Origin: Sphingomonas albertensis
GTDB taxonomy: Bacteria; Pseudomonadota; Alphaproteobacteria; Sphingomonadales; Sphingomonadaceae
NCBI RefSeq assembly: GCF_014358075.1
Contig: NZ_JACONT010000003.1
Span: forward strand, 62,001 to 126,000
Direction: 5' to 3'
DNA: 64,000 nucleotides
Part shown: positions 1-64,000 of the stretch, piece by piece
Layout of the letters: each line of letters starts with the position of its first letter
Numbering within the stretch: position 1 is the first letter of the stretch
The notes under the pieces: generated by a model
What the model was told of the DNA's origin: nothing
Database searches by the model: none
The model's input: only the letters and a program-made list of their open reading frames with translations
Made by a program: the position numbers and the translations under genes

Positions 1-34
1 CCGGATGCGCAAATAGCCCCGCGCGTCATCGGGG

Positions 35-1717
35 TTACTTGCGCGTCCAGACCTTCTCGCCGCCGATCCAGGTCTCCTGCACGACCGTGGCGCGCAGGTC
101 GGTCGGCGACGCCATGGTCGGATCGCGGTCGACGATGATGAAGTCCGCACGCTGTCCGGGAGCGAGCGCACCGAACTGCTTATCGGCAAACCCCGCATAG
201 GCCGCCGCGCCGGTCATCGCCCACCACGCCTGTTCGCGCGTCACCAGCTCCTGCGGTTGCCATCCGCCTTGTGGCTGACCATCGGCATCCTGCCGCGTGA
301 ACGCCGCCGCCCAAGTCGCGAACGGATCGGGCTTCTCGACCGGGAAGTCGGTCCCGAACGCGAGCTTGGCGCCGTTGGTCAGCATCGACTTCCACGCATA
401 GGCGCCCGCAAGCCGGTTCGGCCCGAGCCGTGCCTCGGCCATCGTCCGGTCGCTGGTTTCGTGCGTCGGCTGCATCGAGGCAATCGTGCCGAACTTGCCG
501 AACCGCGGCAGGTCGGTCGGATCGACGACCTGCGCATGCTCGATCCGCCAGCGACGGTCACCGGTATAGGTCTCGCTCTCGACCTGGATCGCGTCGAGCA
601 CCATCTGGTTGGCCCTGTCGCCGATCGCATGGACCGCGACCTGATAGCCGTCCATCGCCGCCCGGCTCATCTGGTTCTGGAGCTGGTCGTCGGTCACGAA
701 ACCCAGCCCCGACTGGCCGGGCGCGTCGGCATAGGGCTTCAACAGCCACGCGCCGCGCGAGCCGAGCGCACCGTCGGCATACAGCTTCACGCCACCCATC
801 CTCAGGCGATCGTTATACAGCCACGGCGTCGGCCCCTTGCCGCCGATCCGGCTCGCGGTCTCGACGCCCAGCGCATAGCTCATGATACGGACGCGTAACC
901 CGCCGATGTCCGCCATCCGGCGATAGGTCAGCCAGTCGTCGAGCGTCGTGCCCATGTCGGCGACCGCAGTGACGCCGTAGCGCAGCAGGATGCTCTGCGC
1001 CGTCAGGAAGGCGGCATCGCGTTCCTTGGGGAGCGGCTGGGGGACGACCTTCTCGATCAACGCCTGCGCGCCATCGACGAACACGCCTGCTGGCGCGCCG
1101 CCGGTCTTCTCGATGCGACCGCCGGGAGGCGAGACGGTCGCGGCGGTGACGCCGGCCTCGCGCATCGCCTCGCGGTTCGCCCAGCCGGCATGCCCATCGG
1201 CACGCGACAGCCAGATCGGGTGCCCGCCCGAGACGGAGTCGAGGTCGGCGGCGGTCGGGAAGCGGCCAAGCCCCCACGCCTCCTGGTTCCAGCCGCGCCC
1301 GATCACCCATTTCCGGTCGGGGTTGGCGGCGACATACGCCGCGATCCGCGACTTGGCCTCCTCGAGCGACTTGGTCATCGACAGGTCGAGCGACAGCGCG
1401 CCGAAACCCATCTCGATGACATGGCCATGCGCGTCGACGAAACCCGGCAGCACGGTCTTGCCGCCCATGTCGATCCGCCAGTCGTAGAGCGGCTTGCCGG
1501 CGTTTTTCTTCAATTCCTTGCGGCTGAGCTTGGGCGCTTCCTCGCCCGGCGGCACGAGCCGCGTGACCTTGCCATCCTTGTCGATCAGGATCGCCTTGAA
1601 GTGGATCACGCGACCACCGTCGGCGACCGTGATGCCGTTGACGTTGTCGACGATCCCGTCCGCAAGCGCGGGGGTCGAGAGCAGCGCGATCGCGGCTGCG
1701 GAAACCATCAGACGCAT
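35..1717 (-). CDS. Secreted metal-dependent amidohydrolase (YtcJ-type)
   Basis: A 560-residue hydrolase of the amidohydrolase superfamily, YtcJ-like branch, probably exported. The N-terminus is a clear signal peptide ending near ALADG. The first metal-binding motif is DAHGH (H97, H99). Later come HAIGD, the RIEHAQVV histidine and the catalytic aspartate in FGTDFP, so the full metal set looks intact. The ATG at 1717 is chosen because it opens directly on the signal peptide and overlaps the TGA of the upstream dehydrogenase gene by one base (TGATG). The frame stays open further upstream, but that part reads through the neighbouring gene. The substrate cannot be told from sequence; family members hydrolyse amide or carbamate bonds. 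Confidence 0.85.
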   Translation of the reverse strand: MRLMVSAAAIALLSTPALADGIVDNVNGITVADGGRVIHFKAILIDKDGKVTRLVPPGEEAPKLSRKELKKNAGKPLYDWRIDMGGKTVLPGFVDAHGHVIEMGFGALSLDLSMTKSLEEAKSRIAAYVAANPDRKWVIGRGWNQEAWGLGRFPTAADLDSVSGGHPIWLSRADGHAGWANREAMREAGVTAATVSPPGGRIEKTGGAPAGVFVDGAQALIEKVVPQPLPKERDAAFLTAQSILLRYGVTAVADMGTTLDDWLTYRRMADIGGLRVRIMSYALGVETASRIGGKGPTPWLYNDRLRMGGVKLYADGALGSRGAWLLKPYADAPGQSGLGFVTDDQLQNQMSRAAMDGYQVAVHAIGDRANQMVLDAIQVESETYTGDRRWRIEHAQVVDPTDLPRFGKFGTIASMQPTHETSDRTMAEARLGPNRLAGAYAWKSMLTNGAKLAFGTDFPVEKPDPFATWAAAFTRQDADGQPQGGWQPQELVTREQAWWAMTGAAAYAGFADKQFGALAPGQRADFIIVDRDPTMASPTDLRATVVQETWIGGEKVWTRK

Positions 1718-2571
1718 CACTTCGGCAATCTCCGTACCAGCGCGCTCGTATCCTGCCGAGCGCCACCCATAGCCTGCACATCCGCGTAGAACTGATCGAC
1801 CAGCGCCGCGACTGGCAGCACCGCGCCGTTGCGCCGCGCCTCGTCGAGCGCCAGCCCCAGATCCTTGCGCATCCAATCGACCGCGAAGCCGAAATCGAAC
1901 TCGTCCTTCGCCATCGTCGGCCAGCGATTGACCATTTGCCAGCTCTGCGCCGCACCGCCCGAGATCGCCTCGAAGACCTTGTCGAGATCGAGTCCGGAGT
2001 TTTGCGCGAACCGCAGCGACTCGGCGACGCCCTGGATCACCCCGGCGATCGCGATCTGATTGCACATCTTGGTCGTCTGGCCCGCGCCCGCCTCGCCGAC
2101 ATGAACGATCCGCGCGGCATAGGCCTGCATGAAGGGTTCGGCCTTCGCCATCGCCTCCGTGGAGCCGCCGCACATGATCGAGAGCTTGCCGTTCTCCGCG
2201 CCAGCCTGCCCGCCGGACACCGGCGCATCGACCACCAGCGCACGCTCGCCAGCCAGTCGCCGCGCGATCGAGGCCGAGACGGTGGTGTGATCGACGAACA
2301 CCGCGTCGTCGCGCATCGCCGCGAACGCACCGTCCTCGCCTAACGTGACCAAGGCCAGATCGTCGTCATTGCCGACGCACGCGAATACCGCATCGGCATT
2401 CTTCGCCGCGGCGGCGGGCGTTTCCGCCACCGAGCCGCCATATTTATCGGCCCATGCCAACGCCTTGGCGTGAGTCCGATTATAGACGGTGACGTCGTGC
2501 CTTGCCGCGGCGAGGTGCCCCGCCATCGGCGCGCCCATGACGCCGGTTCCGATGAATGCCAGTTTTGCCAT
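1717..2571 (-). CDS. NAD(P)-binding 3-hydroxyisobutyrate dehydrogenase-like protein
   Basis: A 284-residue beta-hydroxyacid dehydrogenase (MmsB/GarR/GlxR family). The Rossmann dinucleotide site GTGVMGAPMAG is at residues 8-18, the substrate-binding motif DAPVSGGQAGAENG lies near 120, and the expected catalytic lysine is in GQTTKMCNQ near 170. Length matches the family. The family reversibly oxidises short beta-hydroxy acids such as 3-hydroxyisobutyrate or tartronate semialdehyde; which one applies here cannot be decided. It is the first gene of a two-gene minus-strand operon and is translationally coupled to the secreted amidohydrolase. It diverges from the threonine ammonia-lyase gene, leaving about 57 bases for both promoters. 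Confidence 0.88.
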   Translation of the reverse strand: MAKLAFIGTGVMGAPMAGHLAAARHDVTVYNRTHAKALAWADKYGGSVAETPAAAAKNADAVFACVGNDDDLALVTLGEDGAFAAMRDDAVFVDHTTVSASIARRLAGERALVVDAPVSGGQAGAENGKLSIMCGGSTEAMAKAEPFMQAYAARIVHVGEAGAGQTTKMCNQIAIAGVIQGVAESLRFAQNSGLDLDKVFEAISGGAAQSWQMVNRWPTMAKDEFDFGFAVDWMRKDLGLALDEARRNGAVLPVAALVDQFYADVQAMGGARQDTSALVRRLPK

Positions 2572-2628
2572 AGCCTCCGCGCATAAGCGGTGTTTCCCAC
2601 GCGCGCCAGATGGTCTAGCGGGTCGGAC

Positions 2629-3888
2629 ATGGCTACCCAAGCTGCCGTAGCGGCACCCACCCTCCCCGTCTCGATCGACGACGTCCGCGTCGCGCACGAC
2701 CGGATCCGCGACTCGATCGTCCGCACGCCGACGCTGATCAGCAAGACGCTGAGCAAGATGACCGGCGCGACGGTGTATCTTAAGTTCGAGAACCTGCAGT
2801 TCACCGCGGCGTACAAGGAGCGCGGCGCGCTCAACACGCTGTTGCAGCTGTCGGCCGAAGCGCGCGCCAAGGGCGTCATCGCGGCCTCGGCCGGCAATCA
2901 CGCGCAGGGCCTCGCCTATCACGCCAACCGCTTGGGCATCCCGACGACCATCGTGATGCCGACCAACACGCCGACCGTGAAGGTCATGCAGACCGAAGGG
3001 CACGGCGCCAACGTCGTCCTCCACGGCGAGACGTTCGACGCGGCCTATGCGCACGCCCGCATCCTCGAAGGCGAATGCGGCTTCACCTTCGTCCACCCGT
3101 TCGACGACCCCCGCGTCATCGCCGGCCAAGGCACCGTCGCGATCGAGATGCTGGAGGACGTGCCGCAACTCGATACGCTGGTCATCCCGATCGGCGGCGG
3201 CGGGCTGATCTCGGGCATGTCGACGGTCGCGCGGGCTTTGAGCGAAGCGCCCGGTGGTCATCCGATCGAGGTCGTCGGCGTGCAGGCCGAGCTGTTCCCG
3301 TCGATGTACAACCGCATCAACGGTACCGACATGGCCTGCGCCGGCGACACGCTCGCCGAAGGTATCGCGGTCAAGGAGCCGGGCGCGATCACCGCGAAGA
3401 TCGTCGCCGAACTGGTCGATGATATCGTATTGGTCAGCGAGCGCAGCCTCGAGGAATCGGTCAGCCTGCTGCTGCAGATCGAAAAGACCGTGGTCGAGGG
3501 CGCCGGTGCGGCCGGCCTGGCGGCGCTGTTGTCGCATCCCGAGCGGTTCGCGGGGAAGACCGTCGGTATCGTACTGTGCGGCGGCAATATCGATACGCGG
3601 CTGCTCGCCAACGTGCTGTTGCGCGATCTGGCGCGGTCGGGTCGTCTCGCGCGGCTGCGGATCCGGTTGCAGGACAAGCCCGGTGCGCTGTTCCATGTTG
3701 CGCGGATCTTCGATCAGGAACGCGTCAACATCATCGAGATCTATCATCAGCGCGTCTTCACCACGCTGCCGGCGAAGGGCCTGATCACGGACATCGAATG
3801 CGAACTCCGCGACCGCGCGCATCTCGACCGGCTGGTGGGAGCCTTGCGCGCCGGCGGGTACGAGACGTCGACCGTCGAACTCGCCTGA
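2629..3888 (+). CDS. ilvA: Threonine ammonia-lyase with C-terminal ACT domain
   Basis: A 419-residue PLP enzyme that deaminates threonine (and often serine) to 2-oxobutyrate. The PLP lysine is in FTAAYKERGA (about K63), followed by the SAGNHAQG loop and the phosphate-binding PIGGGGLISG loop. The last 80 residues form one ACT-like domain (DKPGALFHVARIF), as in TdcB-type or short IlvA enzymes, not the longer two-ACT biosynthetic form. The ATG at 2629 is preferred over an in-frame ATG 39 bases upstream because it begins the conserved part and leaves room for a promoter. Whether the role is isoleucine synthesis or catabolism depends on whether another copy exists. Confidence 0.88.
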   Translation: MATQAAVAAPTLPVSIDDVRVAHDRIRDSIVRTPTLISKTLSKMTGATVYLKFENLQFTAAYKERGALNTLLQLSAEARAKGVIAASAGNHAQGLAYHANRLGIPTTIVMPTNTPTVKVMQTEGHGANVVLHGETFDAAYAHARILEGECGFTFVHPFDDPRVIAGQGTVAIEMLEDVPQLDTLVIPIGGGGLISGMSTVARALSEAPGGHPIEVVGVQAELFPSMYNRINGTDMACAGDTLAEGIAVKEPGAITAKIVAELVDDIVLVSERSLEESVSLLLQIEKTVVEGAGAAGLAALLSHPERFAGKTVGIVLCGGNIDTRLLANVLLRDLARSGRLARLRIRLQDKPGALFHVARIFDQERVNIIEIYHQRVFTTLPAKGLITDIECELRDRAHLDRLVGALRAGGYETSTVELA

Positions 3889-3889
3889 C

Positions 3890-3945
3890 GTAGCCACGAT
3901 TATTGCGATAGCGCCGTAATTTACGGCGTTAACGCTCTATCGTGG
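3890..3945. other. Dyad after ilvA, possible transcript end
   Basis: An almost perfect palindrome (CGCCGTAA-T-TTACGGCG, 3912-3928) sits inside a longer, weaker dyad made of ACGAT/ATCGT and AGCG/CGCT arms. It lies just after the ilvA stop. There is no T-run, so it is a fold-back structure of unknown role, not a clear intrinsic terminator. Confidence 0.35.
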
Positions 3946-4028
3946 TAAACCCGCTTTTCAGTAGCGTGCGTTGCGACCATATGTCGAAACCGCGGCTCCC
4001 CGCGCCTGCCTGAAGGACATTTGGTTCG

Positions 4029-4805
4029 GTGACTGCGCCTTTTCGTTTTCCGCGCTTCTTCGTCACGAGCCCGTCCCCGTGCCCGTATCTGCCGGGCCGG
4101 CAGGAGCGCAAGGTGTTCACCGAACTGACCGGGCCGCATGCTGGCGAGCTGAACGACGCGCTCGGGCGGATCGGCTTTCGCCGCAGCCAGGGCGTGGCGT
4201 ATCGCCCGTCCTGCGCGGGCTGCACCGCGTGCGTGTCGGTCCGGATCGTCGCGGGCGAGTTCGTGCCCAACGCGACGCAGCGCAAGCTGCTGCGGCGGCA
4301 CGGCGATATCGAGATCACGGCCTGCAAGGCCTGGGCGACCGACGAGCAGTTCCAGCTGCTCCGCCGCTATCTCGGCACGCGCCATCCGGGCGGCGGCATG
4401 GCGGGCATGGACGAAGACGACTATGCCGACATGATCGAGCATTCGCCGGTCAATTCGCTGATCGTCGAATATCGCGAACCTTCGGTCGATGGCGTGCAGG
4501 GAAGGCTGATCGGCGCGTGCCTGACCGACCGACAGGCGGACGGGCTGTCGATGGTCTACAGCTTCTTCGCCGCCGACGATGCGAACCGGCCGGGGCTCGG
4601 CAACTTCATCATCCTCGACCACATCCTCCGCGCGCGCGATGCGGGGCTGCCTTTCGTATATCTCGGCTATTGGGTGAAGGGCTCGCCGCGGATGGAATAC
4701 AAGACGCGGTACCGGCCGCTGGAGGTGTTGGGTCCGGCGGGCTGGCGGCGGCTGACGGAGGCCGATCTGGTGACGCCGCCGGAACGGGTTGCGGCGCTGG
4801 TCTGA
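4029..4805 (+). CDS. bpt: Aspartate/glutamate leucyltransferase (bacterial N-end rule)
   Basis: A 258-residue aminoacyl-tRNA-protein transferase of the Bpt/ATE1 family. It would add leucine from Leu-tRNA to proteins with N-terminal Asp or Glu and so mark them for ClpS/ClpAP. The signature is the Cys-rich stretch [13 protein letters not shown] near residue 60, then the GNAT-like C-terminal half with [12 protein letters not shown]. Start is the GTG at 4029, opening on the family-typical FPRFFVTSP. In-frame upstream codons do not look coding. It is a single gene between two intergenic stretches. Confidence 0.92.
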
Positions 4806-4846
4806 AGGCGGCGAGCCCGTTCAACCGCGAACTGGTCTGGCGACGT

Positions 4847-4952
4847 ACCACCCCGGCGAAGGCCGGGGCCCAATTGGGAAACGTTGCTAACGGAGGGTAG
4901 CGCTTCGTTACGACCACCTTGCCGATTGGGCCCCGGCCTTCGCCGGGGTGGT
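4847..4952. repeat. Family A inverted repeat
   Basis: Two 31-base arms (4847-4877 and 4922-4952) are near-perfect reverse complements carrying the core GGGCCCCGGCCTTCGCCGGG, separated by about 44 bases. Very similar elements occur at 18945-19049, and shorter or diverged relatives at 4981-5031, 12405-12458, 36330-36412 and 45741-45816. Confidence 0.8.
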
Positions 4953-4980
4953 GATACTATGAGCCGGCGGGCGGCGTCTT

Positions 4981-5031
4981 GTTCTCCCGCGAAGGCGGGA
5001 GCCCAGTCTGGGTCCCCGCCTTCGCGGGGAA
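4981..5031. repeat. Family A inverted repeat, compact form
   Basis: Arms GTTCTCCCGCGAAGGCGGGA and GGTCCCCGCCTTCGCGGGGA face each other with almost no spacer, only 28 bases after the larger repeat. The pair fills the gap between bpt and the transglutaminase-like gene. Confidence 0.7.
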
Positions 5032-5084
5032 ACAATGCTGTGAGTCGCGCGCCCGATCCCAAACGCTACCAACCCTGACTGCAA

Positions 5085-5894
5085 TCAGTCCTCGCGCTGG
5101 ACCACCACGTCGACGTCGAGCTCCTCGCCACCCTCACCTAACCGCGAGCCAGCAACCGGCGCCGCCCCGGCCGCATCGAGCGCCATGGCGACCCGCACGT
5201 AATGCTCCTCGGGCGACATCCCCGTGCACGGATCGAACCCGACCCAGCCAAGCCCGTCGACATGCGCCTCCGCCCAGCCATGCGGGGTCGGGAAATGCAC
5301 CACCTCGAAATCATTGTGATGATAGCCCGACACATAGCGGGCCGGCGCCCCCAGCGACCGTGCAGCGACCGCGAACATCTGCGCCATGTCGCGCGGCGTG
5401 GCGCTTTCCTTGCGGAATGCGGCACCCGCGGTGCGCCCCGGCTCGGGACGGCCGGCATCGAACACGAACTTCTGGTGCAACGCACGGTTGAGCCGGTGCA
5501 GCGCGCCGATCCGGTCGCGCGCGCCGGCCACCGCATCCGCGGCGAACTCGGCGATCGCCGCATCGGGCGCCGTCGCCTCGGTCGCGCGCAGGAACAACGC
5601 GGGCGGCAACGTCTCGTGCACTCCGCGCAGCACGCCATCCGAATGGCTGGTCAGCACCTCGCCCTTGACGGTGATCTCGATCCCGTCGACCGGCCCCTCG
5701 GCATACAGCATCGTCACCGCATTGCCGAAGCCGTCGCGTCCCGGCCGCAACCGCGCGTCGCAATCGACGTCGATCCGCCACGACGCCACGGTCTGGTCAT
5801 GCGTGTTCTCAGGCGTAAGCCGGAGCATCTGGACGAGCCGGCCCTGCGGCTGGGTGAAGCGGTAGATCGTGTGATGATCGATCGACAGCCGCAT
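5085..5894 (-). CDS. Transglutaminase-like protein, expected catalytic Cys missing
   Basis: A 269-residue protein with an N-terminal bacterial transglutaminase beta domain (LSIDHHTIYRFTQPQGRLVQ) and a papain-fold transglutaminase core. The family motif is usually G-V-C-x-D-x-A-H. Here the aligned stretch reads SATPRDMAQMF, so the nucleophilic Cys appears to be Pro. The family histidine (HGWAEAHVDG) and aspartate (GFDPCTG) remain. It is the last gene of a three-gene operon; its ATG overlaps the alpha-E stop by one base (TAATG). Known operons of this kind pair ATP-grasp, alpha-E and transglutaminase or NTN-hydrolase proteins and are proposed to make and trim small peptides. This member may be a non-catalytic binding partner, or may use another residue. 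Confidence 0.82.
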   Translation of the reverse strand: MRLSIDHHTIYRFTQPQGRLVQMLRLTPENTHDQTVASWRIDVDCDARLRPGRDGFGNAVTMLYAEGPVDGIEITVKGEVLTSHSDGVLRGVHETLPPALFLRATEATAPDAAIAEFAADAVAGARDRIGALHRLNRALHQKFVFDAGRPEPGRTAGAAFRKESATPRDMAQMFAVAARSLGAPARYVSGYHHNDFEVVHFPTPHGWAEAHVDGLGWVGFDPCTGMSPEEHYVRVAMALDAAGAAPVAGSRLGEGGEELDVDVVVQRED

Positions 5895-6829
5895 TATTGG
5901 AACTTGAACTGGCGGCCGATCGCGCCGTGGAGCAGCGCATTCTCGGCGATGAAGGCCTGCAGAAACTGGTGCAGTCCCGAGGCGATGACCTCGCCCGATC
6001 GCGTCTTGGCCATGCGTGATGCGCGCATTCGTGCCATCCTGTCCGCCTCCCCGTGATTGCCCGTGCGTTTCGCCAGCAGGTTGAGCACGTCGACCGTCTC
6101 CTCGACCGATGCTGCCAGACTGCGCGGGAGTTCCGCCCGCGCGAGGAGCAGGTCGATCACGTCGGCCGGGCGCAGCCCGTCATTGTAGAGCCAGCGATAG
6201 GCGGTGACCGCGGACACGGTCTGAAGGATCGTCGTCCACTGGTCGCGATCGATCGCCCCGCCGAGCCGTTCGCCCTCGGGCAACAGGATATGGTATTTGA
6301 CGTCGAGCAGCCGCGCGGTGTTGTCCGCGCGCTCGACCGCCTGGCCAAGCCGGATGAACCACGTCGTCTGGTTGCGCAGCATCCGGTGCACCGCGCCCTC
6401 GAACCCGCGCGTCTCGGTCTTCACAGCCTCGACCAGGTTCATCTGGTCGGTCGTGCTGCGCGGCGTCGTCCGGTTCTCGAACAGCAGCCATGCACGGTTG
6501 ATCGCGGTCCATGCCTCGCGGGTCAGCGCGGTGCGGACGGCCTTGGCGTTGTTGCGCGCCATGTCGACGCAGCGGACGATCGAGCCGGGGTGACTCGAAT
6601 CGAGCGTCAGAAAGCGTACGACTTCGGTCTGGCTGAGGTTGCCGCCGAGCGTCGCGAACGGCTCCTCGGTTTCGGTGACGGCGAGCGCGGAGGCCCAGGC
6701 TGCCTCACCCGCCGGCTGCGAGGAGAGAACGTCGAGACGAACAGTGGCTTCGACGAGTCTTGCGATGAAGTCGGCACGCTCGAAATAGCGGCCGAGCCAG
6801 TAGAGCGACGATGCGGTACGCGAGAGCAT
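5894..6829 (-). CDS. Alpha-E domain protein
   Basis: A 311-residue all-helical protein of the alpha-E family (COG2307), recognisable from its start MLSRTASSLYWLGRYFERAD and the later NNAKAVRTALTREAW region. Its biochemical role is not established; the family nearly always sits beside a circularly permuted ATP-grasp ligase and a transglutaminase-like protein, as here. Both junctions overlap by one base (TGATG with the upstream ATP-grasp gene, TAATG with the downstream gene), so the three proteins are probably made in fixed ratio. No signal peptide or membrane segment is visible. Confidence 0.88.
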   Translation of the reverse strand: MLSRTASSLYWLGRYFERADFIARLVEATVRLDVLSSQPAGEAAWASALAVTETEEPFATLGGNLSQTEVVRFLTLDSSHPGSIVRCVDMARNNAKAVRTALTREAWTAINRAWLLFENRTTPRSTTDQMNLVEAVKTETRGFEGAVHRMLRNQTTWFIRLGQAVERADNTARLLDVKYHILLPEGERLGGAIDRDQWTTILQTVSAVTAYRWLYNDGLRPADVIDLLLARAELPRSLAASVEETVDVLNLLAKRTGNHGEADRMARMRASRMAKTRSGEVIASGLHQFLQAFIAENALLHGAIGRQFKFQ

Positions 6830-8355
6830 CAGCTATTCGCTCCCGGCGACGGCAGGATCGTGCCGAGCGTCTGCGACATGCCGCCCATCGTCTGCGTCAT
6901 CCCGCCCGCTCCCATTCGCTGCGACTGATCCTTCATCAGGACGAAACTGTCCTTGGTCCCGCCGCCCTGGCTGGAGTTGACTACCAGCGAGCCTTCCTTC
7001 AGCGCGACGCGGGTAAGACCGCCGGGTACAACCTGCACGCCCTTCGAACCGCTCAGTACGAACGGCCGGAAATCGACGTGGCGTGGGGACAGACCGCCAT
7101 CGGCCATCGTCGGAACCGTCGACAGCGCCAGCGTCGGCTGCGCGATGTAGCGATGCGGTTCGGCAATCAGCGCGGCGCGGAAATCCTCGATCTCCTGCTT
7201 CGACGCGGTCGGGCCGACCAGCATGCCGTAGCCGCCCGAGCCGTCGACCAGCTTGACGACGACGTCTTCGAGATTGTCGAGCACGTACTTCAGCGCCTGC
7301 GGTTCGCGGCAGCGCCACGTCTCGACGTTGCGCAGCTTGCACTCGCCGCCAGAGTAGAATTTCACGATGTCGGGCATGTAGCTGTAGATCGCCTTGTCGT
7401 CGGCGATGCCGTTGCCCGGCGCGTTCATGATCGCAACGTTGCCGGCCGCATAGGCCGCGATCAGTCCGGGGACGCCGAGCGCCGAGTCCGGACGGAACAC
7501 GAGCGGATCGAGATAATCGTCGTCGATCCGGCGATAGATCACATCGACCTTCACCCGCCCCGCGATCGTCCGCATCCAGACGATATCGTCGTCGACCACC
7601 AGATCGGCCGCCTCGACGAGTTCGATCCCCATAGAATCGGCGAGAAAGCTGTGCTCGTAATAGGCCGAGTTGTAATGGCCCGGGGTCAGCAACACACAGG
7701 TGGGGTTAGAGCCCGTGCCGTGCGGCGCGACCGACTTCATCGTCTCCAGCAGCAGGTCGGGATAGCTGTCGACCGCTGCGACGCGGAACTCGCGAAACAG
7801 CTCGGGACAGAGCCGCAGCATCGCCTCGCGGTTTTCCAACATGTAGCTTACGCCCGACGGCGTGCGCGCATTGTCCTCTAGCACGAAGAAGTCGTCGGGA
7901 CCGGTGCGGACCAGATCGATCCCGCAGATATGCGCCCAGACGCCGTGCGGCGGGCGGATGCCGGCGATCTCGGGGCGGAACTGCGCGTTGCCGAGCACGA
8001 GGTCCTCGGGAAGGATGCCCTCCTTCAGGATGCGGCGCTCGCCATAGATGTCGTTGAGGAATGCGTTGATCGCCTCGACGCGCTGGACGAGGCCTTCCGA
8101 AAGGCGGGTCCATTCGTCGTGGAGGAACACGCGGGGGACGATGTCGAACGGGATGATCCGTTCGGCCGCTTCGTTCTCGCCGTACACCGCGAAGGTGATG
8201 CCGAGCTGGCGGAACGTCGTCTCGGCGGCTTCCTGCCGACGGCGCAGCTCGGCGTCGGGCGTCTCCTCGATCCAATGCCCGAGAGCCGCGAGTTCGGGAC
8301 GAGCGGTCGTATCGCCCGGCGTCCCCATGATTTCGTCGAACGCCTGTTTCCCCAT
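6829..8355 (-). CDS. Circularly permuted ATP-grasp protein
   Basis: A 508-residue ATP-grasp amidoligase-like protein (CP_ATPgrasp family). Landmarks are IPFDIVPRVF, the GIDLVRTGPDDFFVLEDNARTP region, NAPGNGIADDKAIY, and VVVKLVDGSGGYGMLVGP, a permuted ATP-binding loop. The tail is Gly/Met/Gln-rich with two short repeats (GGMTQTMGGMSQTLG). Start is the ATG at 8355, which has GGGGA upstream and begins just before the conserved AFDEIM. A GTG at 8418 would add 21 residues with no ribosome site. It heads the operon with the alpha-E and transglutaminase-like genes. By family precedent it would ligate an amine or amino acid to a carboxylate; the substrate is unknown. Confidence 0.88.
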   Translation of the reverse strand: MGKQAFDEIMGTPGDTTARPELAALGHWIEETPDAELRRRQEAAETTFRQLGITFAVYGENEAAERIIPFDIVPRVFLHDEWTRLSEGLVQRVEAINAFLNDIYGERRILKEGILPEDLVLGNAQFRPEIAGIRPPHGVWAHICGIDLVRTGPDDFFVLEDNARTPSGVSYMLENREAMLRLCPELFREFRVAAVDSYPDLLLETMKSVAPHGTGSNPTCVLLTPGHYNSAYYEHSFLADSMGIELVEAADLVVDDDIVWMRTIAGRVKVDVIYRRIDDDYLDPLVFRPDSALGVPGLIAAYAAGNVAIMNAPGNGIADDKAIYSYMPDIVKFYSGGECKLRNVETWRCREPQALKYVLDNLEDVVVKLVDGSGGYGMLVGPTASKQEIEDFRAALIAEPHRYIAQPTLALSTVPTMADGGLSPRHVDFRPFVLSGSKGVQVVPGGLTRVALKEGSLVVNSSQGGGTKDSFVLMKDQSQRMGAGGMTQTMGGMSQTLGTILPSPGANS

Positions 8356-8455
8356 CGGAACGGTCAATTCCCCATCAAGCGTTACAGTTCCATGCTGCAA
8401 CGCTTCGCTGCGCTGCACAAGTCAAGAATATGACTGACTGACCTGCGGTCTCTGA

Positions 8456-8579
8456 TCCTCCCCCGCCAGGGGGAGGTGGCTGGCGCTTGCCAGTCGGAGG
8501 GGGAGGACACGCAACGGCGTTTATCGCCCCCTCCCCCTCCGTCGCCTTCGGCGCCACCTCCCCCTCGGGGGGGGGGGAT
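8456..8579. repeat. Family B inverted repeat
   Basis: A GC-rich element of the form CCTCCCCCGCCAGGGGGAGG, GTGGCTGGCGCTTGCCAG, then a mirrored CTCCCCCTCCGTCGCCTTCG half ending in CCACCTCCCCCTC. The same plan recurs at 19537-19662, 22978-23100 and 33075-33199, with a partial copy at 32236-32315 and looser relatives at 14972-15000 and 25609-25722. Confidence 0.78.
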
Positions 8580-8590
8580 TGGCAATCAGC

Positions 8591-10630
8591 CTAAGCGCCC
8601 ACCCCTTCGAGCAAGCCCGGCGTCAGCACCTGCGGGAGGACGATCGGCTCCGCGGCACCCGGCGCGTAATACAGGTACAACGGCACCCCGGCGCGGTTAT
8701 GGGCCTGGATGAAACGGCCCATCACCGGGTCGCCGTCGGTCCAGTCGCCAATCAAGGCCGCGACCTTGTGCTTGGCAAACGCGTCGCGAACCCCCGCCGT
8801 GTCGATCGCGGCTTTCTCGTTAACCTTGCACGTAAGGCACCAGTCGGCAGTGAAATACACGAACACCGGGCGCTTTTCCGCGCGGAGCGACGCGAGCCGG
8901 GCCTCGGTGAACGGTTCGTCGCCGGCGGTGGCGACCTTGGCCGCCGCCGGTGGCGCGCGCGCGATCAGAACCGCGCTGCAGACGAACACCACGGCCAGCG
9001 CGACCTGTACCGCGACGCCGAACGACTTGCCCTTGCGCTGGCGGGTGCCACCGACCCAGAGCACCGCGCCGACCGCCAGCACGGCGACCAAGGCCAGCGT
9101 CAGCGTATCGACGCCGGTCTGGCGCCCGAGCACCCAGCCGAGCGCGATTGCGGTCAGGAACATCGGCACCGACAGGATGTGGCGGAACGTCTCCATCCAG
9201 ACGCCGGGCTTCGGCAGCCACCGCCGCCACGACGGAATGAACCCGATCGCGAGGAAGGGCAGCGACAAGCCGATCCCGAGCCCACCGAACACGGCAAGCG
9301 CCGCCGGCCACGGCAGCACCAGCGCCGCGCCGAGCGCCGCGCCCATGAACGGCCCGGTGCACGGCGTCGCGATGAAAGCTGCCAGCGCACCGGTCGCAAA
9401 CGCCCCGCTCGCACCGCTTTCACCGGCAAAGCGCGGCGTCGGCACCTCGAACAGCCCGGCAAGATTGAACGCGATCGCCACGCTCAACAGCAACAGGACG
9501 ACGATCGCCGCCGGATGCTGCAACTGGAACGCCCAGCCGACCGCCGAGCCGCCTGCGCGCAGGGCCAGGATCGCGGCGCCGAGCCCGAGGCAGACCAGCA
9601 CGACGCCGGCCGTGTAGGCCAATGCCTCGCCGCGCGCGTCCTTCTCACTTGCACCGCCGCGCGCGAGGCTGAGCGCCTTGAGGCTGAGGATCGGGAACAC
9701 GCACGGCATGATGTTAAGGATCAGCCCGCCGAGCACCGCGCCGGCCAAGGCGATCAACGCGGTCAGCCAGATGCTTTCGCTGCTCGGCGTGCTCGAACCG
9801 CTATCCGCCACGACACCGGGCGTCGCCTTGACGCCCAGCCCCTGCCCGTCGCCGATCCGCAGCACGCCCTCGATCGGTCCGCTAGTCTTCGCGTTGGCCG
9901 CGACCTTCGTCTCGATCGTCAGCCGGTCGCCTTCGCGGGTCACTTTCTGCGCAGCGCCGTTCTCGATCACGCCGGTGGTGACCGGGAAAAAATACGCCTT
10001 GTCGGCCTTCGCGCTCGCCGGGAACGGAATGGCAATCCGCATCATGCCGTTGCTCGCCGCATAGCTCGCGCCGGAATCGAGCGGCTTGGGGATTGCCTGC
10101 CGCCAGCCTGCGAACGCCGTCGCTTGCGATGGTGCGCCGTCGCCGATGGTCAGGTCGAGCGACAACGCCTGCTCCTCGGGCACGCAGATCGTCGCCGAGC
10201 ACACCAGATAGCTCGTCTTCAACCGGATCGGGAATTTTGCCCCCGCGGCCAGCCCCGCCGGGATCTGGATCGTCACGAGCGGCGCATAGGGCGCTTCGTA
10301 GACGTAGTTCATCAGGCCCGCGATCAGCAGCGTGGTCGGCACCGGCCATTCGGGCTCGCCCGCCTTCGCGCCCGCGGGCAGCGTCCAGTCGAACGTCGCC
10401 GGAAAACCCGCGTCGCCGGGGTTGCGCCAATAGCCGTGCCAGCCGGTTTCGGGCGTCGTCGCCAGCGCGATCGTCAGTGCCGCGCCGGCCTTGGGGTGAT
10501 CGCTTTCGGCGACCAGCTTCATCATCAGATGCTGGCTCGAGCCGTTCAGCGATTCCGCAAGCGTGGGCGCACTCGCCAGCCCGCAGACGGCCAGCAAGAC
10601 CGTCATCAGGACGCAACGTAAACTGCGCAT
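8591..10630 (-). CDS. Protein-disulfide reductase, DsbD/ScsB type
   Basis: A 679-residue membrane protein that would pass electrons from cytoplasmic thioredoxin to periplasmic disulfide proteins. Order: signal peptide; an N-terminal DsbD-like periplasmic domain of about 250 residues; a CcdA-like transmembrane core with cysteines in NIMPCVFPILS and ATPCTGPFMG; and a C-terminal thioredoxin-fold domain with YFTADWCLTCKVNEK (CxxC). The domain order fits ScsB/DsbD. The ATG at 10630 is preferred because AAGG sits six bases upstream; in-frame ATGs at 10636 and 10651 are alternatives. It diverges from the phosphatase gene. Confidence 0.85.
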   Translation of the reverse strand: MRSLRCVLMTVLLAVCGLASAPTLAESLNGSSQHLMMKLVAESDHPKAGAALTIALATTPETGWHGYWRNPGDAGFPATFDWTLPAGAKAGEPEWPVPTTLLIAGLMNYVYEAPYAPLVTIQIPAGLAAGAKFPIRLKTSYLVCSATICVPEEQALSLDLTIGDGAPSQATAFAGWRQAIPKPLDSGASYAASNGMMRIAIPFPASAKADKAYFFPVTTGVIENGAAQKVTREGDRLTIETKVAANAKTSGPIEGVLRIGDGQGLGVKATPGVVADSGSSTPSSESIWLTALIALAGAVLGGLILNIMPCVFPILSLKALSLARGGASEKDARGEALAYTAGVVLVCLGLGAAILALRAGGSAVGWAFQLQHPAAIVVLLLLSVAIAFNLAGLFEVPTPRFAGESGASGAFATGALAAFIATPCTGPFMGAALGAALVLPWPAALAVFGGLGIGLSLPFLAIGFIPSWRRWLPKPGVWMETFRHILSVPMFLTAIALGWVLGRQTGVDTLTLALVAVLAVGAVLWVGGTRQRKGKSFGVAVQVALAVVFVCSAVLIARAPPAAAKVATAGDEPFTEARLASLRAEKRPVFVYFTADWCLTCKVNEKAAIDTAGVRDAFAKHKVAALIGDWTDGDPVMGRFIQAHNRAGVPLYLYYAPGAAEPIVLPQVLTPGLLEGVGA

Positions 10631-10738
10631 GGCCATCCTTGTTTCGTTCATCGCGCAAAGCCATAGCGGTGACCTTGTCGTATTGCACTTCAAAGCGACG
10701 GCCTCGTTCGAGGGACGTCGCTGGCTAAAGGACTGTTC

Positions 10739-12382
10739 GTGAAAGCACTTATCGCCGCCCTGCTCCTGACCACGGCCGCATCGGTATCCGCCCAGACTTC
10801 ACCAGCGCCGACAGCCGCGTCGCCTGCCCCGACTCCGACGACCCCGCCAAAACTGATCGTCGCGATCTCAGTCGATCAGTTCGCCGCCGACCTGTTCCAG
10901 CAATATCGCAATCATTACACCGGTGGCTTCACCCGGCTGCTGAACGGCGCGGTGTTCCCGAGCGGCTACCAGAGCCACGCCGCGACCGAGACGTGCCCCG
11001 GCCATTCGACGATCCTGACCGGCATGCGGCCCGCGCATACCGGCATCATCGCCAACAACTGGGTCGACCAGCGCGCGGGACGGCCCGACAAGATCGTCTA
11101 TTGCTCGGAGGACGAGCGGGTCACCGGCAGCACGCACGACAGCTACACCGTGTCCGACATGCATCTAAAGGTGCCGACGCTCGGCGAGATGATGAAGGCG
11201 CGCGATCCGCGGACGCGCTCGGTGTCGGTCGCGGGGAAGGATCGCGCGGCGGTGATGATGGGCGGCCACAAGGTCGACGAGCTGTGGTGGTGGGACGGCA
11301 AGACGTACGTCTCCTATGCGGGGCGCGCGGTGCCGCCGGCGGTGCAGCGCACGCGCGACGCGGTCGCCGCGATGATCGCCAAGCCGCAGGCGGCGCTGCC
11401 GCTGCCCGGCTATTGTGCGGGTGTGAACCATCCGATCGTGATCGCGGGCAAGACCTACGGCCAGGGGCGCTTCGAGCGCGAGGCGGGCGATGCAAAGGGG
11501 TTCCGCGTGTCGCCGGCCTCGGATGCCGCAGTGTTCGCGATGGCGGCGGCGCTGATCCAGGACATGAAGCTCGGCAAGGGGCAGCAGACCGACATCATCG
11601 ATATCGGCGCGTCGGCAACCGATTATATCGGCCACACCTACGGCACGCAGGGCTCGGAGATGTGCATCCAGATGGCGCAACTCGACAAGACGCTCGGCGA
11701 TTTCTTCGCGGTGATGGATGAGACCGGAGTCGATTACGAGGTCGTGCTGACCGCGGATCACGGCGCGCACGACGCGACCGAGCGCCAGCAGCAGCGGGCG
11801 ATGCCGATGGAGGCGCACATGGACGAGAACGTGCTGGCCAAGCAGGTCGGCACCGCGATCGCCAAGGACATGGGCTTGGCGGGTAGCGTACTGCTCGGGA
11901 CCGAGGGCGACGTGTATATCGACGATTCGCTGCCGGAAAAGACGCGCGCGAAGGTGCTGGTGGAGGCGCTGCGCCGCTATCGCGCGCTACCGCAGGTCGC
12001 GGGGGCGTACTCCGCCGCCGAGATCATGGCGACGCCGATGGCGAAGACTCCGCCCGAGACCTGGACGCTGATCGAACGGGCGCGCGCGTCGTTCTATCCG
12101 GAGCGGTCGGGGCAGTTGGTGGTGCTGCTCAAGCCGCGCGTGACGACGATCGTGTCGCCGGCGGGCGGCTATGTCGAGACGCATGGCTCGCCGTGGGATT
12201 ACGACCGCCGCGTGCCGATCCTGTTCTGGCGCAAGGGCATAAGCGGGTTCGAACAGCCGCTCTCGGTGGAAACGGTGGACATCGTGCCGACACTGGCGGC
12301 GACGATCGGGTTGCCAGTGAGCGGGCTGGACGGACGGTGTCTCGATCTCGATCCGGGGGCTGCGAGCACCTGCGCTAACTGA
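10739..12382 (+). CDS. phoK: Secreted PhoK/PafA-type alkaline phosphatase
   Basis: A 547-residue exported phosphomonoesterase of the nucleotide pyrophosphatase/phosphodiesterase superfamily, resembling Sphingomonas PhoK. The signal peptide ends near VSAQ and is followed by a Pro/Thr-rich linker. Metal ligand SVDQF (D46), the nucleophile region ATETCPGHST (Thr about 85), then TADHGAHD and a late VETHGSPWDYD are all present. Start is a GTG at 10739, directly before the signal peptide. The enzyme would release phosphate from organic esters in the periplasm. No Pho box was recognised upstream. Confidence 0.88.
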   Translation: MKALIAALLLTTAASVSAQTSPAPTAASPAPTPTTPPKLIVAISVDQFAADLFQQYRNHYTGGFTRLLNGAVFPSGYQSHAATETCPGHSTILTGMRPAHTGIIANNWVDQRAGRPDKIVYCSEDERVTGSTHDSYTVSDMHLKVPTLGEMMKARDPRTRSVSVAGKDRAAVMMGGHKVDELWWWDGKTYVSYAGRAVPPAVQRTRDAVAAMIAKPQAALPLPGYCAGVNHPIVIAGKTYGQGRFEREAGDAKGFRVSPASDAAVFAMAAALIQDMKLGKGQQTDIIDIGASATDYIGHTYGTQGSEMCIQMAQLDKTLGDFFAVMDETGVDYEVVLTADHGAHDATERQQQRAMPMEAHMDENVLAKQVGTAIAKDMGLAGSVLLGTEGDVYIDDSLPEKTRAKVLVEALRRYRALPQVAGAYSAAEIMATPMAKTPPETWTLIERARASFYPERSGQLVVLLKPRVTTIVSPAGGYVETHGSPWDYDRRVPILFWRKGISGFEQPLSVETVDIVPTLAATIGLPVSGLDGRCLDLDPGAASTCAN

Positions 12383-12404
12383 GGTCGGCTAACGCTCACA
12401 TCAA

Positions 12405-12458
12405 TGTTCTCCCGCGAAGACGGAAGTCCAGTCTAGGCTCCCGCCTTCGCCGGAGAAC
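12405..12458. repeat. Family A inverted repeat, diverged
   Basis: Arms GTTCTCCCGCGAAGACGGAA and CTCCCGCCTTCGCCGGAGAA follow the phosphatase gene. The rest of 12383-12574 (the gap before the convergent beta-helix gene) holds nothing else recognisable. Confidence 0.6.
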
Positions 12459-12574
12459 GATCTCTTGCTCGAGCATGACGCCTTCCCCCCTCGCCCGTCA
12501 TCCTGCCCCCTCCTGAGTGGCTGTAGATCCTGACTTTCGTCAGGATGGCGTGGTGGTGTCAGCCAATAGCCCCG

Positions 12575-13495
12575 TCACCGCGTCTCGAACGCCCGCAGCC
12601 CGGCCCCAAGCCGGTTCGCGCCGATCGCCAGCTTGTCGTGGCTATAATCCGCGACGAATGCAGGGCTGGTCGTGTCCCCCGGCGACAGCCGCGCATCGTT
12701 CGCCTCGATCCGCAACCCGGTAGAGCGATACGTTTTCGCTTCCGCCGCGATAACGATCAGCCCGCTGTGATTCTCCTTGTGCGTGCCCTGCACGAACGTG
12801 TTGCGCGCGATCAGGCCGGTGCCGCCATCGGACAGGTCGATCATGTAGTTGGTCTTGCGCCCGCCGGTATCGTCGAAGCTGTTGTCGGTGATCGTCACCG
12901 TCGGGCTGCGCAGCTTGACGTAATGCCCGCCGGTGCCTCGCTCGAACCGCGAATTGGTCACCGTCACGCTGCCGTCGTTGGCGAGGTAGATCGCGTGCGA
13001 GCAGCCCGGCGACACGTCGCACTGGCCCAGCCCGGAAAAGGTCGAGCGATCGATCGTGATCCGCTTGGTCGTGGGGCCGCCGCCCAATATGCCTTCCTGG
13101 CTGTTCAGGAACATCGAGTTCGTCACCGCGAGGTTGCCCATCTCGATCCGGATACCCGCACCGTTGCCGTCGCCCACGCTGTAGCCACGGAAGACGATGC
13201 CATCGACTGCCGAGCCCAGCCCACGCAGGACGAACGCCGCCTTGCCCTCGCACGCGACGCTCTCGAAGATCGCGGTGCCCGGCTGCACGGCCTTGAACGT
13301 GATATGCCCACCAGCCTGCACCACGCACTGCCGATACGTGCCCGGCGCGATCAGGATCGTCGCCGTCCCTTGCTGGATCGACGACACCGCGTCCTGGAGG
13401 GAGCCGAACCCGCGACCGTTGACGGTGAACGGCGCGTTGGTCTGTGCCAGCGACGGTACGGACAGCAGCGCCAGTGCAAGCAACGATCGTTTCAT
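12575..13495 (-). CDS. Secreted right-handed beta-helix protein
   Basis: A 306-residue exported protein. The signal peptide ends near SLAQ. The mature part opens with a domain like that of pectate-lyase-fold proteins (SLQDAVSSIQQG, ILIAPGTYRQCVV), then repeated short beta-strand turns rich in Asn, Thr and Gly (AVTNSMFLNSQEG, VTNSRFERGTG, ITDNSFDDTGGR), typical of a parallel beta-helix. Start is the ATG at 13495 with GAGGGGA six bases upstream. No catalytic site could be assigned; polysaccharide binding or cleavage is a family-level guess only. It diverges from the antiporter gene. Confidence 0.82.
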   Translation of the reverse strand: MKRSLLALALLSVPSLAQTNAPFTVNGRGFGSLQDAVSSIQQGTATILIAPGTYRQCVVQAGGHITFKAVQPGTAIFESVACEGKAAFVLRGLGSAVDGIVFRGYSVGDGNGAGIRIEMGNLAVTNSMFLNSQEGILGGGPTTKRITIDRSTFSGLGQCDVSPGCSHAIYLANDGSVTVTNSRFERGTGGHYVKLRSPTVTITDNSFDDTGGRKTNYMIDLSDGGTGLIARNTFVQGTHKENHSGLIVIAAEAKTYRSTGLRIEANDARLSPGDTTSPAFVADYSHDKLAIGANRLGAGLRAFETR

Positions 13496-13741
13496 GGTAA
13501 ATCCCCTCGCGGCCCCGGTGCGTGCGCGCCGCAGGCCCTGTGTCGCTCGCGAATACCATCGCTGCCCGGCGCACCCAACGGTCCCCGGCGTCCTACCTGT
13601 CCCGGAATGGCGCAAGGGTGGACGGTCAATCTCGGCACGCCAGGCAAACACGGTCGCGTATTGCCGCGGCTCTCCGCGCGGCATAATACCGCTACCGTAA
13701 CGAAGCCGGCGGGGGGAACCGACCGTGCGCGGGGGGATGAC

Positions 13742-14950
13742 ATGCACGCCATGACGCCGACAGAGGTCTTCCTCCTTGCGATGCTCATCATCTTCACCGT
13801 GCCCTATCTGGTGTGGCGGCTGGGGCGGACCGATTACTGGGCGCCGCTAGTGGTGGTGCAGATCATCGGTGGCATCCTGCTCGGGCCGGGCTCGCTCGGC
13901 GCGGCGTATCCCGATTATTATGCGACGATCTTCACCCCCGCGACGATGGGATCGCTGAACGGAGTCGCGTGGTGGGCGGTGATGATGTTCGTCTGGGTCG
14001 CGGGGATCGAACTCGACCTCGGCGAGGCCTGGAAGCGGCGGGGCGAAACCGGCGTGACGGCGGGACTCGCGCTCGCGGTGCCGCTGATCACCGGCAGCAT
14101 CGCGGCAGCGCTGATGCTGCGTTACCCCGGCTGGCGCGGACCGGACGGCGCGACGTGGCAAGTGGTGCTCGGCATCGGCATGGCCTGCGCCGTCACCGCC
14201 CTCCCCATCCTTGTTCTGTTCCTCGAAAAGCTCGACGTGCTGCGCCAGCCGATCGGCCAGCGTATCCTGCGCTATGCCAGCCTCGACGACATCGCGATCT
14301 GGGGTGTGCTCGCGTTGATCCTGCTCGACTGGGAGCGCGTCGGCCGACAGGGCGGCTTCCTGGTTGGGTTCGCGGTGGCAACGTTGCTGGTTCGCAAGCT
14401 GATGGGGATGATCGAGGAGCGCGATCGCTGGTATGTCAGCCTGATCTGGCTGGCCGGATGCGGGTTCGCGGCAGATTGGGCGGGGCTGCACTTCATGGTC
14501 GGCGCGTTCCTGTCGGGCGCGGTGCTCGATTCGAAATGGTTCACGACCGCCAGAATGGACCAGTTCCGCCACTTCGTGCTGCTCGCGGTGATGCCGGTGT
14601 TCTTCCTGTCGACGGGGTTGAAGACGCAGTGGGCGGTCGGTGGCTTTGCGGTGTTCGGCGCGGCGGCGCTGCTGCTGGTCGCCTCGGTCGGCGGCAAGCT
14701 GGCGGGGGTTCACGCAGCCGGTCGGATCCTGAAATGGCGTCCGGGCGAGGCGTCGGCGATCGGCTGGCTGCTCCAGACCAAGGCGCTGATCATGATCATC
14801 TTCGTCAACATCCTGCTGGATAAGAAGATCATCACCAACGAGACGTTCACCGCGCTGCTGCTGATGGCGCTGGCGAGCACGATGCTGACGGTGCCGATGG
14901 TTGCGCCGAAGTTGAAGAAGCTGGCAGGGCTGGTCGGGAAGAGTGCCTGA
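13742..14950 (+). CDS. Cation:proton antiporter (CPA2-like)
   Basis: A 402-residue inner-membrane protein with about 11-12 hydrophobic segments. The fold type is shown by VVVQIIGGILLGPGSLG near residue 40, VAGIELDLGEAW, the paired CAVTALPILVLFLE and YASLDDIAIWG segments (an Asp-Asp motif expected for ion exchange), and FMVGAFLSGAVLDS. No RCK/TrkA domain follows, so the protein is only the transport unit. Start is the ATG at 13742 behind GGGGGG. Frame upstream remains open but lies antisense to the beta-helix gene and is not coding. Na+ versus K+ specificity is not decidable. Confidence 0.86.
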   Translation: MHAMTPTEVFLLAMLIIFTVPYLVWRLGRTDYWAPLVVVQIIGGILLGPGSLGAAYPDYYATIFTPATMGSLNGVAWWAVMMFVWVAGIELDLGEAWKRRGETGVTAGLALAVPLITGSIAAALMLRYPGWRGPDGATWQVVLGIGMACAVTALPILVLFLEKLDVLRQPIGQRILRYASLDDIAIWGVLALILLDWERVGRQGGFLVGFAVATLLVRKLMGMIEERDRWYVSLIWLAGCGFAADWAGLHFMVGAFLSGAVLDSKWFTTARMDQFRHFVLLAVMPVFFLSTGLKTQWAVGGFAVFGAAALLLVASVGGKLAGVHAAGRILKWRPGEASAIGWLLQTKALIMIIFVNILLDKKIITNETFTALLLMALASTMLTVPMVAPKLKKLAGLVGKSA

Positions 14951-14971
14951 CGCTGAACGACGGCACATCTT

Positions 14972-15000
14972 CTTCCCCCTCCCTTCCAGGGAGGGGGAAG
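14972..15000. terminator. Hairpin between convergent genes
   Basis: A perfect 12-bp stem (CTTCCCCCTCCC / GGGAGGGGGAAG) with a five-base loop lies between the ends of the antiporter gene and pspF. It has no T-run, so a terminator role is by position only. Its sequence is a reduced form of the family B repeat. Confidence 0.45.
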
Positions 15001-15011
15001 CAGTCGCGGGG

Positions 15012-16049
15012 TTAGGCGCCCGCGTTGAGCAGGTCGTGGCGTTTCAGGGCGTGGCGGAGTTGGTCGTAACTTAGCCCTAGCGCTTCGGCAGTGGCGCGCT
15101 GGTTGAAGCGGTGTTCCGATAGCGCGCGCGAGAGCAGGTCGCGTTCGAAGCGGGATACGCGGGACTTGAAGTCCGAGGGGCCCTCCTCGCAGGCGACGAC
15201 CGGGTCCTCGCCGTCTTCCGGTTCGGCTGAACGCGGAGCCACAACCATAGGCTTCGGCGCAGTCGACGCCCCCGGCCGGTGCGGCGACTGGAACGGGTCG
15301 ATCTCGATCGCATCGATCGGCCCGGCCTGTTCCCAGCGATACACCGCGCGCTCGACGACGTTGCGCAACTCACGCACGTTGCCCGGCCAGCGATACGCGA
15401 TCAGCGCGTCCATCGCCGCGGGGCCGAACCCCTCCCAGCGCTCGCGTCCAAGCTCCGAAGCCATGCGCCGCCCGAAATGCTCGGCGAGCACCACCACGTC
15501 CCCGGTCCTCGCGCGTAGAGGCGGCAAGGTGACGACCTCGAACGACAACCGGTCAAGCAGATCGGCGCGGAACTCGTGCCGGTCGACCTTGTCGGGGAGA
15601 TGCTCGTTGGTCGCGGCGACGATCCGCACGTCGACACGCATGGGCCGCGACGAGCCGATCCGGGTGATCTCGCCGTACTCGACCGCGCGCAGCAGGCGGT
15701 CCTGCGCCGCCATCGACAGCGTGCCTAGCTCGTCGAGGAACAAAGTCCCCCCATCTGCCTCCTCGAACCGCCCTACCCGCGCCTTGGTTGCACCGGTGAA
15801 CGCGCCCGCCTCATGCCCGAACAATTCCGCTTCGATCAGCGTCTCGGGCAACGCCGCGCAGTTCATGATGACCAAAGGCTGGTCCCACCGCGGCGACAGG
15901 CGATGCAGGCGCTCGGCGACGAGTTCCTTGCCCGTACCACGCTCGCCGATCACCAGCACAGGTCGGTCCAAGGCCGCCGCCCGCGACGCGCGCTCCAGCG
16001 CCGCCATGAACGTGCCGGACTCGCCGATGACCTGTGTGGTTCGCTCCAT
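15012..16049 (-). CDS. pspF: PspF, sigma-54 activator of the psp operon
   Basis: A 345-residue enhancer-binding ATPase without a receiver domain, the PspF layout. The AAA+ domain begins almost at once: Walker A GERGTGKE, GAFTGA loop that contacts sigma-54, Walker B GGTLFLDELG, and the WPGNVRELRNVV arginine-finger/sensor region. The C-terminal helix-turn-helix of Fis type ends the protein (NQRATAEALGLSYDQLRHAL). A Pro/Glu-rich linker joins the two. The ATG at 16049 is chosen because the AAA+ domain starts right after; an upstream ATG at 16121 would extend into the promoter region. It diverges from the psp operon, as in enterobacteria. PspA would be expected to inhibit it. Confidence 0.92.
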   Translation of the reverse strand: MERTTQVIGESGTFMAALERASRAAALDRPVLVIGERGTGKELVAERLHRLSPRWDQPLVIMNCAALPETLIEAELFGHEAGAFTGATKARVGRFEEADGGTLFLDELGTLSMAAQDRLLRAVEYGEITRIGSSRPMRVDVRIVAATNEHLPDKVDRHEFRADLLDRLSFEVVTLPPLRARTGDVVVLAEHFGRRMASELGRERWEGFGPAAMDALIAYRWPGNVRELRNVVERAVYRWEQAGPIDAIEIDPFQSPHRPGASTAPKPMVVAPRSAEPEDGEDPVVACEEGPSDFKSRVSRFERDLLSRALSEHRFNQRATAEALGLSYDQLRHALKRHDLLNAGA

Positions 16050-16149
16050 GGCGAAGATGTGGCGCGAATTCCTAACTCTTGGCAAGCTTACGGGCGGCAC
16101 CCAACACGCAAAATCGCTCAAACCCCTGCAATTCGGCCATTTTCAAAAC

Positions 16150-16164
16150 TGGCACGACAGATGC
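16150..16164 (+). promoter_or_regulatory. Sigma-54 promoter of the psp operon
   Basis: TGGCACGACAGATGC carries GG at 16151-16152 and GC at 16163-16164, exactly 12 bases apart, matching the -24/-12 consensus TGGCAC-N5-TTGC apart from one T. It faces the psp genes, and PspF is encoded divergently next door. Transcription should start near 16176, giving an untranslated leader of about 45 bases. Upstream PspF sites would be in 16050-16140, but I could not define them. Confidence 0.85.
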
Positions 16165-16220
16165 AGTGCTTGAGGCAACCGCCGAATAGCGGAACCAACC
16201 AACCTCAAAGGGGACCCACC

Positions 16221-16364
16221 ATGTTCAACACCAACATCGCCCGCACCGTCGCCGCCACCCTCTGCACCATCGTCGTCAGCGCGACCTGCGTGCTCGGCGC
16301 GGTCGGTCCGGCAATCGCAACCAACGCAACGCCCATCGCGGTCCATACCGCAATCGTGGCATAA
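16221..16364 (+). CDS. 47-residue secreted or membrane peptide leading the psp operon
   Basis: A short frame between the sigma-54 promoter and pspA. ATG at 16221 has AAAGGGG eight bases upstream, a strong ribosome site. The product begins MFNTNIARTVAATL, continues as a hydrophobic stretch typical of a signal peptide or single transmembrane helix, and has a possible AIA-type cleavage site followed by about 15 residues. It is the first gene of the PspF-driven transcript, so it should be strongly induced under envelope stress. I do not recognise a named family. Confidence 0.7.
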   Translation: MFNTNIARTVAATLCTIVVSATCVLGAVGPAIATNATPIAVHTAIVA

Positions 16365-16416
16365 GACCCCGACGGCTCCCCGAGAGCCTCGGGCCGACCC
16401 CTGGAGTAGGATTTAC

Positions 16417-17082
16417 ATGGGCATCTTTTCCCGCACCCGCGACATCGTCGCCGCCAACTTCGCCGATCTCATCGAGAAGGCCGAAGATCCGTCGAAGATG
16501 ATCCGCATGATCATCCTCGAGATGGAGGAGACGCTGGTCGAGGTTCGAGCCTCCGCCGCGCGCACCATCGCCGACCAGAAGGAGATGCGCCGCCATATCT
16601 CGAAGCTGGAGCAGCTCCAGGACAATTGGACCGAGAAGGCCGAACTGGCGCTGAGCAAGGACCGCGAGGACCTCGCCAAGGCCGCGCTCGTGGAACGCCA
16701 GAAGGCGTTCGACATGGCCGAGCAGCTCAAGGCCGAGGTCGGCGTGCTCGACGATGCGCTCCGCGCGTCGGAAGAGGACATCGCCAAGCTCCAGACCAAG
16801 CTGCGCGAGGCGCGCACCAAGCAGAACGCGGTGCAGACCCGGCTGGAAAGCGCGAACAACCGCACCCGGCTTCGGGAAATGTACAACGGCCCGAAGACGC
16901 ACGAGGCGTTCAGCCGCTTCGAGATCCTCGACCGCCGCGTCGACGAGGCCGAGGGCCGCGCGGATGCGATGGGGCTCGGCGTCGTCAAGACGCTCGAAGA
17001 GGAAATCGCCGAGCTGCGCAGCGACGACAAGGTCAACGCCCAGCTCGCCGCGCTCAAGGCGCGCATGAAGAAGGACGATTGA
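16417..17082 (+). CDS. pspA: Phage shock protein PspA
   Basis: A 221-residue PspA/IM30 coiled-coil protein, full family length. It starts MGIFSRTRDIVAANF with an amphipathic N-terminal helix for membrane binding, contains the family region EDPSKMIRMIILEMEETL near residue 25, and continues as long heptad-rich helices to the end. It would both inhibit PspF in unstressed cells and oligomerise on damaged inner membrane. GGAGTAGG lies before the ATG. PspB follows one base after the stop. Confidence 0.95.
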   Translation: MGIFSRTRDIVAANFADLIEKAEDPSKMIRMIILEMEETLVEVRASAARTIADQKEMRRHISKLEQLQDNWTEKAELALSKDREDLAKAALVERQKAFDMAEQLKAEVGVLDDALRASEEDIAKLQTKLREARTKQNAVQTRLESANNRTRLREMYNGPKTHEAFSRFEILDRRVDEAEGRADAMGLGVVKTLEEEIAELRSDDKVNAQLAALKARMKKDD

Positions 17083-17083
17083 G

Positions 17084-17371
17084 ATGGATGACCTGACCCC
17101 CGTTCTCGTCTGCGCGGTACTGTTCATCGGCCTGCCGTGGGTGATCCTGCACTACATCACCAAGTGGAAGCAGGCGCCGCGGATAACCGAGGAAGACGAG
17201 AAGCTGCTCGACGAGATGCAGATGCTCGCCCGCCGCCTCGAAGACCGCGTGATGACCGTCGAACGGATCATCGCCGCCGACAATCCGGACTGGAAGCCGG
17301 GCCTCGGCACCACGCAATCGCCGTATCTGTCGGACCAGCAATCCGACCGCACTTCTGATCGGAGGAACTGA
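17084..17371 (+). CDS. pspB: Phage shock protein PspB
   Basis: A 95-residue inner-membrane protein with one N-terminal transmembrane helix (about residues 5-25) and a cytoplasmic coiled coil. The coil carries the PspB signature LDEMQMLARRLEDRVMTVER followed by IIAADNPDW. The C-terminal 20 residues are Ser/Asp-rich and extend past the usual end. It acts with PspC to sense membrane stress and relieve PspA inhibition. It starts one base after pspA and ends one base before pspC. Confidence 0.92.
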   Translation: MDDLTPVLVCAVLFIGLPWVILHYITKWKQAPRITEEDEKLLDEMQMLARRLEDRVMTVERIIAADNPDWKPGLGTTQSPYLSDQQSDRTSDRRN

Positions 17372-17372
17372 A

Positions 17373-17756
17373 ATGTCCGGCAGCCGCACGCAGTTTTACC
17401 TCGATAAGCAGAATGCCAAGTGGAAGGGCGTCTGCGCCGGGATCTCCGATTATACCGGGATCGACGTGCTCTTCGTCCGCGTCGCGATGGTCGTGCTCAC
17501 GCTCGCCGGCGGCTTTCCTTGGACGCTGCTCGCCTATTGGCTGGTCGCCTGGATGGGGCACGCCAAGCCAATCGGGCTGTACGAGACGCCCGACGACGCG
17601 AAGTTCTGGCAGGGTGTCCGCTCGAACCCGAAGCGCTCGACCGCCGAGGTCCGGAGCAAGTTCCGCGACATCGACCGCCGCCTCGCCGACATCGAGACGC
17701 ATTACACCAGCCGCAATAGCACCAGCCTTGCGGCAGAGATCGACAGCCTGCGCTGA
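17373..17756 (+). CDS. pspC: Phage shock protein PspC
   Basis: A 127-residue membrane protein. The PspC domain fills residues 5-65 (FYLDKQNAKWKGVCAGISDY, then a hydrophobic helix around LTLAGGFPWTLLAYWLVAW), followed by a coiled-coil tail with RSKFRDIDRRLADIETHYTS. With PspB it transmits inner-membrane stress to the PspA-PspF switch. GGAGGAAC is a good ribosome site before the ATG. The gene lies in the middle of the psp operon, 32 bases before the first of four small relatives. Confidence 0.92.
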   Translation: MSGSRTQFYLDKQNAKWKGVCAGISDYTGIDVLFVRVAMVVLTLAGGFPWTLLAYWLVAWMGHAKPIGLYETPDDAKFWQGVRSNPKRSTAEVRSKFRDIDRRLADIETHYTSRNSTSLAAEIDSLR

Positions 17757-17788
17757 GACGCGGCGTCGATGAAAAAGGGGGAAAGACC

Positions 17789-18064
17789 ATGCCACCGGAA
17801 GTTGGATTTATACTGGGCACGATGTTTGGTACGTTCGCCACATTGATGATCCAAGCATTCGGTCGCCGCAAGGCGCGGATCGCGGTCAAGGCCGCCAACC
17901 TGGACGCGGAACGCAGCATCAAGCTGCTCGACAGCGAGAACGAACGGCGCACCGGCCAGATCGACCGCTTGCAGGAGCGAATCCAGACCCTCGAACGGAT
18001 CACGACCGATCCCGCCGAGCGCACCGCACGCGAAATCGAGGCGCTTCGCCTCCAGCCGAACTAA
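17789..18064 (+). CDS. Small membrane/coiled-coil protein, PspB-like (1 of 4)
   Basis: A 91-residue protein with an N-terminal hydrophobic helix (residues 5-23) and a cytoplasmic coil containing SENERRTGQIDRLQERIQTL and ERITTDPAERTAREIEALR. The coil is nearly the same over about 42 residues as in the next gene, and the RIxxLERI core echoes PspB. It is in the psp operon, so it is likely made under envelope stress and may pair with PspB, PspC or PspA. It is not pspD or pspG by any motif I can see. Confidence 0.75.
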   Translation: MPPEVGFILGTMFGTFATLMIQAFGRRKARIAVKAANLDAERSIKLLDSENERRTGQIDRLQERIQTLERITTDPAERTAREIEALRLQPN

Positions 18065-18076
18065 GGAGATACTGAT

Positions 18077-18388
18077 ATGGGATGGGGTGGACCTGGGTTC
18101 GTGCTCGCGATCATCGCGATCACGACTATCGGATGGATCGCGAACAACTGGATCCGTACCAAGCACGGCTACCCGCCGAGCGACGACTGGGGCAACACCA
18201 TGAACTGGGGTGGCTCGCAGAAGCAGGACCCGGCGGGCGAGCGAAAGGTCGAACTGCTCAGCAGCGAGAACGAGCGACTGACCGGGCAGGTTTCCCGTCT
18301 CGAGGAACGGATTGCGGTCCTCGAACGCATCGCCACCGATCCCGCCGAGCGCACCGCCCGCGAGATCGACGCCCTCCGCGACCGCTGA
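18077..18388 (+). CDS. Small membrane/coiled-coil protein, PspB-like (2 of 4)
   Basis: A 103-residue protein starting 12 bases after the previous gene, with AAGGAG upstream. The N-terminus is a Gly/Trp-rich hydrophobic helix (GPGFVLAIIAITTIGWIANN), then a Trp/Gly/Asn-rich linker, then a coil with SSENERLTGQVSRLEERIAV and LERIATDPAERTAREIDALR. The shared coil with its upstream neighbour points to a recent duplication, while the membrane parts differ completely. Confidence 0.75.
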   Translation: MGWGGPGFVLAIIAITTIGWIANNWIRTKHGYPPSDDWGNTMNWGGSQKQDPAGERKVELLSSENERLTGQVSRLEERIAVLERIATDPAERTAREIDALRDR

Positions 18389-18423
18389 GCCGTCGCCCGA
18401 ACGCTATCACAGGAGACAAGATC

Positions 18424-18672
18424 ATGAATGGTGGACAGGTAATGGTCGTGATGATCGTCCTGATCGTGATGATCGCCGGCATCGTCAAATCGCGGCACAA
18501 GAGCGCGCGACATGCAGAAGGCGCTTCGCTGATGAACGACCCCGAGGCGGCGCGGCTGCGCGACGAAGTGCAGCAGATGAAGGAGCGCATCCAGGTGCTG
18601 GAGCGCGTGATCACCGACAACCACAAGAGCGTCGATCTCGACCGAGAGATCGAGCGGCTCCGCGACCGCTAA
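18424..18672 (+). CDS. Small membrane/coiled-coil protein, PspB-like (3 of 4)
   Basis: An 82-residue protein with a Met/Val/Ile-rich transmembrane helix at residues 5-22 and a C-terminal coil, EVQQMKERIQVLERVITDNH, then DLDREIERLRDR. The RIQVLERVITD core matches the two upstream paralogues and the PspB coil. ACAGGAGAC lies before the ATG at 18424. Same operon and probable regulation as pspABC. Confidence 0.72.
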   Translation: MNGGQVMVVMIVLIVMIAGIVKSRHKSARHAEGASLMNDPEAARLRDEVQQMKERIQVLERVITDNHKSVDLDREIERLRDR

Positions 18673-18684
18673 GAGGAGGCGGAC

Positions 18685-18924
18685 ATGATCGAACCCAACG
18701 TCTATATCATCCTGGCGCTGGCGAGCCTTGCGGGGCTGGCGATGATCGTCGCCGGCGGGCTGGCGGGATGGCGCGGCTGGCTCTCGCTGCGGCGGATGGA
18801 GCTGGGCCAGATGCACGACGGCGGCATGCCGGTCGCGGTATCGACCGGATCGCGGATCGAGATCGCCGACCTCAAGGAGCGCATCAAGAAGCTCGAGGCG
18901 ATCGCCGCCGGGGTGGATTTGTAA
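18685..18924 (+). CDS. Small membrane/coiled-coil protein, PspB-like (4 of 4)
   Basis: A 79-residue protein, 12 bases after its neighbour, with GAGGAGG upstream. One long N-terminal hydrophobic helix (residues 6-30), a Met/Gly-rich linker and a short terminal coil (IADLKERIKKLEAIAAG), a shortened version of the shared module. It closes the operon; the family A repeat begins about 20 bases after its stop. Confidence 0.7.
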   Translation: MIEPNVYIILALASLAGLAMIVAGGLAGWRGWLSLRRMELGQMHDGGMPVAVSTGSRIEIADLKERIKKLEAIAAGVDL

Positions 18925-18944
18925 GGCCTTAACCGTTGAAAAGA

Positions 18945-19049
18945 ACCACCCCGGCGGAGGCCGGGGCCCAATTGGGGCACGGTTATGACGAAGTTAGCCC
19001 GTCATTATACCCACCTCTCCAATTGGGCCCCGGCCTTCGCCGGGGTGGT
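18945..19049. repeat. Family A inverted repeat
   Basis: Arms of about 31 bases beginning ACCACCCCGGCGGAGGCCGG and ending CCTTCGCCGGGGTGGT face each other across about 44 bases. The arms nearly match those at 4847-4952. It lies just after the psp operon and could serve as its transcript end. Confidence 0.8.
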
Positions 19050-19121
19050 GGACTTCAAATGCTGGGGGTTGGTCGTATCAGGTAGTTGATGCGCTACCTT
19101 CGACCAGCTACCGCCGCTTCC

Positions 19122-19529
19122 ATGGCCACCCTCACCGACATCCGCGAGGAATATGACTTCCTCGAACCCGACGATCGATACCGCCTGCTGATCGATCTCG
19201 GCAAAGAGCTCGAGCCGATGCCGGATGCGCTGAAAACCGATACGACGCTGGTGCGCGGATGTTCGGCGTCGGTGTGGGTGTATCCGACCACCACCGACGA
19301 TGGCCGGCTGCATTTCCTGGCGGACTCGAACGCCGCGATCACCAAGGGGATCATCGCGCTGGTTTTGCTGACGGTGCAGGATCAGGCGCCCGGCGAGATC
19401 GTCGCGACCGATATCAAGGCGGAACTCGCGCCGTTCGATCTGAGCAAGCAGTTGAGTTCGAACCGGACGCAGGGAATCCCGAACATGATCGCATTGATCC
19501 GGGAAACAGCCGAGCGCTACGCGGGGTAA
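19122..19529 (+). CDS. sufE: SufE family Fe-S assembly protein
   Basis: A 135-residue SufE-like sulfur acceptor. The conserved Cys is in LVRGCSASVWVYP near residue 46, preceded by the family helix DDRYRLLIDLGKELEPMPD. It would take persulfide sulfur from a SufS-type cysteine desulfurase for Fe-S cluster building. The ATG at 19122 starts the conserved region; in-frame codons upstream (19086-19121) add an unlikely RYLRPATAAS prefix. The rest of the suf operon is not in this window. Confidence 0.9.
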   Translation: MATLTDIREEYDFLEPDDRYRLLIDLGKELEPMPDALKTDTTLVRGCSASVWVYPTTTDDGRLHFLADSNAAITKGIIALVLLTVQDQAPGEIVATDIKAELAPFDLSKQLSSNRTQGIPNMIALIRETAERYAG

Positions 19530-19536
19530 AATTTCG

Positions 19537-19662
19537 CTCCTCCCCCGCCAGGGGGAGGTGGCGCCGAAGGCGACGGAGGGGGAGGACACGGAACAGCGGT
19601 TCTCCCTTTCCTCCCCCTCCGTCTGGAAAGTGCCAGCCACCTCCCCCCGGCGGGGGAGGATC
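19537..19662. repeat. Family B inverted repeat
   Basis: CCTCCCCCGCCAGGGGGAGG at the left is mirrored by CCACCTCCCCCCGGCGGGGG at the right. The middle holds the GTGGCGCCGAAGGCGACGG segment seen in other copies. It fills the gap between the convergent sufE and ferredoxin genes. Confidence 0.78.
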
Positions 19663-19664
19663 GT

Positions 19665-19973
19665 TCAAGCAGGCCCGGTCCCGGTCAGGCTCGCGACGAC
19701 CTCATCAGCCTCGGTCCCAGCCGGCACCAGCATCCATCGTCCGGTATGCGCGCCGTCCACCACCACCACCGCGTTCTTCGGGCACACTCCGAGGCATTTC
19801 ACCTCGACGACCCCGCGATCCGCTTTGCGGCCTTTCTTCACGCCGAGCGCCTGACGCAACAGCTTGACCAGCGGCGTACGCCCTTTGTCGCCGAACCCGC
19901 CACCAAGCTTCTTCGAACATTTCCCGCAGACCAGCACGCTTCCTTGCCAGCGGCTGGCAAGAACGCGGATCAC
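19665..19973 (-). CDS. Thioredoxin-like [2Fe-2S] ferredoxin domain protein
   Basis: A 102-residue protein of the thioredoxin-fold 2Fe-2S ferredoxin group. Cysteines are in VLVCGKCSKKLG near the start and VKCLGVCPKNAVVV near residue 63, giving the C-x-n-C...C-x3-C pattern. The chosen GTG at 19973 overlaps the stop of the J-domain gene as GTGA; a second GTG at 19985 would add four residues. Function is unknown beyond likely electron carriage or cluster binding. Confidence 0.82.
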   Translation of the reverse strand: MIRVLASRWQGSVLVCGKCSKKLGGGFGDKGRTPLVKLLRQALGVKKGRKADRGVVEVKCLGVCPKNAVVVVDGAHTGRWMLVPAGTEADEVVASLTGTGPA

Positions 19974-20509
19974 GCCGGCTTCCACGTCCGTTGATCCTCG
20001 GCCGCCTTCAGCACCTCATATGCCGCCTGCACGCCCTGGAAGCGTTTGGCCGCGTCCTTGTCACCGGGCCGCACATCCGGATGGTTCGCCTTAGCCATCC
20101 GCCGCCACGCCGCGCGGACATCCTCGAACGTCGCGTCGGGTTCCAGGTCCAGCACCTCCAGCGCGCGCATCTCGTCGCGCGACCGGCTGCCGTCGCCAGA
20201 CCCGGCCCAGGCGTAATGCTTAGGATCGGTATACCCGTCCGCGGTCCGTGTTTCGGCAGCCTCGCGCTCGGCGGCCTCTTCCGCGCTCAAGCCTTCGAAG
20301 TAATTCCAGCCGCGATTATATTCGCCGGCATGGTGCATGCAGAAATACCAGCGGTCCGGACTGTTCGGCGATTTCGGTGCGGGACAATTGCCCGGCTCGT
20401 TGCAGCCATGCCGATCGCACAGCCGAACGGTCACCGCTTCGGAGCTCGCGCCATACTCGCGCCAGCGCGGAAATCCCCAATCGGACGAACGTGTCGTGCT
20501 TCTCGCCAT
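19970..20509 (-). CDS. J-domain protein with N-terminal Cys/His-rich segment
   Basis: A 179-residue protein. The C-terminal J domain (residues about 120-175) has the ALEVLDLEPDATFEDVRAAW helix and the essential HPD (KANHPDVRPGD), so it should stimulate an Hsp70. The N-terminus has CDRHGCNEPGNCPAP and YFCMHHAGEY, a probable zinc or metal site, followed by the NRGWNYFEGL stretch. The ATG at 20509 begins MARSTTRSSDWG; upstream in-frame codons look non-coding. It is coupled to the ferredoxin gene by a four-base overlap. Confidence 0.85.
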   Translation of the reverse strand: MARSTTRSSDWGFPRWREYGASSEAVTVRLCDRHGCNEPGNCPAPKSPNSPDRWYFCMHHAGEYNRGWNYFEGLSAEEAAEREAAETRTADGYTDPKHYAWAGSGDGSRSRDEMRALEVLDLEPDATFEDVRAAWRRMAKANHPDVRPGDKDAAKRFQGVQAAYEVLKAAEDQRTWKPA

Positions 20510-20736
20510 AGCGGCCCGAGATAGGCGTCCCGGCCGACAACGCAACCGCGCACCGAGTATTAGCTAGTCGATACCGAAATCGACCCGTTTGGCACCAATC
20601 GTCCGTGCCGCGACATTCCACCTTGAGTCAGTCACCGTTCATCGCTTACTGAACATGAACTATTTGTCATGTGGCATGGATAGACGCGTCCGGGTCGGAC
20701 GTATTCCCAGCCGACACCTTAGCGACAGGAGCATCG

Positions 20737-22317
20737 GTGCCGACTCTTATTCCAAAGCTCACCACATGGCGCGCGGATCTTCCCGCCTCCATCGTCGTCG
20801 CGCTCGTCGCGCTACCCCTTTGTCTCGGCGTCGCGCTTGCGTCGGGTGCGCCTCTGTTCGCCGGCATCATATCGGGGATCGTCGGCGGCATCGCCGTCGG
20901 TTTGTTCTCCAAGTCGCCATTGTCGGTCAGCGGTCCCGCTGCCGGCCTGACGGTGATCGTGTTGACCGCGATCGAAAGCATGCCGAGCTACCAGATGTTC
21001 CTGATGGCCGTGGTGCTCGCCGGGGTCCTCCAGATCTGCTTCTCGCTGACCCGCGCCGGCATCCTCAGCGAGTTCGTCCCCTCGTCGGTGATCACCGGCA
21101 TGCTTGCCGCGATCGGCCTGATTCTGATCCTCAAGCAGATCCCGCACGCGGTCGGCTTCGACCGTGAAGCCGTGGGCATCTTCGAATTCAGCACCGCGAA
21201 CGGCGTCAATACCTTCTCCCGGATCGTCGAGAGTCTCTCGGCCAGCGTGACGCCCGGGGCCATCCTGATCGCCGGCCTTAGCCTCGCCTTCCTGTTCTGG
21301 TGGGATGGCGCCAAGCCGAAGGACGGCCCGCTTCGCTTCGTGCCCGGCCCACTGGTCGTCGTGCTGATCGGCATCTTCGGCAACATGCTGCTGGGCGTCG
21401 TGAAAGCCGACTGGCAGCTGCAGGAGACGCATCTCGTCCAGGTCCCGATTACGCAGACGCTGTCGCAATTCCCGTCGTTGTTCACCTTTCCCGATTTCTC
21501 GGGGATCACGATGGGCATCGTCTGGAGCAGCGCCGTCACGCTCGCGATCGTCGCCAGCCTCGAATCGCTGCTGAGCGTCAAGGCGGTCGACGAGATCGAT
21601 CCTCGCCGTCGCTCGACCGACAAGAACTGGGAGCTGATGGCGCAGGGCGGCGGCAACATCCTTTCCGGCCTGATCGGCGGCCTGCCCGTCACCTCGGTCA
21701 TCGTCCGCTCGTCCGCCAACGTCGACGCCAAGGCCGAGAGCAAGCTGTCGACGATGCTGCATGGCTTCTGGCTGCTGGTCAGCGTCGCGCTGATCCCGGC
21801 GGTGCTCAACATGATCCCGCTGTCGGCACTCGCCGCGGTGCTGATCGCGACCGGCTACAAGCTGACCAAACCCAAGCTCTATACCGAGCGGTTCAAGCAG
21901 GGCTGGACGCAGTTCATCCCGTTCGTCGTCACCGTCGTCGCCATCCTGTTCACCGATCTGCTCGAAGGCATCGTGATCGGTCTCGCCGTCGGCTTCGTGT
22001 TCGTCGTCGCGCGCAACTTCCGCACCGCGATCACCTTCGCCTGCGACGACGAGGACTGCCTCGTCCGGGCCCGCCGCAACCTGTATTTCATCCATAAATA
22101 CGAGTTGCAGAAGTCGCTCGATCGCGTGCCGGACAATGCGAACCTGCTGATCGATCTCTCGTCGACCAGCTATGTCGATCTCGACAACGTCGACATCATC
22201 AACGCGTTCATCAAGGGCGCGCAATACCGCGGCATCACCGTGGTGATCCGCGGCGATCTCGCGCTTCGCACGGTGAAGCTGATCAACGCCCCCCAGACCG
22301 AGGTTCGTTTCGCATGA
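20737..22317 (+). CDS. SulP family anion transporter (probable bicarbonate uptake)
   Basis: A 526-residue inner-membrane protein with the SulP core (DLPASIVVALVALPLCLGVA near residue 10, then GLFSKSPLSVSGPAAGLTV) and a C-terminal STAS-like domain (LLIDLSSTSYVDLDNVDII). The GTG at 20737 is chosen because AGGAG sits five bases upstream. An ATG at 20671 would add 22 residues with no ribosome site. The stop overlaps the start of the carbonic anhydrase gene (ATGA). SulP transporters carry sulfate, bicarbonate or dicarboxylates; the coupled anhydrase favours bicarbonate. Confidence 0.9.
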   Translation: MPTLIPKLTTWRADLPASIVVALVALPLCLGVALASGAPLFAGIISGIVGGIAVGLFSKSPLSVSGPAAGLTVIVLTAIESMPSYQMFLMAVVLAGVLQICFSLTRAGILSEFVPSSVITGMLAAIGLILILKQIPHAVGFDREAVGIFEFSTANGVNTFSRIVESLSASVTPGAILIAGLSLAFLFWWDGAKPKDGPLRFVPGPLVVVLIGIFGNMLLGVVKADWQLQETHLVQVPITQTLSQFPSLFTFPDFSGITMGIVWSSAVTLAIVASLESLLSVKAVDEIDPRRRSTDKNWELMAQGGGNILSGLIGGLPVTSVIVRSSANVDAKAESKLSTMLHGFWLLVSVALIPAVLNMIPLSALAAVLIATGYKLTKPKLYTERFKQGWTQFIPFVVTVVAILFTDLLEGIVIGLAVGFVFVVARNFRTAITFACDDEDCLVRARRNLYFIHKYELQKSLDRVPDNANLLIDLSSTSYVDLDNVDIINAFIKGAQYRGITVVIRGDLALRTVKLINAPQTEVRFA

Positions 22318-22952
22318 GGCAGTATAAGCAGCTCCTGCTCGCCAATAAGGCGTGGTCGGCCGAGATCATCGAGGAAAGCGCCGACTTCTTCCAGCGCCAG
22401 CTGGTCGGGCAGAACCCGGAGTTCCTGTGGATCGGCTGTTCGGACAGCCGCGTCAGCCCGGAACAGATGACCATGACGCCGCCCGGCAACATGTTCATCC
22501 ACCGCAACATCGCCAACCTCGTCAACGACGACGACATGAACCTGATGTCGGTACTGCAATATGCGGTCGATGTGCTCGGCGTGCGGCACATCATCATCTG
22601 CGGCCATTATGCGTGCGGCGGGATCCGCGCGACGCTCGACGGCGGCACTAGCGGCGCCGTGGACGACTGGCTCTCGACCGCGCGCGGCGTCCTGCACGAC
22701 CATGCGGACGAGATCGACGCGCAGCCCGACCGCGAGCAGAAGGTCAACCGGCTGGTCGAGGTCAACGTCCGCGACCAGCTGATCCGGCTCGCGCGCACCG
22801 CGACGATCCAGGGCGCCTTCGCCCGGGGGCAGGAAGTGCTCCTGCACGGCTGGGTCTACGACATCCGCGACGGCCTGATCAAACCGATGATGGAAATCGA
22901 TTCGAAGACCGTGCTCGAAGAGGTCGGCCGGCCGGACAAGGTGCTGGTGTAA
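22314..22952 (+). CDS. Beta-class carbonic anhydrase
   Basis: A 212-residue beta-carbonic anhydrase interconverting CO2 and bicarbonate. Zinc ligands are C42 in IGCSDSRVSPE, H98 and C101 in ICGHYACGGI, and the catalytic Asp-Arg pair D44/R46 is intact. Length is normal. It overlaps the SulP transporter gene by four bases, so the pair is made together and probably serves bicarbonate supply or pH balance. Confidence 0.95.
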   Translation: MRQYKQLLLANKAWSAEIIEESADFFQRQLVGQNPEFLWIGCSDSRVSPEQMTMTPPGNMFIHRNIANLVNDDDMNLMSVLQYAVDVLGVRHIIICGHYACGGIRATLDGGTSGAVDDWLSTARGVLHDHADEIDAQPDREQKVNRLVEVNVRDQLIRLARTATIQGAFARGQEVLLHGWVYDIRDGLIKPMMEIDSKTVLEEVGRPDKVLV

Positions 22953-22977
22953 GCCGAGAGGGCTGCAATACCCCCAA

Positions 22978-23100
22978 TCCTCCCCCGCCAGGGGGAGGTG
23001 GCTGGCGCTTGCCAGACGGAGGGGGAGGATACGGGCCAGAGGTTTTTGCTTACCTCCCCCTGCATCAGCCTGACGCCCACCCTCCCCCGCCAGGGGAGGA
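22978..23100. repeat. Family B inverted repeat
   Basis: CCTCCCCCGCCAGGGGGAGG and GTGGCTGGCGCTTGCCAG at the left, with CCTCCCCCGCCAGGGGAGG at the right, between convergent genes. Same plan as the copy at 8456. Confidence 0.75.
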
Positions 23101-23114
23101 CAACATCAGAACCC

Positions 23115-25097
23115 TTACCCTGGCATCTTGAACCGCACGCTCTGCGACAGGCCGCCGCAGCCGACGCCGCCATCGGGCCGGAACGTCTTGGTGTACCGTG
23201 CGCCCGCGATCGTCTGCACGCCGGCCTTGGTGAACACGAACGGGGGGTAGCTCAGCACGGCGCGCTGGTTGAGAACCTTGCCGTCGGCGCCGACGTCGAA
23301 CTGCGTCTTGGTCCACCCTTCGAAACCCCAAGCCTGCGCCTCGTTCGGAAAGACGCCGCCAGCCGACAGGAACCGTGGCGGCGCGTCGAGGATCGCACAC
23401 TGGCTAGCCGCCAGCCCGGACCGGTCGAACGTCGCGCGCGCCATCGCCGTATCGCCTGCCTGTTGCTGGAGCGAGGCCAGACGGATCAGCGCCCCGACAC
23501 GCATGGGATCGTTCGCAGCCAGTCCTTTTTCGTCCGCAACCTGCTGCAACAGTACCGCACGACGGTTTCGCGCACTGGTCCGCTCGGCGATCAGCAACAG
23601 GATCGCCGACCGCGCCTTCGGATCGTTCGCATAGACCGGCATCGACAGCAGCGGCGTGACGGCGCGGGTGAACGCCCCGTCCTTCCAGCTGTCCGCACTG
23701 GCCGTCACGCGCACGCTGATATCGAGCGGCAGCCTTGCCGATGCGGGCGCGCCCTGCGCTTCGGCAATCGCCAGTGCGCGCCTCGCGAACACGTTGGACT
23801 CCTCGCGCCCGACGACCGCATTATTGACCAACTGATACAGCGGCGGCAGCGTCGCGAGCGAATTGGGTCCGGACTTCGCCTCTGCGGCAGCGAGCGCCGC
23901 TCGTTGGCGGACGACCGCGACGGCATCCGCCCCACGTTCCTCGGCCGGCAGCGAAAGCCCCTTCGATTCGAGCCACGTCGCCATGTCGGAATCGAGGAAC
24001 TTGCCGATCGACGGTCGCTCGAACAAGGTCGAGCACCGCATCTCGATCCGGACATTGCGCCGGAAGAATGCCGGTAACGCTTTTGCCTGTTCCGGCGTCC
24101 AGGACCAGTCGCGGACCGCCCGTGCGAACTCCAGCGCGACGGCACCGCCGCCTGCCGCATAGATCGGCGAGACGTCTCTCACCACGCCGTCGTCGCCGAT
24201 CGTGAACTCGACCACCGCCATGTCCGCAGGGCGCAGATCGGCCTCGCCCCCACACGGCGGTACGTCCATCTGCACGGCCGGGTCGAACTCGCCCTTGGTG
24301 AGCCGCCCCGCACCGGTCATCGCCATATACCGCCGCGCGTCGTCGGCCTTGCCGGCCAGCAGAGAGGCGATCGCCGCGTCGGAGCGCGCGGATACGTCGT
24401 TCGAATCGGTCTGGGACGTCAGCCCGCCGAGTTGCTTGACCGCGTCGATCGCATAGACCCGCGCCGGCTCGTATGCGCCGCGATTGAGCGACAGGATCGC
24501 ATGGCGACGTGCGATCATGGCCTTCACCCTGGCATCCGCCGGAGCGGTCTTCACCAGGGCATCGGCACGGGCCAGCGCCGCCTCTGCGGCGGCGGGATCG
24601 GTAAACGTCCTCGTCTCCGCCAGCGCCAGCAACGATGCGGCCTTCAGCGACGGCGTGCCGCCCGCCGCCTCCGCGCTCGCATAGGCGTCGCTCGCGCCCG
24701 CATAGTCGAGCGCGTTCTGGGCGATGATCCCAAGGTCGTAAAAGGCTCGCCAACGATCCTCGGCGAGCGTCGGGTCGGTCGCGGGCAACAATGCCAGTCC
24801 CGCCCGCGCCGCGGTCACCGCATCGTCGGATCGATCGAGCTTGAATAGCGCCGCGCTCTTGCGGATCAGCGCGATGCCGCGGCTGCGCGAGCCCGGCTTG
24901 GTACGTGCCTCGAGCTTTTCCCACGCCGCCAACGCCGCGGGCCTATCCCCCTTCGCATCGAGTGCGGCGGCGGCATCGAAATCCTGCTGCACCGTCGTTC
25001 CAGGAGCCTGCGCCGTGACCGGAGCCGCCATCTGAACCGTCGCGACGGCGACCGCCATCATGCCCGCGCCGATCAACCCAGCCCTGTCGATACGCAT
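23115..25097 (-). CDS. Large secreted repeat-containing protein with TonB-C-like regions
   Basis: A 660-residue exported protein. The signal peptide ends near VTAQAPG. The first 280 residues are helical, Ala-rich and TPR-like (AAALDAKGDRPAALAAWEKL, then paired helices). Two segments, around residues 300-355 and the last 70, resemble TonB C-terminal domains: VVEFTIGDDGVVRDVSPIYA, and TKTQFDVGADGKVLNQRAVL followed by a terminal strand. It is therefore probably periplasmic and may contact TonB-type or envelope partners. ATG at 25097; a GTG at 25100 would add one residue. No close named family is known to me. Confidence 0.75.
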   Translation of the reverse strand: MRIDRAGLIGAGMMAVAVATVQMAAPVTAQAPGTTVQQDFDAAAALDAKGDRPAALAAWEKLEARTKPGSRSRGIALIRKSAALFKLDRSDDAVTAARAGLALLPATDPTLAEDRWRAFYDLGIIAQNALDYAGASDAYASAEAAGGTPSLKAASLLALAETRTFTDPAAAEAALARADALVKTAPADARVKAMIARRHAILSLNRGAYEPARVYAIDAVKQLGGLTSQTDSNDVSARSDAAIASLLAGKADDARRYMAMTGAGRLTKGEFDPAVQMDVPPCGGEADLRPADMAVVEFTIGDDGVVRDVSPIYAAGGGAVALEFARAVRDWSWTPEQAKALPAFFRRNVRIEMRCSTLFERPSIGKFLDSDMATWLESKGLSLPAEERGADAVAVVRQRAALAAAEAKSGPNSLATLPPLYQLVNNAVVGREESNVFARRALAIAEAQGAPASARLPLDISVRVTASADSWKDGAFTRAVTPLLSMPVYANDPKARSAILLLIAERTSARNRRAVLLQQVADEKGLAANDPMRVGALIRLASLQQQAGDTAMARATFDRSGLAASQCAILDAPPRFLSAGGVFPNEAQAWGFEGWTKTQFDVGADGKVLNQRAVLSYPPFVFTKAGVQTIAGARYTKTFRPDGGVGCGGLSQSVRFKMPG

Positions 25098-25148
25098 CAC
25101 TTCCCCCGACGTAATTTCGTCGCAGTCTGCAATGGTTCGGGGAACGAT

Positions 25149-25533
25149 GCCAGAGGGTCTGTAAGCCGGGTTCTGTCCATTTCCGACCCTTCGGTCGAAA
25201 GTTAGGCGACCATTCCTCTAGGACGACGGTTGCCCGCCGCCTCAAGCAATCAACCCGGGTGACGAGCTGAAACGAAGCCCATGTGCCACCCCTATTCGAT
25301 CTTGCTCCCGGTGGGGTTTGCCGTGCCGCCCCTGTTACCAGGCGCGCGGTGCGCTCTTACCGCACCCTTTCACTCTGACCGCCCCGACTTGCGCCGAGGG
25401 TTGGCCGTCTGCTCTCTGTGGCACTTTCCCTGAGGTCACCCTCGCCGGGCGTTACCCGGCACCGTCGTTTCGCGGAGCCCGGACTTTCCTCGCGTGTCGT
25501 AAAGACACCCGCGGCCGCCCGACCCTCTGGCGA
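25149..25533 (-). ncRNA. rnpB: RNase P RNA (type A)
   Basis: The RNA component of RNase P, which trims the 5' ends of tRNA precursors. On the minus strand the conserved GAGGAAAGTCCGGGCTCC lies near the 5' end (25474-25491), and ACAGAACCCGGCTTACAGA near the 3' end (25158-25176). The ends pair as helix P1: CCAGAGGGTC (25521-25530) with GACCCTCTGG (25150-25159). Ends are set from this pairing and could be off by a few bases. Confidence 0.95.
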
Positions 25534-25608
25534 GGCGAGCCCTAGCGCGGGTGGGTCGGATGCACCACCGTTTTCGTGGCCAAAATGCTCGCCCGTAAGT
25601 GCGACGGT

Positions 25609-25722
25609 CTCCTCTCCCTGAAAAGGAGGGGTCGGGGGTGGGTCGGCCAGCTTTGGTCGCGACCGTCTCGTGATACGGAACCCAACCCACCCCCAAGCCC
25701 CTCCCCTCCAGGGAGGGAAGAA
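25609..25722. repeat. Looser family B-type inverted repeat
   Basis: TCTCCTCTCCCTGAAAAGGA and GGTCGGGGGTGGGT face ACCCACCCCCAAGCCCCTCC and CTCCAGGGAGGGAAGAAGA across about 50 bases. It lies upstream of rnpB (minus strand) and beyond the end of the amidase gene. Confidence 0.5.
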
Positions 25723-25726
25723 GACC

Positions 25727-26416
25727 TCAGTCGTCCCCCATTGGCTTCGGCAGCAACAGCGCAAGTAGGATGCACCGGCATTCCGCATCGACCTCGCCAT
25801 CGACCAGTTCGGGTCGAAACCGCCGCTGGAACGCCATCGTCGCGGCCATCCGGTTCTCCACGTCATACCCAAACCGCTCGAGCGCGAGGCAGAAACCACC
25901 CTCGGTCCAGCCCGGATCCATCAAATTCTTGGTTGGCCGCGGCAGCGCCAGCCTGCGCCGTGCCAGTTCGTGCCAGGGGAACAGCTCGCCCGGGTCACGT
26001 TTGCGGGTTGGGGCGATGTCCGAGTGGCCAACGATATTCCCACGCGTGATCTCGTGCCGATCCTTGATCTCCGCGACCAGGGCCACGACCGACGCGATCT
26101 GCTCCGGCGGGAAAGGACGATAGCCGAACTCATGCCCCGGATTGACAATCTCGATGCCGACACTCGCCGAATTGACGTCCTCGATCCCGCGCCAGTGCGA
26201 GCGGCCCGCGTGCCACGCGCGCTTGTCCTCCGCCACCATCCGCAGGACCGTCCCGTCCTCCTCGACCAGGTAATGCGACGACACCTTCGCTTCGGGATCG
26301 CGCAACCGTGCGATCGCCGACGCGCCGTCCTGCATGCCGGTATAGTGCAACACGATCATCGTGACGGGCAGCGTGCGGTCGTCGAAATTGGGCGACGGTG
26401 TCTCGATGAACTTCAA
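25727..26416 (-). CDS. N-acetylmuramoyl-L-alanine amidase (AmpD-type)
   Basis: A 229-residue Amidase_2 domain enzyme that cleaves the amide bond between muramic acid and the peptide stem. Zinc and catalytic residues are visible: the first His in VLHYTGM near 25, the YLVEEDG strand, AWHAG, EIVNPGHEFGY, and VGHSDIAPTRKRDPGELF near 140 with the second His and Asp. The C-terminal 70 residues resemble a peptidoglycan-binding helix bundle. There is no signal peptide, suggesting a cytoplasmic AmpD-like recycling role. Confidence 0.9.
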   Translation of the reverse strand: MKFIETPSPNFDDRTLPVTMIVLHYTGMQDGASAIARLRDPEAKVSSHYLVEEDGTVLRMVAEDKRAWHAGRSHWRGIEDVNSASVGIEIVNPGHEFGYRPFPPEQIASVVALVAEIKDRHEITRGNIVGHSDIAPTRKRDPGELFPWHELARRRLALPRPTKNLMDPGWTEGGFCLALERFGYDVENRMAATMAFQRRFRPELVDGEVDAECRCILLALLLPKPMGDD

Positions 26417-26661
26417 GCCAGCTTCCCTTCGAGCCGCCGGGCTTGCTCCGACGGCGCAGTCCCGATCATGGCGCCCGATCGTGGAGCCCGATCATGACGA
26501 TTGCGACGCCGCATTGTGACGCCACCGCCCGACCGCATCAATAGCCAACGCGCGGTCCGCGAAACAGCCGCGCCGTGGAACGCACCTACGCTCTTTCCGC
26601 CTGCCCCTCTTGCCGTCGGGCGACATCCGCGCGAAAGCCGCTCCCGAAAAAGGGAGTTGCC

Positions 26662-27216
26662 ATGTCCGTGATGTCCGACCGCTGGATCCGCGAGCGCGCG
26701 CTGGGCGATGCGATGATCGAACCGTTCCATGAAGCGCAGCGCCGCGATGGCTGCATCTCGTACGGGCTCTCGTCCTATGGCTACGACGCCCGGGTCGCCG
26801 ACGAGTTCAAGATCTTCACCAACGTCGACAGCGCGATCGTCGATCCGAAGGACTTTGCGGCGAACAGCTTCGTCGACCGCAAGACCGACGTCTGCATCAT
26901 CCCGCCGAACAGCTTCGCGCTCGCCCGCACGGTCGAGTATTTCCGCGTCCCGCGCGACGTACTGGTGATCTGCCTCGGCAAGTCGACCTATGCGCGCTGC
27001 GGAATCATCGTCAACGTGACGCCCCTGGAGCCCGAATGGGAGGGACATGTGACGCTGGAGTTCTCCAACACCACGCCGCTCCCGGCCAAGATCTACGCTA
27101 ATGAAGGAGCGTGCCAGTTCCTGTTCCTCAAAGGGAACGAGCCGTGCGAAGTGAGCTACGCCGACCGCGCGGGCAAATATATGGGGCAGCGCGGGGTGAC
27201 GTTGCCGCGGTTGTAA
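26662..27216 (+). CDS. dcd: dCTP deaminase
   Basis: A 184-residue homotrimeric dCTP deaminase producing dUTP for thymidylate synthesis. The family start [13 protein letters not shown] is present, with [13 protein letters not shown], the active-site [20 protein letters not shown] (catalytic Glu and Ser-Arg pair) and the closing [17 protein letters not shown] six bases upstream decides the ATG at 26662; an upstream in-frame ATG is non-conserved. It diverges from the amidase gene. Confidence 0.95.
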
Positions 27217-27956
27217 GGTCGGGGACTGCGTGAGAAGCCGGTGCCAGTCGTCCGGGCTTTGTTCGTCGTTCGGGCTTGAACGCGGGAGATCATCACGTTG
27301 GCTGGGGCTGAAGCTAAGATTGCAGGCTCGTCGACTTGAACACCCGCGTTCGACGCCCAGCCTCGCGCCTCGGCCGGAACGCCGAAGTCACGCGTCAGCC
27401 CGCGGTTATCGCCAACGAGTTGTGACTGGCATTCCACAGCCGAAGTATAGGGCAATGACGAAAAGATTCGCTGATAGATCCGTTTACCGCTCCTACGGTG
27501 CGTAGCGAGGAGGGGCTACGCCCGAGGGTGCCGGCCCAACTAGCCGTTCTCCGCCCCGTAAAAACATAGAATCCGATTTTGCTCGCACGCGGATTGCCGG
27601 GATCCACGCCACCAAACATGCCCCCCGGCCATCCCGGCGAAGCTAGGGTTCAACCGGAACGGTCGCGATAACGGAGCGGAACGCTCAGCTTACAAGTTTT
27701 GCCCACCCGGCCTTCGTAGACTGGAGGCTGCAAAATATGATGCCCCGAAGCGAACTACGCCTGGGAACGCAGGCTGCGGAACCAGAAGCCCCCCAGTTGA
27801 GGCGAACGCTCTTCGACCCGCACGCCGTCTCAAAAAGCTCGGCGAGCGCTTCAAGCCCCCAGGCCACCCACTCTTCGTGCTCTCGCGGAGGCAGGACCTA
27901 AATTGGGGCCCCGCCTTCGCGAGAGGACAGATCGGATGCTCCCGCGCGACGACGGA
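27217..27956. other. 740-base gap without a supported gene
   Basis: No frame here looks like a real protein. It contains several fold-back structures, among them GCGTAGC-loop-GCTACGC near 27512-27534 whose loop is GAGGAGG, and ends with a lone family A arm (27901-27928). A non-coding RNA is possible but I could not match it to 6S, tmRNA or SRP RNA. Confidence 0.3.
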
Positions 27957-28316
27957 TCAGCGAGTTGCGATCTGCTGCGTCTGACGGGCCAGCGCGCGGC
28001 TCGCGAGATCGTGCGACGAAACCACCGCACCCGACGGCAGGTCCATCGCGACCGCGGGCCGCTGCAGAACCGCAGAATACAGCGCCCGGGCTTCCGAGTC
28101 GCGGCCGGTCCGGCGGTATACCGACGCCAGGTTGAGCATCAGTTCGGGACGCTGCGGGAAAATCTTCCGCTCGGCGACGATGCGCTGTTCCGCCGTCGAT
28201 AGGTCGCCCGCCGCGATGGCCGTGTAGCCGGTGCGATCCTGGTTAGCGGATGGGGCCGCCAGCGCCGGCGTTGCCGCGCCAAGGGTTGCGAGAACGAACA
28301 GGACGGACTTGCGCAT
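27957..28316 (-). CDS. Small exported TPR-like protein
   Basis: A 119-residue protein with a signal peptide (ending near ALAAPS) and one to two TPR-like helix pairs (GDLSTAEQRIVAERKIFPQ, then LMLNLASVYRRTGRDSEARA). It lies just downstream of the terminator that closes the ExbD gene, in the same direction. It may be a periplasmic scaffold; no specific partner is visible. Confidence 0.7.
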   Translation of the reverse strand: MRKSVLFVLATLGAATPALAAPSANQDRTGYTAIAAGDLSTAEQRIVAERKIFPQRPELMLNLASVYRRTGRDSEARALYSAVLQRPAVAMDLPSGAVVSSHDLASRALARQTQQIATR

Positions 28317-28456
28317 CTCTCATCTCCACTGACCTTCGCCGATCGGAAGGTTTCATTTTTGTGACAACGGTGTGTCACTTCGATGACTGTCATACAAGTA
28401 CATTGATCAAGTTTCGCTGCCGGTCACAGCGCGCGGCCCCAAGCCGTCGCACACAA

Positions 28457-28489
28457 GAAAAAAAGGGCGGCCCCGGAGGACCGCCCTTT
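28457..28489 (-). terminator. Intrinsic terminator of the tonB-exb operon
   Basis: On the minus strand an AAGGGCGG / CCGCCCTT stem with a short loop is followed by a run of T (TTTTTTT). It is 28 bases after the last ExbD stop, in the direction of the operon. Confidence 0.85.
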
Positions 28490-28516
28490 GGACGTTCGAT
28501 ACTGTACGCAGGCGAC

Positions 28517-28945
28517 TTAGAAGTCGTTGCGATACTGCTCGTTGCCGATGAAGCCGAGCTTCGTGATCGCAGACCGCTTGATGACGGCCAGCGTACGATC
28601 GACCACTTCGTACCGCGCCTGCGGATCAGGCTGGAAGTGGAGTTCGGGCTCGGGCGTCATGCCGGCGGACTGATCCAGATACTGGCGCAGCGTGACTTCG
28701 TCGACCGGCGCACCGTTCCACGCGATAACACCGGCGGCATCGATCGAGATCTTGTTCTTCTCGGGATTGACCGGGTTCTGCGGCTGGTTCGGGCTGTTGA
28801 CCGGAAGATCGACCTTCACCGCGTGCGTCTGGATGGGGATCGTGATGATGAACATGATGAGGAGAACGAGCAGGACGTCGATCAACGGCGTCATGTTCAT
28901 TTCCATCATCGGCGAGCCATCTTCTTTGCCGCCGCTCATTGCCAT
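28517..28945 (-). CDS. exbD: ExbD/TolR biopolymer transport protein (second copy)
   Basis: A 142-residue inner-membrane protein with a single N-terminal transmembrane helix carrying the essential Asp (MTPLIDVLLVLLIMFIIT). The periplasmic part is short and ends near residue 140. It is the last gene of the tonB-exbB-exbD-exbD operon and likely forms the ExbBD proton-driven motor for TonB. It differs from the other ExbD in length and periplasmic sequence. Confidence 0.93.
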   Translation of the reverse strand: MAMSGGKEDGSPMMEMNMTPLIDVLLVLLIMFIITIPIQTHAVKVDLPVNSPNQPQNPVNPEKNKISIDAAGVIAWNGAPVDEVTLRQYLDQSAGMTPEPELHFQPDPQARYEVVDRTLAVIKRSAITKLGFIGNEQYRNDF

Positions 28946-28991
28946 TCTATGCTACTCCTAAATACGTCCGAGCGACCGTCAGCGTTCGGCA

Positions 28992-29468
28992 TCAGCGTTC
29001 GGTGGTGCCGCCCGGGGGCGGTTCGGAGATGAAACCGACGCGGGCGAACCCGGCCTGCTGCATCGTGTAGATCGTGGCGCCGATGCAGCGATACGGTGCG
29101 TCCACGTCGCCGCGGATATGCGCCTCGGGAAGTTCGAGACCGGCAGCATTGGCACCGCCCTGACGTGCGATCTCAGCCTTCAGCTTGTCGACACCCCGTT
29201 GCAGCAGCTCTTCATGAGTAACCTGCGAAAGGCCCCAATATACCTGGCACTGTCCGTTGGCCGAAGTCACCGACAGCGAGACATTCTCTGGCTTGGTCAT
29301 CGTCGGATCGAAGCGAACCTCCGGGAGCTTCAGCTGCACCGCCTGGACCGCGACAGTCGTCGTCACCAGGAAGATGATCAGGAGCACGAGCATGACGTCG
29401 ACCAGCGGCGTCGTATTGATGTCCGATATCGAACTCTCGGTGGAATCGCCACCAACACTCATCGCCAT
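28992..29468 (-). CDS. exbD: ExbD/TolR biopolymer transport protein (first copy)
   Basis: A 158-residue protein with the same layout: NTTPLVDVMLVLLIIFLVTT contains the proton-relay Asp of the transmembrane helix, followed by a periplasmic domain with two cysteines (GQCQVYWG and PYRCIGATIY) that could form a disulfide. It lies 46 bases before the second exbD. Confidence 0.93.
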   Translation of the reverse strand: MAMSVGGDSTESSISDINTTPLVDVMLVLLIIFLVTTTVAVQAVQLKLPEVRFDPTMTKPENVSLSVTSANGQCQVYWGLSQVTHEELLQRGVDKLKAEIARQGGANAAGLELPEAHIRGDVDAPYRCIGATIYTMQQAGFARVGFISEPPPGGTTER

Positions 29469-29559
29469 GTGCGAACTATCCTATCCATGTAATCGCCACC
29501 GGAACTGCCGGCGGCAATGAAGCGGGGCCGCTGCGAACAGCAGCCCCCCTTTTCGCGTC

Positions 29560-30354
29560 TTAGTTGGCGCGCGGCACGCCACCAGTCTGGCCGGCGGTCG
29601 TGGTCGTCGTAACAGGCTTGGCCGCAACCGGCTTGGCAGCCGTTGCGATCGACGGACGCACGGCGCCGTTCGAAGCAAGGAAGCCCAGCACGTCGTTCGA
29701 GAAGGCCGACAGGTCCTCTGCGATCGACTTGTTGCGGCGCTGCAGCCAGTTGTACGACAGCACGGCGGGAACTGCGACGACCAGACCCAGTGCGGTCATG
29801 ATCAGTGCTTCACCGACCGGCCCTGCGACCTTGTCGATCGATGCCTGACCCGATGCACCGATCTTCACGAGTGCGCGGTAGATGCCGATAACCGTGCCGA
29901 ACAGACCGATGAACGGCGAGACCGAACCGACCGTCGCGAGGAAAGCGAGACCGCCACCCAGCTTCGAGTTGATCGCAGCTTCCGAACGCGCGAGCGAACC
30001 GTGCAGCCAGTCATGGGCCTCGACCGGATCGGTCAGCTTCGAATGCTGCTCCTGAGCGGCCAGGCCGTCGTCGACGATCTGCTTGTAGGCCGAGTTCTTC
30101 TCCAGCTTGGCCGAACCTTCGCGAAGGCTGTTCGACGACCAGAAGGCCTGACGGACGCGCTTGCCCTGACCGATGATCTTCTGCTGCTCGAACAGCTTCG
30201 AGAACAGGATGTAGAACGACACGACCGACATCAGCACGAGGATGCCGAACACGGTCTGCGAGATCAGGCCGCCTTCGCGAAGTGCGGCCTGGAGGCCGTA
30301 CGGGTTGGCGTCGGCAGCGGCGGTCCCGGCCGCCGCAAGAATGGTGGTGATCAT
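29560..30354 (-). CDS. exbB: ExbB proton channel protein (MotA/TolQ/ExbB family)
   Basis: A 264-residue three-helix membrane protein. Core features are the first helix (ISQTVFGILVLMSVVSFYIL), the GLFGTVIGIYRALVKIGA segment, and the VGEALIMTALGLVVAVPAVL pair of helices. The last 30 residues are Ala/Lys/Thr/Pro-rich (PVAAKPVTTTTT), which is unusual. It would energise TonB with the ExbD proteins. It is the second gene of the operon, followed by the two exbD genes. Confidence 0.93.
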   Translation of the reverse strand: MITTILAAAGTAAADANPYGLQAALREGGLISQTVFGILVLMSVVSFYILFSKLFEQQKIIGQGKRVRQAFWSSNSLREGSAKLEKNSAYKQIVDDGLAAQEQHSKLTDPVEAHDWLHGSLARSEAAINSKLGGGLAFLATVGSVSPFIGLFGTVIGIYRALVKIGASGQASIDKVAGPVGEALIMTALGLVVAVPAVLSYNWLQRRNKSIAEDLSAFSNDVLGFLASNGAVRPSIATAAKPVAAKPVTTTTTAGQTGGVPRAN

Positions 30355-30422
30355 GATCGGTTAGTCCTCTGACTATATAGGTCTATATCTGAAACGAAAG
30401 CTGCGGCGGTTATGGCACCAAA

Positions 30423-31103
30423 TTACTGGGGCGGGATCTTCCACGTCACGCGACGCGAAGAGCTCGACCGGATCGGGTTGCCCGCCGTGTCCACTGCCGG
30501 CGAATACCGACCACGCCGTGTGATCGCGGCGCAAGCGGCCCGATCCAGCGCAGACGATCCGCTCGACGACGTGACGCGGCAATTCTCGACGCGACCCTGG
30601 GTGTTAATGTCCCAAGCGATCCCAACCGTGCCTTCTTCCTCGGCGCGGAGCGAGCTCGGCGGATAGTCGTCCGTCGACACCCACTGTGCGGGATCACCCT
30701 TTGCACCGGCCGCCTTGCTAACGACTGGTGGTGCCGGTGCTGCTGGCGGAGCCGGCGGCGCGGGAGGCGCAGGCGGGGCCGTCGGCTGGAACCGAGGGAT
30801 GATCGTCGACGTGGTGATCGCAGGCGCAGGCTGCGGGGTCACGACCACTGGTGGCGGCGTCACGACCGTGGTCGGTGGCGGCGGCAAGTTTGGCTGGTCA
30901 GGCGGCGGCGGCGGGGGCTCGTCGGGCGGAGGCGGCGGCGGCGGCGGCTCCACGTCGAACGTCGTCATCTTTTCTTGGGCCTTCTTCACGTACTGGTACG
31001 CGAGGCCCGTGACGAAAGCGTAGCCCAAGGCCGCATGAATCAGCGCGACGATCACGATCGCGACGATTTTGCCTCCGGACATCTTCTGGTCAGTATAGGC
31101 CAT
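30423..31103 (-). CDS. tonB: TonB energy transducer
   Basis: A 226-residue protein with one N-terminal membrane anchor (VAIVIVALIHAALGYAFVTG), a long Pro-rich spacer containing several poly-Pro tracts (30715-31000), and the C-terminal TonB fold with the YPPSSLRAEEEGTVGIAWDI entry and a final RRVTWKIP strand. It carries energy from ExbB/ExbD to outer-membrane TonB-dependent receptors. It is the first gene of the operon. The coding DNA of the spacer is a low-complexity GGC/GGA tract. Confidence 0.92.
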   Translation of the reverse strand: MAYTDQKMSGGKIVAIVIVALIHAALGYAFVTGLAYQYVKKAQEKMTTFDVEPPPPPPPPDEPPPPPPDQPNLPPPPTTVVTPPPVVVTPQPAPAITTSTIIPRFQPTAPPAPPAPPAPPAAPAPPVVSKAAGAKGDPAQWVSTDDYPPSSLRAEEEGTVGIAWDINTQGRVENCRVTSSSGSSALDRAACAAITRRGRYSPAVDTAGNPIRSSSSRRVTWKIPPQ

Positions 31104-31327
31104 TCAGAAACGACACTCCCTTAATCTGCCTGCTCCGTACGCACATGTCCGTACTCGGTACGCGACACATGCGTCTGCCGTTGGCCGGAATAACCACGGG
31201 GCATTCACCAAGTCCTATCGCCACGTCATGCGACACGCAAACGCTTTGTCAGACGCAACAAACTTACAACCGCTAGATGGCAGAATTATTTCTGTATCGT
31301 TCAGCTTGGGTCGCGTAGCCTGTCGGC

Positions 31328-32224
31328 ATGAATCCATTGTTTCACGTTACGGCTTCGGCCCTGTCGATCGCGCTCGTCGCGCTCCCCGTCCATGCCGGAC
31401 AGATGCCCCCACTAGGCCAGGTTTCTCCCGGTAACGCGTCGGTTTCGCGTGATGCGGTGCAACCGGATAGCGCCGGCGGGATCGGGTATGCCGACATCGC
31501 CGACATGGTGCTGTCCGCGCCGGTGATCGCCGATGCGACGGTGCGATCGACCGCGAAGATCAAGCCCGCCGAAGCTCCGAACCTCGTGCCGGGTTTAGTC
31601 CGACTATATGTCGAGGTTGACGTTACGGCGCTGATCCGGGGGGCAGATGGGCTGCCGCCGCGAATCGGGTATCTGCTCGACGTTGCCCCCGATTCGGCGG
31701 GTCGCGTGCCGAAGTTCAAGAAGGCGCGCGTGCTGATCTTCGCGCGGCCGGTGCCCGGCGCGGTCAACCAGGTCCAGCTGATAGCGCCCGACGCGCAGCT
31801 CGACTGGACGCCGACCGCCGATGCGCGCGCGCGAAAGATCGCCAAGGACGCATTGGCAAGCGACGCACCACCGGTCATCACCGGGATCGGCAACGCATTC
31901 CACGTCGCGGGCGCGCTGCCCGGCGAGGGCGAGACGCAGATTTTCCTGACTACCGCGGACCAGCGGCCGGTGTCGCTGTCGATCCTGCGCCGTCCGGGCG
32001 AACAGCCACGCTGGGCGGTCGCGCTGAGCGAGATCGTCGACGAATCCGCCGCACCGCCGGCGCCCGAGACGTTGCTGTGGTACCGGATGGCGTGCGCATT
32101 GCCGCAGACACTGCCCGAGCGGAGCACCGGGTCGCTGGAGGCCGCCGACGCGACGATCGCGCGCGAGGATTACGCTTATGTGCTGGCCGCGCTCGGCCCG
32201 TGCGGGCGGACGCGGAAGGTCTAG
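31328..32224 (+). CDS. Exported protein of unknown function
   Basis: A 298-residue protein with a signal peptide ending near VHAGQ. The mature part has no motif I recognise; it includes PGLVRLYVEVDVTALIRGAD and a conserved-looking C-terminal segment with two cysteines (RMACALPQ and LGPCGRTRK). Divergent from tonB, 224 bases away. It resembles hypothetical exported proteins common in sphingomonads, a general impression only. Confidence 0.75.
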   Translation: MNPLFHVTASALSIALVALPVHAGQMPPLGQVSPGNASVSRDAVQPDSAGGIGYADIADMVLSAPVIADATVRSTAKIKPAEAPNLVPGLVRLYVEVDVTALIRGADGLPPRIGYLLDVAPDSAGRVPKFKKARVLIFARPVPGAVNQVQLIAPDAQLDWTPTADARARKIAKDALASDAPPVITGIGNAFHVAGALPGEGETQIFLTTADQRPVSLSILRRPGEQPRWAVALSEIVDESAAPPAPETLLWYRMACALPQTLPERSTGSLEAADATIAREDYAYVLAALGPCGRTRKV

Positions 32225-32235
32225 CGCCAATTGCG

Positions 32236-32315
32236 GAAGGACACGGAGCAAGGGTTGGCGTCTGCCTCCCCCTCCGTCTGGCAAGCGCCAGCCACCTCCC
32301 CCTTGCGGGAGAGGA
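32236..32315. repeat. Family B repeat, partial
   Basis: Only the right half of the family pattern is present: GGACACGGAGC, then CCTCCCCCTCCGTCTGGCAA, GCGCCAGCCACCTCCCCC and TTGCGGGAGAGG. It lies between convergent genes. Confidence 0.65.
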
Positions 32316-32319
32316 TCCC

Positions 32320-32619
32320 TTACAGGTTGTGCGAGTGAATTTCGATCAATTGGCCCGTGGTCGAGGGCGCGTTCTCTAAAAACGCGACCGCCGCATCGAC
32401 GTCAGCGGCGGCGCCGCCCTCAGCCAGCACCACCGCATTCACCCGAGTCGCGGGCGCCAATTCCACCGCGAGCGGGCCGATCGCAGCCTTTGCCAGCGCC
32501 ATCGCCAGCGCATCCGGCGTCGCCGGAATCACGACCACCAGCGACTCGCCAACCGCCCCCCGCACCAGCGCGGCGATATCCCCACCCGGTTCGCCACCCG
32601 GTTCGAGCGTCAGGCGCAT
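32320..32619 (-). CDS. Small Rossmann-like domain protein
   Basis: A 99-residue protein that looks like a short half of a Rossmann fold: a central VVVIPATPDALAMALAKAAI and a second strand with NAVVLAEGGAAADVDAAVAF. It starts four bases after the folB stop on the same strand, so the two are probably co-transcribed. It might be a truncated short-chain dehydrogenase, although it has no active-site Tyr-Lys pair. Confidence 0.6.
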   Translation of the reverse strand: MRLTLEPGGEPGGDIAALVRGAVGESLVVVIPATPDALAMALAKAAIGPLAVELAPATRVNAVVLAEGGAAADVDAAVAFLENAPSTTGQLIEIHSHNL

Positions 32620-32623
32620 GCGG

Positions 32624-32995
32624 TCAGCGGCGGTGGCGGACGAGAGTCACGCCGATCGCCTCGTCCGCCTCGGCGATTGCCAGTTTCACGATCTTCACCT
32701 TCACGCGCAGCACGCGCGCATCCTGCAGGAACAGCGTCTCGCAGATATGATCCGCCACGCCCTCGATCAGCGTGAAGTGCACGCCCGGCGGCAGCGCAGT
32801 GGTCGCCGCATTCTTCAGATCGAGGTAATTTTTCGACGCCGACAACGGCGTATCGGGGTCGAACCGCTTGGGGCACACCATGTCGACGGTCAGCGAGATC
32901 CGCAGCGGCTGCGGCAGGTGTGTCTCCTCCGAATAGATGCCGGTCAGGACCTGCACTTCGAGATCGTGGACTTCGAGTTGAAGACTGTCTTCCAT
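32624..32995 (-). CDS. folB: Dihydroneopterin aldolase
   Basis: A 123-residue FolB-family enzyme that splits dihydroneopterin to hydroxymethyl-dihydropterin in folate synthesis. The start MEDSLQLEVHDLEVQVLTG matches the family, followed by the YSEETHLPQPLRISLTVDM strand pair, the DLKNAATTAL region and the terminal RVKVKIVKLAI. The ATG at 32995 is preferred over upstream in-frame codons that carry a non-conserved 25-residue prefix. Confidence 0.85.
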   Translation of the reverse strand: MEDSLQLEVHDLEVQVLTGIYSEETHLPQPLRISLTVDMVCPKRFDPDTPLSASKNYLDLKNAATTALPPGVHFTLIEGVADHICETLFLQDARVLRVKVKIVKLAIAEADEAIGVTLVRHRR

Positions 32996-33074
32996 CGCCG
33001 CGCCTCTAGCAGACGCGCGGCGAGATGAAAGTCGGGTCTTCGAAGTGAGACGCGCTGACCAGCAACTCACGCAA

Positions 33075-33199
33075 TCCTCCCCCGCCAGGGGGAGGTGGCA
33101 CCGAAGGTGACGGAGGGGGAGGACACGGAATGCCGGTTTCCCTTACCTCCCCCTCCGTCTGGCAAACGCCAGCCACCTCCCCCTTGCGGGGGAGGATTC
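33075..33199. repeat. Family B inverted repeat
   Basis: CCTCCCCCGCCAGGGGGAGG, GTGGCACCGAAGGTGACGG, then the mirrored CCTCCCCCTCCGTCTGGCAA, ACGCCAGCCACCTCCCCC and TTGCGGGGGAGG. It lies upstream of folB in the gap before the acetyltransferase gene. The rest of 32996-33351 shows nothing else. Confidence 0.78.
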
Positions 33200-33351
33200 T
33201 AACGGGCGGCCCTCGATCACTCGGAGTAGCGCCTCGACAACAGCCCCCCACCCCCGCCGGTTATCCTTGCGTTCAGCCGCACCGAAGTTAAAGCGCGCTG
33301 CCCCCATCGCCCGCGCGCCGTCGCGCGGCACGTCCGGGGGCAGGAGATGCC

Positions 33352-33879
33352 GTGATCACTCTCGTCCCCCTCGACAGCATCGATCCGGCCATGGTCGAGT
33401 CGCTGCTCGATCGCGCGTTCGGGCCGGACCGTTTTCGCCGCACCGCCTACACGATCCGCGGCGCTGGCGAGGCGATAGCCGTCCTCAGCTTCGCGGCGAT
33501 CGAGGACGGCGCCCTGGTCGGCTCAATCCAATGCTGGCCGATCGCGCTGATCCAGGACGGGGTCGAAACGCCGCTCGTCATGCTCGGCCCGGTCGCGGTC
33601 GAGCCGACCCACCAGGGCGACGGGATCGGCCGCCGTTTGATGACCCGCGCGCTCGATGCGGCAGCCGGACACAGCCTCGATGGCGCGCTGATGCTGATCG
33701 GCGATCCTGACTATTACGGCCGCTTCTTCGGCTTCTCCGCCGATCGCACCACGCATTGGCGCGCACCGGGTCCAGTCGAGCGCCACCGCCTGCTCGCACG
33801 CGGCGACGCCGTCCCGAACACGCCCGGCATGCTCGGTGCACGCGTGCCGGTTACGATACCAGTCACCGCATCCGCATAA
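33352..33879 (+). CDS. GNAT-family N-acetyltransferase
   Basis: A 175-residue acetyltransferase resembling the YhbS group (COG3153). The acetyl-CoA loop is VEPTHQGDGIGRRLMTRAL near residue 85, followed by LIGDPDYYGRFFGFSAD. Start is a GTG at 33352 with AGGAG five bases upstream. Substrate is unknown. It precedes three genes of which the last two overlap. Confidence 0.85.
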   Translation: MITLVPLDSIDPAMVESLLDRAFGPDRFRRTAYTIRGAGEAIAVLSFAAIEDGALVGSIQCWPIALIQDGVETPLVMLGPVAVEPTHQGDGIGRRLMTRALDAAAGHSLDGALMLIGDPDYYGRFFGFSADRTTHWRAPGPVERHRLLARGDAVPNTPGMLGARVPVTIPVTASA

Positions 33880-33922
33880 GCCGCCGCTTTACCTGGCCCC
33901 CCTGCCCGCCTAGTCCGCCGCC

Positions 33923-34504
33923 ATGCCCATGGATCCCATCCCCGATATCGCCTCCTTAAGTCTCGCCGAGATCGCCAAGCTCGTCGAGGAAGCCAAGCTC
34001 CCGCCGGTCGAGAAATGGAACCCGACGCATTGCGGCGACAGCGAGATGCGGATCGCGCGCGACGGCACTTGGTATCACCAGGGCTCGCCGATCGGACGCC
34101 CGGCGATGGTCCGGCTGTTCTCGACGATCCTGCGCCGCGAGGCCGATGGCAGCCACGTCCTCGTCACCCCCGTCGAAAAGCTCGATATCGAGGTCGAGGA
34201 CGCGCCCTTCATCGCGGTCGAGATGAAGGCCGAGGGCACCGGTCGCGACTCGAAACTCGCCTTCCGGCTCAACACCGGCGATCTCGTCACCGCGGGTCCC
34301 GAGCATCCACTGCGCTTCGTCGAGGATACCGACGGCCCGCGACCGTATCTCGTCGTGCGCGGCGGGATGGAGGCGCTGGTCGTGCGCTCGGTCTATTACG
34401 AACTCGCCGAGCGCGCGATCGCCGATGATGCGACGCCAGCCGGCCTTTGGAGCGACGGGGCGTTCTTCCCGCTGGAGCCCGCCGCGCTGGAACCCAACGC
34501 ATGA
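33923..34504 (+). CDS. DUF1285 family protein
   Basis: A 193-residue protein of the DUF1285 family (unknown function). The family segment KWNPTHCGDSEMRIARDGTW is near residue 32, followed by the strand-rich GSPIGRPAMVRLFSTILRRE region. Its stop overlaps the start of the CoA pyrophosphatase gene by four bases (ATGA), so the two are translated together. Confidence 0.85.
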   Translation: MPMDPIPDIASLSLAEIAKLVEEAKLPPVEKWNPTHCGDSEMRIARDGTWYHQGSPIGRPAMVRLFSTILRREADGSHVLVTPVEKLDIEVEDAPFIAVEMKAEGTGRDSKLAFRLNTGDLVTAGPEHPLRFVEDTDGPRPYLVVRGGMEALVVRSVYYELAERAIADDATPAGLWSDGAFFPLEPAALEPNA

Positions 34505-35097
34505 GTTTGACGGAACGGCTGACCGCAGCGCTGGCGAAGGGCGCCGGCTCGCACATGATCCTGCTCACCGGCGACCAGCATGACGGCGACCTCACCGCCG
34601 CCGACACGCTGCTCCCCGCCGCGGTGCTGATCGCGGTCACCGATCGCGCCGATCCCGGCGTGATCCTGACGCAGCGCACCGATACGATGAGCCGCCACCC
34701 CGGCCAGATCGCGTTCCCCGGCGGTCGGATCGATCCCGGCGAGGACGTCGTCACCGCCGCGCTCCGTGAAGCCGAGGAGGAAATCGCCCTCCCGCGCGAC
34801 GAGGTCCGGGTGATCGGCGAGGCGGACAGCTACCGCACCGTCACCGGTTTCCAGGTGACGCCGGTGATCGGCATCATACCGCCCGACCTGGTGTTCACGC
34901 CGAGCGAAGCCGAAGTCGCCAGCGTCTTCGAAGTGCCACTCGCGTTTCTCCTCGACGAAGCGAACCATGTCGAGGCGACGCTCGAATGGCAGGGCCATGA
35001 CCGGCATTATTACGAGATCATGTGGAACGAGCGCCGCATTTGGGGTGCGACCGCAGCGATGATCGTCAATCTCGCCCGCCGCCTGAGGTGGTCTTGA
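34501..35097 (+). CDS. NUDIX hydrolase, CoA pyrophosphatase type
   Basis: A 198-residue NUDIX protein. The CoA-specific pre-motif is QRTDTMSRHPGQIAFPGG near residue 58, leading into the NUDIX box (GGRIDPGEDVVTAALREAEE) ending EIAL, where the usual Gly is Ala. It would hydrolyse CoA or its thioesters to phosphopantetheine and adenosine phosphate. It overlaps DUF1285 upstream and the CCA-adding enzyme downstream. Confidence 0.88.
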   Translation: MSLTERLTAALAKGAGSHMILLTGDQHDGDLTAADTLLPAAVLIAVTDRADPGVILTQRTDTMSRHPGQIAFPGGRIDPGEDVVTAALREAEEEIALPRDEVRVIGEADSYRTVTGFQVTPVIGIIPPDLVFTPSEAEVASVFEVPLAFLLDEANHVEATLEWQGHDRHYYEIMWNERRIWGATAAMIVNLARRLRWS

Positions 35098-36269
35098 TAC
35101 TCCCGGCCGCACCGTGGCGCGATCGTGACGGTCTCGAAGCACTGACCAAGTTTCTCGGGGCAACCGAGGGCGAGTCCCGCTTCGTCGGAGGCGCAGTCCG
35201 TGACACGCTGCTCGGGATCGACGTCGCCGATGTCGATATCGCCACCCGCCTACCCCCGCAGGAGGTGATCGAGCGTCTCCAGGACGCGCGGATCAAGGCG
35301 GTCCCGACCGGCCTCGCGCACGGCACGATCACCGCGGTCACGCCCGCGGGTCCGGTCGAAGTAACGACGCTGCGCCGCGACGTCTCGACCGACGGCCGTC
35401 ACGCCATCATCGCCTATACCGACGACTGGCGCGAGGATGCGGCGCGGCGCGACTTCACGATGAACGCGCTCTACGCAGACCCTGCGACGGGCGAGATCTT
35501 CGATTATTTCGGCGGCCTCGACGACCTCGCGGCACGGCGCGTGCGCTTCATCGGCGACCCGTTGCAGCGGATCGCCGAGGATCATCTGCGCATCCTCCGC
35601 TTCTTCCGGTTCCATGCCCGGTTCGGCACCTCGATCGACGAAGCGGGCCTGAATGCCTGTACCACCCGCGCGAACGATCTGATGGCGCTCTCCCGCGAAC
35701 GTGTCGCGAGCGAGGTGCTGAAGCTGCTGGTCGCCGCCAACGCGGTGCCGGTGGTCGCCTTGATGGTCGAGCGCGGGATTTTCCGCGCGGTCCTGCCCGA
35801 GATCGACGCGGCGGGTGCGGAGCGTCTCGCTCTCCTCGCCGGGCGCGAGACGGCGGCGGGGATCGCACCCGACCCGATCCGCCGCCTCGCCATGACGATC
35901 GCGCCCGCCGCGGCCGAAGCGGTCGGCGCGCGCCTGAAGCTGTCGAACACCGACCGCAAACGTCTGATCGCCGCCACCGCCGGGCCCGGCACCGAAGGCC
36001 CGCAGGCGCTTGCCTACCGCGCCGGCATGACCGTCGCGATCGACCGGTTGCTGATCGCCGGCGAAGGCGTTTCCCCGATCAAGGACTGGACGCCCCCCGC
36101 CTTCCCGTTCTCCGGCGGCGCCTTGGTGGAACGCGGTCTGCGCAAGGGCCCGGACGTCGCGGCGATGCTGCGACAGGTCGAAACGCAGTGGATCGCGGAA
36201 GGCTTTCCGGATGCGGAACGCGTCGCGGCGATCGCAGATCAGATGGTGGCTGAAGCGCTGAGTTGCTAA
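35094..36269 (+). CDS. cca: CCA tRNA nucleotidyltransferase
   Basis: A 391-residue class II poly(A)/CCA polymerase that adds or repairs tRNA 3' CCA ends. Present are the nucleotidyltransferase motif RFVGGAVRDTLLG, DVDIAT with the two catalytic Asp, RRDFTMNALYADPATGE, and the tRNA-binding RIAEDHLRILRFFRFHARF. The TTG at 35094 is favoured because GAGG lies five bases upstream and it overlaps the NUDIX stop (TTGA). A GTG at 35088 would add two residues. Confidence 0.9.
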   Translation: MILPAAPWRDRDGLEALTKFLGATEGESRFVGGAVRDTLLGIDVADVDIATRLPPQEVIERLQDARIKAVPTGLAHGTITAVTPAGPVEVTTLRRDVSTDGRHAIIAYTDDWREDAARRDFTMNALYADPATGEIFDYFGGLDDLAARRVRFIGDPLQRIAEDHLRILRFFRFHARFGTSIDEAGLNACTTRANDLMALSRERVASEVLKLLVAANAVPVVALMVERGIFRAVLPEIDAAGAERLALLAGRETAAGIAPDPIRRLAMTIAPAAAEAVGARLKLSNTDRKRLIAATAGPGTEGPQALAYRAGMTVAIDRLLIAGEGVSPIKDWTPPAFPFSGGALVERGLRKGPDVAAMLRQVETQWIAEGFPDAERVAAIADQMVAEALSC

Positions 36270-36329
36270 GCTGTTGAAGTGCTGGAGCGGCGAGCCGTGT
36301 ACTTCCCAGTGCCGACGTCGCCCCAAATC

Positions 36330-36412
36330 CGTCACCCCAGCGGAAGCTGGGGATCCCCGTTGGCGGAGCGTCATACCCACGCGATGAGATCCCAGCTTTC
36401 GCTGGGGTGACG
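36330..36412. repeat. Family A-like inverted repeat
   Basis: GTCACCCCAGCGGAAGCTGG at the left is mirrored by CCCAGCTTTCGCTGGGGTGA at the right, with a 35-base spacer. It has the family layout but different core bases. Confidence 0.65.
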
Positions 36413-36594
36413 GTAGTTGTTGGGATGACGGTGGCCGTTGCGGCGACGGCGGCCGGTGGCTGTTAGGACGAAGGCAGGCGTTGCGGCGACAGTGGCTGAC
36501 GGGACGACGCCGACTGCTGGGACGACGACGTTGCCTGCTGCCACGACGGTAGTCACCCGGATGCCGTCGGCCGTTGAATACCCAGCGCTTAAGC
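36413..36594. repeat. Degenerate repeated GC tract
   Basis: A low-complexity stretch with two copies of GTTGCGGCGAC about 50 bases apart and repeated GGGACGAC. It lies between the family A-like repeat and the end of the GGDEF/EAL gene. No coding signal. Confidence 0.5.
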
Positions 36595-38277
36595 CTAGGC
36601 CAACGGCGACACGCCCCCACCCGCGCCGATCATCGCATACGCCGCCTCCGCCTCCAGCGGCTTGGCATAGAAATACCCCTGCCCGAACGTGCATCCGAGC
36701 GCCGCCAGCGTCTGCGCGAGCTCGTTGGTCTCGATCCCCTCGGCGGTCGTCTTCATCCCCAGCGCTTGCGCGAGGCTCAGGATCGCGCGGACGATCGATA
36801 CCTTGTCGCGGTCCGCCAGCATCTCGGTGACGAAACTGCGGTCGATCTTGAGCACGTCGATCGGAAGCTTCTGCAGATAGGCGAGGTTGGAATAGCCCGT
36901 CCCGAAATCGTCCATCGCCAGCGTCGTTCCCAACGCCTTCAGCGCGTGCATGGTCCCGGCGATCCGATCCGGGTCGGTCACGATCGCGCTCTCGGTCAGT
37001 TCCAGCGTAAACCGGTCGCCGGTCAACCCGGTCGATGCCAGCGCCGCCTCCAGCACCGGGGCGATGTCGTCGCGCTGCAACTGGATCGCCGACAGGTTGA
37101 CCGCGAATTTCACCCCGCAAGCCGCACCGTGCCGCGCATCCCATGCGGCGAGCGTTCGCGCGGCCTCGTCGATCGCCCAGCGCCCCAGCGGCACGATCAG
37201 CCCCGATTCCTCGGCGACCGGAATGAACTCGGTCGGACAATGCCGACGGCCCTGTTCGTCGGTCCACCGCGCAAGCGCTTCGAAAGCCACGATCCGACCG
37301 GTCGCCAGGTCGCAGATCGGTTGATACGCCAGCCGAAGCTCGCGATTTTCGATCGCGCGCCGCAGGGCGGTCTCCATGCCGAACTGCGCACGCGCGATCG
37401 CGAAATCCTGTGGCAGATAGCTTTCGGCCAGCCCGCTCGCCTTCGCCCGCTTCACCGCGAACTGCGCGTGTCGGATCAACTCGGCGACGTCGCTCGCTTC
37501 GTCCGCGCCATAGGCGATCCCGACCGAGCATTCGACGCTGATCTCGTAATCCGTCAGTCGAAACGGTGCGGTGAGCGTACGCTGGATCCGCTCGGCCAGT
37601 GCATGCGCTTCCTCGCGATCGGTATCGATCGTCATCAGGATGCCGAACTGGTCGCCGCCGATCCGTGCAAGCGTGTCGCGCGCGCGCAACGCCCCCTTGA
37701 TCCGGCGCGCGACGGTGATCAGCAACTCGTCCCCGGCAAGCGAGCCGAGACACGAGTTCAGTCGCCCGAACCGATCGAGATCGACCGCGAGAACCGCGCT
37801 GACGCTGCGATCCTCGACGTCCTCGATCAATTCCTCGAATCCCTCACGGTTGGGCAAACCGGTCAGGCTGTCGGTGGTCATCTCACGGCGCAGGCTGCGC
37901 TCGGTCTGGACTTGCGAAGTCTGGTCGATGAAGCTGATCGTGCAGCGATCGCGGAACGACGCGAACGTCCGCGCGATCGTCACCCGGTAATAGCGGCAGT
38001 CGATGACATCACCCAGGGTCCATTCGAAATCCGACCGGAGGCTGGCCGATTCCAGGAATGCCAGGATGCGCGGTCCGAGATCCGCGATCATCGGCGATCG
38101 CTCGGCGACCACGCCAAGGCCGGCGAGACGATAGGCGCGGTTCATCGCGAAGAGATCGAACACGCCGCCGTTGACGACCACATGGGCAGCCGGGATCGGG
38201 ATCAGTTCCAGGGCCCGCGCGACCAGTTCGGTCGCGACGATCGATTGCGTAATCGCATCCGGGGCTATCGATGCCAT
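36595..38277 (-). CDS. GGDEF/EAL cyclic-di-GMP signalling protein
   Basis: A 560-residue cytoplasmic protein: N-terminal PAS-like sensory part (residues 1-125), a GGDEF domain (about 130-300) and an EAL domain (about 310-555). The cyclase signature reads RIGGDQFGIL instead of GGDEF/GGEEF, so cyclase activity is doubtful. The EAL domain keeps AFEALARW, NLSAIQLQ, LELTESAI, MDDFGTGYSNLAYL and TAEGIET, and should be an active c-di-GMP phosphodiesterase. No transmembrane segments. It lies in the same direction as parC, 61 bases away. Confidence 0.9.
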   Translation of the reverse strand: MASIAPDAITQSIVATELVARALELIPIPAAHVVVNGGVFDLFAMNRAYRLAGLGVVAERSPMIADLGPRILAFLESASLRSDFEWTLGDVIDCRYYRVTIARTFASFRDRCTISFIDQTSQVQTERSLRREMTTDSLTGLPNREGFEELIEDVEDRSVSAVLAVDLDRFGRLNSCLGSLAGDELLITVARRIKGALRARDTLARIGGDQFGILMTIDTDREEAHALAERIQRTLTAPFRLTDYEISVECSVGIAYGADEASDVAELIRHAQFAVKRAKASGLAESYLPQDFAIARAQFGMETALRRAIENRELRLAYQPICDLATGRIVAFEALARWTDEQGRRHCPTEFIPVAEESGLIVPLGRWAIDEAARTLAAWDARHGAACGVKFAVNLSAIQLQRDDIAPVLEAALASTGLTGDRFTLELTESAIVTDPDRIAGTMHALKALGTTLAMDDFGTGYSNLAYLQKLPIDVLKIDRSFVTEMLADRDKVSIVRAILSLAQALGMKTTAEGIETNELAQTLAALGCTFGQGYFYAKPLEAEAAYAMIGAGGGVSPLA

Positions 38278-38338
38278 TCCCCCGTTGTAGCGACGCTTCC
38301 TTAAGACGTCCTAAAGGAACCGAAACGGCTCCATACTG

Positions 38339-40636
38339 TCAATTATCGCCAATCTTTTGGTTTTTCAGGGTGCTAAGCGGATCGCTCGCAAAGCGATTGT
38401 CACGCGGAAATCCCGTTGGCGGCATTCTTCCTGCGGCGCCCCGTGCCGCGCGCCAAGGCCCGAGGTCCGATTCGGTCCGCGTGCGCCCCGTGCCACCGCC
38501 CATTGCCCAGCTCAGTCCTTCGGCGAAGACGAACGTGATCGCGTCGGCCAGTCCGCCATCGCGATAACGCTGGAGTTGCAGCCCCTGCCCGCGCGTCATT
38601 TCGACGAGTTCGGCTAGCGGGAACACCAGCATCTTCCGGTTGTCGCCGATTGCCGCGACGTAATCGTCATTGGGTCCGATCGGCCGGACGATCTTCAACT
38701 GCGCCCCGGGCCGCGGCGTCACCACCGTCTTGCCCTTGCGCGTCTCGGCGATCACCTCCGCGCTGCTCACCGAGAAACCACGGCCGTCGGTCGCGACGAC
38801 GAGCAGTTTCGGATGCTTGCTCGCGGGCAGCAGCGCGACGATCCCGATGCTGCCATCGAGATCGATCATCGCCCGCACCGGCTCTCCGAACCCGCGCCCG
38901 CCCGGCAACTTGTCCGCCGCCAGCGTGTAGAACCGCCCGTTCTCCGCCGCGAGCAACAGCTTGTCCGTCGTCTGCGCGTGGAACGCGAACGCCGGCCCGT
39001 CACCCTCCTTGAATTTCAGCGCCTCCGGGCTCGCCAGGTCGTTATGCCCGCGCATCGCCCGGATCCAGCCACGCTGCGACAGGATGACGGTGATCGGCTC
39101 GCGCTCGATCATCGCCTCCAGCGGAATGTCGCGCGTCGGCGCAGCCTCCTCGATCGTCGTGCGTCGTTTGCCGAGCACCGTCTCCAGCCCATAGCGATCG
39201 CGGATCTTCGCCATGTCGCGCTTCATCCGCGCACGCTGCTTCTTCGGATCCGCAAGCAACGCGGCAAGCGTCGCCTGCTCCTTATCGAGCTTGTCGCGCT
39301 CGGTCTTGATCTCGAACTCTTCCAGCCGGCGCAAGCTGCGCAACCGCATATTGAGGATCGCCTCGGCCTGACGATCGGTCAGCGCGAACTCGTCGATCAT
39401 GACCTTTTTGGGCTCGTCCTCGGTGCGGATGATCTCGATCACGCGATCGAGATTGAGGTACGCGATCAGATACCCGTCGAGCAGTTCGACCCGGTCGGCG
39501 ATCTTGCTGAGCCGGTGCTCGGTGCGCCGGCGCAACACGACGAACTGGTGATCGACCCACGCCGCCAACGCCTCACGCAGAGACATCACGCGCGGCGTAC
39601 GATCCTTGTCGAGGACGTTCAGGTTGAGGCTCACCCGCGTCTCGAGGTCGGTCAGCCGGAACAGCCCGTCCATCAGGATCTGCGGATCGACCGTGCGGCT
39701 GCGCGGCTCCAGCACGATGCGGATCTCGGTATCCGATTCGTCGCGCACATCGGCGAGGATCGGCAGGCGCTTGGCGTTGATCAGCTCGGCGATCTGCTCG
39801 ATCAGCTTGCCCTTCTGGATGCCGTACGGGATCTCCGTGACGATCAACTGCCAGCCGCCACCCTTCTCCCGCTCGGTCTCCCAGCGCGCCCGGACACGAA
39901 AGCCGCCCCGACCGGTCGCATAGGATTCGCGGATCACCGCAGGCGGATCGACCACCAGCCCGCCGGTGGGGAAATCGGGCCCCTTCACATGCTCCAGGAT
40001 CGCCGCATCATCCGCGTCGGGCGTATCGATCAACACGATCGCCGCCTCCAGCAACTCGGCCGCGTTGTGCGGCGGGATGCTCGTCGCCATGCCGACCGCG
40101 ATCCCGCTCGCGCCGTTCGCCAGCAGGTTCGGGAACAACCCGGGGAACAGCTCTGGCTCGTGATCCTCGCCATTGTACGTCGGACGATACGCGACCGCGT
40201 CCTCGTCGAGCCCGTCCATCAGGTCGATCGCGACCTGAGTCAGCCGCGCCTCGGTATAGCGATAGGCGGCCGCGTTATCGCCGTCGATGTTGCCGAAATT
40301 GCCCTGCCCGTCGACCAGCGGATAGCGCATCGCGAACGACTGCGCCAAACGCACCATCGCGTCGTAGACCGACTGATCGCCATGCGGATGGTACTTACCG
40401 ATCACGTCGCCGACAACGCGCGCGCATTTCTTGTAGCCCTGCGCCGGATCGAGCTTGAGCAACCGCATCGCCCACAACAGGCGCCGATGAACCGGCTTCA
40501 TCCCATCGCGGACGTCGGGCAGCGATCGCGCGGTGATCGTCGACAGAGCGTAGACGAGATACCGCTCGCTGAGCGCGCTATCGAAGGGGGCGTCGACGAT
40601 GGAGTCGAAGGGGTCTTTGAAGTCGCTGCTGGCCAT
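38339..40636 (-). CDS. parC: DNA topoisomerase IV subunit A
   Basis: A 765-residue ParC that cuts and passes DNA to unlink daughter chromosomes. The N-terminal conserved region begins [20 protein letters not shown]; the catalytic Tyr is in [11 protein letters not shown] (about Y127). In the quinolone pocket [13 protein letters not shown], positions equal to E. coli Ser80 and Glu84 are Gln and Asp. The C-terminal third is the beta-pinwheel ([26 protein letters not shown]). The ATG at 40636 gives the MASSDFKDP start; an ATG at 40645 is possible. Confidence 0.93.
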
Positions 40637-40759
40637 TGCCGACATCGGTAGCAGGTGAAAACGCAACGATCAAAGCATGAACGTAGCGCGCGCGTCGTCC
40701 GCACGAAGAACGCCAGATGACAGCATGACGCCGCGGGTCGAGCACGCTAGACCAACCCC

Positions 40760-41680
40760 ATGATCCGCTTTGCAATTCTCGCGCTCGCCGCCATCTCGAC
40801 TCCCCTGGTCGCGCAAACCTCCGCCCCCGCCAAGCCGTCCCTATTGACGTGGCCGGACCTGACCAAGCGCCCGAAACCAGCGCCCGACGCGACGATCGAC
40901 TACGGCACCGACCAGATGCAGAAGATCGACGTCTGGATTCCAAAAGGGAAAGGGCCGTTCCCAGTCGTGGTCATGGTGCATGGCGGGTGCTGGACGACCA
41001 GCATCGCCGATCGCAGCCTGATGAACTGGATCGCCGACGATCTTCGCAAAAGCGGCGTAGCGGTGTGGAACATCGATTACCGCGGAGTCGATCGCGCCGG
41101 CGGCGGCTATCCCGGCACATTCGCGGATACTGCGAACGCCGCCGATCAACTCGCGGTAAACGCCAAGAAGTTCAATCTCGACACCCGGCATGTGGTTGCG
41201 ATCGGCCATTCCGCCGGCGGGCACCTCGCGCTCTGGCTCGCCGGCCGGCCGAAGCTGCCCGCGACCAGTCCGCTCCGCACCGCAAACCCGCTCCGCATCG
41301 ACCATGTCATCAGCCTCGGCGGGCTCCCCGATCTAGAAGCCACCGCCGCCAGTCCCCAGAATGGCTGCGGGGTAGAGGTCGTCGGACAACTGGTCGGCAA
41401 GCCGACCCCGCAGCATCCGGACGTCTACGCCGACACCTCCGTCCCGCGCCTCCTCCCGCTCGGCATGAAGCAGGACCTGATCAGTGGGCGCGAAGACCGG
41501 ATCATCCCCTTCGTCATGGCCACCGACTATGTTGCGAAGGCAAATGCGGCCGGCGACACCGCCACGCTCCACACCATCACCATCCCCGCCACCGGCCATG
41601 TCGAACTGATCGCGCCCGAAACCGCCGCCTGGGCGGAAGCAAAGCGCCTGATCCTCGCCGACCTCAGGAAGACCCAGTGA
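40760..41680 (+). CDS. Exported alpha/beta hydrolase, formamidase-like by context
   Basis: A 306-residue alpha/beta hydrolase with an N-terminal signal peptide (ending near LVAQ). The oxyanion motif VVMVHGGCW and nucleophile elbow VVAIGHSAGGHLAL are intact, and the late His is in IPATGHVELI. The layout (HGG and GxSxG) fits carboxylesterase-type kynurenine formamidases. It overlaps the kynureninase gene (GTGA), and kynureninase acts right after formamidase, so a role in N-formylkynurenine hydrolysis is a reasonable guess. The signal peptide does not fit a cytoplasmic enzyme. Confidence 0.75.
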   Translation: MIRFAILALAAISTPLVAQTSAPAKPSLLTWPDLTKRPKPAPDATIDYGTDQMQKIDVWIPKGKGPFPVVVMVHGGCWTTSIADRSLMNWIADDLRKSGVAVWNIDYRGVDRAGGGYPGTFADTANAADQLAVNAKKFNLDTRHVVAIGHSAGGHLALWLAGRPKLPATSPLRTANPLRIDHVISLGGLPDLEATAASPQNGCGVEVVGQLVGKPTPQHPDVYADTSVPRLLPLGMKQDLISGREDRIIPFVMATDYVAKANAAGDTATLHTITIPATGHVELIAPETAAWAEAKRLILADLRKTQ

Positions 41681-42891
41681 CCCTCGAAGACGCCCGCGCG
41701 CTTGACGCGACCGACCCGCTCGCCGCCTACCGCGACCAGTTCGCGCTACCGGAAGGCGTGATCTACCTCGACGGCAACTCGCTCGGCGCGCTCCCCAAGG
41801 CCACGCCGGCCGCGCTCGCCGACGTCGCCACGCGCCAATGGGGCGACCGCCTGATCCGCAGCTGGAACGAAGGCTGGATCGACGCCCCCCAGCGGATCGG
41901 CGCCAAGATCGCGCCACTGATCGGCGCCGCGCCGGACGAGGTCATCATCGGCGACACGACCTCGACGCACCTTTTCAAGGCCTTGGTCGCCGCTCTTCGC
42001 AGCAATCCGAAGCGTCACACGGTCGTCAGCGAAGCCGGGAACTTCCCAACCGACCTGCACATTGCCGAAGGCGCAGTCGCCTGCGTCACCGGTGCACGCC
42101 TCAAAGTGGTCGCACGCGAAGACCTGGCCGCCGCACTCGACGAAGACACCGCGGTCCTCCTGCTCACCCATGTCCACTACAAGACCAGCGACCGCTTCGA
42201 CATGACGGGCTGGACCGCGCGCGCGCACGACGCCGGCGCGCTCATGCTCTGGGACCTGAGCCACAGCGTCGGCGCGGTCCCGATCGATCTCGACGGCGCC
42301 AACGCCGACCTCGCCGTCGGGTGCACGTACAAATACCTCAACGGCGGCCCCGGCGCCCCCGCGTTCTTCTACGTCGCGAAACGCTGGCAGGACGCGCTCG
42401 CCAGCCCGCTCTCCGGCTGGATGGGCCACGCGGCGCCGTTCGCATTCGAGGACGCCTACCGCCCCGCCCCCGGCATGAAGCGCTGGCTCGCCGGCACCCC
42501 CGCGATGCTCTCCACCGCTGCATTGGAAGCCGCACTCGACCTATGGGCCGATGTCGACCAGCACGCCATCGCCACCAAAAGCGCGCAACTCTTCGATATC
42601 CTTGCCGCCGCAGGTGACACCCTGGGCCTCGAATGCGTCAGCCCCCGTGACCCCGCAAACCGCGGCAGCCACATCAGCTTCCGCCACCCGCACGCCTACG
42701 CCCTGACCCAAGCACTGATAGCCCAAGGCGTGATCGGCGACTTCCGCGACCCCGACATCCTCCGCCTTGGCCTGACACCCCTGTATCTGAGCCATGAAGA
42801 CGTCTGGCGCGCTGCCGACATCCTGCGCGAAACCCTCGAAACCGAAGCTTGGCGCGATCCAGCGTTCTCCCAGCGCCTAGCCGTCACGTAA
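41677..42891 (+). CDS. kynU: Kynureninase
   Basis: A 404-residue PLP enzyme that splits kynurenine into anthranilate and alanine in tryptophan breakdown. The PLP lysine is in AVGCTYKYLNGGPGAP; other marks are VIYLDGNSLGALP, DLSHSVGAVP and RGSHISFRHP. GTG at 41677 overlaps the upstream hydrolase stop, with AGGAA before it. Tryptophan dioxygenase is not in the window. Confidence 0.93.
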   Translation: MTLEDARALDATDPLAAYRDQFALPEGVIYLDGNSLGALPKATPAALADVATRQWGDRLIRSWNEGWIDAPQRIGAKIAPLIGAAPDEVIIGDTTSTHLFKALVAALRSNPKRHTVVSEAGNFPTDLHIAEGAVACVTGARLKVVAREDLAAALDEDTAVLLLTHVHYKTSDRFDMTGWTARAHDAGALMLWDLSHSVGAVPIDLDGANADLAVGCTYKYLNGGPGAPAFFYVAKRWQDALASPLSGWMGHAAPFAFEDAYRPAPGMKRWLAGTPAMLSTAALEAALDLWADVDQHAIATKSAQLFDILAAAGDTLGLECVSPRDPANRGSHISFRHPHAYALTQALIAQGVIGDFRDPDILRLGLTPLYLSHEDVWRAADILRETLETEAWRDPAFSQRLAVT

Positions 42892-42958
42892 CGCGAGCAC
42901 ACCTCGGACGCCTGAACTAATGGGGGAGGTTTCCGGATTTGCGTTCCCGGGCTTTCGT

Positions 42959-43759
42959 TCACTGCGTCGGGATGAGCGTATCGACATTCTTTGCAGCAAC
43001 AGCCCAGCGGTAGACCGCGTCGGCAATATAGAACCGGAACTGGATACCGTCGAAATACACCTTGCGGGCGTTGCCGACGCATATCCTACCTCGGTTGACG
43101 ATCGCCGCCTCCAGCCGACGGACGGCAGCTAGACGTTTGTCTGTCATGGCGAGTTTGACGGCCAGTTCCGGTTGGAGGCGTACAAAGTAGACGGCAGCCT
43201 CGAAATACCGGCGATCGAGGGGCAACCGAAATTTGGCAAGCGATGTCTCCCGCGCATTGAAGCGTGCCTGCACAGCAGGATCCGCGGTCTGCTCTTTCGT
43301 TAGTCTCAGGTCCGGCGCGAATGCCTTCAAGGCCTCGATCGTCAAAGCACCCCTGTCGTAATAAACGTTCTGGATGATCCCTAGATGGGCGTCTTCTGTA
43401 TCGGGCGCACATGCCGCGTATATCTTGGAGAGGCGCAACATCGCGAACTCCTGTCGCGTACTGTTGGTCCGGGAATCTATGGCCGTCTGCAACCAGCCGC
43501 GGCGGTCGAGGCTTGCTCTTGCAGGGCATGCCGCCCATCGCTGCGACAGGTCGAATATCTGGCGGCTACGGACCGAGCTTCCCGTACGCGACGTGCCAAA
43601 TGATTTCTTCGTTACTGCCGAGTCCTCATCATCGATATCACGCAAGGCTGTGACGACGATCTCTTCGGAAGGTGGTTCGAGCGGCGCTTGACGTTCGGAT
43701 GGCAGGCGATCCTGGGCGGCGTATAGGAGCGCTGATCCAAGCAATGCAGCATGAAGCAT
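42959..43759 (-). CDS. Exported protein of unknown function with EIVVTALR motif
   Basis: A 266-residue protein. The ATG at 43759 is chosen because GGAG is six bases upstream and a short hydrophobic start (MLHAALLGSALLYAAQ) follows. Next comes SEEIVVTALRDI, a motif like that at the mature start of many sphingomonad TonB-dependent receptors. The rest is helical with cysteines in AACPA, YAACAP and RICVGN and no known domain. A strong 14-bp dyad lies 25-58 bases upstream of the start. Confidence 0.7.
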   Translation of the reverse strand: MLHAALLGSALLYAAQDRLPSERQAPLEPPSEEIVVTALRDIDDEDSAVTKKSFGTSRTGSSVRSRQIFDLSQRWAACPARASLDRRGWLQTAIDSRTNSTRQEFAMLRLSKIYAACAPDTEDAHLGIIQNVYYDRGALTIEALKAFAPDLRLTKEQTADPAVQARFNARETSLAKFRLPLDRRYFEAAVYFVRLQPELAVKLAMTDKRLAAVRRLEAAIVNRGRICVGNARKVYFDGIQFRFYIADAVYRWAVAAKNVDTLIPTQ

Positions 43760-43783
43760 GAAGGTCTCCATTAGGTCGCGGGT

Positions 43784-43817
43784 GCTCGTCATCACATTAG
43801 TACATGTGATGACGAGC
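43784..43817. promoter_or_regulatory. Perfect 14-bp dyad upstream of the EIVVTALR-motif gene
   Basis: GCTCGTCATCACAT (43784-43797) is an exact reverse complement of ATGTGATGACGAGC (43804-43817), separated by TAGTAC. Its placement between promoter and start suggests an operator or a leader-RNA hairpin. Confidence 0.6.
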
Positions 43818-44058
43818 GAACCAATCTTTGCTGGTGCTGCTTTTGATCGAAAATCGTTCCATCCAGGACGGCCGTGCCCGAGCCGTTGCCGGGCCATTTC
43901 GGTCATGTCACCCGCACACGCCCAAGACCCACCGATCCGATTGCACCCCCCGCACCCTTCGCCTATAGGCGCGGCCTATTCCGGCCTCGGCTTCGCGGTG
44001 CATAGCGCGTAGGCTGGGGCCGCTCGATTTTCACCGCTCGATTTCCAGGGGACCGCGC

Positions 44059-44838
44059 ATGGCTCGCCGCCGCCAGATCTACGAAGGCAAGGCCAAGATC
44101 CTCTACGAGGGTCCCGAGCCGGGCACGCTGATCCAGTATTTCAAGGACGACGCGACCGCGTTCAATGCCCAGAAAAAGGGCACGATCAACGGCAAGGGCG
44201 TGCTCAACAATCGGATTTCCGAGCACATCTTCACGCTGCTCGATCACATCGGCGTGCCGACGCACTTCATCCGCCGGCTCAACATGCGCGAGCAGCTGAT
44301 CCGCCAGGTCGAGATCGTCCCGATCGAAGTCGTCGTGCGCAACGTCGCCGCAGGCTCGATCTCGACGCGCCTCGGGATCGAGGAGGGCACCAAACTGCCC
44401 CGCACGATCATCGAATATTACTACAAGGACGATGCGCTCGGCGATCCGATGATCTCCGACGAACACATCGCCGCGTTCGGCTGGGCAAGCCAGGAGGAGA
44501 TGCACGACATCGCCGACCTCGCGATCCGCGTGAACGATTTCCTGTGCGGGCTGTTCGCCGGCGTCGGCATCCGCCTCGTCGACTTCAAGCTCGAATTCGG
44601 CCGCATCTTCGACAACGACTTCGGCCGGATCATCCTCGCCGACGAGATCAGCCCCGATGGCTGCCGTCTGTGGGACATGGAAACCAACGAGAAGATGGAC
44701 AAGGATCGCTTCCGTCGCGATCTCGGTGGTGAAGTCGAGGCCTATCAGGAGGTTGCACGGCGTCTTGGGCTGCTGCCCGAAGGCGGCGACAATTCGGTCC
44801 TCGACCTCGAAAAGCATCGCAAGAACCGGGGCAAGTAA
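44059..44838 (+). CDS. purC: Phosphoribosylaminoimidazole-succinocarboxamide synthase
   Basis: A 259-residue SAICAR synthase of purine synthesis, joining CAIR and aspartate with ATP. The start [20 protein letters not shown] is typical; [20 protein letters not shown], the [12 protein letters not shown] region and [14 protein letters not shown] are present. Length is normal. purS begins directly after the stop. Confidence 0.96.
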
Positions 44839-45069
44839 ATGAAACTCAAGGTTTTCGTGACATTGAAGCCCGGCGTACTCGATCCGCAGGGCCGGGCGAT
44901 CCACCACGCCCTCGGCAGCCTCGGCTTCGACGGCGTGCAGGACGTCCGCCAGGGTAAGCTGATCGAACTGGAAGTCGCCGACGATACCGACGACGCGACC
45001 ATCGACGGCATGTGCCGCAAACTGCTCGCCAACACGGTGATCGAGAATTACCGCGTGGAAAAAGCATGA
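44839..45069 (+). CDS. purS: Phosphoribosylformylglycinamidine synthase subunit PurS
   Basis: A 76-residue PurS, the small bridge subunit of the three-part FGAM synthase (PurS-PurQ-PurL). Marks are [20 protein letters not shown] and a C-terminal [12 protein letters not shown]. It starts immediately after purC and overlaps purQ by four bases (ATGA). PurL is not in the window. Confidence 0.95.
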
Positions 45070-45734
45070 AGACCGCGGTCATCGTCTTTCCCGGCTCCAA
45101 CTGCGACCGAGACATCGCCGTCGCGCTGGAGGCGGTGACCGGCGTCAAGCCGCTCATGGTCTGGCATGGTGACGCAGATCTGCCGTCTGACGTCGGCCTG
45201 GTCGCGGTCCCCGGTGGCTTCTCGTACGGCGATTACCTCCGCTCGGGCGCGATCGCGGCACGCTCGCCAATCATGCGCGCGGTCGTCGAGCAGGCGGGCA
45301 AGGGGTTGCCGGTGCTGGGCATCTGCAACGGCTTCCAGGTGCTGACCGAAGCGGGGCTCCTCCCCGGCGCGCTGATGCGCAACGAGGGGCTGAACTTCGT
45401 CTGCCGCGACGTCGCGCTGACGGTCGAGACCGCAAGCTCGACCTTCACCTCGGGCTACAAGGCTGGCGAGCGCGTGTCCTTCCCGGTCGCGCATCATGAC
45501 GGCAATTACTTCGCCGACTCCGAGACGCTCGACCGCCTCGAAGGCGAAGGCCGCGTAGCGTTCCGTTATGCGGAGAGCGTCAACGGTTCCGCGCGCAACA
45601 TCGCTGGGTTGTTGAACGACAAGGGCAACGTGCTCGGCATGATGCCCCACCCGGAGCGTCGTATCGAGGCGGCGCACGGTGGCACCGACGGCCGTCGTCT
45701 GTTCGAGGGCCTGCTCGAAGCCGTCAGCGCCTAA
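45066..45734 (+). CDS. purQ: Phosphoribosylformylglycinamidine synthase subunit PurQ
   Basis: A 222-residue class I glutamine amidotransferase giving ammonia to PurL. The nucleophile is in [13 protein letters not shown] (Cys about 85) and the His-Glu pair in MMPHPERR near the end. The start [15 protein letters not shown] is family-typical. Overlaps purS by four bases. Confidence 0.96.
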
Positions 45735-45740
45735 CCCTTG

Positions 45741-45816
45741 TTCCCCCGCGAAAGCGGGGGCCCAGGATACCACCCATATCAACCGTGACCCTGGACTCCC
45801 GCGTGCGCGGGAGAAC
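45741..45816. repeat. Family A inverted repeat, diverged
   Basis: TTCCCCCGCGAAAGCGGGGG at the left is mirrored by a CCTGGACTCCCGCG...CGCGGGAG arm at the right. It lies between convergent purQ and the transporter gene, and is the last copy before the tRNA. Confidence 0.65.
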
Positions 45817-45832
45817 AGTCAGGGTCGAGGCG

Positions 45833-46588
45833 TCAAACCCGCGTCCGAAACGGTGAAAAGTCCGTCCCCCGGTCGTAAACGTCCACACCCTCGCGCCGTT
45901 TCAGCCACCCCACAGCGACATACGTCAGCGGCGTCAGCAACACCTCCCAGGACACCTTCAGCAGGAACTGGCTGACCATCACCATCAGCATCGCCTCCAC
46001 CGGCCAGTCCGGCGCGCCGTAAAACGCGAGCGGGTAGAAGATCAGGCTGTCGAACGCCTGCCCCACAACCGTGCTGCCGATCGTCCGCGTCCACAGCATC
46101 CGCCCCTGCGTCCAGATCTTCATCCGCGCGAGCACGAAGCTGTTGGCGAACTCTCCCACCCAGAACGCACAGATCGACGCGAACACGATCCGCGGCACCT
46201 GCCCGAACACCGATTCGTACGCCGCCTGCCCGGTCCACCCCTTGTCGGGCGGCAACGCGACGACGACCGCCGACATGAACACCATGAACAGCATCGCGCC
46301 GAACCCCGCCCAGATGCAGCGGCGCGCGCGCGCATAGCCGTACACCTCGGTCAGGACGTCGCCGATCACATAGCTGACAGGGAAGAACAGGATCCCCGCG
46401 CCGAACGGCCACGCGCCGACGAACGGCAGGTCGATCACCGCCCGCTTGCCCGCGCCGATCACGTTCGACAGCAGTAGGATCGTGACGAACGCCGCCATCA
46501 CGAAGTCGTAATAGCGGAAATGCCCGCCGCTCACCGCGTTCGCGGCCACCGGTTCGAGCCCCCGCTCCCCATTCCCGTCAATATCCAT
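45833..46588 (-). CDS. Queuosine precursor transporter (YhhQ/VUT family)
   Basis: A 251-residue inner-membrane protein with six hydrophobic segments. Characteristic stretches are VTILLLSNVIGAGKRAVIDL, PVSYVIGDVLTEVYGYARAR and FWVGEFANSFVLARMK. The family imports preQ0/preQ1 for tRNA modification. The ATG at 46588 removes a non-conserved 12-residue prefix. It lies divergent from and 61 bases before the tRNA. Confidence 0.87.
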   Translation of the reverse strand: MDIDGNGERGLEPVAANAVSGGHFRYYDFVMAAFVTILLLSNVIGAGKRAVIDLPFVGAWPFGAGILFFPVSYVIGDVLTEVYGYARARRCIWAGFGAMLFMVFMSAVVVALPPDKGWTGQAAYESVFGQVPRIVFASICAFWVGEFANSFVLARMKIWTQGRMLWTRTIGSTVVGQAFDSLIFYPLAFYGAPDWPVEAMLMVMVSQFLLKVSWEVLLTPLTYVAVGWLKRREGVDVYDRGTDFSPFRTRV

Positions 46589-46649
46589 CCCGCCGGTTAT
46601 GATCGAGGTTCCAAGCCCGCACAATCCGCGCTAGTCGTCGCCGCAGCGC

Positions 46650-46726
46650 GCGCCCGTAGCTCAGCTGGATAGAGCAAGGAGCTTCTACCTCCTCGGTCGG
46701 GGGTTCGAACCCCTCCGGGCGCGCCA
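46650..46726 (+). tRNA. tRNA-Arg (TCT)
   Basis: A full 77-base tRNA. The acceptor stem GCGCCCG pairs with CGGGCGC. The anticodon stem AGGAG/CTCCT encloses CTTCTAC, so the anticodon is TCT (decoding AGA). GGGGGTTCGAACCCC is the T arm, and CCA is encoded. The gene sits exactly at the boundary between core and accessory DNA and may be the integration site. Confidence 0.95.
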
Positions 46727-46986
46727 ACCGCCCGCCTTTTTGTTGGGACACGCTGACCGTGCCTCTATGCCAACCTTAGAGCGGCCTCTTACGGCGACGA
46801 CGGGTCAGCGGGGACTTGCAGCTATCGTTACCAAAGCTAGGCGCGGCCGCCTGTCCTAATTTGGGCTGGCGCCATTACAGACAGCCGGCCAAATGCGCTT
46901 CGATTTGAACAGGCTTCAAGATCTCGGAACTCGTCAGACGCCCTCGGATCAGGAAGCCCCCGGTTCCTCCTAAAGGAGAACACGAC

Positions 46987-48348
46987 ATGGTTTTGGAAGA
47001 TCGCGAGCAAGCCAGCCTGGCGCATCTGAAGGAGCGTATTCAGAAAATTTCGGGCCATCTGGACATGGGAAACGGCACGTCGGTCGCTAATGCTCTTTCG
47101 ACCGCATTGGATCTGGATCTCCGCATCGGCGCCCCGGAGGACGGGGAGACTGTACTGAATGCGCTCCCAGATGCCGAAATCGACGATCTCGCGGGCAAGC
47201 TTGTCAGGGTCTATGGAACTAAGAACATGGAGTTTACGCTGCCACTCGGCACGATGGTGGCCTCCAGCGCAATTGGCGACGTCCGGTTCGGACACGAGCG
47301 CTGGCTGCTGGACGCAGGACGGCCGGGCCTTCATGCGATGGCGAACATACGCCGCGACGCGCACGGGCCAAACTTTGATCTGCTGCGATCGCACATCACT
47401 CGCCTGACCAGAAATCTCCCTTGCGGGCGCCTCGGCCTCCCGTTGCCGGCGTTCATCGTCGGCGTCTCCGAACGTCATCTCCTGCATTTCAGCCCGTGCG
47501 ATGAGGCTGGCGGCGTGGTGCTGGAGCGCTGGGCGAACTGCACCGACGCACCGCGGTTCACGGCGGCATCGCCAACGCAGATCCTGGAGTTCGCCGAATC
47601 GATCGTTGCCGACATGAAGACCTTTTGGGAAAGGCGCGAGGCCATCGCCGCACGCGCGAGGAAAGTCCGCGCGCTAGCGGACGCCGCCGCGGCCGAGCAT
47701 GGCGCGGAAGTGCTGCTCTTGGCGGTCGATCTCAGTGATCAACGGGATAGTGAGAGGGTCGACATGTACGTCCACTACCTGGCGATAGACGAAGCGATGC
47801 GCGTCGGTTCGGTCCTCGACCTTCTCCCGGATCGGGATGACATCACGGCGGCGTCCTACGAACCGCCGAGCGGCGTATCACACCGCCCGTTCGAACGCGC
47901 GAAGCTGCACAGGCTCGGCGCGGATGGGCGGATCGACGACATGGCGGCGGCGGTGGCGGCCGCCGCTCCGGGCGGCGCGAAGGCGGTATTCGCGAAACTC
48001 GCGATCGCTTACGAATCGACCTTCGAGGTGTCGACGGGCAACACGCCGATGTTCGTCGCGCTGTTCTGGCGTGACGGAACGATCAAGGCCGACATCTCCA
48101 TGGCCGGGAAGGTGGAATGGTACCGCGAGAGACTGGAAATTCTCGGCCACCTTCTTCCGGAGACCGTTCGCGAGTCGCTGCGTGGACGGACCGTCGACTC
48201 CATAGCAGCGCTTCCGTTTTACTGCGCTTGCAAGATTGAACGTGCGGGAGATCTCGTCGGGGGTATTCGTCTGGATCTTGAGATCGGCACGCGTCTCGTC
48301 GACCTCTCGACCGGACGGATCTGGGATGGACCCGCCAGCGGGCACTGA
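46987..48348 (+). CDS. Protein of unknown function, 453 residues
   Basis: Starts with a strong ribosome site (AAAGGAGA) before the ATG. The protein opens with a helical segment (EDREQASLAHLKERIQKISG), contains LPCGRLGLPLPAFIVGVSER, two long Ala-rich helices around residues 200-235 (ERREAIAARARKVRALADAA), a Gly-Asp-rich middle, and a C-terminal beta-rich domain (ADISMAGKVEWYRERLEILG; LEIGTRLVDLSTGRIW). No signal peptide or membrane helix. It is the first gene after the tRNA. I do not recognise the family. Confidence 0.75.
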   Translation: MVLEDREQASLAHLKERIQKISGHLDMGNGTSVANALSTALDLDLRIGAPEDGETVLNALPDAEIDDLAGKLVRVYGTKNMEFTLPLGTMVASSAIGDVRFGHERWLLDAGRPGLHAMANIRRDAHGPNFDLLRSHITRLTRNLPCGRLGLPLPAFIVGVSERHLLHFSPCDEAGGVVLERWANCTDAPRFTAASPTQILEFAESIVADMKTFWERREAIAARARKVRALADAAAAEHGAEVLLLAVDLSDQRDSERVDMYVHYLAIDEAMRVGSVLDLLPDRDDITAASYEPPSGVSHRPFERAKLHRLGADGRIDDMAAAVAAAAPGGAKAVFAKLAIAYESTFEVSTGNTPMFVALFWRDGTIKADISMAGKVEWYRERLEILGHLLPETVRESLRGRTVDSIAALPFYCACKIERAGDLVGGIRLDLEIGTRLVDLSTGRIWDGPASGH

Positions 48349-48680
48349 CGGTTCCCGATTTGCAGCGGCCAGGTGTGACCCGTCACGTCGGCCGGCGATA
48401 TACCCGTCCGTTGGACAGCGGCTCTGAAGGACGTCGAGCATTGGCGACCGTTCAGACTTTATACCGTTGCCGACGAGTTTGAGCTGAGCGTCAGGCCGCC
48501 TTGTTTGAGCGCACGGGAATGCTTAAAAGGACGCTAAGACGACTTACTACGCTGACAGGGTAATAAGTCGTTCCGTTCGAGTCGCGAGTGACGAATCGAC
48601 CATCATTCCGCATCCGCGCCGGGGCCGTACGTTGCTCATATCCACCGGAGCAAAGCGCCCGGCTGGATGTCTGGGGTTGA
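48349..48680. other. Gap without a convincing gene
   Basis: Only a minus-strand frame ending at 48491 crosses this gap. Its best start overlaps the neighbouring gene by 80 bases and no ribosome site is seen. Confidence 0.3.
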
Positions 48681-49232
48681 TCATATGACCTCCCACCAAA
48701 CGAGCTCGGTTCGATGATCGCGACGATCCATGCGTGTCCGCCTGTGTTTCGAGTTTCCACCGTCGGGCATAGCCACCGCCGCCGCCCTTTTCACGAAATG
48801 CCGCTCCATCTTCGCACTCCAGCTTCGAAGCGGCAGACCGAACAGGTCTGCTTCCCACGGTCCCGGAACCATCGAGATCAACACGTCTTCCGAGGTGGTA
48901 CTCGCGATGGAGAGAACCTTCGGCCCGAAGGTCAGGTACATGTCCATGACCACTTGGCCATTCCGGGCGTTGAACGATGACCCCAATCTCGCGTTCGAAC
49001 CGCCTGGCGTCACGGTATTGCAAGGGATGCGCGAGAACGGCGACGTGATGATGACCGACCAGCCCAGGCCCGGGTCGATCGTGCGAACGCGGGCCTCGCC
49101 GCCGCCAGGCAGATCCAACCCTTCCCAACTCCCGTGCATATGGTCGTGAGCTAGAGCTGCGTCGCGGATGATCCGCGCGCGGTCGATGTTCCTCAGAACC
49201 TTGATGTCAGTGGTGCAGGGGTACTTCGGCAT
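48681..49232 (-). CDS. Protein of unknown function, 183 residues
   Basis: Start is the ATG at 49232 with GAGGA seven bases upstream. The protein begins MPKYPCTTDIKVLRNIDRAR, continues through a strand-rich region (GWSVIITSPFSRIPCNTVTP; VVMDMYLTFGPKVLSIAS), and ends in a basic tail. No known domain. Confidence 0.6.
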   Translation of the reverse strand: MPKYPCTTDIKVLRNIDRARIIRDAALAHDHMHGSWEGLDLPGGGEARVRTIDPGLGWSVIITSPFSRIPCNTVTPGGSNARLGSSFNARNGQVVMDMYLTFGPKVLSIASTTSEDVLISMVPGPWEADLFGLPLRSWSAKMERHFVKRAAAVAMPDGGNSKHRRTRMDRRDHRTELVWWEVI

Positions 49233-49593
49233 GGTGCGGTCCTCGTGAAATGAACTTTTTCGGTCGGGTTCCTTCCGTCCGAGAGCGTGATCCCGTTGGT
49301 GACGATCGATCCATTCTCTCGGCATCATGATACGGAGCATGATAATAGGCATTTGGCAGATCACCTTTTCGAGACGGGGATCGATCGGGGAGGACGATCT
49401 CCCAACGGCACATCAGGCTGATCCCGGTTGCCCGGTACAATAATGGTTCCAGGTCTTTCGCGATCGGCTCTGCTCGAAGCAGCCCCGCCGTCGCGTGCCT
49501 GGCGATACGCCCCGAAGCGAATGCCGCACGGCTAATGTCCCAGCTCAAGGTTACAGACGAACCCTGATCATTCAGGACGGGTGGAACATGCAT
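49207..49593 (-). CDS. Possible small protein, weak evidence
   Basis: A 128-codon frame overlapping the start of the 183-residue gene by 26 bases. The product has one hydrophobic-polar stretch (ATGISLMCRWEIVLPD) and a very basic tail. No good ribosome site at the ATG at 49593. Listed because nothing else explains 49233-49811. Confidence 0.25.
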   Translation of the reverse strand: MHVPPVLNDQGSSVTLSWDISRAAFASGRIARHATAGLLRAEPIAKDLEPLLYRATGISLMCRWEIVLPDRSPSRKGDLPNAYYHAPYHDAERMDRSSPTGSRSRTEGTRPKKFISRGPHHAEVPLHH

Positions 49594-49811
49594 GACGCGG
49601 CAGACGACTTCCTCGCAGACGCTGCCGCGTCCTCAACAAGCAGCCGGAGAAACGACGAAACGAGACCTGCGATGGTCCAGTATCGTGCGGAATACCCGAA
49701 CGTGCCTACCGACAGGGAGCGGGCGCGGACCACCTCGATCTTCGCCGCAGCCCGCGCCTCCTGCATATGCGATCGCCCCATCAGTCGGTCCTTCGAGGCC
49801 GCCGGCTCGAC

Positions 49812-50624
49812 CTACGCGAGGCTTGCCGGACGTGATCGGGCGCGATTGTCGGGATCGTACGGTTCGCCTACGAGCAGCGCCAGGAGATGCTGCGTCAGTT
49901 TCGGCGCGCCGTGCCTGAAGGCCATGCCGCCCCACGCATCCCAACGATCGAGCCTGATCGCCAACCAGACGTGGAAACGATCCCGGCTGTCGAGGTCGCT
50001 GAAGGTCTGGCTCCATAGAGTGCGGTTGATCGGGATGACGTCACCGAGCCCGGCACCGATCAGGACGACGGCGGGATGCCGTCCGATATCCTGTCGGACG
50101 AAGCGGTACGGCAGAGCAGAGGAGAAATCCTCGACGCGCTGCAACCAGGCCGAACGTTCCGGCTCGGAGGTCTCGACAGGCTCCATGGTGCGAATGGCAT
50201 CGAGCCCGATCGGGATCGCCCTGACCTCGGAAGGTCTCGTCGATGCCAGCATCACGAGAGCGGCATGGCCCTCCTGCGTCAACCCGTCGCCGAATGCCCC
50301 ACCGCCGGTGAGATCGAGACTTCGGAGCCAGAACCGATAGAACCGCCAATAGTCCTCCTCGCCCGCGAACAGGTCGTGCACGCTTTCCGACACGTGCACC
50401 GTGCGCCGGTCGATCGCGGCGAGAACCGCGAGAAGCCGCTCGAGGACGTCGTCCCTGAACGCCTCCTGTTCGGACCTCATGCCCAGGCGGGACCGGAAGA
50501 AAGCCTGACGCACGGACTCCCACCGTCTGCCCTGCTCGTCGACGAGCGGCAGTCCGGATGCCCCGTCCGCGTGAAGCCAGTAGCCCCAAGGCAGCGCGGG
50601 GTTGCGCAGCTGTTCATACGTCAC
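49812..50624 (-). CDS. Protein of unknown function, coupled to a phage-like gene
   Basis: A 270-residue protein starting at GTG 50624, which overlaps the stop of the upstream gene as GTGA. It begins MTYEQLRNPALPWGYWLHAD, contains RTVHVSESVHDLFAGEEDYW and a GGAFGDGLTQEGHAALVMLA helix, and ends with a basic tail. No signal peptide. The VVLIGAGLGDVIPINRTL stretch is strand-loop-like but not a known nucleotide site. No family recognised. Confidence 0.65.
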   Translation of the reverse strand: MTYEQLRNPALPWGYWLHADGASGLPLVDEQGRRWESVRQAFFRSRLGMRSEQEAFRDDVLERLLAVLAAIDRRTVHVSESVHDLFAGEEDYWRFYRFWLRSLDLTGGGAFGDGLTQEGHAALVMLASTRPSEVRAIPIGLDAIRTMEPVETSEPERSAWLQRVEDFSSALPYRFVRQDIGRHPAVVLIGAGLGDVIPINRTLWSQTFSDLDSRDRFHVWLAIRLDRWDAWGGMAFRHGAPKLTQHLLALLVGEPYDPDNRARSRPASLA

Positions 50625-51319
50625 GACGCGTTCCTCGGATCGTACGCGTCGAGGCCTCGGGCCGGACGATCGCCTCGAATCGAGGACGATGGATCCCGCC
50701 CCTCCGCGATCGCGTGCAACTGCGCCGCCATCCCAGTTATCTCGCGCGCGACGTAGGTTTCGTCGCGGTAGACGCGACCATTCTCGGCGGAGAGTGCCTC
50801 GCGGTGGCGGGAGCCCGGCACCAGATCGTAGGAATGGTTGCAGGAGAAGCCGAACCACCACAACTGGGCCGGGAGCGCCGCCACGGCTGTCGCCGTGGCC
50901 GGATCACGCGCCCAGACACCTCGCCGGTCGTGCACGTGGCATACCGACACCTCCGGCTGTCCTTCCTCATCACACGGTTCGGCGTAGTCTATTCCGCCAT
51001 GAACCTCGATCGGAGGATCGTGCGGGAGCGCGTCCTCACCGAAGCCGAACAGCGGATGGGATGGACCTACACCGACGAACCCGGAGAGCGCACCATCTTC
51101 GCCGCGACGCATGATGCACGGCAGGCCCGTTGGTGCATCGAGCCAGGACACCTTGTCGGCTTCGTCGGCCCAGGGCCCCGAGCCGCTCGGGTGAACGGAG
51201 GGCACCCGGTAGATCTCGAGCGCCTCGATCTTCGTACCGGCGATGGCGTACTTGCCCGGATCCTCTCCGGTCGTGGCGAGCGCGCCGCCGGTGCGACGCG
51301 ACTGTGGCTTCTTGGACAT
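50621..51319 (-). CDS. Phage/plasmid-type protein of unknown function
   Basis: A 232-residue protein with AAGGAG six bases before the ATG at 51319. It holds GFVGVGPSHPLFGFGEDALP, IEVHGGIDYAEPCDE, LWWFGFSCNHSYDLVPG and YRDETYVAREITGMAAQL. This string of motifs (VHGG..YA, WW.GF.C.H) is familiar from many phage and plasmid hypothetical proteins, but the function is unknown. The Cys and His residues could bind a metal. Coupled to the downstream gene by four bases. Confidence 0.7.
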   Translation of the reverse strand: MSKKPQSRRTGGALATTGEDPGKYAIAGTKIEALEIYRVPSVHPSGSGPWADEADKVSWLDAPTGLPCIMRRGEDGALSGFVGVGPSHPLFGFGEDALPHDPPIEVHGGIDYAEPCDEEGQPEVSVCHVHDRRGVWARDPATATAVAALPAQLWWFGFSCNHSYDLVPGSRHREALSAENGRVYRDETYVAREITGMAAQLHAIAEGRDPSSSIRGDRPARGLDAYDPRNAS

Positions 51320-51561
51320 TTCAGTCTCCTTCATTCGAGTTGAGACCGGGTCGCCGTCCGGCCTCGTGGACCGAAAGGTTCTGCGGAATTCAGACACGTG
51401 TTGATCGACGCCGGATACGATCGTGTCTCGTCACCCGGCCTGCGGCGGACACGTCACTCACATTCCTTCCAAATAGAGAATATAAAACCGTATGCTCCGA
51501 ACCCCTCCGAGTCGTCAAGCGCTATTATAATCTCTATATGGACAGAATAGGTGCGTGGTTG

Positions 51562-52443
51562 TCAGGGTAGAAAGCGGCTGCGTGCCGTCACGCGCTCGAC
51601 GTCCGGACCGAGGGCTTTCGGTCTCGCCGCGAAATCGTAGACGTGCCCCGCCAGCCAGAACTCCTCCTCCATGCGGTCCTCGTCGGCGACCTCGCGACAC
51701 CACATTTTGCGTTCGGCGTTCCATCGGTATCCACGTTCCCGAAGCAGGTCCTTCACCGAGAAGTCCGCGCCGCGTGCGCGGAACAGCCAGCTGGGACGGC
51801 TTCCCCGGTCCAACAGGACCGACAGGGCGGTTCGCCCGTCGTCGAACCGGTGACGGAGAAGCTGGATGAGCGCGTCGACGTCGGCATCGGCCCGATGGCC
51901 ACCATGGAAGTAGCCCGCCTGCATCAGCAGGAACCCCAATGTCCGTCCGTCGAACCCGCGGGCCCGCCAGTCCACCTGCGCCATGCTGCAGACCCAGTTC
52001 AGCCCGCGCGCGCCCTCGAGTCGGTTTTCGACCCAAACCCTGTCGAAGGCACTATTGTGCGCGACGACGAAGGATGCGGAGTTCAACAGCCTTTCCGCAG
52101 CGTCCTCGTCGATGAAGCGACCCTCCACATCGGCATCGGAGAGCCCCGTGAGCGCCGTGATCTCAGCCGAGATGGGACGCCCGGGGTCCTCGACCCAGGC
52201 ATAGGGCTGGTCGACATCCGTGATCACGCCATCTGCGTCGTAGCGAAAACGGCGGACCGCCAGCTCGATGATCGCCCCGCTACCGGCGTCGAGTCCGGTG
52301 GTTTCGACGTCGATCGCTATGCCGACGTGCCGACCTCGCCCGTCTCCCTGCCCCGTCGGCCCGGTCTTGAGATCGAGACGGCTGATTACGCGATGGTCCT
52401 CCGCTCCGGCGGACGAAGCGCGGGCGGTCTCCATATCGGCCAT
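51562..52443 (-). CDS. DnaQ-like 3'-5' exonuclease with extra C-terminal module
   Basis: A 293-residue protein. The DEDD exonuclease residues are visible: IAIDVETTGLDAG (Exo I), VVAHNSAFDRVW (Exo II) and HRADADVDAL (Exo III, His-x4-Asp type). After the exonuclease domain (to about residue 205) comes a module of about 75 residues, ADFSVKDLLRERGYRWNAER then KMWCREV. The ATG at 52443 has GGGAG eight bases upstream. It may proofread or trim DNA or RNA for the element. Confidence 0.85.
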   Translation of the reverse strand: MADMETARASSAGAEDHRVISRLDLKTGPTGQGDGRGRHVGIAIDVETTGLDAGSGAIIELAVRRFRYDADGVITDVDQPYAWVEDPGRPISAEITALTGLSDADVEGRFIDEDAAERLLNSASFVVAHNSAFDRVWVENRLEGARGLNWVCSMAQVDWRARGFDGRTLGFLLMQAGYFHGGHRADADVDALIQLLRHRFDDGRTALSVLLDRGSRPSWLFRARGADFSVKDLLRERGYRWNAERKMWCREVADEDRMEEEFWLAGHVYDFAARPKALGPDVERVTARSRFLP

Positions 52444-52500
52444 GACTGTGTCTCCCATGCGTTCGGTGGAGCCGGCGATGCGGCCCGTGGCGGCGGCTTG

Positions 52501-53238
52501 TCACGCCTCGATCCGCTGCTCGATGTCGACGGCGAACCCGAGGTTCGCTGGCTTGCGCAGGTCGCGTTCGACCTTGCGGATCGCGTCGGCGACGGCGTCG
52601 GGCACGAGCGCCATCGTCAACGGCGACGCCGGATGGAAGCCGAGCCGGATATCCGCCCGCGCCGCGATGTGCGCCCCGAACCGCAGGCGGAGTCGTTCAG
52701 CGACGTCTTCCGGATCACGGGCGATCGAGGCGTGGAACGCCTGCAGCATGATGTTTCCACCGGTGTACGCGATGGTCGCCGTCCAGAGCCGTGCGCGACC
52801 TGTCGAGCGACGCGCGGAGTTGTCCGGACGCATGCCGCTGGGGGGTGTGCGACTCTGGAGGTTCGGCTCGTCGTCGTCCTTCAAAAGGAAATCGACATCG
52901 GCCGCATCGAAATCGAGGCCGAGCGACAGACCGTGGACGAGGACGCCGCGCATGCAGTTGTCACGGTCCAGACATGCCTCGATCGGCGACAGACCTTCGA
53001 ACATTCGCCGAGGCGAAAGCATCCAGGTCATCGGGTCGTGCGCCACCGACTCGCGCTGGAAATGGGTGGCCGTCTCGGATGCCACCAGCGCGACGCGGGA
53101 GATCGCGCGAAGGGTCGTGACGACGATCTCGTCGGACGGCTGATCGTGATCGAGCGGATCGGCGAACATCGCGTCGCTCGCGGGTTTGGCCAGGGGGCTG
53201 GTCCTGGAGATTGCGGGTTCGTGGACGTGAACGTTCAT
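52501..53238 (-). CDS. Accessory protein with EIVVTTLR motif and a possible antitoxin-like segment
   Basis: A 245-residue protein with AAGGAGA seven bases before the ATG at 53238. It has SDEIVVTTLRAI near residue 40 without a signal peptide, then a helical block PMTWMLSPRRMFEGLSPIEA that resembles Xre/MbcA/ParS-type C-terminal regions (weak). Nothing assignable in the rest. Upstream is a cluster of AGTTC/GAACT half-sites. It precedes the exonuclease gene by 57 bases. Confidence 0.6.
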   Translation of the reverse strand: MNVHVHEPAISRTSPLAKPASDAMFADPLDHDQPSDEIVVTTLRAISRVALVASETATHFQRESVAHDPMTWMLSPRRMFEGLSPIEACLDRDNCMRGVLVHGLSLGLDFDAADVDFLLKDDDEPNLQSRTPPSGMRPDNSARRSTGRARLWTATIAYTGGNIMLQAFHASIARDPEDVAERLRLRFGAHIAARADIRLGFHPASPLTMALVPDAVADAIRKVERDLRKPANLGFAVDIEQRIEA

Positions 53239-53314
53239 CTTCGTTCTCCTTCTCGCTATCGATGTTCCTCGCTCGTGCCGGGCAGACGCTTCGGATGCCG
53301 ACGACACCAATATG

Positions 53315-53351
53315 GAACTGGCACAATATAGTTCAATGGTTCTAGAACTAT
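53315..53351. promoter_or_regulatory. Cluster of GAACT/AGTTC half-sites in a divergent gap
   Basis: GAACT (53315-53319), ATAGTTC (53328-53334) and GAACTAT (53345-53351) form alternating inverted repeats; the inner GTTCTAGAAC is itself a perfect palindrome. They lie between a minus-strand gene starting at 53238 and a plus-strand gene starting at 53557. Confidence 0.5.
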
Positions 53352-53556
53352 CGCACGGATATTCTTTGAAGATGTCGCGACAGCGACCTGCTGACGACAT
53401 GGCAGGCGGCGCCTGGCGATCGAGGGCCGCCCAGTCCCGCATCGGACATTGGGTCGGCAATGCGCGAACAAGGCTTTGCACACACCGCGCACCGGATGGT
53501 CTCTTCCATCGACGTCGAGAGGAATTTCTGGAGTTGTTTCAGGAAGAGAAAATCAG

Positions 53557-53979
53557 ATGCGGTCCAGACCTGCAGACAAGGTACAGGATTGTGCCGAGAT
53601 CCGCGCACTCGTCGCAACGTCCGAAGGGCTCGTCGACGATCATGATCCAGGCGAGGTGAGCAACCTCGCGGGCAGCCTCTGCGGACTCGAGGGCTTCACG
53701 ATGCGTGAGATCGAGGAGCGGTTCAGACCCTACATGATGCTGAAAGATTTCCACCACGTGCGGCTGACGAACCTGAACCGGAACCTGCCCTGGGGAGGGT
53801 TCTACACCGACCCTCCCAAGGCGTTCCCGCTCGCAGACCTGCTGGCGGCGGCGCATGCGGCCGCGGTCCGTCCGGACGTGACCGAGAAGGGGCCAGGCGT
53901 CTGGACGGAGAAGGTAGCCCTTCCGGTCAAGGATCCCGGCGTGCTCGAACTGGGATTGCGCATCGTCGCACGGAACTGA
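53557..53979 (+). CDS. Protein of unknown function, 140 residues
   Basis: ATG at 53557 with AGGAAG upstream. The protein has two helical segments (CAEIRALVATSEGLVDDHDP and FTMREIEERFRPYMMLKDFH) and an NLPWGGFYTDPPKAFPLADL loop. No known domain. Divergent from the EIVVTTLR-motif gene across the AGTTC/GAACT cluster. Confidence 0.55.
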   Translation: MRSRPADKVQDCAEIRALVATSEGLVDDHDPGEVSNLAGSLCGLEGFTMREIEERFRPYMMLKDFHHVRLTNLNRNLPWGGFYTDPPKAFPLADLLAAAHAAAVRPDVTEKGPGVWTEKVALPVKDPGVLELGLRIVARN

Positions 53980-54362
53980 GCCGGATGGCGGCAACGATCG
54001 AACGATCGCCAATCGCCCCTCGAGGCAATCTAAACGATGTCCGGGGTCCAACCGTGGTTGCGACGGATGGCTGGACTGCGAACGGCTGCTTCATGCCGAC
54101 TGCGGCAGCGACCGGCGCAGGCATCCGTCGAGGGCTCTGCCTCCAAAGAGGGCGACAGCGAGCCGGACGATCGGACCATTAGAGTCCCTGCCGGACAGTA
54201 GCGGTCGCCCGCGAAATCGGCTCGCGACCCCGTGGCTCTACCTGGCCGGAACCATCCCCTCGCTCCGAACCAGAAACCGTCGTCGTCGCCATCGCAGCGA
54301 CGGCCGCGACGATCGGCGCGCCCTCTCGACACACGACGCTCAACAAGAAGGACGGCATCGCC
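53980..54362. other. 383-base gap without a supported gene
   Basis: No frame has a convincing start or composition. I see no repeat or RNA in it. Confidence 0.3.
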
Positions 54363-55325
54363 ATGGACGACGAATTGAAGAACCTCGACCTCTCGGAAAT
54401 CGACCCTCTGAAGTGGGCCGAATTCCGACGCAGAGTCTTCGTCCTCGAGCAGTACCTCGCACTACCGAACCCGACGTCGGCGGACAGGATCCGCCACGGC
54501 GCGAAGCTGAACCTCGGAGCACAGCAGTTCCAGAACCTCGTCAGGACCTGGGAGACCGACCACGACCCGCGCAAGCTTTCACCAGGCGTCAGGAAACGGG
54601 CGGTTCGTCACAGCCGAAGTCGACGTGGGGGCGTCGACCCGGCGGCACGCGAGATCGCACGGGGCGTCATCGCGGAACTCGGATCGTCGGCCTCGCTCCG
54701 CGAACTCGTGGAGCTCGTGAGGCTGCGCTGCACCGCGTTGAGGATCACTCCGCCATCGCGCGGGACGATTTGGCTACTGTCGGTGGAGGCGAGAGGGTCG
54801 CCCTCCGAACAGCATGGCAACGCGATACTCGTGGCCCGCGCCTTCCTGAAGCTGCCGGTCGAGACGGCGATGGGAACCGTCTTCCCGGAGCTGACGGTAG
54901 CCGTGAACGTGTCGACGAGACGCATCCTGGCCATCGAAACCGCTGATCCCGAAGCTACGCCGGACCTGCGCGATCTCGCGACCGCCATTCGTGGCCGCGA
55001 TCCCGTCATCCTCGCCGACCTAGGGATCCGCACCCGGTTGTCGCGCTACGTTCTCGGACGCACCCCCATGGCGACGATATCGGAGAAGGACGGGCGACGA
55101 ACACTCGCACAGGTGTTGGGCCGGAAGATCGGCCTTCTCGAAGTCGCCTACCGGAACCTTAACGGCAATCCGGCGAAGTCGATGCACTCGTTCCGCGATC
55201 GCGCGTTGAACTTCGACGACGCGAGAACGGCTGTCGCATTCGCCATGGAACGCCACAACGCCGCCGTAGCGGCAGCCGCCGAAGCGGACCTGTTCAGCCG
55301 CGTGCCATCGGTTCCAGAAGCCTGA
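54363..55325 (+). CDS. Transposase-like protein, probably degenerate (1 of 2)
   Basis: A 320-residue protein. The region after an N-terminal helix-turn-helix (NLGAQQFQNLVRTW) and a second helical block lines up with the opposing protein at 55294-56394. FPELTVAVNVSTRRILAIET resembles the RNase H-fold strand of rve transposases, and LGRKIGLLEVAYRNLNGNPA the late transposase helix. The first catalytic Asp expected in such enzymes is not in place (FLKLPVET). AAGGA lies before the ATG. The last 32 bases overlap the end of the opposing gene. Confidence 0.55.
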   Translation: MDDELKNLDLSEIDPLKWAEFRRRVFVLEQYLALPNPTSADRIRHGAKLNLGAQQFQNLVRTWETDHDPRKLSPGVRKRAVRHSRSRRGGVDPAAREIARGVIAELGSSASLRELVELVRLRCTALRITPPSRGTIWLLSVEARGSPSEQHGNAILVARAFLKLPVETAMGTVFPELTVAVNVSTRRILAIETADPEATPDLRDLATAIRGRDPVILADLGIRTRLSRYVLGRTPMATISEKDGRRTLAQVLGRKIGLLEVAYRNLNGNPAKSMHSFRDRALNFDDARTAVAFAMERHNAAVAAAAEADLFSRVPSVPEA

Positions 55326-56394
55326 CGAGTTCCCCAGGGGGCAACGACTCGCCGTCGACTGACAGATCGGCAAGCACCGTCGCGTTATGGTCTGCGATCG
55401 GAACATCGAGCCGTGCCAAAGCGTCGGCGTCATCCAAACCGAGCGCATCCGAACCTTCCGTCCCCAACGCGTCGCCGGTCCGGCCAGGCAGAAGCTGGAT
55501 GGGACCGAGCTTGAGACCGACGTGCTCGCGAATGTAGCGGCCATATGTCCCCTGCCCGACCACCTGCGGCGTGCTTCCTCCCGTCTCCCCGTAGACCTGC
55601 TGCATCAATTCGCGCACACCATCCATGTCTGTACCGGGTACCAGCTGAACGTTCACGAGCTGCGGCGACCAGAGACGCCCGGGGAACGATCCCGAACCGA
55701 TCCGTCGCTGGGCATCCCGGGCGGCGGCCGCATAGCCTGACGCGCTTTCGGCGGGGGAGCCAACAGAGCGACCTAGGATCAGTCGCGTGCCGCGATCGAT
55801 GATCATGAAGACCGTGTGCCGGTCGCCGTCCTTCCGGCGCAGCGAGCTCGCAGAGCAGTCGAAGAGAATCTCCTGGCCCGCCTGCCTAGCCTCCCGCACC
55901 CGGCGGATCTCGCGCTCGACGTACAACCTCAGTGTATTCTTCTTGGGCAGGTCGTCAGCGGGCAACCCGGATCGATCGCCGAGAAGCTGCGCCAACTTCG
56001 CCACGGATGCGGGCGGGATCGCATTGTCACGCACCACCTCGGCGACCACCGCCTGGAGGGCGTTCACAATGTCCGGTTTGAACCGCTCCCGCGACTGGGT
56101 CGCGACAGCGTAGGTACCGAGGCTGCGAAGTGAACGCGCCTCCGGCCATGCCCGCGCCATCTGGTAGAATCTGCCCAGTTTCACCCCGGCGTCGGCCGCC
56201 GCCTGCTTCGCAGTCAGACCCTCCTCGCCGCCGCAGTACCGGTCCAATGCCGCGATGCGCTGCAAAGCCTTGGCACGCCGCGCCGGCGGCATGTCGGTCC
56301 AGATGGCGATCTCTTCGGGAGCCACGTCACGGCCGAGGACCTTTGAGAGACGATAGTCCACCGGGATCGCGGTGATCCGCATGTCAGGTTCCAT
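55294..56394 (-). CDS. Transposase-like protein, probably degenerate (2 of 2)
   Basis: A 366-residue protein from ATG 56394 (a GTG at 56517 and an ATG at 56379 are also possible). An HTH-like ADAGVKLGRFYQMARAW is followed by PKKNTLRLYVEREIRRVREA and a strand pair EILFDCSASSLRRKDGDRHT and VFMIIDRGTRLILGRS, which match rve-type cores. A clear DNG/E pair is missing. The C-terminal GLDDADALARLDVPIADHNA matches the late helix of transposases. Its 3' end overlaps the opposing paralogue. Confidence 0.55.
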   Translation of the reverse strand: MEPDMRITAIPVDYRLSKVLGRDVAPEEIAIWTDMPPARRAKALQRIAALDRYCGGEEGLTAKQAAADAGVKLGRFYQMARAWPEARSLRSLGTYAVATQSRERFKPDIVNALQAVVAEVVRDNAIPPASVAKLAQLLGDRSGLPADDLPKKNTLRLYVEREIRRVREARQAGQEILFDCSASSLRRKDGDRHTVFMIIDRGTRLILGRSVGSPAESASGYAAAARDAQRRIGSGSFPGRLWSPQLVNVQLVPGTDMDGVRELMQQVYGETGGSTPQVVGQGTYGRYIREHVGLKLGPIQLLPGRTGDALGTEGSDALGLDDADALARLDVPIADHNATVLADLSVDGESLPPGELVRLLEPMARG

Positions 56395-56625
56395 CTCACT
56401 CTGACGGTCGACATGATCGACCTGCGCCGACGCGACGTTATCGGGCGCTCCGGAAACATCTTCGTCAACCACTACGCTTTCCTCGATGCGCCGTCGGTGC
56501 AGCGCCAGCGTCCGCACAGTACCGCTGAGTTCCGAGCGTTGGAATAGTGATTACACGGCTCGAGGCGACAGTCACCGCATGGTATGAGACACCGACCCTT
56601 CGTCAGGACGAGTCGAGGATACTCG

Positions 56626-57099
56626 TCAATCGAAAGCCGTCGGACCGGACGATGCCCGCTGGCCCCGCGCCGCCCGGTTCTCGCTGCGGGCGGCGTGCCC
56701 GGCGAGTATGCTGACCATCATCAACTCGTAGTGCTCGAGCGTAAACCCGGCGGAGGTGAAGGCACGGACCTCCGCCGAGGCGACGCTGTACCCTCGATGC
56801 CAGCTGAGTACGGCCAGACGGCGTAGCGCTTCCAATCTGGGATCAGCCAGTTGCAGGCTACGACGGACACCGAATACCGACGCAATGGCCGTCGCGATCC
56901 GACCAGGGACCTGCAGTGATCGAACGGTATCTTTCCGTGCCAACGCCACGACCAGCCATTCCAAAGGAGCGAACGCAGCTGCGGTCGGCTCAATCGCGCT
57001 CAAACCCTGACCTTCCTCGACTGACAGCGATGCAGCTGGTGCCGGGGATCTCGCGAGTTGGAGGACTTCCGAAAACCCGTTGAAGTCATAATAAGCCAC
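56626..57099 (-). CDS. Protein of unknown function, 157 residues
   Basis: Start is a GTG at 57099 with GGAGGAG upstream, beginning MAYYDFNGFSEVLQLARSP. The rest is helical and Ala-rich (LEWLVVALARKDTVRSLQVP; FTLEHYELMMVSILAGHAAR). No family recognised. Two TetR-type palindromes lie 130-190 bases upstream. Confidence 0.55.
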   Translation of the reverse strand: MAYYDFNGFSEVLQLARSPAPAASLSVEEGQGLSAIEPTAAAFAPLEWLVVALARKDTVRSLQVPGRIATAIASVFGVRRSLQLADPRLEALRRLAVLSWHRGYSVASAEVRAFTSAGFTLEHYELMMVSILAGHAARSENRAARGQRASSGPTAFD

Positions 57100-57227
57100 C
57101 GGCTTTCTCCTCCGCCCGAAATTGCATGTGCCGCTATGCGATCGCCCAAACCGTGTCGCCCATCTGCCCGTACCGTCGTGGTTCTAACGACTGGATTTGC
57201 GAGCATCGAAGACAGGATCTCGTAACC

Positions 57228-57239
57228 TACCGAACGGTA
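57228..57239. promoter_or_regulatory. TetR-type operator, imperfect copy
   Basis: TACCGAACGGTA is a near-palindrome, 45 bases from the perfect copy at 57271. Matches the common ACCGnnCGGT shape of TetR-family operators. Confidence 0.5.
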
Positions 57240-57270
57240 TATAAACCCGGGAATCGAGGGTCAACATAAA

Positions 57271-57286
57271 CATACCGATCGGTATG
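57271..57286. promoter_or_regulatory. TetR-type operator, perfect palindrome
   Basis: CATACCGATCGGTATG is a perfect 16-bp palindrome in the promoter region of the 157-residue gene (minus strand, start 57099). The bound regulator is not proven; the nearest TetR gene is at 60788. Confidence 0.6.
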
Positions 57287-57361
57287 GAGCTATCGCATTT
57301 GTCACTTATCGCCTGGCTCAGGAAGCTGAGCTCTAGCCGCCGTGAGTTCGCGAATTGGGCG

Positions 57362-57730
57362 TCAGGCGGGTGGGCTCACGACCTTGCCCGCGTTGCACTC
57401 GAGCAGTTCGGCCGCATCGAAGTCGCGGCCGTCAACCTTGAAGCCGCGGACGCCGGACATCTTGCGCGCGATGTCCTTGCACGCCCTCAGCATCGCGACC
57501 GGGCGCCGATCGACGCTGCCCGAACAGCCACCCGACCGACACTGCCAGATGATATCGGGATACGCGATGACGACGACTTCCCGCGCGTTGCTTCGCCCCA
57601 CGTCCGCGCTGGCGGTCAACCTGGCAGGCGTAGCGGCGCCCGCAGGAGCCACCGCGCCGAAGAGCGCCAGCGCGAGGATCGAAGGGCGGTGCCGCAGGGC
57701 GATCAGGTTCTTCGATGTGTGGTCGAGCAT
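57362..57730 (-). CDS. CC_3452-like small secreted protein
   Basis: A 122-residue protein with a signal peptide (ending near AGAATP). The mature part has WQCRSGGCSGSVDRRP, AMLRACKDIARKMSGVRGF and AELLECNAG, the spacing of four cysteines seen in the CC_3452-type family of alphaproteobacteria. GAAGGAG precedes the ATG. Role unknown; probably periplasmic and disulfide-bonded. It lies downstream of the efflux adaptor gene. Confidence 0.7.
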   Translation of the reverse strand: MLDHTSKNLIALRHRPSILALALFGAVAPAGAATPARLTASADVGRSNAREVVVIAYPDIIWQCRSGGCSGSVDRRPVAMLRACKDIARKMSGVRGFKVDGRDFDAAELLECNAGKVVSPPA

Positions 57731-57820
57731 CGTCAGTCTCCTTCTTGGTGATCAGATATCGCCGGCGGGCGAAGACGTGCGGCCGAACATCGCCTCAGAC
57801 GAAACGGTCTCGGCCCTCGA

Positions 57821-58936
57821 TCACTCCAGCCGAACGCGGGCCATCACGGACAGTCCGGGCCTCAGACGTCCCACGTCGGACTGGCCGGGATCGAAGCGGA
57901 CGCGGACCCCGACCCGCTGGACGATCTTCGTGAAGTTCCCGGTGCCGGGTTCGAAAGGCAGCAGCGAGAAGCTCGACCCCGAACCGGGCGCGAAACTGTC
58001 GACGCGACCACGGAGCTTTACCCCCGGAACGGCGTCGGCCTCGACCACTACGGGCTGACCCGGCACCATGCGCGCCGTCTGCGTCTCCTTGAAGTTCGCC
58101 GTCACGTACAGAGCGTGCAGCGGAACGAGCGTCAGAAGTCGGGTGCCAGGCTGGACGTAGTCGCCCACCCTCACCTGCCGGTTGCCGACGGTCCCGTCGA
58201 TCGACGCGTAGATGGTCGTGTGACGCAGATCCTGCTCCGCCAACGCCAACGCCGCCTGCGCACTCGCGACACCGGCTCGCGCGGTCTCGACCGCTGCCAT
58301 GAGCCCCTCACGCTTCGCACGCGTCACCCCCTCGGTCGCGCCCGCGACGACGAGCATGGCGCGAGCGCGTGCCGCGTCCTGTTCGGCCGACACGGCCTTC
58401 GCCGTGTACGCATCCGCGTCGCGACGGGCCACGGCACCGCTCAGAACGAGCACGTCGTAGCGCCGCCGATCCGCCTCGGCGCGCGATGACTGCGCGTCGG
58501 CCGATCTGATCGCCGTTCGAGTCGCCACCGTCTGGGCGGAAGACAGGGTCTGTTCTGCATCCAGGCTGACGAGACCCGCGCGCGCGGCCGCGAGACCCGC
58601 GACCGCATTCGCCAAGCTCGCCTTGGCGGCCTCGACCTTGGCGGTGAACTCCTCAGGATCGATCCGGACGAGAGCGTCGCCAGCCTTCACCGTCTGATTG
58701 TCGCGGACCAGGACGGCGGCGACGAGGCCGCGCACCTTCGGGGCGAGCGACGTCGCGTCTGCAGCCACATACGCGTCGTCCGTGGTCTCGGAACTCGGCG
58801 CCGAGGTTATCCAGAGGGCACCGGCAATCGCAATCGCAATCGCGATCAGGCAGGCGATCGCCGTGCGGGCGGTCGGAACCGGCAGACGTCTGGACTTCTT
58901 CGAAGCCGCTTCGGGCTGCGTTGTCATGGCGTCCAT
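57821..58936 (-). CDS. emrA: Efflux periplasmic adaptor (HlyD/EmrA type)
   Basis: A 371-residue membrane-fusion protein. An N-terminal anchor (ACLIAIAIAIAGALWI) is followed by TDDAYVAADATSLAPKVRG, a long coiled-coil hairpin (residues about 100-215), and the lipoyl/beta-barrel half with IYASIDGTVGNRQVRVGDYV and a final RLRPGLSVMARVRLE. It would link the MFS pump to an outer-membrane channel. AAGGG is eight bases before the ATG at 58936. Unusually, the pump gene is divergent. The anchor is encoded by a GCAATC hexamer array (58824-58847). Confidence 0.9.
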   Translation of the reverse strand: MDAMTTQPEAASKKSRRLPVPTARTAIACLIAIAIAIAGALWITSAPSSETTDDAYVAADATSLAPKVRGLVAAVLVRDNQTVKAGDALVRIDPEEFTAKVEAAKASLANAVAGLAAARAGLVSLDAEQTLSSAQTVATRTAIRSADAQSSRAEADRRRYDVLVLSGAVARRDADAYTAKAVSAEQDAARARAMLVVAGATEGVTRAKREGLMAAVETARAGVASAQAALALAEQDLRHTTIYASIDGTVGNRQVRVGDYVQPGTRLLTLVPLHALYVTANFKETQTARMVPGQPVVVEADAVPGVKLRGRVDSFAPGSGSSFSLLPFEPGTGNFTKIVQRVGVRVRFDPGQSDVGRLRPGLSVMARVRLE

Positions 58937-58946
58937 CCGAGATCCC

Positions 58947-58973
58947 TTGCGCTCTTCATATGATGAGTATAAT
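58947..58973 (+). promoter_or_regulatory. Possible promoter of the MFS pump gene
   Basis: TTGCGC (58947-58952), a 15-base spacer and a perfect TATAAT (58968-58973) face the pump gene. The spacer is short. Shares its -10 bases with the opposite promoter. Confidence 0.4.
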
Positions 58974-58994
58974 ATTACGACCATCATTCTTCAA
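58966..58994 (-). promoter_or_regulatory. Promoter of the efflux adaptor gene
   Basis: On the minus strand TTGAAG (58989-58994), exactly 17 bases, then TATACT (58966-58971). Transcription would start near 58960, 24 bases before the adaptor ATG. An ATGATG-N16-CATCAT dyad (58960-58987) covers both -10 elements. Confidence 0.6.
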
Positions 58995-59010
58995 GACGAA
59001 AGTTCAGGGC

Positions 59011-60612
59011 TTGGCCTCAGCCACATCCGCCAACGGCATCGACACGGCACCGCGGCCGACCGAGTTGCCGTTGTCGAGGAAGTACCTGATCTTCGGCATC
59101 CTCGCGTTCGGGCAGTTCATGGCGCTGCTCGACATCCAGATCGTCGCCGCCTCCCTCAACGACATCCAGTCGGGACTGTCGGCGGGTCCCGACGAGATCA
59201 GCTGGGTGCAGACCGCCTACCTGATGGCCGAACTGGTCATGATCCCCTTCTCGGCCTTCCTCGCACAGGCGATGTCCACGAGATGGCTCTTCGCGATGTC
59301 CGCCGGGCTCTTCACGCTGTCGAGCATCGCCTGCGGCTGTGCCTGGAACATCGAGTCGATGATCGCCTTCCGCGCGATCCAGGGCTTCGTCGGCGGCGCC
59401 ATGGTGCCGAGCGTCTTCGCGGTCGGCTTCACGATCTTCGAAGGCAAGCAGCGCGCACTCATTCCCGCCATCCTCGGCATGGTCTCGGTGCTCGCGCCGA
59501 CCATGGGGCCCACGGTCGGCGGCATCATCACCGACTCCATCGGATGGCGGTGGATCTTCTTCATCAACATCGCGCCCGGCATCGTCGTCACCGCGCTGAC
59601 GATCCACTTCGTGCACGTGGACACGGCGGACACCTCGATGTTCCGACGGATCGACTGGTCACATCTGATCGCGATGGCCGTGGCCCTCGCAGGTCTCGAA
59701 TACGTGCTGGAGGAAGGGCCTCGCAAGGACTGGTTCGGCGATCCGCAGATCGTCATGGCCGCCTGGTTCTCGTTCGTGGGCTTCTGCCTCTTCCTGGAAA
59801 GGTCGTTCTTCTCGAAGAACCCCATCGTCAGGGTCACGCCGTTCCGGAACCCGACGTTCGCGTTCGCCTGCGTCTTCAACCTGGTGATCGGCTTCGGCAT
59901 ATACGCCTCGACCTACCTGGTCCCCGTGTTCCTCGGACGCGTCCGAGGGTTCAACAGCCTGCAGATCGGCACCACCGTGTTCGTCGTCGGGCTGGGCCAG
60001 CTCGTGAGCACGGTGATCGTCGCACGGGCTTCGAACCACGTCGATCGCCGGATTCTGATCGGTATCGGCCTATCCGGGTTCGCGGCAAGTCTCTGGCTCA
60101 CTTCGGAGGTCGCATCGAACTGGGGCTTCGGCCAACTGCTGGTACCGCAGCTCGCGCGCGGCCTCTTCGTGATGCTCTGCATCGTGCCCAGTGTGAACAT
60201 GGCGCTCTCGGCGTTTCAGGGTCCGGAGCTCCGGTCGGCGTCAGGGCTTTTCAACCTCATGCGCAATCTCGGGGGCGCGATCGGCATCGCGACCGTGAAC
60301 ACGTGGCTCGGCGACAACACGCGCATCCAGACCCTGCGTTTCGGAGAGGCGCTGGCGGCCAACGGACGGAACGCGCAGGATGCCATCAGCTCGATCGCGG
60401 GACGGTTCGCCGCCGTCACGCCGGACCCCGACCACGCCATGTTGATGGCGCAGGCCACGATAGGTCGGTTGGTGAACCGCGAGGCGCTCACGATCGCCTT
60501 CGACGACGTCTTCAGGCTCATGGCCTGGATGTTCATAGCCGCACTCGTGATGGTGCCATTCTGCAAGGTGCCGAAGAACGCGGCGCCGGTGTCGCCCGCG
60601 GACGTGCATTGA
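59011..60612 (+). CDS. emrB: MFS drug efflux pump (EmrB/DHA2 type)
   Basis: A 533-residue inner-membrane pump with about 14 hydrophobic segments, the DHA2 layout. Marks are the first helix IFGILAFGQFMALLDIQIVA, WVQTAYLMAELVMIPFSAFL, RAIQGFVGGAMVPSV and ILGMVSVLAPTMGPTVGGII (motif C) followed by GWRWIFFINIAPG. Start is uncertain: TTG at 59011 places the gene behind the predicted TATAAT; ATGs at 58960/58963 overlap that promoter. Together with the divergent adaptor it should expel hydrophobic drugs. Confidence 0.88.
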   Translation: MASATSANGIDTAPRPTELPLSRKYLIFGILAFGQFMALLDIQIVAASLNDIQSGLSAGPDEISWVQTAYLMAELVMIPFSAFLAQAMSTRWLFAMSAGLFTLSSIACGCAWNIESMIAFRAIQGFVGGAMVPSVFAVGFTIFEGKQRALIPAILGMVSVLAPTMGPTVGGIITDSIGWRWIFFINIAPGIVVTALTIHFVHVDTADTSMFRRIDWSHLIAMAVALAGLEYVLEEGPRKDWFGDPQIVMAAWFSFVGFCLFLERSFFSKNPIVRVTPFRNPTFAFACVFNLVIGFGIYASTYLVPVFLGRVRGFNSLQIGTTVFVVGLGQLVSTVIVARASNHVDRRILIGIGLSGFAASLWLTSEVASNWGFGQLLVPQLARGLFVMLCIVPSVNMALSAFQGPELRSASGLFNLMRNLGGAIGIATVNTWLGDNTRIQTLRFGEALAANGRNAQDAISSIAGRFAAVTPDPDHAMLMAQATIGRLVNREALTIAFDDVFRLMAWMFIAALVMVPFCKVPKNAAPVSPADVH

Positions 60613-60787
60613 TGCCCTGCCCTCAGCCATGCCGAAACGGCACCGGTCCGATCCTCGGCGTTTCCGAATCCGCCTATCCGTATCGGGCCCACCCGCCGGG
60701 GACCCGGACGTTGGCAATAGCGACCCCATCGATCGCCTGGGCGGACGTCGCCTTGGCAATCACCTTCACGGACAGCATCTAACAGTC

Positions 60788-61369
60788 ATGAGATACGACA
60801 GCGAACACAAGGCCAAGACCCGCGACCGGGTTCTCAAGGAAGCCTCGGCGGCGATCCGGACGCAGGGCGCCGAGCGCGTCAGCGTCTCCGCGATCATGGG
60901 TCGCGCTGGTCTGACCCATGGAGGGTTCTACGCCCACTTCGAATCGAAGGACGAGCTGATCTCGGAAGCGGTCAGCTACATGTTCGAGGAACGCTACTCC
61001 TATTTCCTCAGCCACCTGGACACGCCCGACCCGCGGGACGCGATCAACGGTTTCGTCGACAGCTATCTATCGATGCGTCACAGCGCGGCGATCGATAGGG
61101 GCTGTCCGATCCCCATCCTGGCCGGTGACATGCCGCGCCTTCCGCAGCCAGCGCGCGAACGCTTCGTCCTCGCCGTCGATCGTCTCACCGACGGCCTAGC
61201 CAAGCTGCTGGAACGGATCGGAGTCGAGAACCCGTCGACGGCCGCATCGTCCGCCCTCGCGGAGATGGTGGGGGCGCTCGCCCTGTCCCGCGTCCACGGC
61301 GAGGTACGCGCGGAACAGGTACTCGCGAGCTCGCGCGACGCGATAAAGGCCGGCCTGACGAGCGTCTGA
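60788..61369 (+). CDS. TetR family regulator
   Basis: A 193-residue repressor. The HTH is in RVSVSAIMGRAGLTHGGFYA and HFESKDELISEA (residues about 30-62), the standard TetR recognition unit. The C-terminal ligand domain is helical with SAAIDRGCPIPILAGDMPRL. Lies 175 bases after the pump gene, same direction, so it is a natural candidate regulator of the efflux pair. Confidence 0.9.
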   Translation: MRYDSEHKAKTRDRVLKEASAAIRTQGAERVSVSAIMGRAGLTHGGFYAHFESKDELISEAVSYMFEERYSYFLSHLDTPDPRDAINGFVDSYLSMRHSAAIDRGCPIPILAGDMPRLPQPARERFVLAVDRLTDGLAKLLERIGVENPSTAASSALAEMVGALALSRVHGEVRAEQVLASSRDAIKAGLTSV

Positions 61370-61546
61370 CGCGGGGCCTCACAGTTTCCTGCCGGGCATC
61401 GTCCCGTGACAACGCGACCGACGATACCGCTTGTGGCCCGAGCGATCGCGACGCCTACGTCAGTGGAACCGTCGGTCTCAGCGCCCGCGACGTCACGCCG
61501 GCAGCCGATCGACTGGCCTTCGCGATAGCGTCAGCGGGGCCTTGGC

Positions 61547-61930
61547 TTACGCCGCCAACCGGGCGTCGAACGCCTGCCTGGCGATTTCGACCTCGCCGAA
61601 GTTTCCCATGGTCCACGCGTAGAGCGCCTCGAAGGGTGGCTGGAGCGATCGACCCAACGGCGTGATCTCGTACTCCACCGCCACCTGCGAAACGGGGATC
61701 ACCCGCCTTGAGACGAGTCCGTTCCGCTCAAGCCGCCGGAGACATTGGCTCAACGCCTTCTGGGTGACGCCCTCCAGACGCCGCTTGACCATGTTGAACC
61801 GTAGCGGCCCCGCGTCGAGGACGGTCAGGACCATCATGGACCACTTGTCGGCGATCTGGTCGAACAGCAGTCTACTGGGACAGTTCACTGCGAAACACTG
61901 CGTCTGCGGCTGTGCCACTGGATTTCCCAT
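61547..61930 (-). CDS. HxlR family winged-helix regulator
   Basis: A 127-residue regulator starting at ATG 61930 (GGGAATACC upstream). The conserved core is CPSRLLFDQIADKWSMMVLT, LDAGPLRFNMVKRRLEGVTQ and KALSQCLRRLERNGLVSR, a full winged helix. The N-terminal cysteines (QTQCFAVNC) are placed like the redox-sensing Cys of YodB/HypR-type members. Targets unknown. Confidence 0.88.
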   Translation of the reverse strand: MGNPVAQPQTQCFAVNCPSRLLFDQIADKWSMMVLTVLDAGPLRFNMVKRRLEGVTQKALSQCLRRLERNGLVSRRVIPVSQVAVEYEITPLGRSLQPPFEALYAWTMGNFGEVEIARQAFDARLAA

Positions 61931-62280
61931 GGTATTCCCGATGATGCGACGTGCTGATCGGCGCCAGGTTTCCGCGGTATACCTACCCGGTGCCCAACAC
62001 AATGGAGCCGCCCGGCGCGTTCCGCCTGTACGCGTGCGTAAACGACCTTGCCGAGGCTTCGGACCGTGTTGGCCGGTTCCATAACGGGCTACAGGGCCCC
62101 CGAGATGTTCTGTTCCTCTACTTCGCGTTTCGCTGCCATCTGCGCGACGACGGGCCATGCGGCTGCTCGGCATTCAACAGGACCCCGGATGTGTCGCTGG
62201 ACGGCGATGCCTTCGATCCTTGTACGCGATCACGATAGCAGCGATGGCGGGGGCTGCTGGCAACTGATGGGGACTACGGA
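61931..62280. other. 350-base gap, no supported gene
   Basis: Overlapping frames here have no good start or composition. The right end holds GGGGA seven bases before the ATG at 62281. Confidence 0.3.
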
Positions 62281-62841
62281 ATGGCGATTTCCGAGGATGA
62301 AGCCGCGGCGCTGATCAAGCACATCGAGACGACCGTCAGGGCCGCCGCCGAAAAGCCGGAGTTCCACGGCATCTTGCACCTTCTCAATCAGTGGCGTTCC
62401 GACGTCGATGCCGGCAGATCGATCGAGCGCAAGCTGTCGGTTCGGCAGAGCCCTGGCCTCGACGTTCTTGCGGAGACGCCCAGGACGCGAGCGACGGCCA
62501 AAGGCGATTTCGTCGGCAAGGAGGACTACAACGCCCTTGAGCAGCTCGAACTCCTCGTCACCGCGCTGGACCTCGCCTACGTCGCGCCGAAGATGATGGC
62601 GGAGCGCTTCCTCGACATCGTCGCGAGCACCAGCGGGGAAGCCAACGCGAAAGCGGGCGCCGACATCAGCATCGCGTTCGTCGGCGTCGGCGAGACCGAC
62701 GCGGCGGCGACCGGACGAACGATCTCCCGGGCAGGCGTCGCCCAGTCGCACGAGGCGACGGCAAGGCTGAGCGAGTTGCTGGCGGAAATCTCGCGCGAAG
62801 CAGGCTTCACGCCACCCGTGGCCCAGGAGGTGACCGTCTGA
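62281..62841 (+). CDS. Helical protein, partner of PD-(D/E)XK-like gene
   Basis: A 186-residue, mostly helical protein with no signal peptide. It opens MAISEDEAAALIKHIETTVR, has an EDYNALEQLELLVTALDLAY helix and a GEANAKAGADISIAFVGVGE segment near residue 130. No family recognised. Its stop overlaps the start of the nuclease-like gene by one base (TGATG), so the two are probably made as a pair. Confidence 0.65.
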   Translation: MAISEDEAAALIKHIETTVRAAAEKPEFHGILHLLNQWRSDVDAGRSIERKLSVRQSPGLDVLAETPRTRATAKGDFVGKEDYNALEQLELLVTALDLAYVAPKMMAERFLDIVASTSGEANAKAGADISIAFVGVGETDAAATGRTISRAGVAQSHEATARLSELLAEISREAGFTPPVAQEVTV

Positions 62842-63509
62842 TGCCCCTCAGTCCAAGCATGTGGGCCGATATCTCGGCCGCGATCAGTTCGGCCACGAGC
62901 GCGAATCTCTCGGCCGCGTCGGCCGGAAACGACCTCTACGAATGCTACGTATGGGCACTGGTCCTGGAAGCGGCGCGGCGGCAGGGCGCCACCATCCGCC
63001 TGATGACCAGGTCTGGCGTTCCGGCCACCAGCTTCCGATTCCGTACCGCGCCGACGTCGATCTTCTCGAGCCTTCACGACTACTGCCATGCCGAGCTGAA
63101 CTTTCCGCGTGCGCCAGTGCTAGAGGCCCATGTCGGCATCTACGTTTCGGGCAAATCGAGAGTGAACCACGAGTGCGACGTCGCCGTGCTCTATCATGAC
63201 GAGGCCAACACGTGTCGGGCGAACAGCGTGCACCCCCGTTCAAGTAAGATACTCCTGTCCGTCGAATGCAAATACTACCTCAGCAGCACGCTGGGAGTAG
63301 ACCTCGGCAGATCCTTCCTTGGTCTCATAGACGACATCTACGCCGAAGGTCGTTTCTTCGTCTCGACGCAGAACAAGGGTTCCGTCGACAAGCTGTTTTC
63401 GCGACACAGGAAGGAATACGAGATTGGGCTTTCGCCCCTCACCCCGGACCAGGAGGTCCGATTGCGCGGTTCTTTTGAGAAGATCTTTCGCAACTACCAA
63501 GCCCGATGA
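62841..63509 (+). CDS. Putative PD-(D/E)XK-fold protein (restriction/defence-like)
   Basis: A 222-residue protein. A candidate nuclease core is visible: helix with E34 (DLYECYVWALVLEAAR), D113 in VNHECDVAVLYHDE, and E142-x-K144 in ILLSVECKYYLS, in the order E...D...ExK. A basic C-terminal part (KLFSRHRKEYEI) could touch DNA. AGGAGG lies ten bases before the ATG. The order with the helical partner and a downstream ATPase suggests a defence module. The fold is inferred from motif spacing only. Confidence 0.55.
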   Translation: MPLSPSMWADISAAISSATSANLSAASAGNDLYECYVWALVLEAARRQGATIRLMTRSGVPATSFRFRTAPTSIFSSLHDYCHAELNFPRAPVLEAHVGIYVSGKSRVNHECDVAVLYHDEANTCRANSVHPRSSKILLSVECKYYLSSTLGVDLGRSFLGLIDDIYAEGRFFVSTQNKGSVDKLFSRHRKEYEIGLSPLTPDQEVRLRGSFEKIFRNYQAR

Positions 63510-63774
63510 GACAAGCTTTCCAAGTGTCCAAATTCGCAAGGCAGGGATTCTCGGACGCGCTCCGACTTCTCCAGTAACCCTAACGAGGCAAAGCCGCCAT
63601 TTCCGGGATGGACGCCGTCGTCGTGAACTGCCTTACGACAAGCACCCGGGTAACCCATGCTTCCGGCTCGGCTGATTGCAATGCGCCCTGGACTCGCCTT
63701 TACAGTGAATGCCTCGTCCCAATCTGTGCCGGCCTTCGCCACGCAGTGAGGGATCGGGAACGCGAGGGGCGGAC

Positions 63775-64000
63775 ATGAAGATTGCCAAGGTCAAGATCAC
63801 CAACTTCAAATGTTATGGGAAGACCTTCACGCTCGTGTTGAACGAAGGTCTCAACGTGATCGTCGGCGCCAATGAGTCCGGCAAGACCACGATCCTCGAG
63901 GCAATCTACCTGGCGCTGACGGGCCTTTTGCACGGCCGCCCGCTGAAGAACGATTTGACTAGCTACCTTTTCAACCTTTCCGCGCAGGAGATGTACGTTC
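63775..64000 (+). CDS. OLD/RecF-type ATPase, N-terminal part only
   Basis: The first 75 codons of a gene that leaves the window. It begins KIAKVKITNFKCYGKTFTLV, then the Walker A loop IVGANESGKTTILEAI and LALTGLLHGRPLKNDLTSYL. These match AAA ATPases of the OLD/RecF group, and the last motif recalls the ATPases that stand beside UvrD-type helicases in Gabija-like systems. Walker B and the TOPRIM domain lie beyond the edge. Confidence 0.8.
   Translation, partial: MKIAKVKITNFKCYGKTFTLVLNEGLNVIVGANESGKTTILEAIYLALTGLLHGRPLKNDLTSYLFNLSAQEMYV

Follow-up and report, generated by a model that had tools for sequence, protein, structure and literature searches.

An array of small predicted membrane-and-coil genes in the psp operon of Sphingomonadaceae

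Background

Among the closest described counterparts of the proteins considered here is a fragment of Escherichia coli PspC comprising the transmembrane segment and the tail (PspC40-119). It binds PspA and, on overexpression, induces psp in the absence of PspB; a zipper mutation in the fragment abolishes PspA binding, and stress-dependent (pIV) induction needed full-length PspC, not fragments (PMC3068692). The location of the PspC tail is disputed between PMC3068692 and PMC5596341, one of them placing it in the periplasm with a topology switch and the other in the cytoplasm. The small accessory proteins PspD and PspG belong to the enterobacterial Psp response (PMC9239133). As to enlargement of the operon itself, Ravi et al. 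2024 (PMC11237479) refer in a single line to 'PspB duplicates' in psp operons, a line that gives no types, order, family restriction or anchor exchange; the words Sphingomon-, Erythrobacter and Novosphingobium are absent from the main text of that paper, to which, supplements aside, our search was confined. The literature that we searched, which comprised neither subscription papers nor supplements, contained no account of the array types, their order, their restriction to a family or the exchange of anchors described below.

Here we describe an elaborated psp operon, for which that single printed line is what we found to be known beforehand. It was encountered in a stretch of 64,000 nucleotides from Sphingomonas albertensis (hereafter the window), taken from a genome assembly of 80 contigs and 4.05 Mb, where pspA, pspB and pspC are followed by four further genes (genes 1–4) of what we call the array. 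Like PspC40-119, the array proteins are predicted to consist of one membrane helix and then a coil with a RLxx(L/V)E...EIxxLR pattern; unlike it, they are encoded by separate natural genes, lack the PspC N-terminal domain, have varied anchors and occur in several copies. They share with PspB the size, one N-terminal helix, a cytoplasmic coil and the place in the operon, but genes 1–4 stay below the PspB cut-offs, genes 1–3 carry an extra C-terminal EIxxLR, and a genuine pspB is also there. PspD and PspG are likewise small and belong to a psp setting, but no PspD or PspG model is among the Pfam and NCBIfam matches of genes 1–4 (E up to 1).

The psp locus of the window

The window holds a standard psp locus, with a divergent pspF, a sigma-54-like site, a leader ORF, pspA, pspB and pspC (table 1), and each of the four psp products passes its NCBIfam equivalog cut-off. 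A similar sigma-54-type site is found within 400 nt upstream of pspA at 38 of 73 loci. The leader ORF matches neither a Pfam nor an NCBIfam family. With an HMM that was started from this ORF and two of its relatives, matches in the same place were obtained at 25 of the 77 loci introduced below, and no shuffled control passed. At many of the remaining loci, a short ORF of other spelling stands before pspA, such as M[YF]DRxFFxxKLG....

The four short, closely spaced genes that the original prediction had placed after pspABC are indeed there, in tandem and on the same strand between pspC and sufE; the gaps in front of them measure 32, 12, 35 and 12 nt, and each is preceded by a purine-rich, Shine-Dalgarno-like stretch. 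A separate promoter, which had been named as counting against the prediction, did not emerge: a simple consensus scan of positions 16000-19200 returned no sigma-70-like site (0.6 expected), and sigma-54-like sites lie inside the arrays of 2 loci as compared with 3.6 expected from shuffles. Downstream, the start codon of the sufE-like gene was picked by position, its Shine-Dalgarno sequence being not clear. This gene is flanked on both sides by GC-rich inverted repeats (18936-19058 and 19535-19663), and parts of the second element recur elsewhere in related loci, which is how a dispersed repeat would behave.

Table 1. Features of the psp locus in the window (positions are those of the window; array types are explained in the text).
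Feature	Position	Strand	Remarks
pspF, sigma-54 enhancer-binding activator, divergent to the operon	15012..16121	-	TIGR02974 475 bits (cut-off 443.6)
sigma-54-type promoter-like site TGGCACGACAGATGCA	16150..16165	+	one mismatch to the scan pattern
leader ORF, 47 aa, N-terminal half hydrophobic	16221..16364	+	between the sigma-54-like site and pspA
pspA	16417..17082	+	TIGR02977 271 bits (cut-off 243)
pspB	17084..17371	+	PF06667 83.6 bits and TIGR02976 76.1 bits, both above cut-off
pspC	17373..17756	+	TIGR02978 109.6 bits (cut-off 104)
array gene 1, type zeta (anchor and first half of the coil of the zeta kind, C-terminal tail alpha-like)	17789..18064	+	
array gene 2, type alpha	18077..18388	+	
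array gene 3, type delta, anchor form 'GGQ'	18424..18672	+	matches PspB weakly, short of the cut-off
array gene 4, type epsilon, at the end of every array that has it	18685..18924	+	
inverted repeat of 40 nt (88%)	18936..19058	none	after the array, before sufE
sufE-like gene, right-hand neighbour of the array	19122..19529	+	PF02657 116.9 bits

The array across Sphingomonadaceae

PspA (TIGR02977) is present in 189 of 199 genomes of Sphingomonadaceae. We retrieved 76 psp loci, of which 73 come from as many other genera with a listed position and three from the genus of the window; together with the window itself they make 77 loci and represent 74 of 91 sampled genera. In the interval from pspC to sufE, or to where the view ends, 307 small ORFs were called at these loci, and 303 of them represent eight recurrent types, named alpha, beta, gamma, h, delta, D, epsilon and zeta. 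The four ORFs dropped (L012_2572, L034_2474, L041_984 and L050_2449) are short, unrelated or a piece of pspC; two weak epsilon-like ones below the 35-bit line (L021_2325 and L052_1997) were retained. The array of the window reads zeta-alpha-delta-epsilon, the matches of genes 1–4 to the respective HMMs being partly circular, since the zeta model was started from gene 1 and each of the four genes is among the members of its model.

A six-frame census with the type HMMs, which were built from the same loci as those counted, found at least one array gene at 76 of the 77 psp loci (window included) and 321 genes altogether (mean 4.2, range 0-8), with L018 as the sole locus devoid of an array. A census based on ORFs had given four loci without an array; its codon score was trained on array genes that are mostly GC-rich, and it is for this reason superseded by the six-frame count. 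The counts cover psp loci, not other genome positions; in the window's own genome, a search for further delta-like matches returned none at E values up to 10. Judging from these comparisons, the array is a family-wide feature of Sphingomonadaceae and the four genes of the window are its local version.

There are 39 different gene orders among the 77 loci (genes sorted by segment end), and they conform to a nearly fixed order, a permissive template, written after the data had been seen, being broken at four loci. Epsilon is the final gene at all 71 loci that have it and stands immediately 5' of sufE at 65 of the 70 loci with sufE in view. The genes are tightly packed, with a median spacing of 14 nt and 89% of 230 spacings not exceeding 50 nt. 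At four loci (L017, L019, L033 and L036), the coil of adjacent gamma and alpha proteins is followed by an additional C-terminal tail, common to the neighbours, with a (D/S)xGVPL-like motif.

Predicted topology

A PspB-like layout, i.e. a single N-out helix followed by a cytoplasmic coil, is predicted for the array proteins. An excess of K/R on the C-terminal side of the most hydrophobic stretch, which predicts a cytoplasmic coil, is found in 299 of the 303 members, including every member of the types alpha, delta, epsilon and zeta, and a Kyte-Doolittle value of at least 1.6 is reached by this stretch in 289 of the 303 when all types are pooled. One membrane helix and a coil in each protein, as originally stated, is thus what these predictions return, with a weak point in zeta, the type of gene 1, whose stretch is weakly hydrophobic and reaches 1.6 in one of three members. 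The motif RIxxLER(I/V), claimed for all four coils, is present in three of them, gene 4 having RIKKLEAI.

AlphaFold2 models the alpha protein (gene 2) with helices at 6-30 and 52-102 and a loop between them (mean pLDDT 77, pTM 0.35); its model of PspC was too poor for use (pLDDT 57, pTM 0.24). Among solved structures, PspC found no match, and the alpha/beta profile hit generic coils only, with E values of 0.064 or worse.

Relationship of the coils to PspC and PspB

The array coils are resembled by the C-terminal tail of the window's PspC (RDIDRRLADIETHYTSRN..LAAEIDSLR). With an HMM made from the C-terminal tails of 65 PspC proteins, scores above a 10-bit line were obtained by 50 of 51 beta, 25 of 36 alpha, 22 of 38 delta, 11 of 33 D, 16 of 62 gamma, six of 13 h and one of three zeta proteins, and by none of 67 epsilon proteins; among the controls, the same line was passed by 0/77 PspA proteins, 0/303 heptad-preserving shuffles, 0/303 reversed sequences and 1/909 residue shuffles. 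An HMM of the PspB coil gave more than 10 bits for 39 of 51 beta, 13 of 36 alpha, 21 of 62 gamma, four of 13 h and one of three zeta members and for no member of delta (38), D (33) or epsilon (67), with one of 303 reversed controls above the line on each PspB model and one of 909 shuffles on the coil model. By median, gamma obtains more bits from the PspB models than from the PspC tail, and h does so from the PspB-coil model.

Profile comparison with hhalign relates every type except epsilon to beta and delta at 96.8-99.9%. The coil types are linked to PspC at 64-96%, to PspB at 20-79% and to PspA at less than 8%, and PspC comes ahead of PspB in six of the seven, gamma being the exception (PspB 77, PspC 71). 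The alignments run from PspC columns 39-45 to 126, roughly from the second helix to the end, with delta restricted to the tail (90-126). Composition contributes part of the signal, because beta aligned with its own reversed profile gives 53%. PspB and PspC themselves are related at only 15%, through the membrane helix, so that the PspB and PspC relations of the coils do not yet make one relation, as far as profiles can tell. Epsilon is related to delta (89%) and to neither PspC nor PspB. Generic coiled-coil similarity, which had been foreseen as a possible undoing of the original prediction, is ruled out by the shuffled, reversed and PspA controls together with the profile comparison, with a reservation for the 53% of reversed beta.

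Taken singly, the window's genes present a different picture from that of their types. On the PspC-tail HMM, genes 1–4 score 8.5, 9.9, 9.1 and -1.4 bits, all under the 10-bit line, and on the PspB-coil HMM 12.8, 9.2, 3.8 and -1.1 bits; gene 3 reaches 15.7 bits on a whole-PspB HMM. By these scores, genes 1 and 3 are closer to PspB, and gene 2 favours neither (9.2-9.5 bits on the PspB models against 9.9 on the PspC tail), so the putative PspC link of the window's genes rests on the types rather than on single-gene scores. As for public models, genes 1–3 obtain 13.2, 11.4 and 23.2 bits from Pfam PspB (PF06667, cut-off 25.6) and 16.8, 10.9 and 25.3 bits from TIGR02976 (cut-off 51.7), with gene 4 matching neither, and none of the four matches the PspC domain PF04024. 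Gene 3 aligns with positions 48-121 of TIGR02978 at 17.8 bits (cut-off 104), which falls short of a PspC domain in two segments. Gene 4 has no Pfam or NCBIfam family above cut-off.

The label 'PspB-like', under which the genes had first been described, therefore appears fair but incomplete: for genes 1 and 3 the PspB models outscore the PspC tail, all four genes stay short of the PspB cut-offs, and gene 4, counted among the PspB relatives, has no detectable link to PspB or PspC. The array genes could be plain duplicates of pspB, adding to PspB or making it more diverse, which is what the one published line on 'PspB duplicates' (PMC11237479) would imply; the higher PspB scores of genes 1 and 3 fit with this, as do the position of gene 3 just under the Pfam cut-off and a gamma member of L020 that passes it (26.9 versus 25.6 bits). 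We nevertheless consider such an origin improbable, given that the true pspB sits alongside the array, that six of seven coil types are nearer to PspC by hhalign, that the coils, as in genes 1–3, end in an EIxxLR stretch seen in PspC and absent in PspB, and that epsilon is unlike both proteins.

A possible role as membrane adaptors

We favour, with a probability of a little under one half (about 0.48), the reading that the genes encode extra membrane adaptors presenting a PspC-tail-like module to PspA and PspB, by which the inputs of one stress response would be widened or customised. Proteins of the types alpha, beta, gamma, delta and zeta would each have a single N-out/C-in anchor and, on the cytoplasmic side, a coil that is related to PspC's C-terminal half, the relation to PspB being seemingly less clear or, in some members, equal. 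They would be made from the pspA transcript under PspF and sigma-54, and each coil may dock on the partners of the PspC tail, namely PspA and/or PspB. Docking of PspA would release PspF and place PspA at the membrane, and what each adaptor senses, be it a membrane protein or a state of the membrane, might depend on its particular anchor. In its simplest form, the model thus supposes several adaptors with a common tail facing PspA/PspB and different parts facing the membrane; their effect could be to switch the response on, to damp it or merely to place PspA. The adaptor reading is countered by the scores of the window's own genes, as genes 1–3 do not reach 10 bits with the PspC-tail HMM and two of them, genes 1 and 3, are matched better by PspB models. 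Furthermore, a protein consisting of a transmembrane segment and a tail may not transduce a signal alone, because only full-length PspC gave pIV-dependent induction (PMC3068692).

The same relation of the coils to the PspC tail would also be expected of dampers, i.e. proteins whose coils compete with the PspC tail for PspA or PspB, so that the array sets a threshold and adds no inputs. According to the title of Flores-Kim & Darwin 2016, cytoplasmic interactions between PspB and PspC silence the response in Yersinia, which agrees with this idea; we regard it as unlikely, since it leaves unexplained the several distinct anchors and their variation between close strains.

In these arrays nature has placed a tail-like module on many separate anchors, and these differ between strains with identical PspA, PspB and PspC; such strains offer ready-made controlled comparisons for how the PspC tail signals. 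Part of the Psp machinery in a large family of environmental bacteria may have been overlooked, because the array genes are short and mostly lie under annotation cut-offs.

Anchors and coils of related genes

The original prediction saw in genes 1 and 2 one coil module copied onto two anchors, with about 42 nearly identical residues. The coils are similar, but the figure was overstated: 34 of 49 aligned residues are identical, with 32 of 42 in the best stretch, and the gene tails have a 23-nt identical run of DNA in common. Zeta relatives with the same kind of anchor and other coils exist in other members of the genus and at seven of 80 named loci. Within the coil of gene 1, the first 30 positions hold six zeta-leaning and three alpha-leaning residues, the last 20 hold one and nine, respectively; this manual count (frequency cut-off 0.4) set six zeta proteins with a like stalk against 71 alpha proteins and left out the five zeta proteins of L012, L133, L163, L173 and L180, which have another stalk, so that the comparison rests on a small, selected set. 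Gene 1 resembles a zeta gene that ends in an alpha-like tail, a mosaic, as we infer, that is common to L202 and in part to L061. Genes 1 and 2 hence look like two separate old types that are alike mainly at the coil end, and the idea of a single copied module is not supported. What did hold of it is the broader notion of a related gene family in the psp operon, in which conserved coils are joined to different anchors, the differences being seen between close strains. Concerted evolution of coils within genomes was rejected: none of 19 type pairs, nor alpha-zeta (n=3), gave p<0.05, the lowest value being 0.067 for alpha-beta, in a test that omitted three of the 303 members lacking the coil motif pattern and three with a short anchor.

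Judged by gene 4, the nearest named relative of the window is Sphingomonas faeni ALB2 (L107), at 99% among the best 80 of 454 matches, from which the window's own record is possibly absent. The two do not differ at any amino acid of PspA, PspB and PspC, and their nucleotide identity is 0.970 in pspA, 0.989 in pspB, 0.966 in pspC and 0.970 in epsilon. In alpha it is 0.623 in the anchor and 0.918 in the coil, in delta 0.603 and 0.958, and zeta is missing from S. faeni ALB2. Among the 45 pairs formed by ten close strains, identity of the delta coil is 0.960 when the anchor form is the same (20 pairs) and 0.957 when it is different (25 pairs); the corresponding values for pspA are 0.942 and 0.943. 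On the pspF-pspA tree of close strains, only one of whose eight inner branches is starred, the window groups with S. faeni ALB2 as its sister (support 99/97), yet their delta anchors differ. On this tree of 11 taxa the delta anchor form requires four changes, as compared with a shuffled mean of 3.9, whereas a quick tree of 77 taxa requires eight changes, the shuffled mean being 13.9 and the minimum of 300 shuffles 10; the anchor form therefore carries signal at depth and none among close strains. The anchor forms are recurrent, not endlessly new.

Values of dN/dS are 0.025-0.061 for alpha and delta coils, 0.15-0.41 for their anchors, 0.022 for pspA and 0.094 for epsilon; the one zeta pair gives 0.19 for the anchor and 0.15 for the coil. 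As dN/dS shows constraint, the array genes are probably real proteins, with looser anchors. Positive selection on the anchors was not seen, none of their values exceeding 1.

It is possible, though we hold it to be clearly less probable than the general adaptor reading, that the array works as a set of plug-in sensors, with interchangeable anchors that are swapped between strains by recombination near the conserved coil and feed one PspA/PspF switch. A lineage would then alter its stress detection with PspA, PspB and PspC unchanged. Like coils with different anchors may have arisen in another way, as conversion of the coils could leave the same picture as exchange of the anchors. A special case of the adaptor model would be an arms race with phages or toxins, in which the anchors bind foreign membrane proteins, e.g. 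secretin-like multimers, and vary to keep up. PspBC of Yersinia are reported to form a complex with mislocalised secretins (PMC5596341), and the delta anchor forms follow no tree among the 11 close strains; the anchor dN/dS and the recurrence of the forms speak against it, and we give this version little credence.

Relatives of the array genes at other positions

Beyond Sphingomonadaceae, the array types nearly vanish from the genomes searched with their profiles. The alpha/beta profile matched five of five genomes of the family and, among 284 others of the class, gave six matches that are weak and confined to the coil; the match in one genome outside the family (G284) lies within the tail of that genome's own pspC. 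The epsilon profile matched 83 of 86 genomes of the family versus three of 61 others of the order (E 2e-5 to 1.3e-4), and the delta profile five of five versus five of 284, with one strong match in G408 (E 3.7e-19). The latter is a lone delta-like gene in another alphaproteobacterial family, located beside dut- and coaBC-like ORFs (L210:3479-3709, minus strand), where the 7 kb read contain no psp gene; it is possible that it represents a source of the array or an escapee from it. At two loci from a family of the same order (L208 and L209, family f146), a lone gamma-like small membrane-coil gene is present, again with no psp gene in 7 kb.

Such stand-alone genes (L210 and L208), together with epsilon having no relation to PspB or PspC, would be in keeping with scaffolds that make no contact with PspA, PspB or PspC, the coils assembling with each other for another envelope function and the genes riding on the psp promoter. 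This seems to us a poor prospect, considering that the array is found at 76 of 77 psp loci and that epsilon is part of both second pspA operons read.

In both genomes with two pspA genes whose second locus was read, the second psp operon consists of pspA, pspC and epsilon. Epsilon is thus probably a separate, fixed partner of the PspA-PspC pair. At these loci (L229 and L230, genomes G049 and G186), a leader-like ORF precedes pspA, and no pspB or other array gene is in view. Another genome (G206) has an isolated second gene that ends in the epsilon motif ARIEIADLRARIKRLEAIAAGVDL and has a different anchor (L231, C2 near 3012455-3012550, minus strand); it lies far from the only pspA of that genome.
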